32,668 nucleotides of DNA. It comes from Kribbella turkmenica. Its GTDB lineage: Bacteria > Actinomycetota > Actinomycetes > Propionibacteriales > Kribbellaceae. A model generated the notes under the pieces. That model saw only the letters and a program-made list of their open reading frames with translations. It had not been told where the DNA came from and ran no database searches. The stretch covers positions 1 to 32,668 of the forward strand of contig NZ_SMKR01000077.1 in the NCBI RefSeq assembly GCF_004348725.1. Direction: 5' to 3'. This document shows positions 1 through 32,668 of the stretch, piece after piece; the stretch's first letter is position 1, and each line of letters starts with the position of its first letter. The position numbers and the translations under genes were made by a program.

Positions 1-429
1 CCCACGCTGCCGGGGATGACCGACATCGAGTCCGACATGGCCGACCTGTGGTCGACCTCGATCACCACCACCAGCCACCCGATCCAGCGCATCCGGGACA
101 AACTCCGGGCCGAAGGCATCCTGTCCGCCGCCCAGCTGCGTGAGGCCCCCAACGGCAGCCGGGTCCGGGTCGCCGGGGTGGTCACCCATCGGCAGCGCCC
201 GGCGACCGCCTCCGGGGTCACCTTCATGAACATCGAGGACGAGACCGGGATGGCCAACGTCGTCGTCACCGTCGGCTGCTGGCACCGCCACGCCACCGTC
301 GCCCGCACCGCCGGCGCCCTCATCATCCGCGGCCGCGTCGAACGTGCAGGCGAGGTCACCAACCTGTCCGCCGAACACCTCGAACGCCTCCCCCTGGCCG
401 CCAGAACCACCTCCCGCGACTTCCGCTGA
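1..429 (+). CDS. dnaE2: Error-prone DNA polymerase DnaE2, C-terminal end (partial)
   Basis: The frame is open from base 1, so the gene begins before the window and only the last 142 codons are seen; the family is usually about 1,050-1,100 residues. The piece is the C-terminal OB-fold region of the DnaE2 class of C-family polymerases. It has the run VTHRQRPATASGVTF followed by IEDETGM, and it ends in SRDFR, the usual terminus of this family. DnaE2 does translesion synthesis after DNA damage, in mycobacteria together with ImuA' and ImuB; neither is in view. The catalytic PHP and palm domains lie outside the window, so their integrity cannot be judged. The stop faces the stop of the next gene, 6 bases away. 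Confidence 0.93.
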   Translation, partial: PTLPGMTDIESDMADLWSTSITTTSHPIQRIRDKLRAEGILSAAQLREAPNGSRVRVAGVVTHRQRPATASGVTFMNIEDETGMANVVVTVGCWHRHATVARTAGALIIRGRVERAGEVTNLSAEHLERLPLAARTTSRDFR

Positions 430-435
430 GGGTCG

Positions 436-831
436 TCACGGCTGGGGCAGCTTGGTGTTCCAGTGGTGGAGCTGGTCGGTCAGCCAGGGGACCAGGGGAT
501 CACCGACGGCGGTGTCGATGCCGAGGTAGCGGATGCCGAGGAGGGACAGGGCGAGGAGAGCGAGGAGAAGCCCGAGCACGTTCAGGGCGCTGCCGGCGAC
601 GTCGGCGCGGTGGGTGCTGACGAGGCCGACCAAACCGGCCAGGACGGCGAGGGCGCCGAACACGAGGGAGACGCCGAACAGGAGCGAGAACATTGACGTG
701 AGCACCGCTCCGAGGCCGCACACCAGCGCCGTCTCGGCAGCGGCGGACATCCGTGCCCGCGGCGCCGGCGACTCGTCGAGTAGTTGCTCCAGCCCCACAT
801 CGCCTCGAGGGCTGTGCCCGTACGTGGCCAT
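436..831 (-). CDS. Small integral membrane protein, unknown function
   Basis: This is a 131-residue protein with a hydrophilic N-terminus (about residues 1-33), then two or three hydrophobic segments at about 34-56, 57-72 and 80-100, and a short polar tail. The layout resembles small DUF4190-like actinobacterial membrane proteins, but no diagnostic motif is visible. The start is placed at the ATG at 831 because a TAGCCT hexamer sits exactly 6 nt upstream. That is the arrangement expected of a leaderless transcript. The gene converges on dnaE2 and is divergent from the SRPBCC gene. Function is not known. Confidence 0.75.
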   Translation of the reverse strand: MATYGHSPRGDVGLEQLLDESPAPRARMSAAAETALVCGLGAVLTSMFSLLFGVSLVFGALAVLAGLVGLVSTHRADVAGSALNVLGLLLALLALSLLGIRYLGIDTAVGDPLVPWLTDQLHHWNTKLPQP

Positions 832-837
832 GTCTCC

Positions 838-843
838 AGGCTA
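838..843 (-). promoter_or_regulatory. Putative -10 hexamer of a leaderless transcript
   Basis: On the minus strand TAGCCT (TANNNT pattern) is followed by 6 nt and then the ATG of the small membrane protein, so the predicted first transcribed base is the A of ATG. A TTGACC lies upstream, but about 21 nt from the hexamer, which is longer than ideal for a -35. Confidence 0.45.
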
Positions 844-929
844 AGCCGTGAACCGCCTCCGGACGGTCAACCTCCGGTCACGAAACGGCCGCCGATCGGG
901 GCGTACTGTCGATGGTGAGGGGAGGAACG

Positions 930-1370
930 ATGGCAGTCGACGTTCTCACCGAGGTCGTCATCGACCGGCCGCTGCGGGTGGTGGCGGACTATGTCGCCGA
1001 TCCGGCCAACGCGCCCGAGTGGTACACGAACATCGAGTCGGTCGAGTGGCGCACCGGGCCACCGGTCGCGGTCGGATCGCGACTGGACTTCGTCGCCCAC
1101 TTCCTCGGCCGCCGGATCGCGTACACGTACGAGATCGCCGAGTTCGTCGAGCACGAGCGGCTGGTGATGCGGACCGCGCAGGGACCGTTCCCGATGGAGA
1201 CGAGTTACCGGTGGTCCGCGCCGGACACCCGGTCGACCCACATGACGCTTCGCAACCGCGGCGAACCGTCAGGCTTCGCCGGCATCGCCGCGCCGCTGAT
1301 GTCGGCCGCGATTCGCCGCGCCAACCAGAAGGACCTCAATCGCCTGAGGACCCTCCTCGAGTTCCGCTGA
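930..1370 (+). CDS. SRPBCC-family (polyketide cyclase/dehydrase-like) protein
   Basis: This is a 146-residue protein of the START/Bet v1-like SRPBCC fold. These small helix-grip proteins bind hydrophobic ligands, and no catalytic residue can be named from sequence. Typical features are the N-terminal strand VLTEVVIDRPLRVVADYVAD, the segment NAPEWYTNIESVEW, and the C-terminal helix with NRLRTLLE. An in-frame ATG exists at 912, but the ATG at 930 is preferred because GGGGAGGAA lies just before it at ribosome-binding distance. TACTGT at 904-909 could be the -10. The 3' end overlaps the convergent IMPase-like gene by 35 bases. Partner and ligand are unknown. Confidence 0.85.
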   Translation: MAVDVLTEVVIDRPLRVVADYVADPANAPEWYTNIESVEWRTGPPVAVGSRLDFVAHFLGRRIAYTYEIAEFVEHERLVMRTAQGPFPMETSYRWSAPDTRSTHMTLRNRGEPSGFAGIAAPLMSAAIRRANQKDLNRLRTLLEFR

Positions 1371-2154
1371 CCGCTCCATCCAGGTGCGGCGCGATCAGCT
1401 CGAGGAGCCGCCGGTGGGTGGTGGCGTCGGCGGCGGCGACCAGGCCGGGACCGGTGTGCAGGGGATCGCCGCGGAAGTCGGTGACGACGCCACCGGCCGC
1501 CTGGCAGAGGGCCGTGCCGGCGGTGAAATGAACGCTGTCGACGAGCGGACCGTTGGTGAGGTAGCCGGCGTGCCGGCCGACGGCGACCCAGGCGAGCGTG
1601 AGCGCGGTCGAGCAGACGCGGAGGGCGAAGGCGGCCCGGAAGGCCTCGTCGGTGAGCAGCTGCGCGCCGAGGAAGTCCTCGCCCGGAGTCGCGTCGATGT
1701 CGACGTCGACCAGCCGCGACGTCGCGGAGCACGTCGCGGGGGAGTCCGTGCCGTCCCGCCGGACGTTGACCGCGGTGCCGTCGGTCCAGAACACCTCCCC
1801 GGTCAGCGGCTGGGCGACCGCGGCGACGGTCGTGCCCGAGTCCGGCAGCGCCACGTTGACCGCGAACATCGGGGACCGAGCGGCGAAGTTGACGGTGCCG
1901 CAGAGCGGGTCGACCAGCCAGGTCCGCGCTGCCTGACCAATGGCGCCGTACTCCTCGCCGATCACCGCGTCCCCCGGCCGCAGCGACCCGATGACCTCCA
2001 GGATGGCCCGCTCCGACGCCAGGTCCGCCTCGGTGGCGAAATCGGTCGCGGACTTGGCGAAGCGGTTCACGGCGGTGCCGAACGTCGCTCGGACGACGGC
2101 CGCCCCCGCCTCGACCGCCCGGATCGCCACCTCGGCATCGGTCAGTGTGTTCAT
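1336..2154 (-). CDS. Inositol monophosphatase-family protein with altered metal-binding motifs
   Basis: The protein is about 272 residues and has the overall IMPase layout: the GEE pair (IGEEYG), the WLVDPLCGTVNF block, and a C-terminal AAGGVVTD block. In catalytic members the central block reads DPLDGTxNF and the later block contains WD. Here the second Asp of the first block is Cys, and the Asp of the WD pair aligns with His (SVHFTAG). Two of the usual Mg ligands are therefore substituted, and ordinary phosphatase activity is uncertain. The start is unclear: ATG at 2154 gives a family-like N-terminus, ATG at 2172 adds six residues, and neither has a clear ribosome-binding site. It is divergent from the LLM gene. 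Confidence 0.82.
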   Translation of the reverse strand: MNTLTDAEVAIRAVEAGAAVVRATFGTAVNRFAKSATDFATEADLASERAILEVIGSLRPGDAVIGEEYGAIGQAARTWLVDPLCGTVNFAARSPMFAVNVALPDSGTTVAAVAQPLTGEVFWTDGTAVNVRRDGTDSPATCSATSRLVDVDIDATPGEDFLGAQLLTDEAFRAAFALRVCSTALTLAWVAVGRHAGYLTNGPLVDSVHFTAGTALCQAAGGVVTDFRGDPLHTGPGLVAAADATTHRRLLELIAPHLDGAVSGTRGGSSGD

Positions 2155-2239
2155 GGCGGTATCCAACCGCATCGTTGTGAAAGCGGTTTGAAAGGCGGGC
2201 CGGGTTGGGTGGTGGCCTGACGACGAAGGAGGACCGGCG

Positions 2240-3139
2240 ATGAAGCTCGGACTGACACTGCCCAGTGGCGGCGCGGACGTGAGCCCGGAGAGTCTCGGCC
2301 AGATGGCTGAGGAGGCAGAGCGGATCGGGCTGGCGTCGGTGTGGACGTTCGAGCGGTTGCTGAACCCGGTCGACGGCGCGACCCCGATCGGCGGCGGCGA
2401 CGCCGTACCGCTGCCGGAAAGCTACGGCAGCGTGTTCGACCCGCTCGCGACCCTCGCGTATCTCGCCGCGCGGACCACGTCGATCACCCTGGGGACCTGC
2501 GTGCTCGACGCGGTCCTGCACAGCCCGGTCGTGCTGGCCCGGCGGCTCGCGACCGTCGACCGGCTGAGCGGTGGGCGGCTGCTCGCCGGTCTGGGCGTGG
2601 GCTGGATGGTCCAGGAGTACGAGGCCTCCGGCGTACCGGAGGCGCAGCGCGGGCCGCGGCTGGGGGAACACATCCGGGCGATGCGCAAGGTGTGGGGCCC
2701 GGACCCGGTCGAGCACACCGGCCGCTTCTACACGATCGCGCCGTCGTACGCCGGGCCGAAACCGGTCCGGCCGGAGGGTGTGCGTCTGCTGGCCGGCTCG
2801 ATGGCGCCGGCCGCGATCGAGCGGGCCGCCCGTCTCGGTGTCGGGCTGATCCCGATCATCATGACGTGGGAGATGTTCGACGCCGGCGTCGCCACGTTCC
2901 GGGCCGCCGCCGAGAAGGCCGGGCACGACACGCTGCCGATCATCGTCAAGGTGAACGGGACGGTCACGGCGTCGTCCAGCGATGCCCGCGGGCCGCTCAC
3001 CGGCGGCGTCGAGCAGGTGCTGGAGGACCTGGAGCGCCTCCGCGGCGCCGGCATCGACCACGTGGTCTGGACGATGGACACCGACCCCGCCGACCAGCTC
3101 GGCGTGCTGGCCGACCTGCTCCGGAAGCTGAGTAGCTGA
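2240..3139 (+). CDS. LLM-class (luciferase-like, probably F420-dependent) oxidoreductase
   Basis: This is a 299-residue bacterial-luciferase-like TIM-barrel protein. The N-terminal strand MKLGLTLPSG, the VWTFERLL segment, the TSITLGTCVL strand and the block DRLSGGRLLAGLGVGWM are hallmarks of the LLM family. In actinobacteria most members of this type use coenzyme F420 rather than FMN, and that cofactor call is inference. A strong ribosome-binding site (GAAGGAGG) precedes the ATG. The substrate cannot be told from sequence. The neighbours (IMPase-like, lipoprotein protease) do not form an operon with it, because both are on the other strand. Confidence 0.92.
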   Translation: MKLGLTLPSGGADVSPESLGQMAEEAERIGLASVWTFERLLNPVDGATPIGGGDAVPLPESYGSVFDPLATLAYLAARTTSITLGTCVLDAVLHSPVVLARRLATVDRLSGGRLLAGLGVGWMVQEYEASGVPEAQRGPRLGEHIRAMRKVWGPDPVEHTGRFYTIAPSYAGPKPVRPEGVRLLAGSMAPAAIERAARLGVGLIPIIMTWEMFDAGVATFRAAAEKAGHDTLPIIVKVNGTVTASSSDARGPLTGGVEQVLEDLERLRGAGIDHVVWTMDTDPADQLGVLADLLRKLSS

Positions 3140-3160
3140 CGGAAGGTGCGTTCCTCACGG

Positions 3161-3805
3161 TCAGCCGATGCAGGCCGGGATGCCGCCGCTGACGCCGCTG
3201 TTGAACGCGTCGGTGCGCTGTTCGGCGTTGCCGTGGTCGCTCACGTCGGTCCACGGGTAGTCGTCCGCCACGGCCGCGAGAGTCTGCGCGAGTTCCTCGG
3301 CGTCACCGGGCTCGATCGCGATCACCCCGTCCTGAGCGGCACCCTGCAGGGCGGCTCCGGCGAGGCAGTCGGCCTGCAGTTCGGCCGCGACGGAGACGAG
3401 GTCGGCTTCCAGCCGCGCCTGGATCGCGTGTCCCCACTCGTGCGCGATGATCAGGTAGACCCACGCGTCCCCGATCTGGCGGTAGCCGGCAGCCATCAGC
3501 TCTTCGTCCCAGGCGAGGTAGTCGCCCGGGCGGCAGTAGTAGGCGTTGAACGCGACCGAGGGCTGGCCTCCGCAGCGCGGGCCGTTCGTCCCCGTGTAGG
3601 CACCGGCCACCCGCGGGCCGCGGTACGGCTGGTCGAACACCCGTGGGAATCTGGTGCGCCAGAACCCGTTCACGGCGTCGACCGCCGTTCGCTCGTCGGT
3701 GGCCATCGCACTGCGATCGACAGCCGGTGCTTCGGGCTCGGCCGGAGTCGTCACGGTGCAGCCGGTGAGGAAGAAGATTCCCAGGATCAGCGCGAAGACT
3801 CTCAT
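3161..3805 (-). CDS. Lipoprotein zinc metalloprotease (neutral zinc metallopeptidase family)
   Basis: This is a 214-residue secreted lipoprotein. A short signal peptide ends in the lipobox LTGC with Cys16 as the lipidation site, so the mature protein should be anchored on the outer face of the membrane. HEWGH at residues 122-126 is the HExxH zinc site, and ELQADCLAG at about 142-150 supplies the third ligand region, as in the YpfJ-like neutral zinc metallopeptidase family. A longer in-frame extension to 4153 exists, but the ATG at 3805 is chosen. It starts the signal peptide and forms an ATGA overlap with the stop of the upstream RDD gene, implying translational coupling. No substrate is known. 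Confidence 0.88.
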   Translation of the reverse strand: MRVFALILGIFFLTGCTVTTPAEPEAPAVDRSAMATDERTAVDAVNGFWRTRFPRVFDQPYRGPRVAGAYTGTNGPRCGGQPSVAFNAYYCRPGDYLAWDEELMAAGYRQIGDAWVYLIIAHEWGHAIQARLEADLVSVAAELQADCLAGAALQGAAQDGVIAIEPGDAEELAQTLAAVADDYPWTDVSDHGNAEQRTDAFNSGVSGGIPACIG

Positions 3806-4194
3806 CGGCGCGGCCCGGTCGAGTCGGCGCGGCGGAGGAAGTCGGACGGCGGCCCGGACCGCTCGGCAGGCCGGTCGCCCCAGTCGTGGACGACCGCGGT
3901 TCCGGCGATCAGGTCGTGCGGCGCGCGGTGTTCGCGCTGGAACGCGGTGAGGACGAAGCCCGAGCCGAAGAGCGCCATGCTCAACGGTACGGCGCGCGCC
4001 CACAAGAGCGCGCGCCCAGTTCGTGGTGTGCCGCCGTGCGAGCGAGACGACGCGCAGACCGCTGATGTGCTTTCCCGGCGTCCGCCCGGCGATGCGAGAG
4101 ACCCGAAGGTGTAGGTGACGGCGTCGCCGGCCGCCGGCCGGCAGCCCGGACACGCTGACCCCACTTGACCAGCCTCAGCCCGGCACCCCTCCAT
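3802..4194 (-). pseudogene. RDD-domain membrane protein gene, N-terminally incomplete with two compensating frameshifts
   Basis: The frame ending at 3802 encodes the last part of an RDD-family protein: VTYTFGS, then HGGTPRTGRALLWARAV, a hydrophobic stretch, and HRAPHDLIAGTAVV. The family's central motif is missing from this frame. It appears in the neighbouring frame as IAGRTPGKHISGLRVVSLAR. The homology moves out of frame at about 4093-4104 and returns at about 4031-4042, so a one-base loss is offset by a one-base gain and about 21 codons read as unrelated residues. The usual N-terminal membrane helix is also absent: the codons between the ATG at 4194 and VTYTFGS are hydrophilic. The gene may be decaying or affected by sequencing errors. 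Its stop overlaps the protease start (ATGA). Confidence 0.72.
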
Positions 4195-4199
4195 GAGGT

Positions 4200-5597
4200 A
4201 TGGGTGACATCTCGCGGCACCTCGACATCTTCCTGTCCACCAGGGCGGCGATCCCGGCCGGGCTGCTCGCGGACGCCGGGCTGACGGTGGCTGACCTGAC
4301 GTACGTCGAGCTCGGGAATTTCCTGACCGACGTGTCGCAGTTCCGTGACCCGGTCGCCTACACGCTCGCACTGCCCGACGCACAGCAGCGCGAGGCCTTG
4401 GCCGAGTTCTTCCGGGAGCTCGTCTCGGGAACGACGCACGCCCTGTTCGGCGATGACGGATGCCGGCGCTCGGACGGCGTGTGGGCAGCGATCGACCCGA
4501 TTCCGGCGGCCCGGGTGACCGAGGTGTACGACGAGTTCTTCACGCAGTACTACCCGCATGAGCACGCCGATCAGCCGCCGTACGTGTGGGAGGCAAGCCA
4601 ACGATCGTCGGACCCGCTGTACCGGCCCAGCGCTCGCGGGGTGATGACCGTGGTCGACGATCACTACGTCGCCTATCTGGCTGAAGGGCTGATGGAGGTC
4701 GAGGACGACTGGCGGACGCTCGATCTGGCCGGCCGTCAGCGGCTGCTCGTGCGGCTCGGCAAACTGTTGCACGGCGTGGAGGACTGGTTCTTCCACTCGA
4801 ACGTCGCCGAACTGCTCGAGCTGGGCCCCTTCGGCCGCGAGCCGGGCGAGAGCGACGAGGACCTGCTGCGCCGGTTCGTCACCGCGACGGCGCGGCGCCG
4901 TCCGGAGTTCGTCGCCGCCGATCCGGTCGGGCTCGTCAGGCTCCGGCGGCGTCTCTATCGCCGGCTCCGCTTCCCGACGCCGGACGGAGGCACTGTTCCG
5001 GCTCTGCGGCACGCGTACCCGGGCTTCCCGACGTCGCAGGACACCGCGGACACTCTCCTGCAGGCGCTGGACGAGCTGAAGCTTCCTCCGACGGCCTTCC
5101 AGGACGGCGTGGGTGAGCTCGTGACGCAGTACGCCGTCGAGGTCCTGCAACCGCTCGTCGATGCGAGCGCGGCCGCGACGGCCGTGCTCGACGAGAAGGG
5201 CGAGATCTTCGGTCAGGCCGCGGACAACGGTGCGTTCGCGGAGGTCGTCGGCTCACACTCCCTGATGTCGAAGGACACGCCGACGTCCGAGCCGTTCTTC
5301 GAGGACGCGCGGACGCTGGCGACGGTCGCCTCGTCGATCGTCGTCGCGCTCCTGCTGCACCAGGTCGCCGTACCGGCCGGCGACCGCCCGCTCGGGTGGG
5401 ACCAGATCCTCCGTCGCCTGATTCGCTACCCGCCGCCGTCGGCCGGTTGGGAGCGTCGCGCACTGGCAGGGGAGCAGGTCCACCCCGAGTTCGCCCGGCT
5501 CGCCGAGGACACCACGAGGCCGCCCGGATGTTCACGCTCCAGGCGCAGCGAGCTGGAGGACCGCTACCGCCGACTCGCGCAGGAGCTGTCCGGCTGA
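4200..5597 (+). CDS. HET-C-like (Het-C domain) protein
   Basis: This 465-residue protein resembles the Het-C domain, first known from fungal heterokaryon incompatibility and also present in bacteria. Supporting motifs are an N-terminal LGNFLTDVSQFRDP block, the helix LLHGVEDWFFHSNVAELL at about residues 190-210, and VGSHSLMSKD at about 350-360. These match the conserved His/Asn/Glu-rich helices of the family. No signal peptide or membrane helix is obvious apart from a moderately hydrophobic segment near residues 375-390. An in-frame stop lies two codons before the ATG at 4200, which fixes the earliest start; there is no good ribosome-binding site. The biochemical role in bacteria is uncertain, with toxin or enzyme activity proposed for some homologues. 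Confidence 0.78.
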   Translation: MGDISRHLDIFLSTRAAIPAGLLADAGLTVADLTYVELGNFLTDVSQFRDPVAYTLALPDAQQREALAEFFRELVSGTTHALFGDDGCRRSDGVWAAIDPIPAARVTEVYDEFFTQYYPHEHADQPPYVWEASQRSSDPLYRPSARGVMTVVDDHYVAYLAEGLMEVEDDWRTLDLAGRQRLLVRLGKLLHGVEDWFFHSNVAELLELGPFGREPGESDEDLLRRFVTATARRRPEFVAADPVGLVRLRRRLYRRLRFPTPDGGTVPALRHAYPGFPTSQDTADTLLQALDELKLPPTAFQDGVGELVTQYAVEVLQPLVDASAAATAVLDEKGEIFGQAADNGAFAEVVGSHSLMSKDTPTSEPFFEDARTLATVASSIVVALLLHQVAVPAGDRPLGWDQILRRLIRYPPPSAGWERRALAGEQVHPEFARLAEDTTRPPGCSRSRRSELEDRYRRLAQELSG

Positions 5598-5604
5598 GCG
5601 TGTG

Positions 5605-6432
5605 TCAGGCGGAGGACTCGTTGGTCGTCGGTTGAGGCATTTCGTGGTGAGGGCGGGACTGCCAGAGGGCCCATTCGGCGCTGACGTCTCCGGCGGTGCG
5701 CAGCAGCAGCGGGAGGTAGTCGTGCAGGAGTTTCTCAGTGGTGGTCTCCGCGGCGTGCACGGTGACGTTCATGGCGGCGCGAACCGTTCCGGTGCCGTCG
5801 CGGACCGGGGCCGCGACCGAACGCACCCCCGGCGCGAGCTCCTCGTCCGCCAGGGCCCAGCCACGGGCGCGGATCTCCGTCAGTTCGTCGCGCAGCTGTT
5901 CCGCCGTTCGGCCGATGTACGGCGGAAGACCGGCGCGACTGGGTTGCGCGAGGGTGTCCGCGAGCTCGGCAGGGGACAGGGCCGCGAGCAGCACCTTGCC
6001 CTGTGAGGTCTGAGCGGCCGGGAACCGGGTGCCGATGTCGACCCGGAGCGCGATGATCTTCGGCACCGACACCCGGGCGACGTAGACGATGTCCGAGCCG
6101 TCGAGCTGGGCCATCGACGACGACTCGCCGGTCCGGCTGACGAGGGTCTCGAGGTGCGGCCGGGCGATGTCCCACAGTCCGAGGGCCCCGACGTACGCCA
6201 TGCCGAGCGTCAGCACCTTCGGCGTCAGCTGGAACGAACCGTCGGTCGACCGGACGAAGCCGAGCTCCTCGAGGGTGAGCAGGAGGCGGCGCGCGGTCGG
6301 CCGGGCCAGCCCGGCCGCGGCCGCCACCTCCGACAGCGACATGGTCCGGTGGTCGGCGTCGAAGCAGGCGAGCACGTCCAGCCCGCGAGCCAGCGACTCG
6401 ACGAAGTCCGGGCCCGCGCCGCGTCCTGCCAT
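5605..6432 (-). CDS. IclR-family transcriptional regulator
   Basis: This is a 275-residue IclR regulator. An N-terminal winged helix (about residues 15-75) includes LSEVAAAAGLARPTARRLLLTLEEL, and the C-terminal effector domain has the usual GTRFPAAQTSQGKVLLAAL and LADEELAPGVRSVAAPV blocks. The closest described groups are the PcaR/PobR-type regulators of aromatic catabolism. It lies 58 nt downstream of the amidohydrolase on the same strand and is probably co-transcribed with it, so it likely controls the divergent promoter region at 7967-8148. The ATG at 6432 is preferred; a GTG immediately before it (6435) is possible, and an AGGA lies at suitable distance. Repressor or activator cannot be told. 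Confidence 0.93.
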   Translation of the reverse strand: MAGRGAGPDFVESLARGLDVLACFDADHRTMSLSEVAAAAGLARPTARRLLLTLEELGFVRSTDGSFQLTPKVLTLGMAYVGALGLWDIARPHLETLVSRTGESSSMAQLDGSDIVYVARVSVPKIIALRVDIGTRFPAAQTSQGKVLLAALSPAELADTLAQPSRAGLPPYIGRTAEQLRDELTEIRARGWALADEELAPGVRSVAAPVRDGTGTVRAAMNVTVHAAETTTEKLLHDYLPLLLRTAGDVSAEWALWQSRPHHEMPQPTTNESSA

Positions 6433-6490
6433 CACGTCCTGCCTTCCGTCCGGCGTCCTGTCGCCGACGAGCCTACGACGCCCACCGGGC

Positions 6491-7966
6491 TCACGAGCCG
6501 GGTTCGCCGAAGATCGTGCCGCGTGCCTCCCGCGTCGACTCGGACTTGTACTCGGTGTACTGATACGGGTTGTCGAGCACCTCCTCCTCGGGCCGGTCCG
6601 GGTTCATCCCGGCGGTCCAGGCCTCGTCGCCGAGCGCCCCGCGCAGGTAGTCCACGGTGTTCTCGACGGCCCGCCGTACGGCGGGCAGGTCGGCGCCCGT
6701 CAGCTTGTTCGCGTACTTCACCACCCGGCCGTCGACCAGCACGGTGTGGACGTCGCCGCGCTGCGCCTGGAACGCCACGTGCCCGTAGGGATTGACCAGC
6801 GGGAACGACACCGGGGAGTCGTCGTTCTTGATCAGTACGACGTCCGCCTTCTTTCCCGGCTCGAGACTGCCGAGGTCGTCGCGGCCGATCGCGCGGGCGC
6901 CGCCGCGGGTCGCCCAGTCGACCACGTGCTCCGCGCGCAGATGGCTGTGGGTCACGGTGTCGCCCTTGGCGTGGGCCTCGAGGTGCTCGCGGGCCCGGTC
7001 GGCGCCGAGCGTCGTCCGCATCGCGGTGAACAGGTCGCCGCTCCACCAGACGCTGGTGTCCATCGACAGCGACACCGGGATGCCGTACCTGCGGACCTGC
7101 CAGGTGGGCGGGTAGCCCTGGCCGGCGCTCTGCTCGGACTCGGTCGAGACCGACACCGAGCCGCCGGTGGCGGCGATCCGCTGGTAGGAGTCCTCGGTCA
7201 GCGTGGCCGCGTGCACGTAGATGTTCTGCGGGGTCATGAAGCCGTTCTCGTGCATCAGCCGGATGCCGTCGTCGTTGGTCGCGCCCCACACGCCGGCGTG
7301 GGTGGTCACGCCCAGCCCGAGGTCGCGGGCCACCTCGAAGGCGGCCCGTTCGGGGAACGACGGGTCGCCGGTGACGTCGAAGGCGAGTTGCAGGCCGAGC
7401 CGGTCGTCGTCGGCGCGCAGCCGCTCCAGGAAGGCGCGGACGGACGGGTCCGCGGTCCACTCCCACGGACCGGCCTGAATGTTGCCGTAGGCAAGGACGA
7501 ACCGGCCGGGGACGGCCCGGAGCGCGTCCGCGGCGGCCTCGCCGTGGTCGACGGACTGCAGCCCGTGCGACCAGTCGACGGTGGTGGTCACCCCGGACTC
7601 CAGCGACTCCCAGGCCGACGTGAGGTTGCCGGCATGGATGTCCTCGGGACGGAAGGTCGTGCCGTGCTCGAGGTAGTACCAGACGAAGTACTGCGTCAGC
7701 GTCCAGTCGGCGCCGTACGCGCGCATCGCGGTCTGCCACATGTGCCGGTGGGTGTCGATCATCCCCGGCATCACGATCCCGCCGCGCGCGTCGATCTCCT
7801 GCGTGCCCTCGGGGGCGTCGACGGACGCGCCGACGGCCTCGATCCGGTCGTCGACCACCAGGACGTCGCCCTCGGTCAGCACCGTGTGGTTGTCGTCCAT
7901 GGTCAGCACGGTCCCGCCGCGCAGCAGGACCGGCCGGCCCGCCACCGGCGTCTCGGCAGTGGTCAT
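6491..7966 (-). CDS. Amidohydrolase-superfamily hydrolase/deaminase (ATZ/TRZ type)
   Basis: This is a 491-residue metal-dependent amidohydrolase. The N-terminal beta-sandwich is followed by VMPGMIDTHRHMW with metal ligands His73 and His75, then THAG (a later His ligand) and SLSMDTSVWW, where the Asp fits the conserved catalytic Asp. The closing LEPGKKADVVLI segment is typical of the ATZ/TRZ and SAH/8-oxoguanine deaminase group, which hydrolyse C-N or C-Cl bonds on N-heterocycles. The ATG at 7966 follows GGAGGGG; a longer frame to 8014 runs into the promoter region and is rejected. Divergent transcription with a ring-cleavage operon suggests it prepares an aromatic or heterocyclic substrate; that is inference. 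Confidence 0.88.
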   Translation of the reverse strand: MTTAETPVAGRPVLLRGGTVLTMDDNHTVLTEGDVLVVDDRIEAVGASVDAPEGTQEIDARGGIVMPGMIDTHRHMWQTAMRAYGADWTLTQYFVWYYLEHGTTFRPEDIHAGNLTSAWESLESGVTTTVDWSHGLQSVDHGEAAADALRAVPGRFVLAYGNIQAGPWEWTADPSVRAFLERLRADDDRLGLQLAFDVTGDPSFPERAAFEVARDLGLGVTTHAGVWGATNDDGIRLMHENGFMTPQNIYVHAATLTEDSYQRIAATGGSVSVSTESEQSAGQGYPPTWQVRRYGIPVSLSMDTSVWWSGDLFTAMRTTLGADRAREHLEAHAKGDTVTHSHLRAEHVVDWATRGGARAIGRDDLGSLEPGKKADVVLIKNDDSPVSFPLVNPYGHVAFQAQRGDVHTVLVDGRVVKYANKLTGADLPAVRRAVENTVDYLRGALGDEAWTAGMNPDRPEEEVLDNPYQYTEYKSESTREARGTIFGEPGS

Positions 7967-7985
7967 GATCCCCTCCAGGTTGCGC

Positions 7986-7999
7986 CGGACATACGTCCG
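7986..7999. promoter_or_regulatory. Operator-like palindrome, amidohydrolase side
   Basis: CGGAC-ATAC-GTCCG is a perfect inverted repeat with a 4-nt centre, just upstream of the amidohydrolase ribosome-binding site. Read in the direction of that gene it is CGGACgtATGTCCG. It matches the site at 8120-8133 at 12 of 14 positions. It is probably bound by the IclR regulator encoded nearby. Confidence 0.6.
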
Positions 8000-8026
8000 T
8001 ATGCCGGTCGCCACGGCGATAGCGCC

Positions 8027-8055
8027 ACTATCCGAGCGGGCCAGGACGGTGTCAA
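8027..8055 (-). promoter_or_regulatory. Putative promoter of the amidohydrolase-iclR unit
   Basis: On the minus strand TTGACA (8055-8050) and GATAGT (8032-8027) are separated by exactly 17 nt. This is close to the vegetative sigma consensus. Predicted transcription starts near 8020, which puts the operator at 7986-7999 in the early 5' leader. Confidence 0.6.
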
Positions 8056-8072
8056 GAGTTCAACTATGACGC

Positions 8073-8101
8073 TTGACAGGTGCGGGGAGCGCTCCGAGAC
8101 T
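8073..8101 (+). promoter_or_regulatory. Putative promoter of the CoA-transferase/ring-cleavage operon
   Basis: TTGACA (8073-8078) and GAGACT (8096-8101) are separated by exactly 17 nt; transcription would start near 8108. The -35 faces the opposite promoter's -35, and together they form an inverted repeat TGTCAAG-N15-CTTGACA (8049-8079 region), a possible second regulator contact. Confidence 0.6.
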
Positions 8102-8119
8102 GAGGCAACGATGCGTTCG

Positions 8120-8133
8120 CGGACAGATGTCCG
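8120..8133. promoter_or_regulatory. Operator-like palindrome, CoA-transferase side
   Basis: CGGAC-AGAT-GTCCG is a perfect inverted repeat with a 4-nt centre, immediately before the AAGGGAG ribosome-binding site of the CoA-transferase gene. It is the partner of the site at 7986-7999. Bound protein here would sit in the 5' leader, downstream of the predicted transcription start. Confidence 0.6.
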
Positions 8134-8148
8134 AAGGGAGTAGGTCCC

Positions 8149-9300
8149 GTGTCCGATGCTCGAGGTCCGCTGGCCGGCCTGCTGGTCGCCGACTTCTCCC
8201 GGATCCTGGCCGGCCCGTACGCGACCATGCTGCTGGCCGACCTCGGGGCCGAGGTGGTCAAGGTCGAGGGGCCGGGCGGAGACGACACCCGTTCGTGGCA
8301 GCCCCCGGTCCGCGACGGCATCTCGACGTACTACCTCGCGGTGAACCGGAACAAGCGGTCGATCGCGCTCGACCTGAAGGACCCCGAGGACCTGGCGGCC
8401 GCGCGGGAGCTGGCGCGGCGGGCCGACGTACTGCTGGAGAACTTCAAGCCGGGCGGGCTCGCGCGGTTCGGGCTGGACTACGACGCGGTCGCGGCAGGCA
8501 ACCCACGGGTGATCTACGCGTCGATCAGCGGGTTCGGCAGCGGGCCGAAGGGAGCGGTGCTGCCGGGGTACGACCTGATCGTCCAGGCGATCTCCGGATT
8601 GATGAGCCTCACCGGCGACCCGGACGGCGAGCCGTTCCGGGCCGGCATCTCGGTGTTCGACGTGATGGCCGGTCTGCACGCGACGATCGGCGTACTGTCC
8701 GCGCTGAACGCCCGGCACGAGTCCGGCCGCGGTCAGCACGTCGAGGTGAACCTGCTGTCGTCGGCGCTGTCCGGTCTGGTGAACCAGTCGAGCGCGTACG
8801 TCGCGGGCGGCGTCGTCCCGCTGCGGATGGGCAACAGTCATCCGAGCCTGTTCCCGTACGAGCCGCTGCCGTGCTCGGACGGCGAGCTGATCATCACCGC
8901 CGGGAACAACGGCCAGTTCCGCAAGCTGACCGAGGTCCTCGGCGTCCCGGAACTGGCCGGTGATCCGCGGTTCGACCAGAACGAGAAGCGGACCGCGAAC
9001 CGCGCCGCCCTGCGGCCGCTCCTGGTCGAGCGGTTGCGGACCCGGACCCGGATGGAGTGGTTCGGCGACATCATCGCCGCGGGCGTGCCGTGCGGGCCGA
9101 TCAACACCATCGACGCCGGCGTGGCCTTCGCCGAGGACATCGGCCTCGACCCGGTGGTGACGCTGGGGGCGATCCCGACCGTGCGCAACCCGATCACCTT
9201 CTCCGAGACCCAGCCGTCGTACCGGCTGCCGCCACCGGAACTGGACGAGCACGGCGCCGAGCTCCGGCGCTGGCTGACCGACGAGGAGCGTTCGGCATGA
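8149..9300 (+). CDS. Class III CoA-transferase (CaiB/BaiF family)
   Basis: This is a 383-residue family III CoA-transferase. These enzymes move CoA between carboxylic acids through an aspartyl-CoA thioester. The N-terminal Rossmann part has FSRILAGPYATMLLADLGAEVVKVE, followed by NRNKRSIALDLK and LLENFKPG. SVFDVMAG contains the expected catalytic Asp at about residue 171. The GTG start at 8149 has AAGGGAG upstream. The stop overlaps the next gene's start (ATGA), so the two are translationally coupled. As first gene of the operon it probably activates a di- or tricarboxylate derived from ring cleavage, which the next gene would then split; the actual acids are unknown. Confidence 0.92.
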   Translation: MSDARGPLAGLLVADFSRILAGPYATMLLADLGAEVVKVEGPGGDDTRSWQPPVRDGISTYYLAVNRNKRSIALDLKDPEDLAAARELARRADVLLENFKPGGLARFGLDYDAVAAGNPRVIYASISGFGSGPKGAVLPGYDLIVQAISGLMSLTGDPDGEPFRAGISVFDVMAGLHATIGVLSALNARHESGRGQHVEVNLLSSALSGLVNQSSAYVAGGVVPLRMGNSHPSLFPYEPLPCSDGELIITAGNNGQFRKLTEVLGVPELAGDPRFDQNEKRTANRAALRPLLVERLRTRTRMEWFGDIIAAGVPCGPINTIDAGVAFAEDIGLDPVVTLGAIPTVRNPITFSETQPSYRLPPPELDEHGAELRRWLTDEERSA

Positions 9301-10073
9301 CCACCTTTCCCACCTCCCTCGGTACGTCGACGTCCGACGAGATCCGCCTGCTGGGCCAGGACCTCACGGCCGACCTGATGGGCAAGGTCGGCTTCGGTGA
9401 GCTCGCCTTCTGGCTGGTTGCGCTGCGCCGGCCGACACCGTCCGAGACACGATTGTTCGAGGCGGTTCTGGTCGCGCTGGCCGACCACGGCTTCACGCCG
9501 ACGGCGATCGCGGCGCGGCTGACGTACCTCTCGGCGCCGGACTCCCTCCAAGGCGCGCTCGCGGCCGGGCTGCTCGGTGGCGGCTCCCGCTTCCTCGGGG
9601 TGACCGAGGACTGTGGGACGTACCTGCACGAGGCGCTGCTCGGCCACGAGTTGCCCGCCGACGAGGCCGGCTGGGACGCGCTCGCCGTCGAGGTGGTGAC
9701 CGAGACACGCGAGGCCGGCAAGTACGTGCCCGGTCTCGGCCACCCGGTGCACAAGGAGCGGGACCCGCGGACGCCGGTGCTGATCGCGATCGCCGCGGAC
9801 GAAGGTCTGCTCGGACCACACCTGCAGCTGTTCCAGGCCATCGGGCGGACCCACGAGCAGGTGCTCGGCCGCAAGCTCCCACTCAACGGCGCCGGAGTCT
9901 GCGGTGCGGCGCTCGCCGACCTCGGGTTGCCGGTCGAGCTGCTGCGCGGCTTTGCCCTGCTGGCCAGGGCCGCCGGGCTGCTCGGCCAACTGGCCGAGGA
10001 ACGCCGCCGGCCGATCGGCATGGACGCCTACCTCGCCGTGGATCGCAACGCGGTCTACGTCGATCCGATCTGA
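9297..10073 (+). CDS. Citryl-CoA lyase-like protein (citrate synthase superfamily, short form)
   Basis: This 258-residue protein matches the lyase domain of the citrate synthase superfamily, as in stand-alone citryl-CoA lyase and the C-terminal part of ATP-citrate lyase. It is much shorter than citrate synthase (about 370-430 residues). GLGHPVHKERDPR (His149 and His152) is the conserved catalytic block, and LNGAGVCGAALADLGLP is the later substrate-site loop. The ATG at 9297 overlaps the CoA-transferase stop. In family terms it should cleave a citryl-CoA-like thioester to an acyl-CoA and a keto acid. The pairing with a CoA-transferase supports that sequence of steps; the true substrate is inferred to be a ring-cleavage product. 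Confidence 0.82.
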   Translation: MTTFPTSLGTSTSDEIRLLGQDLTADLMGKVGFGELAFWLVALRRPTPSETRLFEAVLVALADHGFTPTAIAARLTYLSAPDSLQGALAAGLLGGGSRFLGVTEDCGTYLHEALLGHELPADEAGWDALAVEVVTETREAGKYVPGLGHPVHKERDPRTPVLIAIAADEGLLGPHLQLFQAIGRTHEQVLGRKLPLNGAGVCGAALADLGLPVELLRGFALLARAAGLLGQLAEERRRPIGMDAYLAVDRNAVYVDPI

Positions 10074-10085
10074 GAGGAACCCGAC

Positions 10086-10949
10086 ATGGCCACTGTCGTC
10101 GCGGTCATCGCCTCCACCCACCATCCGTTCTACTACCGCGCGAGTACGGCGACCGGCGCCGACCGGCCGCCGTTCGCCGACGAGTGGGTGGCCAAGATCG
10201 AGGCCTTCCGGGAGACCCTGACCAAGGCCCGGCCGGACATCCTGGTGATGGTGGGCAGCGACCACTTCCACCAGCTCTGGCTGGACAACATGCCGCAGTT
10301 CCTGGTCGGCAAGGCGCCGTACTTCGACGCGAACTGGTACAACGAGGAGCGCGAGTTCGGCCTGCCGCGGATGACGCTGCCGGGGGAGGAGCGGCTGGCC
10401 GCGCACATCCTGCGCAACGGCCTGGACGCCGGCTTCGACCTTGCCTTCAGCAACGAATTGCGGATCGACCACAGCATCACCTGCCCGATCATCACGCTGC
10501 GGCCGGAGGCGGACCTGCCGATCGTGCCGATCTACACCAACATCTTCGCGCCACCGCTGCCGCGCCCGCAGCGCTTCGTCGAGCTCGGGAGGACGATCCG
10601 GCGGCTGGTCGAGTCCTGGCCGGACGACCAGCGGGTGGCGATCATCGGCACCGGTCACCTGTCGCTCGAACTCGGCGGGCCACGGCAGTTCGGTGCCCAC
10701 GGCCCCGATCCGGAGTTCGACCGGAAGGCGATCGAGTGGATCGCGCGCGGGGACCTCGACGGCTGCCTGGCCGAGGTGACGCTGGACAGCCTGCACCTGC
10801 CCGGGAACGCGACCCACGGGTTCATGGACTTCATGCTGATGATGGGCGTGGCCGGCGCCGGTCAGAAGGCCGATCACGTCGACTCCCTCGACCTGTTCCA
10901 CACGATGGAGGCGTACTTCACCTGGTACCCGAACGGAGCGCCGGCGTGA
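10086..10949 (+). CDS. LigB-type class III extradiol dioxygenase, catalytic subunit
   Basis: This is a 287-residue protein of the LigB superfamily of Fe(II) extradiol ring-cleavage dioxygenases. His12/His13 in ASTHHPFYY and His60 in MVGSDHFH fit the two His iron ligands. GTGHLSLEL and AHGPDPEFD are further family blocks. I could not place the third (Glu) ligand with confidence. A ribosome-binding site (GAGAGGAA) precedes the ATG. It lies between the citryl-CoA-lyase-like gene and a LigA-type gene, so it probably works as a two-subunit enzyme on a catechol-like carboxylated ring. The order (B before A) is the reverse of the classical ligAB. Confidence 0.9.
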   Translation: MATVVAVIASTHHPFYYRASTATGADRPPFADEWVAKIEAFRETLTKARPDILVMVGSDHFHQLWLDNMPQFLVGKAPYFDANWYNEEREFGLPRMTLPGEERLAAHILRNGLDAGFDLAFSNELRIDHSITCPIITLRPEADLPIVPIYTNIFAPPLPRPQRFVELGRTIRRLVESWPDDQRVAIIGTGHLSLELGGPRQFGAHGPDPEFDRKAIEWIARGDLDGCLAEVTLDSLHLPGNATHGFMDFMLMMGVAGAGQKADHVDSLDLFHTMEAYFTWYPNGAPA

Positions 10950-11032
10950 AGGACCGCAGCAAGGTCCCCCAGCAAGCACAGCGCGTTCGAGCCTCGTCCG
11001 CGCCGGAGCGAAGCGAGGACGTGGATGAGTAG
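10946..11032 (+). CDS. Short linker ORF between the LigB-like and LigA-like genes
   Basis: This 28-codon frame starts at a GTG overlapping the dioxygenase stop (GTGA) and ends in a TAG that lies inside the start of the LigA-type gene. It therefore couples the two genes without a gap. The predicted peptide is charged (for example APERSEDVDE) and resembles no protein I know. The same bases carry GAGCGAAGCGAGGA, which gives the next gene its ribosome-binding site. It may be only a translational-coupling element or a REP-like insertion, not a functional peptide. Confidence 0.3.
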   Translation: MKDRSKVPQQAQRVRASSAPERSEDVDE

Positions 11033-11384
11033 GTACCTGCTGGACAAGTTCCTCTTCACGATCGACCGCGACCCCGCCCTGGTCGAGCGGTACCGCGAGG
11101 ACGCCGCCGCGACGGTGGCCTGGTGGGAGGAGGAAATGGCGAACCGGATCCTCAACTGCACCTCCGGGGAGCGGTCGACCTGGCTGGCGTTCACCGACGA
11201 GGAGCGGCAGGCGCTGGTCGCCCAGGATCACGTGACGCTGTTCCGGATGGGCGCCCATCCGTTCCTCACGTTGACGCTGTTCATCGCGATGTTCGAGCGC
11301 GACCACGGTCCGCTGGAGTACCAGAAGGCCTACGGCAAGGCGCTCCAGCACCTGACCCTGCCCTATCCGGACATCGCCACCTAG
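11025..11384 (+). CDS. LigA-type small (alpha) subunit of a class III extradiol dioxygenase
   Basis: This 119-residue, mostly helical protein matches the aromatic-ring-opening dioxygenase LigA family. The diagnostic part is FTDEERQALVAQDHVTLFRMGAHPFLTLTLF (about residues 66-96). In protocatechuate 4,5-dioxygenase the alpha subunit covers the active site formed by the beta subunit, and a similar role with the upstream LigB-type protein is likely. The ATG at 11025 has GAGGA about 5 nt upstream. It is followed after 8 nt by the MDR oxidoreductase, so it sits inside the operon. Confidence 0.85.
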   Translation: MSRYLLDKFLFTIDRDPALVERYREDAAATVAWWEEEMANRILNCTSGERSTWLAFTDEERQALVAQDHVTLFRMGAHPFLTLTLFIAMFERDHGPLEYQKAYGKALQHLTLPYPDIAT

Positions 11385-11392
11385 GAGATCGC

Positions 11393-12421
11393 GTGCGAGC
11401 AGCCGTCCTGCGCGTCCACGGTGAAGCACCGTCCCACGGTGACCACCCGGACCCGGTCCCGGCCGAGGGGCAGTCGATCGTCCGCGTGACCGCGGCTCCC
11501 GTCGTACCGCTCGATCTGCTGTGCGCGTCCGGTACGTCGTACTTCGGTCCGCCCGAGGTCCCGTACGTCCCGGGGGTACAGGGAGTCGGCGTGGTCGAGG
11601 AGTCGGCTGTCGTCACTCCGGGCATCAAGGTCTTCTTCGCGACATCGGCGGGGATGGCCCCGGGCGACGGGAGTTTCGCCGAGCGGTGCGCCGTACCGGA
11701 TGCGGATCTCGTCGCGCTCGACACGCCGGTGCCGGACACGGAGGTTGCGGCGATCGGTCTGTCGGGGGTCGCGGCGTGGATGGTGCTGAGTTGGCGTGCG
11801 CGGCTCCAGCCGGGCGAGCGAGTCGTCGTGCTCGGCGGCGGGGGAGCGGTCGGGCAGGCCGCGATCGGTACGGCGCGAGTGCTCGGAGCGAGCCGGGTCG
11901 TCGCCGTGTGCCGCTCCGACGACGCCCGCCGGCGGGCGCTGGCTGCGGGCGCGGACGAGGTGATCACGCCGGCCGACCGCGTGCCGCAGGACCGCGCCGA
12001 CAAGACCGGCGGTGAGCTGGCCGGACAGCCTGCCGACACCACGGACCTGACAGCGAGGCTCGCCGAGGCGACCGGTGGCGCGGTCGACGTCATCGTTGAC
12101 CCGGTCTTCGGGTCGGTCGCGAGCGCGGCCGCGCGGCTGCTGGCACCCGGTGGGCGCCTGGTCAATCTGGGTGGCGCCTCGGGAGACGAGGCGACGTTCT
12201 CGTCGGCGATCCTCCGCAGCCGGTCCGCGAGCATCCTCGGCTACACCAACAACGCCATCACCCCGGACCAACGCCGCGACGCCCTCACCGCCGTCCTCCG
12301 GCAGGCGGCCGCGGGCGCCGTCACGGTTGCCCATGAGACGGTCGCGCTCCCCGACATCACGGCGGCCTGGAACCGCCAGTCCACCGGCCGGACCGCCGGC
12401 CGCCTCGTCCTCACGCTCTAG
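11393..12421 (+). CDS. Zinc-binding-dehydrogenase-like (MDR/quinone oxidoreductase) protein
   Basis: This 342-residue member of the medium-chain dehydrogenase/reductase superfamily has an N-terminal GroES-like domain (VPYVPGVQGVGVV) and a nucleotide-binding domain with VVVLGGGGAVGQAA at about residues 145-160. No cluster of four Cys for structural zinc is visible, so the quinone-oxidoreductase or enoyl-reductase branch fits better than a classical alcohol dehydrogenase. The start is the GTG at 11393, preceded by TAGGAG. It is the last gene of the operon and could reduce an enal, enone or semialdehyde arising from ring cleavage; this is inferred from position only. Confidence 0.85.
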   Translation: MRAAVLRVHGEAPSHGDHPDPVPAEGQSIVRVTAAPVVPLDLLCASGTSYFGPPEVPYVPGVQGVGVVEESAVVTPGIKVFFATSAGMAPGDGSFAERCAVPDADLVALDTPVPDTEVAAIGLSGVAAWMVLSWRARLQPGERVVVLGGGGAVGQAAIGTARVLGASRVVAVCRSDDARRRALAAGADEVITPADRVPQDRADKTGGELAGQPADTTDLTARLAEATGGAVDVIVDPVFGSVASAAARLLAPGGRLVNLGGASGDEATFSSAILRSRSASILGYTNNAITPDQRRDALTAVLRQAAAGAVTVAHETVALPDITAAWNRQSTGRTAGRLVLTL

Positions 12422-12471
12422 CCGCCGTACCTGTGCCCTAACACCGGGAAACGCCGGGCGAAGGCGTCTTG

Positions 12472-12483
12472 GCAAGCGCTTGC
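12472..12483. promoter_or_regulatory. LacI-family operator-like palindrome
   Basis: GCAAGCGCTTGC is a perfect 12-bp palindrome with the central AAGCGCTT typical of LacI/GalR-family operators. It lies 17 nt before the start of the BNR-propeller gene, and a possible -10 (CAGACT, 12487-12492) follows it. Binding there would block the promoter. No LacI-family gene is in the window. Confidence 0.65.
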
Positions 12484-12500
12484 TGGCAGACTGGGGACCC

Positions 12501-13793
12501 ATGCGTGAGCCTCAGGTGATCAATGACAACGGTGCATGGTGCTGGTTCCAGGACGAGCGGGCGGTGGTGGACCCGGACAGCCAGGCCCTGGTGGTCGGGT
12601 CGATCGCGGCCGCCGAGGGGCCGGGCGGTGCGGAGCGGTCGGGGAACGTCGAGCTGACCGTCGTCGACCTGCGGTCCGGCTCGAGCGAGGTCGTCGTACT
12701 GGACGAGCGGTTCGAGGCCGACGATCACGACGTGCCGGCGCTGTGGCGGCGGGCCGACGGCCGGTGGCTGGCGGTGTACACCAAGCACAAGACGGATGAC
12801 CTGACCCGGTGGCGGGTGAGTGAGCCGGGGGATCCGCGGACGTGGGGTCCGGTGCGGACGTTCGACTGGAGCGAGTTCACCGGCGGGCGCGGGGTGACGT
12901 ACTCGAACCTGCACCGGCTCGACGGACGGCTGTACTGCTTCGCGCGGGCGGTCAACGACGACCCGTGCGCGCTGGTCTCCGACGACGACGGCGACAGCTG
13001 GACGTACGCCGGCAAGCTCTTCACCCGGCCGAAGGTCGGCTACGTCAACGGCTACACGCGGTACGTGTCGACGCCGACCCGGATCGACCTGGTGACGACC
13101 GACCACCACCCGCGCGACTACGACAACTCGATCTACCACGGCTATCTCGAGGGCGGCGCGCTGCACCGGTCGGACGGGACGGTCGTGGATCCGGTGGCGT
13201 TGAAGGGCGAGGCGCCTTCGCAGGTGGAGCTCACCACCGTGCTCCGAGCCGGGTCGGTGTGGGACGGCGAGCCGATGACGCACTGCTGGACGATCGACAT
13301 CCGGCGGGCGGACGACGGCACGGTCGCGGCGGTGCTGCTCGCGCGGCAGGACACACCGGACAAGCCCGAGGACGCGTTCGAGCGGCGGCGGAACGTGCTG
13401 GACCACCGCTACTTCTACGCGCGCCTGGCTCCGGGCGGCGAGTGGGAGGTCCGTCAGTTGGCGAAGGCGGGCGCCGGGCTGCTGCCGCACGAGCAGGACT
13501 ACACCGGTCTGGTCGCGATCGACCCGTACGACATCGAGTCCCTCTACGTCTCGACGCCGATCGACCCGCGCGACGGCACGGAACTGGCGCACCACGAGAT
13601 CTTCCACGCCCGCGTCGCCGGCACGGGTGCGACTTGGACACCGGTGACGGAGAACTCCGCTGTCGACAACCTCCGCCCCATCGTCGCCCCGGGCGACCCG
13701 GCCCGGATCCCGCTGCTCTGGTTCCGCGGCCCGATGACCGCGTCCCAGCACTACGACTGCGAGGTCGTGCTCCTCGACCAGCCGCGCGAGTGA
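12501..13793 (+). CDS. BNR-repeat (BNR_4-like) beta-propeller protein, probable carbohydrate-active enzyme
   Basis: This 430-residue protein has the pattern of the BNR_4 family: INDNGAWCWFQDERAVV near the start, the Asp-box-like SDDDGDSWTYAGKL, then TRYVSTPTRIDLVTTDHHP and NSIYHGYL, which is typical of the family's conserved blade. Such six- or seven-bladed propellers occur in polysaccharide lyases and glycosidases, but the reaction here is not fixed. No signal peptide is visible, so a cytoplasmic location is likely. The ATG at 12501 follows GGGGA. The LacI-type operator in front suggests induction by a sugar. Confidence 0.8.
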   Translation: MREPQVINDNGAWCWFQDERAVVDPDSQALVVGSIAAAEGPGGAERSGNVELTVVDLRSGSSEVVVLDERFEADDHDVPALWRRADGRWLAVYTKHKTDDLTRWRVSEPGDPRTWGPVRTFDWSEFTGGRGVTYSNLHRLDGRLYCFARAVNDDPCALVSDDDGDSWTYAGKLFTRPKVGYVNGYTRYVSTPTRIDLVTTDHHPRDYDNSIYHGYLEGGALHRSDGTVVDPVALKGEAPSQVELTTVLRAGSVWDGEPMTHCWTIDIRRADDGTVAAVLLARQDTPDKPEDAFERRRNVLDHRYFYARLAPGGEWEVRQLAKAGAGLLPHEQDYTGLVAIDPYDIESLYVSTPIDPRDGTELAHHEIFHARVAGTGATWTPVTENSAVDNLRPIVAPGDPARIPLLWFRGPMTASQHYDCEVVLLDQPRE

Positions 13794-13887
13794 CCTGTCG
13801 AACGGCGGTGGCCGGTGCCAACTGCCCGACGGTCACGTCACGTCGTCCGGCCGCCGCGGCTCCGGGACCGACCTGGCCGGCTGATTT

Positions 13888-13903
13888 CCGGTGTGTTCAC
13901 CGG
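13888..13903. promoter_or_regulatory. Hairpin/palindrome upstream of the YhhN-family gene
   Basis: CCGGTG-TGTT-CACCGG has perfect 6-bp arms with a 4-nt loop and is followed at once by GAGGAGG. The purine run is about 15 nt from the ATG at 13924, too far for a normal ribosome-binding site. The palindrome may be an operator, or a weak terminator for the BNR gene. Confidence 0.35.
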
Positions 13904-13923
13904 AGGAGGTCACACTAGCCGTT

Positions 13924-14634
13924 ATGAAACTGGGCCAGCTGGCGAACGGGCGGCGGCGGTTGGCGGCGTACTGGGGCGCGGCGGTGGTGCAGGTGGTCGC
14001 GGTCGCCTGCGACGCCAAGGTGCTGAAGCAGGCGAGCAAGGCGTCGCTGATGCCTCTGCTGCTTTCCTGGTCAAGAACCGAGCAGGCGCCGCCGCTGCTC
14101 CAGGCCGCGCTCCTGGCCTCGGCCGCCGGTGATCTGTTGCTGGAGACCGAGCTGCAGCTGGCCGGGATCGCCGCCTTCGCCGCTGCCCACGCGTGCTACC
14201 TCGCGGTTTACCTGACCAGGCCCGGTCAGCGATCCTGGCGGGTGGTCGCGGCGTACGGCGCCCTCTGGGCGGCCCTGGTAGCGGTGCTCTCGCCAGGACT
14301 CGGCGGCCAACGGGTCCCGGTCGCGGCGTACGCGTTGTTGTTGACGGCAACCGCCATCGCGTCGCGCTGGCACAGCCCCCGCAGCGGCCTCGGCGGCGCA
14401 CTCTTCCTGATCTCGGACGCCCTGATCGCGCTCCGCCTCGCCGGCCGCGATTTCCCCGGCCGGGGTGCCCTGGTGATGTCGACGTACGCCGCCGGGCAGT
14501 ACTTCCTCACGTCCGGACTGGTGGACCAGCGCTCAGGCGAGCACGGACGTGCCGCATCGGCCCGGGGGACTGGTGGGGGAGCTCCCAGCGGGTCTCGAGC
14601 CACCAGATGGCGCCCGCCTCCGCCCACGGCTTGA
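13924..14634 (+). CDS. YhhN-family integral membrane protein (lysoplasmalogenase-like)
   Basis: This 236-residue protein matches the YhhN/TMEM86 family: multiple hydrophobic helices and conserved stretches ASAAGDLLLE, AHACYLAVY, ALFLISDALIAL and YAAGQYFL. Bacterial and animal relatives include lysoplasmalogenases that hydrolyse vinyl-ether lysophospholipids; for this protein the substrate is unproven. The last helix ends near base 14520, where family members normally stop. The remaining roughly 35-39 codons are Arg/Gly/Pro-rich and read through the antisense of a decayed LLM gene fragment, so the tail is probably an accretion. The start ATG at 13924 gives a family-like N-terminus; a GTG at 13891 is possible but less likely. 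Confidence 0.8.
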   Translation: MKLGQLANGRRRLAAYWGAAVVQVVAVACDAKVLKQASKASLMPLLLSWSRTEQAPPLLQAALLASAAGDLLLETELQLAGIAAFAAAHACYLAVYLTRPGQRSWRVVAAYGALWAALVAVLSPGLGGQRVPVAAYALLLTATAIASRWHSPRSGLGGALFLISDALIALRLAGRDFPGRGALVMSTYAAGQYFLTSGLVDQRSGEHGRAASARGTGGGAPSGSRATRWRPPPPTA

Positions 14635-14644
14635 TCTCCGCGTA
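14507..14644 (-). pseudogene. Fragment of an LLM-class oxidoreductase gene (C-terminal remnant)
   Basis: On the minus strand about 45 codons ending in a stop at 14507 read YAEIKPWAEAGAIWWLETRW and then MRHVRARLSAGPP. This is the C-terminal signature of many actinobacterial luciferase-like monooxygenases (AGATWW-LE followed by a final amphipathic helix). No LLM barrel lies upstream, only a low-complexity frame. The rest of the gene is lost. The fragment overlaps the end of the YhhN gene. Confidence 0.55.
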
Positions 14645-14678
14645 CCGCCTGGGAGGATCGCGCCGTTTCTCATGCGTG

Positions 14679-14717
14679 CCTTCCTGTCCGCCGGCACCGA
14701 CAGAACGGACAGGAAGG
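14679..14717. terminator. Strong hairpin between convergent genes (bidirectional terminator)
   Basis: Perfect 12-bp arms, CCTTCCTGTCCG (14679-14690) and CGGACAGGAAGG (14706-14717), flank a 15-nt loop. The hairpin lies between the YhhN stop (14634) and the PhoX stop (14733), where both transcripts should end. There is no U-tract, which is common for actinobacterial terminators. Confidence 0.75.
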
Positions 14718-14732
14718 TCGCACGGGCGGCTG

Positions 14733-16172
14733 TCAGCCGAGGTAGTCGCGCCAGGGGCCGGAGATGGCGAAGGTGATGCCGGGACTCTGCAGGTTGACGA
14801 AGAGGATGCGGCCATCCGCGGAGAACGCCGGGCCGGTGAACTCGGAGTCGTTGAGCATGTTGCGGGCGATCGCGTACGTCGGGCCGCCCGGGGTGGAGCT
14901 CAGCACGTGGCTGCTGGCGTTGCCGTCCTCGGCGAGGACGAGCGAGCCCCACGGAGTGACGGTGACATTGTCCGGGCTGTCGAAATTGTAGTCGTCGTAC
15001 CGCGCCCCGGAGCCCTGGTCGGCCGCCGCGCTCTCCGGGAAGTACGTGACCAGCTGGATGGTCCGGTTGCGGTAGTTGTAGAACCAGACCATGCCGTCGT
15101 GCGGTACGGCGTCGGACGGCAGGTCGCTGGTGCCGGACTCGGCGTACGAGTTGACGACGTACACGCCCTCGTCGGTGCCGAAGACGCCCTCGAACTTCTT
15201 GCCGCGGGTGACCTGGTCGTTGGTGAACTGCCTGCGGCAGGACACCGAGACCGCGTTCCGGTCCGGCACCGGCACCCACGCGACCCGGAACGGCCGGAGC
15301 AGCTGCGCCGACGTCAGGTACGCGACGTCCGGGATCGGCTTGCCGTCGTCACCGAGGATGGCCATCGCCTCGAGCGTGCCGAAGTCGGCGTCCGCCAGCT
15401 GCCGCCAGCTGTTCGGCCCGAGCTTGTAGCCGGCCGGGGCCGACCAGCGGTAGAACAGCCCGTTCGGGCCGGACGCGTCCTCGGACAGGTAGATGTGGTT
15501 GCGGTCCTTGTCGACGGCGAGCGCCTCGTGGGCGTACCGGCCGAGCGCCTTCAGCGGGACCGGATGGGCGGTCCGGCCGTCGCCCCAGACCTCGAAGACG
15601 TAGCCGTGGTCCTTCAGGCGAGTGGTGCCGTTCGCCTTGGACTCGGTCTCCTCACAGGTCAGCCAGGTGCCCCAGGGGGTGTGGCCGCCGGCGCAGTTGG
15701 TGAGGGTGCCGGAGATGCCGACCCACTCGCCCAGGTTCTTGCCGTCGCGGTCGACGGAGATGACGGTGCAACCACCGGCCGCGCCGACGCCGGCGTCGTA
15801 CACGGTGCCCTCGATCGGGGGTACCCCGAGCTGGCTGGCGCCGCCGACCTCGTGGTTCTGGATCAGCAGGTACCGGTTCCGGCCGCCGTCGAACACCGCG
15901 GTGCCGTCGTGCATCGACGGAGTCGGCTGGCCGGTGCGCAGCCTGGTCTCGCCGGCCTTGGTGACGATCCGGTACCGGAAGCCCGGCGGCAGCGCGAGGA
16001 TGCCGTTCGGGTCGTCCAGCAGCGGCGGGAACGGCCGGTGCGTGGGGAACGGCGAGTGCCGCGGACCGGGCGTCGCCTCGGCGAGCGACGGGACGGTGCC
16101 GACGGTGGCGAACCCGACCCCGGCGGCGCCGGCGGCGGCCCCCCGGAGGACGGAACGACGGTCAACAGACAT
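14733..16172 (-). CDS. PhoX-family phosphatase (DUF839), Tat-exported
   Basis: This is a 479-residue PhoX-type protein. The N-terminus MSVDRRSVLRG followed by a hydrophobic Ala/Gly stretch is a twin-arginine signal, implying export of the folded, metal-loaded enzyme. The block LTNCAGGHTPWGTWLTCEE is the family signature, and the segments GRYAHEALAVD and SPDNVTVTPWGSLVLAEDG follow in the expected order. PhoX enzymes are Ca/Fe phosphomonoesterases often induced by phosphate starvation; I found no convincing PHO box. The start at 16172 is set by AAGGAG upstream and by the Tat motif; a longer frame to 16418 is rejected. Divergent from the small lipoprotein gene. Confidence 0.9.
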   Translation of the reverse strand: MSVDRRSVLRGAAAGAAGVGFATVGTVPSLAEATPGPRHSPFPTHRPFPPLLDDPNGILALPPGFRYRIVTKAGETRLRTGQPTPSMHDGTAVFDGGRNRYLLIQNHEVGGASQLGVPPIEGTVYDAGVGAAGGCTVISVDRDGKNLGEWVGISGTLTNCAGGHTPWGTWLTCEETESKANGTTRLKDHGYVFEVWGDGRTAHPVPLKALGRYAHEALAVDKDRNHIYLSEDASGPNGLFYRWSAPAGYKLGPNSWRQLADADFGTLEAMAILGDDGKPIPDVAYLTSAQLLRPFRVAWVPVPDRNAVSVSCRRQFTNDQVTRGKKFEGVFGTDEGVYVVNSYAESGTSDLPSDAVPHDGMVWFYNYRNRTIQLVTYFPESAAADQGSGARYDDYNFDSPDNVTVTPWGSLVLAEDGNASSHVLSSTPGGPTYAIARNMLNDSEFTGPAFSADGRILFVNLQSPGITFAISGPWRDYLG

Positions 16173-16279
16173 GACGATGCTCCTTGGTACGTTGGCGGGC
16201 GGGCGGCCCCACGCGATCCTGCACGCGGTCCGCTGCCGTCGGGGAAACGACAGCTGAACAACTGACGCCGCAACGAACC

Positions 16280-16296
16280 GGACGCCGCCGGCGTCC
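16280..16296. promoter_or_regulatory. 17-bp perfect palindrome in the PhoX/lipoprotein divergent region
   Basis: GGACGCCG-C-CGGCGTCC has 8-bp arms around one base. It lies about 20 nt before the lipoprotein start and about 108 nt before the PhoX start. It could be an operator or a leader hairpin; GC-rich palindromes also arise by chance in such DNA. Confidence 0.4.
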
Positions 16297-16315
16297 AGAG
16301 GGGGAGGTGATCGTG

Positions 16316-16726
16316 ATGCGAAGCCTGACGGTGGCCGCGGTCGTCGCGGCAGCCCTGCTGGTTGCCTGCGGCAACGAATCTGGAATGGAAGGACAACCGA
16401 CTGTGAGCAGCACGCCAAGCCCGGAGACCCCGTCGGCGTCGCCGAGCCCGGGAACCCCGACAGGAGCGCCGCCGGCGTCCGGAGCGGTCGAGCAGGCCAA
16501 GGCCGACCTGGTCAAGCGGCTGGGCATCGACCCCGGTCAGGTGACCGTGGTCAGCGCCACCGAGGTCACCTGGCCGGACGGGAGCCTCGGCTGCCCGGAG
16601 CCCGGGATGAACTACACCCAGGCCCTGGTCCCGGGCGCCCGCATCGTCCTCGAGGCCGGCGGGAAGCAGTACCAGTACCACTCCGGCGGCACGCGCCCGC
16701 CGTTCCTCTGCACCAACCCGCGCTGA
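16316..16726 (+). CDS. Small secreted lipoprotein, unknown function
   Basis: This is a 136-residue lipoprotein. The signal peptide MRSLTVAAVVAAALLVAC ends in the lipobox LVAC, followed by a Ser/Thr/Pro-rich linker (about residues 28-58) and a compact C-terminal domain. That domain, with VTWPDGSLGCPEPGMNYTQALVPG and a final Cys, is a recurrent small domain of unknown function in actinobacteria and cyanobacteria; two Cys could form a disulfide. The ATG at 16316 is chosen because it starts the signal peptide and follows GGGGGAGG. The frame upstream to 16184 is non-coding in character. The stop is 2 nt from the convergent ndh stop. Confidence 0.82.
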   Translation: MRSLTVAAVVAAALLVACGNESGMEGQPTVSSTPSPETPSASPSPGTPTGAPPASGAVEQAKADLVKRLGIDPGQVTVVSATEVTWPDGSLGCPEPGMNYTQALVPGARIVLEAGGKQYQYHSGGTRPPFLCTNPR

Positions 16727-16728
16727 CC

Positions 16729-18066
16729 TCAGGCCGACTTCGACATGAGCTCGGGGGTGTCGGCCTCGTTCACGAACGCGTCCCGGGGCCGCTGCACGGA
16801 CGCCAGCGAGACGATGTCCCGGCCGTAGAAGGCGGCCGCCAGCCAGACGGACAGCACGCGGACCTTCCGGTCCCAGGTCGGCACCGCCAGCACGTGGTAC
16901 CCGCGGTGCATCAGCCAGGCGAGGAAGCCCTTCACGACGATCCGCTTGTACTGGAAGATCCCGCGGCCGAGCCCGAGGGTCGCGACCGCGCCGAGGGTGT
17001 GGTGGACGTAGTTCTTCGGCTTGCGGCCGCGCAGCGAGCGGAGCAGGTTCTTCGCCAGCAGCTTGCCCTGCCGGACGGCGTTCTGCGCGTTCGGCACGGT
17101 GAAGGCCCCGGGCACCGGCGACGCGAGGTCGGGTACGGCGGCGTCGTCACCGGCCGCCCACGCGTCCGGCACGATCTCGGTCTCGGTGCCGACGCGGAGG
17201 TCGGCCCGGACCTGGACCAGTCCGCGCGCCGTGACCGGCAGGTCGGTGTGACCGCGGATCAGCCGGGTCGCCGCGTTGCCGGCCGTCCAGACGATCAGGT
17301 CCGACTCGAACGTCGTACCGTCGGACAGCACCACGTGACCGTCGGCGGCGGACACCAGCGTGGTGCCCAGGTGGACCCGCGCGCCGCGCCGCTCGAGTGT
17401 CGAGCGCACCCACGCCGCGGGCTTGTCGGTGACCTCCGGCAGGATGCGGTGACTCGCCTCGACGAGATGGAAGGCGAGGTCGTCCGGCCCGAGCTCGGGG
17501 TAGGACTTGCGCAGTCCGTTCGCGAGCGACAGCAGCTCGGCGAAGCCCTCGACACCGGCGAAGCCGCCGCCGACGAAGGTGACGGTCAGCAGGCGTTCGC
17601 GCTCCGGGCCGGGCGGGAGCACCGAGGCCCGGTCGAAGGCGGTCAGCAGCTGGTCGCGGATGGCGACCGCTTCCTCGACGTGCTTCATGCCGATCGCCCG
17701 CTCGGCCACACCGGGCAGCGCGAGCGTCCGGGTGACCGCGCCCGCGGTCACGACGATGATGTCGTAGGCCAGCTCGAATTCGGCGCCCTGGACCGGGTGG
17801 ATCGTGACCACCCGCCGGCCGTGCTCGATCGAGGTGACCGCGCCGGCGACCAGGGTGGTCCGGCGCAGGTTCCGCCGCAGCGAGATCGCCGCGTGCCGGG
17901 CCTCGACGTTCCCGGACAGAACCTCCGGGAGGAACGGCTGATAGGTCATGTACGGCCTCGGGTCGACCACCACGACCTCGGCTTCGTCCCTGCGAAGCTT
18001 CTTCTCCAACTTCCATGCCGCGTAGAAGCCGGCGTACCCGCCGCCGACCACGAGGATCCTGCGCAC
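16729..18066 (-). CDS. ndh: Type II NADH dehydrogenase-like FAD oxidoreductase
   Basis: This 445-residue NAD(P)H/FAD two-dinucleotide-fold oxidoreductase resembles NDH-2. An N-terminal FAD motif VVGGGYAGFYAA is followed by the second Rossmann motif FVGGGFAGVEGFAEL and the AWAAGDDAAVPD motif near the FAD ribityl site. The C-terminal region has amphipathic and hydrophobic helices suited to membrane binding. Such enzymes pass electrons from NADH to quinone without pumping protons. The GTG at 18066 is preferred over the ATG at 18102: TGGAGG lies 6 nt before it, and the ATG sits inside a perfect inverted repeat where a predicted ECF-type promoter would begin transcription. It lies downstream of the LuxR gene. 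Confidence 0.87.
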   Translation of the reverse strand: MRRILVVGGGYAGFYAAWKLEKKLRRDEAEVVVVDPRPYMTYQPFLPEVLSGNVEARHAAISLRRNLRRTTLVAGAVTSIEHGRRVVTIHPVQGAEFELAYDIIVVTAGAVTRTLALPGVAERAIGMKHVEEAVAIRDQLLTAFDRASVLPPGPERERLLTVTFVGGGFAGVEGFAELLSLANGLRKSYPELGPDDLAFHLVEASHRILPEVTDKPAAWVRSTLERRGARVHLGTTLVSAADGHVVLSDGTTFESDLIVWTAGNAATRLIRGHTDLPVTARGLVQVRADLRVGTETEIVPDAWAAGDDAAVPDLASPVPGAFTVPNAQNAVRQGKLLAKNLLRSLRGRKPKNYVHHTLGAVATLGLGRGIFQYKRIVVKGFLAWLMHRGYHVLAVPTWDRKVRVLSVWLAAAFYGRDIVSLASVQRPRDAFVNEADTPELMSKSA

Positions 18067-18083
18067 CTGGCGCCTCCAGCTCT

Positions 18084-18112
18084 CTGTCTTGTCACCAGTC
18101 ATGACAAGACAG
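18084..18112. promoter_or_regulatory. Perfect 10-bp inverted repeat upstream of ndh
   Basis: CTGTCTTGTC (18084-18093) and GACAAGACAG (18103-18112) are exact inverted repeats around 9 nt. The repeat overlaps the -10 part of the predicted ndh promoter and lies just upstream of the TGGAGG ribosome-binding site, as an operator would. It could also act as a terminator hairpin after the LuxR gene, which ends 30 nt upstream. Confidence 0.6.
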
Positions 18113-18129
18113 CGGGCCGATGTGTGACA
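18103..18129 (-). promoter_or_regulatory. ECF41-like promoter of ndh
   Basis: On the minus strand TGTCACA (18129-18123) is followed after 17 nt by GTCATG (from 18105). The recalled ECF41 consensus is TGTCACA with a CGTC -10; here the -10 is TGTC. The same pattern precedes the GNAT gene and, with one change, the flavoprotein gene. Confidence 0.5.
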
Positions 18130-18141
18130 CGGCCCCGGGCG

Positions 18142-20883
18142 CTAGCCCGTCTGCGGCCGGAGCTGGCGGCGGGAGGTGATGCCGAGCTTGGTGAAGACCT
18201 TGCGCAGGTGCCACTCGACGGTGTGCTGGCTGAGGAACATCTGCTCGCCGATCTGGGCGTTGGTGAGCCCGGCCCCGGCGAGCTCGGCGATGTGTGCCTC
18301 CTGGGCGGTGAGCGCGTCGGCCGCCCGGCGGCTCGCCCGCTCGCCGATCGTCTCGCCGGTGGCCGCCAGTTCGTGCCGGGCGCGGTCCGCGAACGCGTCG
18401 GCGCCGACGGCCGTCAGCAGTTCGTACGCCGTTCGCAGCTGGGTGCGCGCGTCCTGCCGGCGGCCCGCGCGCCGGAGCCATTCGCCGTAGAGGAGGTGCG
18501 ACCGCGCGAGTTCGATCCGCAAGCGGGTCCGGCCGAGTCGCTCGACGGCCTCTTGGTAGTCCGGCTCCGCGGCCGCGCCCTTGGCCAGCAGGGCCTTCGA
18601 CCGGGCGAGCAGACCGAGTGCCCAGTCGGTGCCGGTGGCCTGCGCCAGCATGGCGAGCCGGTCGAGTGCCTCGCCTGCCAGTTCATGCTGTCCGCTCCGC
18701 ACGGCGGCCTCGACCAGTTCGGGCAGGGACCAGCTGCCGACACCGAGGTCGTTCGGGTCAGCGCTGGCGGCCTGGGCCGACGCCAAGGCCTCCGGGTACC
18801 GGCCGAGGCTGTTCAGCAGCACCGAGTTGGCCCAGCGGGTGAACGACATTCCGCCGCCTTCGCCGCGTGCCGCCACGTCGTCCATCGTCTTGGCGATCAG
18901 CGGCGTGGCCTCGTCGACCCGTCCGCGCAGCACCGCCAGACCGATCGCCCCGTACGGCGCGAGCGCGCTTCCGGTCGCGTCGACGATCGTCCGGATCTCG
19001 GCCTGCAAGGACGCGGCAGCCGCGAAGTCGCCGCCGAACAGATGCATCGTCAGTCGCGAGTTGAGCACCAGCGGGAGCTCGGCGAGATCGCCCAGCGCGC
19101 GCGCCATCCGGACGTGCCGGGCGGTGAGGATGTCCCAGTGCTCGTAGTCCCAGAGGTCCACAGCTGTGCGCGACGCCAGCCACAACCAGCGAAGGTCGGC
19201 CGGATCCGCCTGGCCTGGATCGGCGAACGTTTCGATCGCCGCTCTGGCCAGCGGCACCGCGGCCGGGTAGCCGTCGGTGAACGAGACCGCCAGGGTCTCG
19301 AGGAGCAGGTCGTGCTTGCGGCGGACCGCCGGCCGCGGCGCCATCCGGGCCGCCTGTGCCACCGCGGACTGCGGCGATCCGGGGGCGAGCACCCCGGCGA
19401 ACATGGCGGCGACGAAGGCGTCTAGATAGGTGTCGCGGGCCAGGTCCAGATCGAGCGGCTCGAGTCGGCGGGCCGCGTCCAGCAGTTGCTGCGCGGCCGA
19501 CGCGCCGTGACCGGAGGCGAACGAGATCTGCGCCCGGAGGAGTCCCACGGTGGCCTGCTGCAGCCCGTCGGCGGACTGCTCGTCGGCGACCACGAGCAGC
19601 TTCTGCGCGGCCTCGAAGGCACCGGCCCGGAAGGTGGCCCGGGCGGCGGCCAGGGCGCGGCCCGCGCGGGTGCCCGGGTCCGGGGTCAGCTCGGTCGCAC
19701 GCCGCAGGAACGCGGCCGTGGCCGCGAGCCCACCCCGGTGCTCCGCTCGATCCGCGGACGCGATCAGGTCACGGGCGACGCTCTCGTCGGGTTCGTCGGC
19801 CGCCTGGGCGCGGTGCCAGGCGCGCCGGTCGGGGTCGAGATCCGGGTCGATCGCCTCGGCCAGCGCGTGGTGCACCGCACGGCGGTCGGCCGGCGTGGCG
19901 GCCCGGTAGATCGCGGACCGCACCAGCGGATGGCGGAACCGGACCCGGGCGCCGAGCTCGACCAGACCGGAGGCCTCGGCGGGCCCGGCCTCGGTCAGCG
20001 GGATGCCCACGATCGTCAGCGCCCGGAGCAGCAACGGCAGGTCGCCGACCGGCTCGGCGGCGGCGATCAGCAGCAGGTGCTGGGTCCGTGCGGGCAGGAG
20101 CTGGACCCGCTGCGCGAAGTTCTGCTCGATCTGGCTCGCCAGCGGCCGCGCGTCCGGTCGTTCGAACCCGCCGGCCAGCTCGGCCGCGGTCAGACCGCGC
20201 GGCAGCTCGAGCAGTGCGAGCGGGTTGCCTCTGGTCTCGGCCACGATCCGGTCCCGGACGTGTTCGTCCAGCCGCCCGGGGACGACGGCGTCGAGCAACG
20301 CCCCGGCGTCCTCCTCCGGCAGGCCGCCGACCGTCAGTTCCGGGAATCCTCGCCACTCCGGCCCGGTGAGCGGGTCCCGTACGCCGAACACGATGCCGAC
20401 GTGGTCCGCGAACAGTCGCCGGCCGACGAACGTCAGCGCCTGGACCGAGGCCTGGTCCAGCCACTGCCCGTCGTCGACGACGCACAGCAGCGGCTTGCGG
20501 TCGGCCACCTCCGACAACAGGCTGAGGACGGCCGCGCCGACCAGGAAGCGGTCCGGCGGGCCGCCGAACTCCAGGCCGAAGGCAACCGACAGCGCCGCCC
20601 GCTGCGGCGGCGGCAGGTGCTCGGCGAGCTTCAGCAACGGACTGCACAACTGGTGCAGACCGGCGAACGGGAGCTCCATCTCGGACTCGACCCCGGAGGC
20701 CCGGGCGACCCGGCAGCCGTCGGCGTTCCGGATCAGGTGGTCGAGCAGCGCGGACTTGCCGATCCCGGCCTCACCGCGGACGATCAGCACCTGTCCCTGG
20801 CCGGCGCGCACGCCGGCCACCAGGCGGTCGAGGCGTGCGGACTCCGCACTCCGGCCGCGAAGCCACTGCGTCGGTCCCGTCAC
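18142..20883 (-). CDS. LAL-type LuxR-family transcriptional regulator with ATPase domain
   Basis: This 913-residue large ATP-binding LuxR regulator (MalT/LAL type) has Walker A GEAGIGKS at residues 37-44 and Walker B LLCVVDDGQWLD at about 135-146. A long TPR-like helical middle follows. The C-terminal LuxR helix-turn-helix reads LTAQEAHIAELAGAGLTNAQIG and then SQHTVEWHLRKVFTKLGI. Such proteins are usually ATP-dependent activators that respond to a small inducer. The GTG at 20883 has AGAGGA about 10 nt upstream. It lies between the ECF sigma gene and ndh, all on the minus strand. Its targets are not known. Confidence 0.93.
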   Translation of the reverse strand: MTGPTQWLRGRSAESARLDRLVAGVRAGQGQVLIVRGEAGIGKSALLDHLIRNADGCRVARASGVESEMELPFAGLHQLCSPLLKLAEHLPPPQRAALSVAFGLEFGGPPDRFLVGAAVLSLLSEVADRKPLLCVVDDGQWLDQASVQALTFVGRRLFADHVGIVFGVRDPLTGPEWRGFPELTVGGLPEEDAGALLDAVVPGRLDEHVRDRIVAETRGNPLALLELPRGLTAAELAGGFERPDARPLASQIEQNFAQRVQLLPARTQHLLLIAAAEPVGDLPLLLRALTIVGIPLTEAGPAEASGLVELGARVRFRHPLVRSAIYRAATPADRRAVHHALAEAIDPDLDPDRRAWHRAQAADEPDESVARDLIASADRAEHRGGLAATAAFLRRATELTPDPGTRAGRALAAARATFRAGAFEAAQKLLVVADEQSADGLQQATVGLLRAQISFASGHGASAAQQLLDAARRLEPLDLDLARDTYLDAFVAAMFAGVLAPGSPQSAVAQAARMAPRPAVRRKHDLLLETLAVSFTDGYPAAVPLARAAIETFADPGQADPADLRWLWLASRTAVDLWDYEHWDILTARHVRMARALGDLAELPLVLNSRLTMHLFGGDFAAAASLQAEIRTIVDATGSALAPYGAIGLAVLRGRVDEATPLIAKTMDDVAARGEGGGMSFTRWANSVLLNSLGRYPEALASAQAASADPNDLGVGSWSLPELVEAAVRSGQHELAGEALDRLAMLAQATGTDWALGLLARSKALLAKGAAAEPDYQEAVERLGRTRLRIELARSHLLYGEWLRRAGRRQDARTQLRTAYELLTAVGADAFADRARHELAATGETIGERASRRAADALTAQEAHIAELAGAGLTNAQIGEQMFLSQHTVEWHLRKVFTKLGITSRRQLRPQTG

Positions 20884-20943
20884 GACTCACCATCCTCTCA
20901 TCAGAGGCTGGAGCCGGATCTGTGTCGGCGCCGGACGACGCGG

Positions 20944-20960
20944 CCGGTACGCCGTACCGG
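20944..20960. terminator. Hairpin directly after the ECF sigma gene
   Basis: CCGGTAC-GCC-GTACCGG has perfect 7-bp arms and a 3-nt loop, starting 2 nt after the sigma-factor stop and 61 nt before the LuxR start. It fits a terminator or attenuator; an operator for the LuxR gene is the alternative. Confidence 0.55.
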
Positions 20961-20961
20961 G

Positions 20962-21576
20962 TCAGGCGGCCTGCTCGGCCAGGCCGGCGGTCAGGAACTC
21001 CTTGAGGTCCGACAAATCCCCGGCCCGCGACGCCGACGCCAGAGCACGGACGAGTTGATCATGCGCGGCGGGGCTGTACGGATGGCGGCGGTCGGAGGAC
21101 AGCCGGTCCCGGGCCCGCTTGACCAGCTGGCGGGCATTCGGTGCTTCGATCCGCAGCATGTCCGCGATCTGCCGGTACGGGTACTCGAAGCCCTCCCGGA
21201 GGACGTAGGTGGCCCGTTCGGCCGGGGAGAGCCGTTCGAGCAGCATCCGGGCGGCCCGGTCGATGGACTCGTCCTGCTCGGCCCGGGTGTGCGGGTCGGC
21301 GTCGTCGGCGGCGTGTTCCTCGAACTGCCAGGAGGCGACGTACGTCTCGTGCCGGCGGCGGGCGCAGCGGACCAGGTTGATCGCGAGCCGGGTGGTCGCG
21401 GTGGCGAGGAAGGCCGCCGGGTCGACGACGGCCGGCCGGTCGGTGCGCTGCCAGCGCAGCCAGACGTCCTGGACGATGTCCTCGGCGTCGGGCGCGTTGC
21501 CGACGATCCGGCAGGCGATCCCGAACAGGCGGGGGCGGAGGACGACGAAGTCCGTGGCTGCCTGGTCCAGGTTCAT
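20962..21576 (-). CDS. ECF-type RNA polymerase sigma factor (SigJ/ECF41-related, truncated SnoaL tail)
   Basis: This is a 204-residue sigma-70-family factor. Region 2 includes RLFGIACRIVGNAPDAEDIVQDVWLRW (about residues 16-42), and region 4 includes LSPAERATYVLREGFEYPYRQIADML and RQLVKRARDRL. The linker has ETYVASW, aligning with the TYVGPW-LPEP stretch of ECF41/SigJ-like factors, but with LPEP replaced. Those factors carry a SnoaL-like C-terminal domain of about 100 residues. Here only its first helix remains (LVRALASASRAGDLSDLKEFLTAG) before the stop. In ECF41 the tail modulates activity, so truncation may change regulation. The ATG at 21576 follows AGAGGAG. It probably drives the ECF-like promoters nearby. 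Confidence 0.88.
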   Translation of the reverse strand: MNLDQAATDFVVLRPRLFGIACRIVGNAPDAEDIVQDVWLRWQRTDRPAVVDPAAFLATATTRLAINLVRCARRRHETYVASWQFEEHAADDADPHTRAEQDESIDRAARMLLERLSPAERATYVLREGFEYPYRQIADMLRIEAPNARQLVKRARDRLSSDRRHPYSPAAHDQLVRALASASRAGDLSDLKEFLTAGLAEQAA

Positions 21577-21626
21577 GATCGGCTCCTCTGCTCCGTTCCG
21601 AGGTGGCTGTCCCAGCCTCGCCGCCG

Positions 21627-21705
21627 GTCCGTGGCCGCCGCGCCCTGGAAGTCCGTGGTGAAGTCCGTGGTCGCCCCCGGGGAACCCCCATGGACTCCCA
21701 CGGAC
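21627..21705. repeat. Cluster of GTCCGTGG repeats upstream of the ECF gene
   Basis: GTCCGTGG occurs at 21627-21634, 21651-21658 and 21663-21670, with an inverted copy CCACGGAC at 21698-21705. The two central copies belong to an exact tandem 12-bp repeat, GAAGTCCGTGGT (21648-21659 and 21660-21671). The cluster lies 50-130 nt upstream of the sigma start and is probably a regulator binding array. Confidence 0.6.
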
Positions 21706-21712
21706 GTCGCAC

Positions 21713-21742
21713 TGTCACATCGGCATCGGCTGCCCGGTCATA
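21713..21742 (+). promoter_or_regulatory. ECF41-like promoter of the GNAT gene
   Basis: TGTCACA (21713-21719), then 17 nt, then GTCATA (21737-21742). TGTCACA is the -35 recalled for ECF41 sigma factors, and an ECF41/SigJ-related gene starts 137 nt away on the other strand. The GNAT start is 32 nt downstream of the -10. Confidence 0.55.
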
Positions 21743-21774
21743 GGCAGTGCCAGGCCCCTGCCGTGGAGGACGAG

Positions 21775-22332
21775 ATGAAGCCGAGGATCGAGACCGAACG
21801 ACTGGTGATCAGGCCGTGGCGCGACATCGACGCCTCGGACGCGCTGGCGATCTACGGCGACGAGCACGTCACCCGCTGGCTGATTCCGCAGCTGAGCTGG
21901 GTGCCGGACGTGCCGGCCATGCGCGACCTGCTGCACCGTTGGCAGGCCGAGGACGTGAAGCCGGCCGGCCACTGGGCCGTCGAGCTGCGGGACACCGGCC
22001 GGGTCGTCGGCGGCGTGGCGCTGCTCCGGCTCGCACTCTGGGACGACATGGAGATCGGCTGGCAGCTGGCCCGGTCGGCGTGGGGCAACGGGTACGCCGC
22101 GGAGGCCGGGGCGGCGGTGGCCGACTGGTCGATGCACAACACCGATCTCGAGGAGGTGTTCGCCCTGGTCGGTCCGACGAATGCCCGCGCGGCCGGCACC
22201 GCCAAGCGGATCGGGATGGAGCTGATCGGCGAGACGGAGCAATACCACGGTCAGCGTCTGAACCTCTACCGGCTCCGGCACTACGACCTCGCGTACCACC
22301 CGGACTCGCCGACGTACGCCGGTGAGACGTGA
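21775..22332 (+). CDS. GNAT-family N-acetyltransferase
   Basis: This 185-residue protein is of the RimJ/RimL-like GNAT type. The N-terminus IETERLVIRPWRDIDASDALAIY is typical, the strand RVVGGVALLRL comes in the middle, and IGWQLARSAWGNGYAAEAGAA at about residues 102-122 is the acetyl-CoA pyrophosphate-binding block, followed by FALVGPTNARAAGTAKRIGMELIG. It transfers acetyl from acetyl-CoA to an amine; protein N-terminus, antibiotic or metabolite cannot be decided. GTGGAGGA precedes the ATG at 21775. It is divergent from the ECF sigma gene and probably under its promoter type. Confidence 0.92.
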   Translation: MKPRIETERLVIRPWRDIDASDALAIYGDEHVTRWLIPQLSWVPDVPAMRDLLHRWQAEDVKPAGHWAVELRDTGRVVGGVALLRLALWDDMEIGWQLARSAWGNGYAAEAGAAVADWSMHNTDLEEVFALVGPTNARAAGTAKRIGMELIGETEQYHGQRLNLYRLRHYDLAYHPDSPTYAGET

Positions 22333-22360
22333 CAGACAGTCAGGATGTGACCGGGCTGAC

Positions 22361-22390
22361 AGTCACACTCCGCTGCTCCGAGTTGTCTTA
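22361..22390 (+). promoter_or_regulatory. ECF41-like promoter of the flavoprotein gene
   Basis: AGTCACA (22361-22367), then exactly 17 nt, then GTCTTA (22385-22390). It differs from TGTCACA by one base and has the same spacing as the two other sites. The flavoprotein start is 48 nt downstream of the -10, with a strong ribosome-binding site (GAAGGAG) in between. Confidence 0.42.
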
Positions 22391-22437
22391 GCTGTAGAGC
22401 CACACCGGCCCGCCTGGGACGACTCGAAGGAGACCCG

Positions 22438-24171
22438 ATGAAGACCACCGAGCAGCAGATCGCCACGTCCGTACTGGTGATCGGAACCGGTGGTGGCGGC
22501 CTGCGGGCCGCGATCGAGCTGGCCGAGCAGGGTGTCGAGGTTCTTGCCCTGGGCAAGCGTCCGCGCTCGGACGCGCACACCTCGCTCGCCGCCGGCGGGA
22601 TCAACGCCGCCCTGGCCACGATGGACCCGGAGGACAGCTGGCAGCAGCACGCCGCCGACACCCTGCAGGAGAGCTACCTGCTGGCCAACCCGGACACCGT
22701 CCGGATCGTCACCCAGGGAGCGGCCGAGGGCATCGCCGACCTGGAGCGCTACGGCATGCCGTTCGCCCGGGAGGCCGACGGGCGGATCTCGCAGCGGTTC
22801 TTCGGAGCCCACCGGTACCGCCGGACGGCGTTCGCCGGCGACTACACCGGGCTGGAGATCCAGCGGACCCTGATCAACCGCGCGGTTCAGCTGGGCGTGC
22901 CGATCCTGGACACGATCTACGTGACCCGGATCCTGGTCCGCGACAACCGGGTCTTCGGCGCGTACGGCTTCGACCTGACCACCGGGCGCCGCTACGTCAT
23001 CCATGCCGACGCGGTGATCCTGGCCGCGGGCGGTCACACCCGGATCTGGCGGCGGACGTCGTCGCGGCGCGACGAGAACACCGGCGACTCCTTCCGGCTG
23101 GCCGTCCAGGCCGGCGGGCGGATCCGGGACCCCGAGCTGGTGCAGTTCCACCCGTCCGGCCTGATCGAACCCGAGAACGCGGCCGGCACGCTGGTGTCCG
23201 AGGCGGCCCGCGGCGAAGGAGGTCAGCTCAGGAACGCGCTGGGCGAGCGGTTCATGGCCCGGTACGACGCCGAGCGGATGGAGCTGTCGACCCGGGACCG
23301 GGTCGCGCTGGCGGCGTACACGGAGATCATGGAAGGCCGGGGGACGCCGAACGGCGGGGTCTGGCTGGACGTGTCGCACCTCCCGCGGGAGACGATCATG
23401 CGCCGGCTGCCGCGGGTCTACCAGACGCTGCTCGAGCTGCAGATGCTGGACATCACCAAGCAGCCGATCGAGATCGCGCCGACGGCGCACTACTCGATGG
23501 GCGGCGTGTGGGTCCGTCCGGACGACCACAGCACCGACGTCGAGGGGCTGTTCGCGGTCGGCGAGGCGGCCAGTGGTCTGCACGGTGCGAACCGGCTCGG
23601 CGGCAACTCCCTGATCGAGCTCCTGGTGTTCGGCCGGATCGTCGCGGAGGAGGCGGCGAAGTTCTCCGTCGGGCGGCAGTCGCAGGAGCGGTCCGTGGAG
23701 GCGGTCGCCGAGGCGCGGGCGGAGATCGACGACCTGCTGGCGAACGACGGCGAGGAGAACGTCCGTGCCCTGCAGCGCGCGCTTCGCGACACGATGACGA
23801 GCCGGGCCGGCGTGGTCCGGGACGCGCCCGGCCTGCTGGCCGGCATCTCCGAGCTGGGCGAGATCGAGGAGCGGATGACCCGGATGGGTGTGCACCCGGA
23901 CATCGCCGGGTTCCAGGACCTGGCGCACGCGTTCGACCTGAAGTCGTCGGCACTGGCGGCGCGGGCGACCCTGGACGCCGCCCTCGAACGCCGTGAGACC
24001 CGCGGGTGCCACAACCGCTCGGACTTCCCGGACCTCGACGAGTCGCTCCAGGTCAACATGGTCTGGTCCGGCCCGGGTGAGGTGGTGCGCGAGAGCATCC
24101 CGCCGATCCCCGACGAGCTTCGCGCGCTGATGCGGGACGACCTCTCCACGGAGGGCAAGCTGGTCGAGTGA
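22438..24171 (+). CDS. Stand-alone fumarate reductase/succinate dehydrogenase-type flavoprotein
   Basis: This 577-residue flavoprotein is of the FrdA/SdhA/NadB family. VLVIGTGGGGLRAAIELAE is the FAD-binding Rossmann motif, and DAHTSLAAGGINAAL contains a His (about residue 47) at the place where SdhA/FrdA bind FAD covalently; NadB lacks it. VQFHPSGLI, TAHYSMGGV, LHGANRLGGNSL and RGCHNRSDFP follow in family order. No iron-sulfur or membrane-anchor subunit gene is adjacent, so it is either a soluble reductase/oxidase or works with distant subunits. L-aspartate oxidase is a less likely alternative. The promoter resembles that of the GNAT and ndh genes. Confidence 0.88.
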   Translation: MKTTEQQIATSVLVIGTGGGGLRAAIELAEQGVEVLALGKRPRSDAHTSLAAGGINAALATMDPEDSWQQHAADTLQESYLLANPDTVRIVTQGAAEGIADLERYGMPFAREADGRISQRFFGAHRYRRTAFAGDYTGLEIQRTLINRAVQLGVPILDTIYVTRILVRDNRVFGAYGFDLTTGRRYVIHADAVILAAGGHTRIWRRTSSRRDENTGDSFRLAVQAGGRIRDPELVQFHPSGLIEPENAAGTLVSEAARGEGGQLRNALGERFMARYDAERMELSTRDRVALAAYTEIMEGRGTPNGGVWLDVSHLPRETIMRRLPRVYQTLLELQMLDITKQPIEIAPTAHYSMGGVWVRPDDHSTDVEGLFAVGEAASGLHGANRLGGNSLIELLVFGRIVAEEAAKFSVGRQSQERSVEAVAEARAEIDDLLANDGEENVRALQRALRDTMTSRAGVVRDAPGLLAGISELGEIEERMTRMGVHPDIAGFQDLAHAFDLKSSALAARATLDAALERRETRGCHNRSDFPDLDESLQVNMVWSGPGEVVRESIPPIPDELRALMRDDLSTEGKLVE

Positions 24172-24253
24172 CCGGTAGTGGTCACGGGCGTTGACCGGAC
24201 GCGCTGGCTCGGGATGGGGTGGACGGAACCGAGACTTGCGGAGGTCGGTGCCG

Positions 24254-26668
24254 GTGGCGACGGTGGACGACGTACGACGGGGGTTCCGGGCACCGCCCGG
24301 CGACGGCCGGGTGATGATGCGGTGGTGGTGGTTCGGGCCGTCGGTGGACCAGCGTGAGCTCGAACGCCAGTTGCGGGCGATGGCCGCGGCCGGGCTCGGC
24401 GGGGTCGAGGCCGCGTTCGTCTATCCGATGAGCTCGGTCGACGCGCCGTTCGGTTCGGACAAGTTCCTGCGCGACGTCGGGTTCGCGGCGCGTACGGCGC
24501 ACGAGCTGGGGCTGCGGTTCGACCTGACGCTCGGCAGCGGCTGGTCCTTCGGCGGCGGGCACGTCCCGCCGGAGCTGGCGGCGCGCAGGCTGACCTGGGA
24601 CCGGCGCGAGATCGGTGCCGAGGCGTACGACGTCCCGGTCGCCGAGCCGTGGCCCGGCGACCAGGTGGTCGCGGCGTTCGTCGGCGAGGGGTCCGCCGGC
24701 GTGCCCTCGGCGTACGACGAAGTTGCCGTCAGCAACGGGATGATCCGGGTACCGGCCGGGAACGGGCCGCGGGAGGTGCTGGTCGCGACCTCCCGGCTGA
24801 CCGGGCAGAACGTCAAGCGGGCGGCGGCCGGTGCCGAAGGGCCGGTCCTCGACCACTACTCGGCCGCCGCGGCCGAGCAGCACCTCAGGGCAGTGGCCGA
24901 GCCACTGCTGGCGGCGGCCACCCCTGGGCTGGTGGGGTCGGTGTTCTGCGACAGCCTCGAGGTGTACCAGGCGGACTGGACACCGGATCTGCCGGCCGAG
25001 TTCGAACGCCGGCGCGGATACGACCTGCTACCCCGGCTGTGGGAGCTGCTCACCGGCAGGGACCGGGTCCGGATCGACTTCTACCGGACCTTGTCGGAGT
25101 TGTACGAGGAGAACTTCGTTGCCGTGTGCCGGCGTTGGGCGGCGGAGCACGGCGTACCGTTCCGGATCCAGTCGTACGGCGAGCCGCCCGCGACCATGAG
25201 CAGCTACCGGCACGCCGACCTGTTCGAGGGCGAGGGCTGGGGATGGACGCGGCTGCCGGAGACGCGCTGGGCGTCGTCGGCCGCGAACACCTACGGCCGG
25301 CCGGTGGTGTCGGCCGAGGCCTGGACCTGGGTGCACTCGCCGTCGTTCCGGGCGACGCCGCTCGACCTCAAAGGGGAGGCACACGAGCACTTCCTGTCCG
25401 GGGTGAACCAGCTGATCGGCCACGGCTGGCCGTACTCGCCCTCCGGCCAACCGGGCGTCGGCTGGATCTTCTACGCCGCCGGCGCACTGGACGACCGCAA
25501 CCCGTGGTGGCCGGTCGCGCCCGACCTGTTCGGCTACCTGCACCGAGTGTCGTGGCTGCTCCAGCAGGGCACTCCGGTCCGGCCGGTGAAGGTGTACGTG
25601 CCGGCCTCGGACGCCTACGCCGCCGGCACGCTGAACCTCTATCGGGCGGCACGACGGCTGATCGGTGACGACATCCCGCGGATCATCCGCGAGTCCGGCC
25701 TCGACTTCGACCTGATCGACGACGACGCGACCACCGTGGTCGACCCGGCCGCGGTCGGGCTGGTCGTCGTACCCGGCGGTGCGACTGTGCCGGGGGAGAC
25801 CAGGCGGTGGCTGGAGGCGGTGATCGCGGCCGGGGGAGTGGTCACCGAGGATCTCGCCGGACTGGCGGACCAGTTGCCGGCGCCGTTGCCGGACGACGTC
25901 GGGATCGTGCATCGGCGGCTCGACGACGGTGACGTGTACTTCGTCGCGAACACGGGCAACCGGACGCGGACCTTCACGCTCGCCGAGTCGACGGCCGAGC
26001 GGTGGGACCCGGTCACCGGGTCGACGACGCCGATCAGTCCGGCCGAGGTGACGCTCTCGCCGTACGAGGCGGCTGTGCTCGTGCCGGCGTCCGTTACTGC
26101 TGCCGACGATCCCGTGGTCGATGTTCCGTTCGCCACGCTGGACGGGTCTTGGCGGGTGTTCGGTGAATCCGTCACGCTGCCGCACCGGTGGGAGGACGAT
26201 CCGGCGCATGCGGCGTACTCGGGCTGGGCCTCGTACGAGATCGAGTTCGAGCTTCCGGAGGCTGACGGCCGTGTGCTGCTGGACTTCGGTGCCGGCGCGC
26301 CCACCGACCGGTCCGGTCGTCTGCCGGTGCACTCGTACCAGGCGTTGCTCGAGGCGCCGATCGGGGTGGCCGCCGAGGTGTGGGTGAACGAGAGCCGGTG
26401 CGGCACGCTCTGGGCGCCGCCGTACCGGGTCGACATCACGGACGCCGCGAAGCAGGGCACCAACGCGCTGCGCGTCGTCGTGCACAACACGAACGCCAAC
26501 GCCTTGTCGGTGGACCAGCACCTCGCACCGCTGGTCGAGTCGGTGACGGCTCGCTACGGCCGGCGGTTCGACCTGCAGGACATCGAGCACGCCGCGGACT
26601 CCGTGAGCTCCGGGCTGTTCGGGCCGCCGGCCGTCATCCTTCGGCGCTCGGGAAGCGCGGCCGGCTGA
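24254..26668 (+). CDS. GH106-like alpha-L-rhamnosidase
   Basis: This protein of about 804 residues matches the glycoside hydrolase 106 family. The N-terminus FRAPPGDGRVMMRWWWFGP (residues 11-29) and the QLRAMAAAGLGGVEAAFVYP segment are its hallmarks. A TIM-barrel-like middle part follows, then a C-terminal beta-sandwich region with RVDITDAAKQGTNALRVVVHNT, typical of the galactose-binding-like domain. The family removes terminal alpha-L-rhamnose from plant polysaccharides or glycosides. No signal peptide is seen, so it likely acts inside the cell on imported oligosaccharides. The start is uncertain: GTG at 24254 has GGAGG 9 nt upstream, and GTG at 24248 is the other choice. The gene lies alone downstream of the flavoprotein. 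Confidence 0.82.
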   Translation: MATVDDVRRGFRAPPGDGRVMMRWWWFGPSVDQRELERQLRAMAAAGLGGVEAAFVYPMSSVDAPFGSDKFLRDVGFAARTAHELGLRFDLTLGSGWSFGGGHVPPELAARRLTWDRREIGAEAYDVPVAEPWPGDQVVAAFVGEGSAGVPSAYDEVAVSNGMIRVPAGNGPREVLVATSRLTGQNVKRAAAGAEGPVLDHYSAAAAEQHLRAVAEPLLAAATPGLVGSVFCDSLEVYQADWTPDLPAEFERRRGYDLLPRLWELLTGRDRVRIDFYRTLSELYEENFVAVCRRWAAEHGVPFRIQSYGEPPATMSSYRHADLFEGEGWGWTRLPETRWASSAANTYGRPVVSAEAWTWVHSPSFRATPLDLKGEAHEHFLSGVNQLIGHGWPYSPSGQPGVGWIFYAAGALDDRNPWWPVAPDLFGYLHRVSWLLQQGTPVRPVKVYVPASDAYAAGTLNLYRAARRLIGDDIPRIIRESGLDFDLIDDDATTVVDPAAVGLVVVPGGATVPGETRRWLEAVIAAGGVVTEDLAGLADQLPAPLPDDVGIVHRRLDDGDVYFVANTGNRTRTFTLAESTAERWDPVTGSTTPISPAEVTLSPYEAAVLVPASVTAADDPVVDVPFATLDGSWRVFGESVTLPHRWEDDPAHAAYSGWASYEIEFELPEADGRVLLDFGAGAPTDRSGRLPVHSYQALLEAPIGVAAEVWVNESRCGTLWAPPYRVDITDAAKQGTNALRVVVHNTNANALSVDQHLAPLVESVTARYGRRFDLQDIEHAADSVSSGLFGPPAVILRRSGSAAG

Positions 26669-26774
26669 TCATCGGCATGAGCCGGCTGCGGCACGCGTAC
26701 GTCGAGCTCGCACCGGAGCTGGAGCTCGGTCGCCAGGAGCCGGGCGTGCGGTGTGCCGGCGTCGAGACCTGGGG

Positions 26775-26798
26775 TGATCTCATTCCGAAATGTGATCA
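26775..26798. promoter_or_regulatory. 24-bp imperfect palindrome upstream of the ABC operon
   Basis: TGATC-n-CATT-n-CG-n-AATG-n-GATCA pairs at 10 of 12 positions. It lies in AT-richer intergenic DNA, 24 nt before the -35 of the ABC promoter. It is a good candidate operator for a GntR- or TetR-type regulator; none is encoded next to it. Confidence 0.5.
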
Positions 26799-26822
26799 CG
26801 ATTGATAGTCGCTGGCTCAATG

Positions 26823-26851
26823 TTGACAGTCGATAGCTGAGCATCGATTAT
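26823..26851 (+). promoter_or_regulatory. Promoter of the ABC operon, predicted leaderless
   Basis: TTGACA (26823-26828) and GATTAT (26846-26851) are 17 nt apart, and 6 nt after the -10 is the GTG start at 26858, so the first transcribed base should be the start codon. ATCGAT-T-ATCGAT (26843-26855) overlaps the -10 and may be an operator. GATAG recurs at 26804, 26832 and 26853. Confidence 0.62.
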
Positions 26852-26857
26852 CGATAG

Positions 26858-27787
26858 GTGATCAGTGTGCGGGGACTCAGCAGGCAGTACGGTGACGTGC
26901 GCGCCGTGGACGATCTGACCTTCGACGTGCCGGCCGGGGAGGTGACCGGGTTCCTCGGGCCGAACGGCGCCGGCAAGTCGACCACGATGCGGATCGTGAT
27001 GGGCCTCGACCGGCCGACGGCCGGCACGGCGCTCATCGGCGGGCAGCGGTACGTCGACCTCCCGGAGCCGCTGCACCACGTCGGGGCGCTGCTCGACGCG
27101 GGCGCGATGCACCCCGGCCGCACCGGGCGCGGCCATCTCCGGATCGGCGCCCGGACCAACGGCATCCCGTTGCGCCGGGTCGAGGAAGTGATCGAACAGG
27201 TCGGCCTCGGCCAGGCCGCCCGCCGGCGGATCAAGGGCTACTCGCTCGGCATGCGGCAGCGGCTGGGGATCGCGGCCGCGTTGCTGGGCGACCCGAAGGC
27301 GCTGCTGTTCGACGAGCCGGTCAACGGCCTCGACCTCGACGGCGTCCGCTGGATCCGGTCGCTGCTGCGCGGTTTCGCCGACGAGGGCCGCACCGTGCTG
27401 GTCTCCAGCCACCTGATGAGCGAGATGCAGCTGATCGCCGACCGGATCGTCGTCATCGGCCGCGGCCGGCTGATCGCCGAGGCGCCGGTCGACGAGATCC
27501 TGCGTGGGCTGGGCGGCCAGCGGGTGCGCATCCGTACGCCGCGGATCGAGGACTTGCAGCGAGCGCTGGCCGACCGGGCGGCGGTCGAGCGCACGGCGCC
27601 CGGGGAGCTCGAGATCACCGGCCTGGGCGCCACCGAGATCGGCGACCTCGCCCACGCCCTCGGCCTCCCGGTGCACCACCTGGCCGAGATCGAGCAGTCG
27701 CTCGAACATGCCTATCTCGCCCTGACCGGGGAAAGCGTCGACTACCACGGCCGCACTCCGTCGTACCTGAACGGAGCCGGCCGATGA
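26858..27787 (+). CDS. ABC transporter ATP-binding protein (drug/antibiotic exporter type)
   Basis: This is a 309-residue ABC ATPase with Walker A GPNGAGKST (34-42), signature YSLGMRQRL (128-136), Walker B KALLFDEP (147-154) and the H-loop His at about 185. A C-terminal domain of about 90 residues is typical of the DrrA/CcmA-like exporter ATPases. It starts with GTG at 26858 and probably lacks a leader. Its stop overlaps the permease start (ATGA), so the two subunits are made together. Substrate unknown; the third gene of the operon encodes a flavoprotein, which is unusual. Confidence 0.93.
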   Translation: MISVRGLSRQYGDVRAVDDLTFDVPAGEVTGFLGPNGAGKSTTMRIVMGLDRPTAGTALIGGQRYVDLPEPLHHVGALLDAGAMHPGRTGRGHLRIGARTNGIPLRRVEEVIEQVGLGQAARRRIKGYSLGMRQRLGIAAALLGDPKALLFDEPVNGLDLDGVRWIRSLLRGFADEGRTVLVSSHLMSEMQLIADRIVVIGRGRLIAEAPVDEILRGLGGQRVRIRTPRIEDLQRALADRAAVERTAPGELEITGLGATEIGDLAHALGLPVHHLAEIEQSLEHAYLALTGESVDYHGRTPSYLNGAGR

Positions 27788-28551
27788 GCACGCCGATCGT
27801 CCTCGCCCGCACCGGCAGCGCCGAGTGGAGCCGGCTCTGGAGCGTCCGCTCGACCTGGATCTTCGCGGCCGCGACCGCGGTCGTCGTGCTCGGCTTCGGC
27901 ACGATCATGGGGTACGACGTCTCCGGCGACCCGACCGGGCCGGGGCCGGACGCGACCGCGTGGGACGGTGGCCGGTTCACCGCGATGTTCGCGTTGTTCG
28001 GCGTACTCGCGATGGCCGTGGTCACCAGCACGGCCGACCACGGGACCGGCGGTATCGTGCCGACCCTGCAGTGGACACCGCGGCGGGGTGTGCTGCTCGC
28101 TGCGCGGACCGGTGTCATCGTCGCGACGATGACGCTGCTCGGGGTGGTGCTGGTGGCCGGGGCGAGCGTCGTGGTGTGGGCCTTCCGACCATCGCTCGGG
28201 TTGCCGTTCGGTGCCGGCGTCGAGGCGCTGGCCGAGCTCGCGTTCGTGTACGCCGCCGGTGCGCTGCTCGCTGTCGGGCTGGGCCTGGCCACCCGGAGCA
28301 CGGCGGCCGCACTGGTCAGTGTGATCGCGCTGGTCCTCGTCCTGCCGATGCTGCTGGCACAGCTCCCGTACGAGTGGTCTGTCGGCCTGTCCGCCCGGAT
28401 GCCGGGCTCCGGCGCACTCTTCCTGATCTTCGGCGAGGGACCGCGCGACGACATGACGACGGCGTCGGCCCGGCTGACGCTCGGGCTGTGGGCGGTCACC
28501 TCGCTGGTGGCCGGCGGCCTGCGGTTGATGCGTACCGACGCGGACCGATGA
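27784..28551 (+). CDS. ABC transporter permease protein
   Basis: This 255-residue membrane protein has about six hydrophobic helices: one near residues 20-40, a pair at about 58-115, and three more towards the C-terminus. The layout is that of ABC-2-type exporters such as those paired with DrrA-like ATPases. The sequence DHGTGGIVPTLQWTPRRG between helices two and three is typical of actinobacterial members of this group. The start overlaps the ATPase stop by 4 bases, and the stop overlaps the next gene's start (ATGA). It forms the channel for the ATPase; the cargo is not known. Confidence 0.88.
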   Translation: MSTPIVLARTGSAEWSRLWSVRSTWIFAAATAVVVLGFGTIMGYDVSGDPTGPGPDATAWDGGRFTAMFALFGVLAMAVVTSTADHGTGGIVPTLQWTPRRGVLLAARTGVIVATMTLLGVVLVAGASVVVWAFRPSLGLPFGAGVEALAELAFVYAAGALLAVGLGLATRSTAAALVSVIALVLVLPMLLAQLPYEWSVGLSARMPGSGALFLIFGEGPRDDMTTASARLTLGLWAVTSLVAGGLRLMRTDADR

Positions 28552-29687
28552 ACCCGACCGAGGTGCTCGTGGTGGGGGCCGGGCTGGCCGGTCTCCACAC
28601 GGCCACGTTGCTCGCCGAGCGAGGCCACGACGTCCTGCTGGTCGAACGGCGTACGCGGCTGACGACCGCGATCCGGACCACGGGCATCTTCGTCCGCAAG
28701 ACGCTCGACGACTTCCCGTTGCCGGCCGAGTGTCTCGGCCCGCCGATCCGCCGGGTCGTGCTCTACCCGCCCGGCCTGTGTCGACCGGTGACGTTGGTCA
28801 GCGGTCGCGACGAGTACCGGGTCGGCGACATGGCGCCGTTGTACGTCGCCGCGGCAGACCGTGCGCGCGCGGCCGGCGTGCGGATCTCGCTGGGCACTCG
28901 GTACGCCGGCCGGTGCGGAGCTGGCTTCGTCGTGGTCGGTCCGCACGGGCCGCGGACCGTGCGAGCCCGGTACGTCGTCGGCGCGGACGGAGCCCGGTCG
29001 CGGGTCGCGCGGGACCTCGCGCTGGATCGCAACCGCCACCTGCTCATCGGGGCGGAGGAGGTCTTCAGCGTTTCGCCTGGCGCCGACCCGCCGACGTTCC
29101 ACTGTGTGCTCGATCCCTCGCTCGCTCCGGGCTACCTGGCCTGGGTGGTCAACGACGGACGGCACGCCCACATCGGTGTCGCCGGGCACGCCGATCGTTT
29201 CCCGGACGGGATGCGCAAGGCCTTGGAGAGGTTCGCGAAGGAAGCACCTGGCTTGCCCGGTGCCGACCGTCCGATCGAGGTGGAGCGACGTGGCGGTCCG
29301 ATCCCGGTCGGTGGCCTGCTGCGCCGGATCGGTTGTGCGGACGGGCTTCTCGTGGGCGACGCCGCCGGGGCGGTCTCGCCGCTCACAGCCGGGGGGCTGG
29401 ACCCGTGTCTGCGGTTGTCTTCGCTGGCTGCCGACGTACTCGATGAGGCCTTGCGCGCCGGGCCGACCGCCCTGACGCAGTACGACGGTGCTGCGCTGCG
29501 GGCTCACTTCCGTGGGCGGCTCCTGCTGCGTCGAGGGCTGGCGCAGGTACGCACTCCGGCCGCGGCGGCACTGGCCTTCGGACTCCTTCGCACTCCGCCC
29601 GGGCAGGCCGCGGCCCGGCGGATCCTCTTCGGCGACCGCTCGTTCCCGACGAGCGACGGTCGCCTAGGCTGGCGGGGTGGACACTGA
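28548..29687 (+). CDS. FAD-dependent oxidoreductase, geranylgeranyl-reductase type
   Basis: This 379-residue FAD enzyme belongs to the group of geranylgeranyl reductases and FAD-dependent monooxygenases. VLVVGAGLAGLHTATLLAERGHDVLLVERR is the N-terminal dinucleotide fold, VVGADGARSRVAR is the DG-type motif, and LLVGDAAGAVSPLTAGGLDP is the second FAD motif. No membrane segment is certain. It overlaps the permease stop by 4 bases (ATGA), so it belongs to the same operon. It may reduce or hydroxylate a lipid or isoprenoid substrate, possibly the cargo of the transporter; that link is inferred. The 3' end overlaps the following gene by 11 bases. Confidence 0.85.
   Translation: MNPTEVLVVGAGLAGLHTATLLAERGHDVLLVERRTRLTTAIRTTGIFVRKTLDDFPLPAECLGPPIRRVVLYPPGLCRPVTLVSGRDEYRVGDMAPLYVAAADRARAAGVRISLGTRYAGRCGAGFVVVGPHGPRTVRARYVVGADGARSRVARDLALDRNRHLLIGAEEVFSVSPGADPPTFHCVLDPSLAPGYLAWVVNDGRHAHIGVAGHADRFPDGMRKALERFAKEAPGLPGADRPIEVERRGGPIPVGGLLRRIGCADGLLVGDAAGAVSPLTAGGLDPCLRLSSLAADVLDEALRAGPTALTQYDGAALRAHFRGRLLLRRGLAQVRTPAAAALAFGLLRTPPGQAAARRILFGDRSFPTSDGRLGWRGGH
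29665..29670 (+). promoter_or_regulatory. Putative -10 hexamer for a leaderless transcript
   Basis: TAGGCT is followed by 6 nt and the GTG start at 29677, within the end of the previous gene. A -35 is not clear. The same -10 spacing is seen before the genes at 831, 26858 and 30528. Confidence 0.45.
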
Positions 29688-30123
29688 GCCGAGTTGGCGG
29701 GAGAAGCGCCGGGAGGCGTCCGCGGCCCACGCCGCCGCCCTCGAGCAGCGCAGAGCTGCCGAGACCGCGCAGGCCCGGGCGCTGCTGACCGACTTCGTGC
29801 GGGAGGTGACGGCGCGCGGCGTCGAGCCGCAGCCGCTGCGCGCTCCGGTCGGAGGCTCGGGCGGCGGCTACCGGACGAACGTGGTCGGCTGGTACCTGCG
29901 GCGCAACCGTTCGCTCGGCGTCGACCGCGAAGGCAACTTCTACATCCTCGCGACGCCCGCAAGCCTGAAGTCCCGGCTGTTCGGCGTGCGCCTGCTCCCG
30001 TCCGACCCGCCGCTGACCGTGGGCCTCGGCGCCCGCGACGGTGAATCCATCCCACTACGACAGTTGCTCGCCCTCCGCCTCGAGGAGGGCGAAGGCCCGC
30101 CGTCAGATACCCGTCCGAGTTGA
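29677..30123 (+). CDS. Conserved-looking small protein, unknown function
   Basis: This 148-residue soluble protein starts with a charged, Ala-rich segment (about residues 7-45) likely to form a helix or coiled coil, then a segment with GGYRTNVVGWYLRRNRSLGVD and a beta-rich C-terminal half. No known domain is recognised. It overlaps the previous gene by 11 bases but has its own leaderless-type promoter. It converges with the DUF1801 gene and overlaps it by 21 bases. Coding is supported by the open frame and the promoter spacing; the role is unknown. Confidence 0.7.
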   Translation: MDTEPSWREKRREASAAHAAALEQRRAAETAQARALLTDFVREVTARGVEPQPLRAPVGGSGGGYRTNVVGWYLRRNRSLGVDREGNFYILATPASLKSRLFGVRLLPSDPPLTVGLGARDGESIPLRQLLALRLEEGEGPPSDTRPS

Positions 30124-30528
30124 CGCGTCGATCAGGGCCCGCAACGCCGGGCGGTTGATGTCGTCGAGGGTGGTCAGCTTCAAGCTGCGCATGCTCAGCT
30201 TGCCGCCGACTTGGCGGCCGCCGGTGGTGGGAAGGAGCCCTTCGAGGTCGGGGAGCTCGCCGCCGCGGTAGAAGCCCAGGGTGACGTGGTTCTTGAACGG
30301 CATCAGGTACGCGAACTGCTCGGTGTACTTCTTCGGGCCGACGCCCCAGCCGACCGAGCCCTGCTGCGCCCAGACCACCTCGACGGTTCCGGGCAGGACG
30401 TCGTACACCAGCGCCCGTACGGCGCGGGCCAGCGCCTGCACGTGGTCGCTCGAGGCCGCGATCACGCGCTCGAATTCGGCGTCGTGCTCACGACCGGCCG
30501 GGTTCACCACTCCGGCCGCATCCGCCAT
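30103..30528 (-). CDS. DUF1801-domain protein (YdhG-like)
   Basis: This 141-residue protein has the DUF1801 pattern: a helical N-terminal part with VIAASSDHVQALARAVRALVYDVLPG, then WGVGPKKYTEQFAYLMPFKNHVTLGFYRGGEL and a basic C-terminal part. The fold is related to YdhG/FrdC-like small domains of unknown function. The ATG at 30528 is preferred over a longer frame to 30615. The hexamer CAGACT lies exactly 6 nt upstream, giving a predicted leaderless mRNA, and the upstream extension looks non-coding. It stands alone on the minus strand. Confidence 0.78.
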   Translation of the reverse strand: MADAAGVVNPAGREHDAEFERVIAASSDHVQALARAVRALVYDVLPGTVEVVWAQQGSVGWGVGPKKYTEQFAYLMPFKNHVTLGFYRGGELPDLEGLLPTTGGRQVGGKLSMRSLKLTTLDDINRPALRALIDASTRTGI

Positions 30529-30534
30529 GGCATC

Positions 30535-30540
30535 AGTCTG
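30535..30540 (-). promoter_or_regulatory. Putative -10 hexamer of a leaderless transcript (DUF1801 gene)
   Basis: On the minus strand CAGACT is followed by 6 nt and the ATG at 30528. This is the same spacing as in three other genes of the window. It supports the shorter start. Confidence 0.4.
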
Positions 30541-30664
30541 CCGGTCGCGACCGGTCGGCGACAGCCATGACCGGCTGAGAGCCAGCGCGGCCGCACGCAA
30601 GGACGGACGTTCCATGGAACGAGAGTCACGCAGACCGCTTTCATTTCGCCTTCACCGCGTGAGC

Positions 30665-32605
30665 TCAGCGGATCCGGGACAGGCGGCCGTTCTCGGTGAT
30701 GCGGACGGTGGTCTTCCGGGCGCCGACCGTCAGGTCGACGAAGAACATGCCGCCGACGGTTCGGGTGGTGAAGGCAACGGTTTCGAGGCGGTCGGCCGGG
30801 ACCACGGCGGACAGGATCGTCGCGCTCGGCCCGGAGCGGTTGAACTTGACCACCGGTGCCTGCAGGCGGTCGAAGATGGTCGGGTAGTACCAGCCCTGGA
30901 CCGGGTCGGGCCTGCCTTGCTCGATGGTGACGGCGTCGGCGGGTAGTTGCTGCCGGTAGGGGATCTGCAGCACCTGGGTCTTGGTGGTGTCACCGGGCTT
31001 GGCGGCGACCACGGTGGTCGGCGACTGCACGGTGACCTTCTGGTCGGCCGGCAGGTGCCACAACGTCTCGTACCGCTGCACTGCGCCGGACTGTCCGCGG
31101 TCGAGCGTGATGATCAGGTCCGGATCCTTCAGGACCAGGACGTCCCGGGTCCGCTCCACACCTTCGACCGGGGTGCCGGCGAGGGCGTAGTACGCCGCGG
31201 TCGGGGCGATGGCCGCGCCGACCAGTCGCGTCTCGGCACCGGTGGACCGGCCGTTCGCAACGGTCATCACGTTGTGCGCCGACTGACTCTTGGTCCAGGC
31301 CTGCCACGTGTCGTCCTGGTACCCGGAGTGACCCGGGTCGATCAGGATGTCCCGGCCGTGAGAGGTGTAGGTGAGCGACGTGTGGTCCTCGTGGCCGTGG
31401 TAACGGCGTCCCGGGCCGAAGCGGAGGGTGTACGACGACTCCTGCGTGAACGGCCGGGTCTCACCCCAGCCGGTCCGGCCGAAGACGTACCCGGCGTCGA
31501 ACACCGCGGTCCGCCGAGGTGGACTGACCCCGTGCTTGCCGAGTGAGGCGGCGTACTCGAGGGAGGTCCCGCGGACGAGGTCCGGCTTCTGCCGGATCGT
31601 GTCACCGACCTGGGGGAGATGTCCGGTCGGAGTGGTCGCCAGCGCCAGCCACTCCGCCAGCGCTCGGCGCCGCTGCTCGATGACCGGACTCGGAGTCGCA
31701 CCGCAGCGCTGCAGTGTGCTGACGGCCCGGCCCCACAGTTGGTGGTTGAACATCGCGTACCCGATCGACTGTTCGTTGGTCGAGCCCTGCGGGTCGATCG
31801 CGGTGGTGATGGCTTCGGTCAGCCGCTCGACGGCGAGCGTCTTCAACTCGGCCCGGCCGAGGGTGCAGCCGACACCGAACAGCGCGATGCTCTCGTCCGT
31901 GCCGTGGTTCCAAGCCCCGCCCCAGTTGTCCTGCATGAACCGGGCGTGGTCGAGCAGCGCGTGATCGAGCCAGGCGTACTGCGCCGGGAGTCGCCGGACC
32001 GGCAGACCGGAGAGCACGGCCTGCCGGGCACAGATCAGCACGTTGGTGCGATGCATCGTGGACTCCCAGGCGCCGACGTCGCCCTTCCACGAGTACGGGT
32101 TGTCGCGCACCCAGTCCTGGATGACGGCCATCACGTGGTTCAGCGCGCGGCGGTCGCCCTTGCCGGCCGCGGTGATGCCCTGCCCCAGCCAGCGCAGCGA
32201 GTGCAGCCACATGTACCAACTCGGTTTGCTGTACGGATCGGACCGCCAGCGGATGTCGCCCGATCCGTCGCCGACCTGGTACGGCGGATCGTCCCCCCAG
32301 GCGAACGTGTCCCGGTACAGCGCCGGCAACGGGACCTTCGCGGCGATCCCGCTGAAGCCGGAGCACCCGTAGGTGCCCGTCGGTGCGACCGGCGTGGACG
32401 GTGCCGGCGTGGTCGGCGCGGGCCTCGGAGCCGGCGAAGCGCTCGCGCTCGGAGTGGGCGACGCCGCCGGAACAGTCGCCGCGACGCTGCGCTCCCGGCC
32501 GGGCAACAGCACGGTGACCGCGCCCGTGAACGCGATCGCACACGCGAGCAGGCAGACGACAGTCAGCCCGATCGTGGTCCGCACCCGCGATCGCCGCGAC
32601 GACAT
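30665..32605 (-). CDS. Heparinase II/III-family polysaccharide lyase-like protein, membrane-anchored
   Basis: This 646-residue protein has an N-terminal basic stretch and one membrane helix (about 11-34), a Pro/Ser/Ala/Thr linker (about 45-77), an alpha/alpha-toroid lyase domain, and a C-terminal beta-sandwich. Candidate catalytic residues are Asn233-His234 in AWNHGTDE, Tyr283, His403/His405 in RYHGHEDHTS and the SAHN block (442-445), the pattern of heparinase II/III lyases. The probable substrate is an acidic polysaccharide, with action outside the cell or at the surface. The ATG at 32605 is chosen because GGGGGAGG precedes it; an ATG at 32635 is weaker. A TGATAT near 32636-32641 may be the -10. 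The promoter lies at the window edge. Confidence 0.85.
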   Translation of the reverse strand: MSSRRSRVRTTIGLTVVCLLACAIAFTGAVTVLLPGRERSVAATVPAASPTPSASASPAPRPAPTTPAPSTPVAPTGTYGCSGFSGIAAKVPLPALYRDTFAWGDDPPYQVGDGSGDIRWRSDPYSKPSWYMWLHSLRWLGQGITAAGKGDRRALNHVMAVIQDWVRDNPYSWKGDVGAWESTMHRTNVLICARQAVLSGLPVRRLPAQYAWLDHALLDHARFMQDNWGGAWNHGTDESIALFGVGCTLGRAELKTLAVERLTEAITTAIDPQGSTNEQSIGYAMFNHQLWGRAVSTLQRCGATPSPVIEQRRRALAEWLALATTPTGHLPQVGDTIRQKPDLVRGTSLEYAASLGKHGVSPPRRTAVFDAGYVFGRTGWGETRPFTQESSYTLRFGPGRRYHGHEDHTSLTYTSHGRDILIDPGHSGYQDDTWQAWTKSQSAHNVMTVANGRSTGAETRLVGAAIAPTAAYYALAGTPVEGVERTRDVLVLKDPDLIITLDRGQSGAVQRYETLWHLPADQKVTVQSPTTVVAAKPGDTTKTQVLQIPYRQQLPADAVTIEQGRPDPVQGWYYPTIFDRLQAPVVKFNRSGPSATILSAVVPADRLETVAFTTRTVGGMFFVDLTVGARKTTVRITENGRLSRIR

Positions 32606-32668
32606 CCAGCCTCCCCCCACCCCGCCGAAAGACATATATCAGAACGCCGGGGCGGCGCGGGGGTGAAC

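Follow-up and report, generated by a model that had tools for sequence, protein, structure and literature searches.

The protocatechuate/gallate 4,5-cleavage pathway opens its ring with LigAB, or with GalA/DesB, and processes the product with LigC/I/J/K or GalB/C/D. The hydroxyquinol (resorcinol) pathway uses hydroxyquinol 1,2-dioxygenase and maleylacetate reductase before joining the beta-ketoadipate pathway, the lower part of which runs through the CoA-transferase PcaIJ and the thiolase PcaF, and a gentisate route with a LeuCD-type maleate hydratase is also described. Extradiol and intradiol dioxygenases have unrelated folds, different iron states and different products. Citryl-CoA lyase, the C-terminal module of ATP-citrate lyase and citrate synthase have a fold in common, the parent chemistry of which is retro-aldol cleavage.

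We analysed a window of 32,668 nucleotides from Kribbella turkmenica (the whole stretch of DNA under study, contig NZ_SMKR01000077.1) and found that positions 8149-12421 form a conserved operon. It shares the LigB fold and a LigA-like partner with the 4,5-cleavage pathway, but contains no LigC/I/J/K genes and no aldolase, hydratase or tautomerase; no aldolase gene lies between 5605 and 12421. The host's three RraA-like proteins (PF03737, which we take to be the family of LigK) are encoded outside the operon and may include a LigK. In the canonical cluster of Azospirillum (L136), which carries 4-carboxy-4-hydroxy-2-oxoadipate aldolase, oxalomesaconate tautomerase and an amidohydrolase-family gene, LigA precedes LigB, whereas here LigA follows it. 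Unlike the hydroxyquinol pathway, the operon lacks a maleylacetate reductase and has a CoA-transferase and a citrate-synthase-fold enzyme instead. With the beta-ketoadipate lower pathway it has a PcaR/PobR-type IclR regulator in common and would share the logic by which a ring-derived beta-keto diacid is CoA-activated and then cleaved at a C-C bond to acetyl-CoA, but the families are unrelated for both steps. LeuC/LeuD-like genes, which some related sets have in common with the gentisate route, are found neither in the window nor in most loci, and LeuC is confined to the betaproteobacterial sets L104 and L107. The features of the locus are as follows.

5605..6435, minus strand: IclR-family regulator of the PcaR/PcaU/PobR group (PF01614/PF09339)
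6491..7966, minus strand: amidohydrolase (PF01979)
7986..7999, no strand: operator palindrome CGGACATACGTCCG, amidohydrolase side
8027..8055, minus strand: promoter-like TTGACA-17-GATAGT of the amidohydrolase-iclR arm, a consensus match only
8073..8078, plus strand: TTGACA, candidate -35 box for the CoA-transferase arm, read in the sequence
8120..8133, no strand: operator palindrome CGGACAGATGTCCG, before the CoA-transferase gene
8149..9300, plus strand: class III CoA-transferase (CaiB/BaiF; PF02515, 380 bits)
9297..10073, plus strand: citrate-synthase-fold protein, 'citryl-CoA lyase' (NF004868)
10086..10949, plus strand: LigB-type dioxygenase, catalytic subunit (PF02900, 91.7 bits, cut-off 26.3)
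10946..11032, no strand: interspersed repeat, an insertion separating ligB from ligA
11025..11384, plus strand: divergent LigA-like small subunit (PF07746)
11393..12421, plus strand: zinc-type MDR oxidoreductase, quinone-reductase-like (PIG3 group, below cut-off)

The genes lie where the first-pass annotation put them, with tight joints (ATGA between CoA-transferase and lyase, 8 nt between the LigA-like and MDR genes) and with divergent amidohydrolase and IclR genes. Several assignments stay below the model cut-offs: the IclR protein scores 265 bits against TIGR02431, just under 284.75, the amidohydrolase 381 bits against NF006056 (cut-off 391), and the CoA-transferase is nearest to the succinate-glutarate, oxalate and mesaconate CoA-transferase models with every equivalog below cut-off. 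The amidohydrolase probably starts at ATG 7966 rather than at GTG 8014, where its reading frame opens, because the conserved operator occupies 7986-7999. Its H239 is followed by A-G-V and not by the H-x-x-E pattern that we take to mark ATZ/TRZ-type deaminases, a mild argument against the first-pass idea that it deaminates or opens a nitrogen heterocycle. The short reading frame between ligB and ligA, previously counted as a gene of the operon, is not a gene but one copy of an interspersed repeat, which was scored at 40 places in the host genome, this copy counted; of the 56 other loci in which both genes are called, 49 show a 4-base overlap of ligB and ligA at this position.

Looking for conserved synteny in other genomes had been suggested at first pass, and the block does recur widely in soil bacteria. 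Our sample comprised 81 loci, namely the window and the best 80 of 514 confirmed loci from a lyase search; as these were picked by lyase similarity, the presence of the lyase in them counts as no evidence. Across them the CoA-transferase, lyase, LigB/LigA, amidohydrolase and IclR genes return together. The lyase gene comes after the CoA-transferase gene in 74 loci and before LigB in 55, LigA comes after LigB in 57, and the amidohydrolase is divergent to the CoA-transferase in 52. The amidohydrolase gene is present in 66/81 loci, the IclR gene is called in 65/81 and the MDR gene is found in 48/81, some of the 33 loci that miss it being truncated. This grouping is not due to chance. In the literature searched, which left most subscription journals out of reach, we found no description of the gene combination.

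Upon comparing the dioxygenase genes, we observe that 16 of the 81 loci carry a hydroxyquinol-1,2-dioxygenase-type intradiol enzyme in place of LigAB, and that none carries both. In the PDB the replacement matches hydroxyquinol 1,2-dioxygenase 1tmx best (264 bits), followed by PnpC (259 bits) and 6-chlorohydroxyquinol-1,2-dioxygenase (251 bits), compared with 128 bits for the best catechol 1,2-dioxygenase and at most 43.6 for protocatechuate 3,4-dioxygenase chains. On an 82-row tree of CoA-transferase plus lyase there are at least six switches between the two types, at least five when five long or plasmid rows are left out, and a single origin of the intradiol-type loci as one clade is rejected (p-AU 5.5e-8). 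The clearest pair is Rhodococcus NBC_00297 (LigAB) and R. opacus G13 (intradiol), whose FAD hydroxylases are 85% and alpha/beta-hydrolases 81% identical. Furthermore, none of 13 intradiol-type genomes has a LigB match above 34% identity, and none of 15 LigAB-type genomes a match to the replacement above 48%.

Both versions carry the operator CGGACNNNNGTCCG, found in the divergent regions of 33/37 LigAB-type loci (the word is missing from the other 4), 12/12 intradiol-type and 3/3 unassigned loci, with 79 sites in total against 0.09 expected. Because the operator is common to both, LigAB and the intradiol enzyme are probably interchangeable. The IclR protein likely regulates both arms, and probably represses them through the paired sites. 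A promoter scan of the amidohydrolase-iclR arm returned one candidate against a mean of 0.1 in shuffles; for the CoA-transferase arm it reported no full promoter.

The LigB protein has the fold and Pfam match of class III (LigAB) extradiol dioxygenases, its AlphaFold model (mean pLDDT 80.4) superposing on DesB with Z 28.6 (269 residues, rmsd 2.6) and on LigAB with Z 28.2. His12, His60 and His129 align with His12, the second His ligand and His124 of DesB, and among 63 relatives His12 is kept in 61 (two gaps) and His60 in all. DesB binds its metal, we presume, through Glu239 and two His; the position of this Glu is Gly245 here and Gly in 63/63 relatives, free of gaps. As judged from the alignment, a neighbouring residue, His244 or Asp248 (each in 61/63), could stand in for it. 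DesB His192, which we take to be a second-sphere His, is likewise absent and replaced by Leu194 in 63/63, the DesB-type GTGGLSH reading GTGHLSL in the window with His191 three residues before Leu194. The LigA-like protein matches PF07746 below the cut-off of 25.3 (18.8 bits, E=0.0018), 15 of 17 members of its family match that model (best E 8.1e-6), and a PDB profile search returned no LigA match for it.

The lyase scores 283 bits against the NF004868 'citryl-CoA lyase' model (cut-off 193), and its closest structure is citryl-CoA lyase 6hxp (Z 23.4, rmsd 3.0, 241 residues). It shares with this group the two His (His64 and His149, kept in 83/83) and the D-P-R motif, but the essential Asp of ATP-citrate lyase, human ACLY D1026, is Ala199 here. 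Residue 199 aligns with human 1026 (the range ending at 209 and 1036) and with M. concilii D541 (ending at 209 and 551), and it is Ala, Ser or Thr in 93/93 relatives checked and Asp in none. PMC10115795 reports that ACLY D1026A makes citryl-CoA and no acetyl-CoA, and it also argues for an allosteric role of the citrate-synthase module in ACLY. With the Asp gone, neither a retro-Claisen nor a retro-aldol reaction on this fold is explained, and ordinary citryl-CoA lyase chemistry, as first proposed, is not supported.

Our preferred reading, held tentatively and at somewhat less than an even chance, is that the operon serves the inducible catabolism of a hydroxyl-rich, hydroxyquinol-type benzene ring, with CoA-dependent cleavage to acetyl-CoA and a C4 acid. 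It draws on the conservation of the block, on the repeated replacement of LigAB by a hydroxyquinol-type enzyme and on the operator common to both versions. The LigAB-type dioxygenase would cut between two hydroxylated carbons to give a beta-keto dicarboxylate, the class III CoA-transferase would load CoA on the acetate end, and the Asp-less protein would break the bond beta to the thioester in a retro-Claisen type of reaction, thereby replacing either LigK or the pair of maleylacetate reductase and thiolase. The simplest substrate would have hydroxyls flanking the bond that is cut, for example 1,2,3,5-tetrahydroxybenzene (6-hydroxyhydroxyquinol), giving 2,4-dioxoadipate and then acetyl-CoA and oxaloacetate; we prefer it because no new chemistry would be needed for LigAB and the intradiol enzyme to arrive at one product. 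The alternative within this reading is hydroxyquinol itself, which would give maleylacetate and then acetyl-CoA and maleate. Probably the MDR protein either maintains the polyphenol in reduced form or acts as the reductase of an intermediate, and the amidohydrolase belongs to the same regulon.

In its boldest form, which is unlikely though worth weighing, a LigAB-fold enzyme with a rebuilt active site has become a substitute for intradiol hydroxyquinol dioxygenases and cleaves hydroxyquinol between its two adjacent hydroxyls to maleylacetate, and the Asp-less lyase splits maleylacetyl-CoA into acetyl-CoA and maleate, bypassing maleylacetate reductase and thiolase. The preferred reading is also favoured by the FAD aromatic hydroxylases that lie, as in the hydroxyquinol pathway, beside several loci: those of the NF004829 subfamily adjoin LigAB-type L050 and L085 and the intradiol-type B. 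glumae set L104, and L073 has a 43% relative. Maleate hydratases of the LeuCD type exist, and LeuC/LeuD neighbours would suit a maleate product; LeuD lies beside both dioxygenase types (L028, L057, L085, L112) and LeuC with LeuD beside the intradiol-type B. glumae set. The LeuD genes next to LigAB speak for maleate and so for hydroxyquinol, rather than for the oxaloacetate expected from the preferred substrate, whereas an FAA-hydrolase gene beside LigAB in R. johnstonii points in the opposite direction. Additionally, a canonical hydroxyquinol set is encoded separately in the host genome, with an intradiol enzyme 47% identical to the replacement and a 42% maleylacetate-reductase-like protein, which would make plain hydroxyquinol redundant as the window's substrate. 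Also counting against the preferred reading are the loss of the lyase Asp, the 4 LigAB-type divergent regions without the operator word, and a maleylacetate-reductase-like gene that two Nesterenkonia loci have close to their LigAB set. In C. metallidurans CH34, moreover, we find a set distantly related to the intradiol-type one, yet according to PMC8879955 this strain did not grow on hydroxyquinol or gallate.

We also consider it improbable, to a similar degree, that the lyase is a retro-aldolase of a 3-hydroxyacyl-CoA, which would follow reduction of the beta-keto group (by MDR or SDR) or hydration of a double bond and yield acetyl-CoA and an aldehyde or keto acid. Such a step would keep to the parent chemistry of the fold, and an SDR gene adjoins the Asp-less lyase in 5/9 plasmid loci outside ring cleavage, and an MDR gene is present in 48 ring-cleavage loci; however, the MDR gene is missing from the other 33, and the Asp that would protonate the acetyl-CoA enolate is lost here too. 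The same plasmid loci also speak for the preferred reading: besides the SDR genes, acyl-CoA dehydrogenases adjoin the lyase in 7/9, a 3-oxoacid CoA-transferase is its partner in one, and none of the nine has an annotated thiolase, a weak point since the plasmid gene tables are incomplete.

A somewhat fainter prospect is that the two dioxygenases, LigAB and the intradiol type, have different substrates, and that CoA-transferase, lyase and amidohydrolase are a general-purpose lower pathway for several ring-fission products. The replacing enzymes are indeed of at least two kinds (that of L051 is 39% identical to that of L016), and the distant sets L104 and L107 differ in other genes, but the operator is the same in both dioxygenase types, the same hydroxylase, hydrolase, LeuD and HsaA-like genes surround both in Rhodococcus, and the two dioxygenases never occur together. 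Finally, the first-pass idea that LigAB opens gallate, protocatechuate or the like, and that the hydrated tricarboxylate is loaded with CoA and cleaved by a lyase of the citryl-CoA type in place of LigK, is very improbable despite the DesB- and LigAB-like LigB model and the 6hxp-like lyase with its two His, since the replacement is hydroxyquinol-type and not protocatechuate-type, which implies a ring without carboxyl, the lyase Asp is lost, and a split of CoA-bound 4-carboxy-4-hydroxy-2-oxoadipate on the acetate side would give 2,4-dioxoglutarate, still to be processed. A CoA route replacing LigK is supported as an architecture, a conserved and co-regulated operon without LigC/I/J/K, but not with its citrate-like substrate or citryl-CoA chemistry.

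Overall, at least five swaps of an extradiol for an intradiol enzyme, or the reverse, indicate the same job in the operon, and natural pairs, such as two Rhodococcus plasmids differing at the dioxygenase gene, make the choice of cleavage site testable. The name 'citryl-CoA lyase' (PRK06224 group) is widely annotated, and none of the 93 proteins checked has the Asp that it implies. If it is true that the lyase cleaves a beta-ketoacyl-CoA, many of these annotations would be wrong and the family would represent a new class of retro-Claisen enzymes.

We found a gene block in the window, in which an operon is faced by two divergent genes.

8149-12421, plus strand: operon of class III CoA-transferase, citrate-synthase-fold 'citryl-CoA lyase', LigB, LigA-like protein and MDR oxidoreductase
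Divergent to the operon: amidohydrolase and IclR regulator of the PcaR/PcaU/PobR group

The host genome comprises 7.45 Mb and is high in GC. A genome scan with the lyase, of which the best 80 of at least 514 relatives were taken, provided 81 loci (L numbers below) together with the window, and the block recurs across them; the operon noticed by the first-pass annotation is real, and it is unusual. We called the CoA-transferase in 77 loci, the lyase in 78, the amidohydrolase in 66, the IclR gene in 65, LigB in 59, LigA in 57 and the MDR gene in 48, with some loci cut by contig ends and with a gene caller, a simple codon-usage model, that overlooked genes where GC is lower, as in the Arthrobacter loci. 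Beyond these seven genes and the dioxygenase that replaces LigAB in some loci, no gene cluster occurs in more than eight of the 81, and the block therefore has sharp borders. Directly downstream of the operon and outside the conserved block lies a BNR_4 (PF15892) repeat protein (12516-13793). The window LigB shares 96% identity with its counterparts in K. pittospori and K. capetownensis. Plasmids of Rhodococcus, Aminobacter, Martelella and Sinorhizobium also carry the module, accompanied by TRAP or ABC transporters in the latter three; these are alphaproteobacteria, a group in which LigB contexts were sampled from plasmids. In locus L019, from a record titled Bacillus sp. AZ43 (UNVERIFIED_ORG), the operon is of the typical Geodermatophilaceae form and clusters with Blastococcus; this genome is probably mislabelled. 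Judged by titles and abstract openings, we found no published description of this operon among the papers listed by our searches.

Next, we investigated the dioxygenase position. In 16 of the 81 loci an intradiol dioxygenase (287 aa) stands in place of the missing LigAB, and none of the 81 carries both; neither was called in six loci, of which L039 and L046 yielded LigB by tblastn. The best PDB matches of the replacement are hydroxyquinol 1,2-dioxygenase (264 bits), PnpC (259) and 6-chlorohydroxyquinol-1,2-dioxygenase (251), whereas catechol 1,2-dioxygenases score far lower, 128 bits at best. Intradiol-type loci belong mostly to Geodermatophilaceae, and also to Streptomonospora, Nocardiopsis, Streptomyces, Arthrobacter and others. 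On a CoA-transferase plus lyase tree of 82 rows (62 LigAB, 16 intradiol, 4 unassigned), built by a quick method and labelled from the gene caller and tblastn, the dioxygenase type must change at least six times, or at least five once five long or plasmid rows are left out; on the latter tree, a constraint that unites all intradiol rows is rejected (p-AU 5.5e-8), which speaks against the intradiol form having arisen just once. Two Arthrobacter loci, L050 and L051, are sister species on the tree with different dioxygenase types. Similarly, the operons of Rhodococcus NBC_00297 (LigAB) and G13 (intradiol) differ at the dioxygenase and share IclR, FAD hydroxylase (85%), alpha/beta-hydrolase (81%), amidohydrolase, CoA-transferase, lyase, LeuD-like and HsaA-like genes. 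Relocation of LigAB elsewhere is ruled out in the 13 intradiol-type genomes searched, none of which has a LigB match above 34% identity; analogously, none of 15 LigAB-type genomes matches the intradiol replacement above 48% identity.

Upon examining LigB, we observed that its model is closest to the gallate dioxygenase DesB (Z 28.6), followed by LigAB (28.2), among the chains that Foldseek ranked highest. Conserved residues are the first two histidines and also His129, the equivalent of DesB His124. DesB His192, of the catalytic loop, and Glu239, the third metal ligand of DesB, are changed in all 63 LigB relatives: the former is Leu194, with a histidine three residues earlier, and the latter aligns without gaps to Gly245, adjoining His244 in 61 and Gln in two. 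In contrast, canonical Azospirillum LigB has GTGGLSH and GAE at the altered positions. Stretches 61-67 and 192-205 of the model, which include the catalytic loop, are of low confidence. A profile search of the PDB with the LigA-like protein gave no match, and single-sequence hhalign against Azospirillum LigA gave a probability of 21% over 40 columns.

The short ORF that the first-pass annotation counted as an operon gene (10946-11032) is a repeat insertion, not a peptide gene. With itself counted, the host genome has 40 scored places that match it, an interspersed repeat of about 80 bp inserted at the exact ligB/ligA joint. A 4-base overlap occupies this joint in 49 of 56 other loci. K. pittospori (L003) shows this overlap, and the joint of K. 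capetownensis (L004) has a gap much like that of the window, 76 bases long.

The divergent region also carries a putative operator palindrome, CGGACNNNNGTCCG.

7986-7999 and 8120-8133: CGGACNNNNGTCCG sites
8055-8027, minus strand: promoter-like TTGACA-17-GATAGT, preceding site 7986-7999
8073-8078, plus strand: TTGACA, preceding site 8120-8133; the promoter scan scored no full promoter there

Across 52 amidohydrolase/CoA-transferase divergent regions (11,374 bp) we counted 79 copies, where first-order Markov resampling predicts 0.09; the remaining 819,717 bp of these loci contain 20. All 12 intradiol-type and all 3 unassigned regions contain at least one copy, as do 33 of 37 LigAB-type regions. 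Since the sites lie just downstream of promoter-like sequences, they would suit a repressor. The palindrome occurs 54 times in the host genome versus 27 for the reversed control word; of 13 other host sites chosen for inspection, 12 lie inside predicted ORFs and one is intergenic, and no further member of a wider regulon was found among them.

We then examined the lyase, whose model best matches citryl-CoA lyase 6hxp (Z 23.4, rmsd 3.0, 241 residues) among the chains ranked highest by Foldseek, which the fold searches covered. His64, His149 and Asp156/Arg158 are kept in all 83 sequences. At residue 199, 80 of these have Ala and three have Ser, and all ten distant relatives have Ala, Ser or Thr; none of the 93 has Asp there. 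By alignment ends, this position corresponds to Asp1026 in human ATP-citrate lyase (ACLY) and to Asp541 in the enzyme from M. concilii, the residues mutated in the D1026A and D541A structures. ACLY-D1026A forms citryl-CoA and no acetyl-CoA (PMC10115795); the authors of that study also argue that the citrate-synthase module is allosteric in ACLY, so that the exact role of Asp1026 is debated. The lack of Asp across the group makes the name 'citryl-CoA lyase' doubtful for all of it. Outside ring cleavage, Asp-less lyases, one of them from a haloarchaeon, lie mostly in acyl-CoA gene sets. Among nine plasmid loci hand-picked from the match list rather than drawn at random (L087, L088, L089, L101, L102, L103, L105, L106 and L108; the unannotated L107 was left out), an acyl-CoA dehydrogenase gene is near the lyase in seven, an SDR gene adjoins it in five, and a 3-oxoacid CoA-transferase neighbours it in L102. 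The stretches shown, whose gene tables are incomplete, include no annotated thiolase. These neighbours suggest cleavage of a beta-ketoacyl-CoA or 3-hydroxyacyl-CoA. Overall, the evidence moves the lyase away from citryl-CoA, to what is probably a beta-keto thioester.

The first-pass annotation had a ring-cleavage product loaded with CoA and split by the lyase in place of LigK; this CoA logic agrees with our reading, whereas the evidence moves the substrate from its carboxylated catechol to a hydroxyl-rich ring. For both dioxygenase types to yield the same product, the ring must break between two carbons that each bear a hydroxyl, and LigAB as an ordinary extradiol enzyme would need a further neighbouring hydroxyl, as in 1,2,3,5-tetrahydroxybenzene. 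Opened by either type, this compound would give 2,4-dioxoadipate; with CoA attached at the acetate end, a cut beside the 4-keto group would release acetyl-CoA and oxaloacetate. Consistent with this substrate, an FAA-hydrolase gene lies beside LigAB in R. johnstonii, and the host has a separate canonical-looking hydroxyquinol set (L113, contig C73) of an intradiol dioxygenase, a 42% maleylacetate-reductase-like gene, an FAD monooxygenase-like gene and an IclR gene.

With hydroxyquinol as substrate instead, LigAB would have to act in an intradiol manner, with maleylacetate as product and maleate as the C4 acid. Both the hydroxyquinol type of the replacing dioxygenase and the changes in the LigB active site point this way, as do the LeuD-like genes next to operons of both types and LeuC/LeuD at the B. 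glumae locus (L104). HbzIJ is reportedly a LeuCD-type maleate hydratase, and the H200F variant of homoprotocatechuate 2,3-dioxygenase is reportedly intradiol-forming. The LeuD-like small subunit adjoins the module in L028, L057, L085 and L112, stretches with no LeuC match. The MDR gene was found in none of six LeuD-bearing loci, as if reduction and hydration were alternatives; one locus is cut off, and six prove little. Against hydroxyquinol, this compound did not support growth of C. metallidurans CH34, whose genome has a set distantly related to this one (PMC8879955).

None of the flanking gene kinds is general enough to name the substrate. CocE/NonD esterase-like genes lie beside L043, L057, L073 and L082, HsaA-like monooxygenase beside L043, L085 and L112, luciferase-like monooxygenases beside L060 and L063, and myo-inositol genes beside two Kineosporia loci (L074 by similarity). 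MetE-like PF01717 proteins, which share 59-67% identity with the one from Aminobacter, occur in Aminobacter, Geodermatophilus and a Nocardioidaceae MAG, and are possibly demethylases or alkyltransferases of the pathway; those at L023:2996-4030 and L082:5959-6984 were assigned by family scan, those of L054 and L063 by similarity. A membrane protein of about 170 aa, presumably DoxX-like, is found in eight loci, four of each dioxygenase type (L049, L071, L076, L078, L062, L072, L075 and L079). Every reaction step of the proposed pathway is inferred; the dioxygenase swap is strong and testable.
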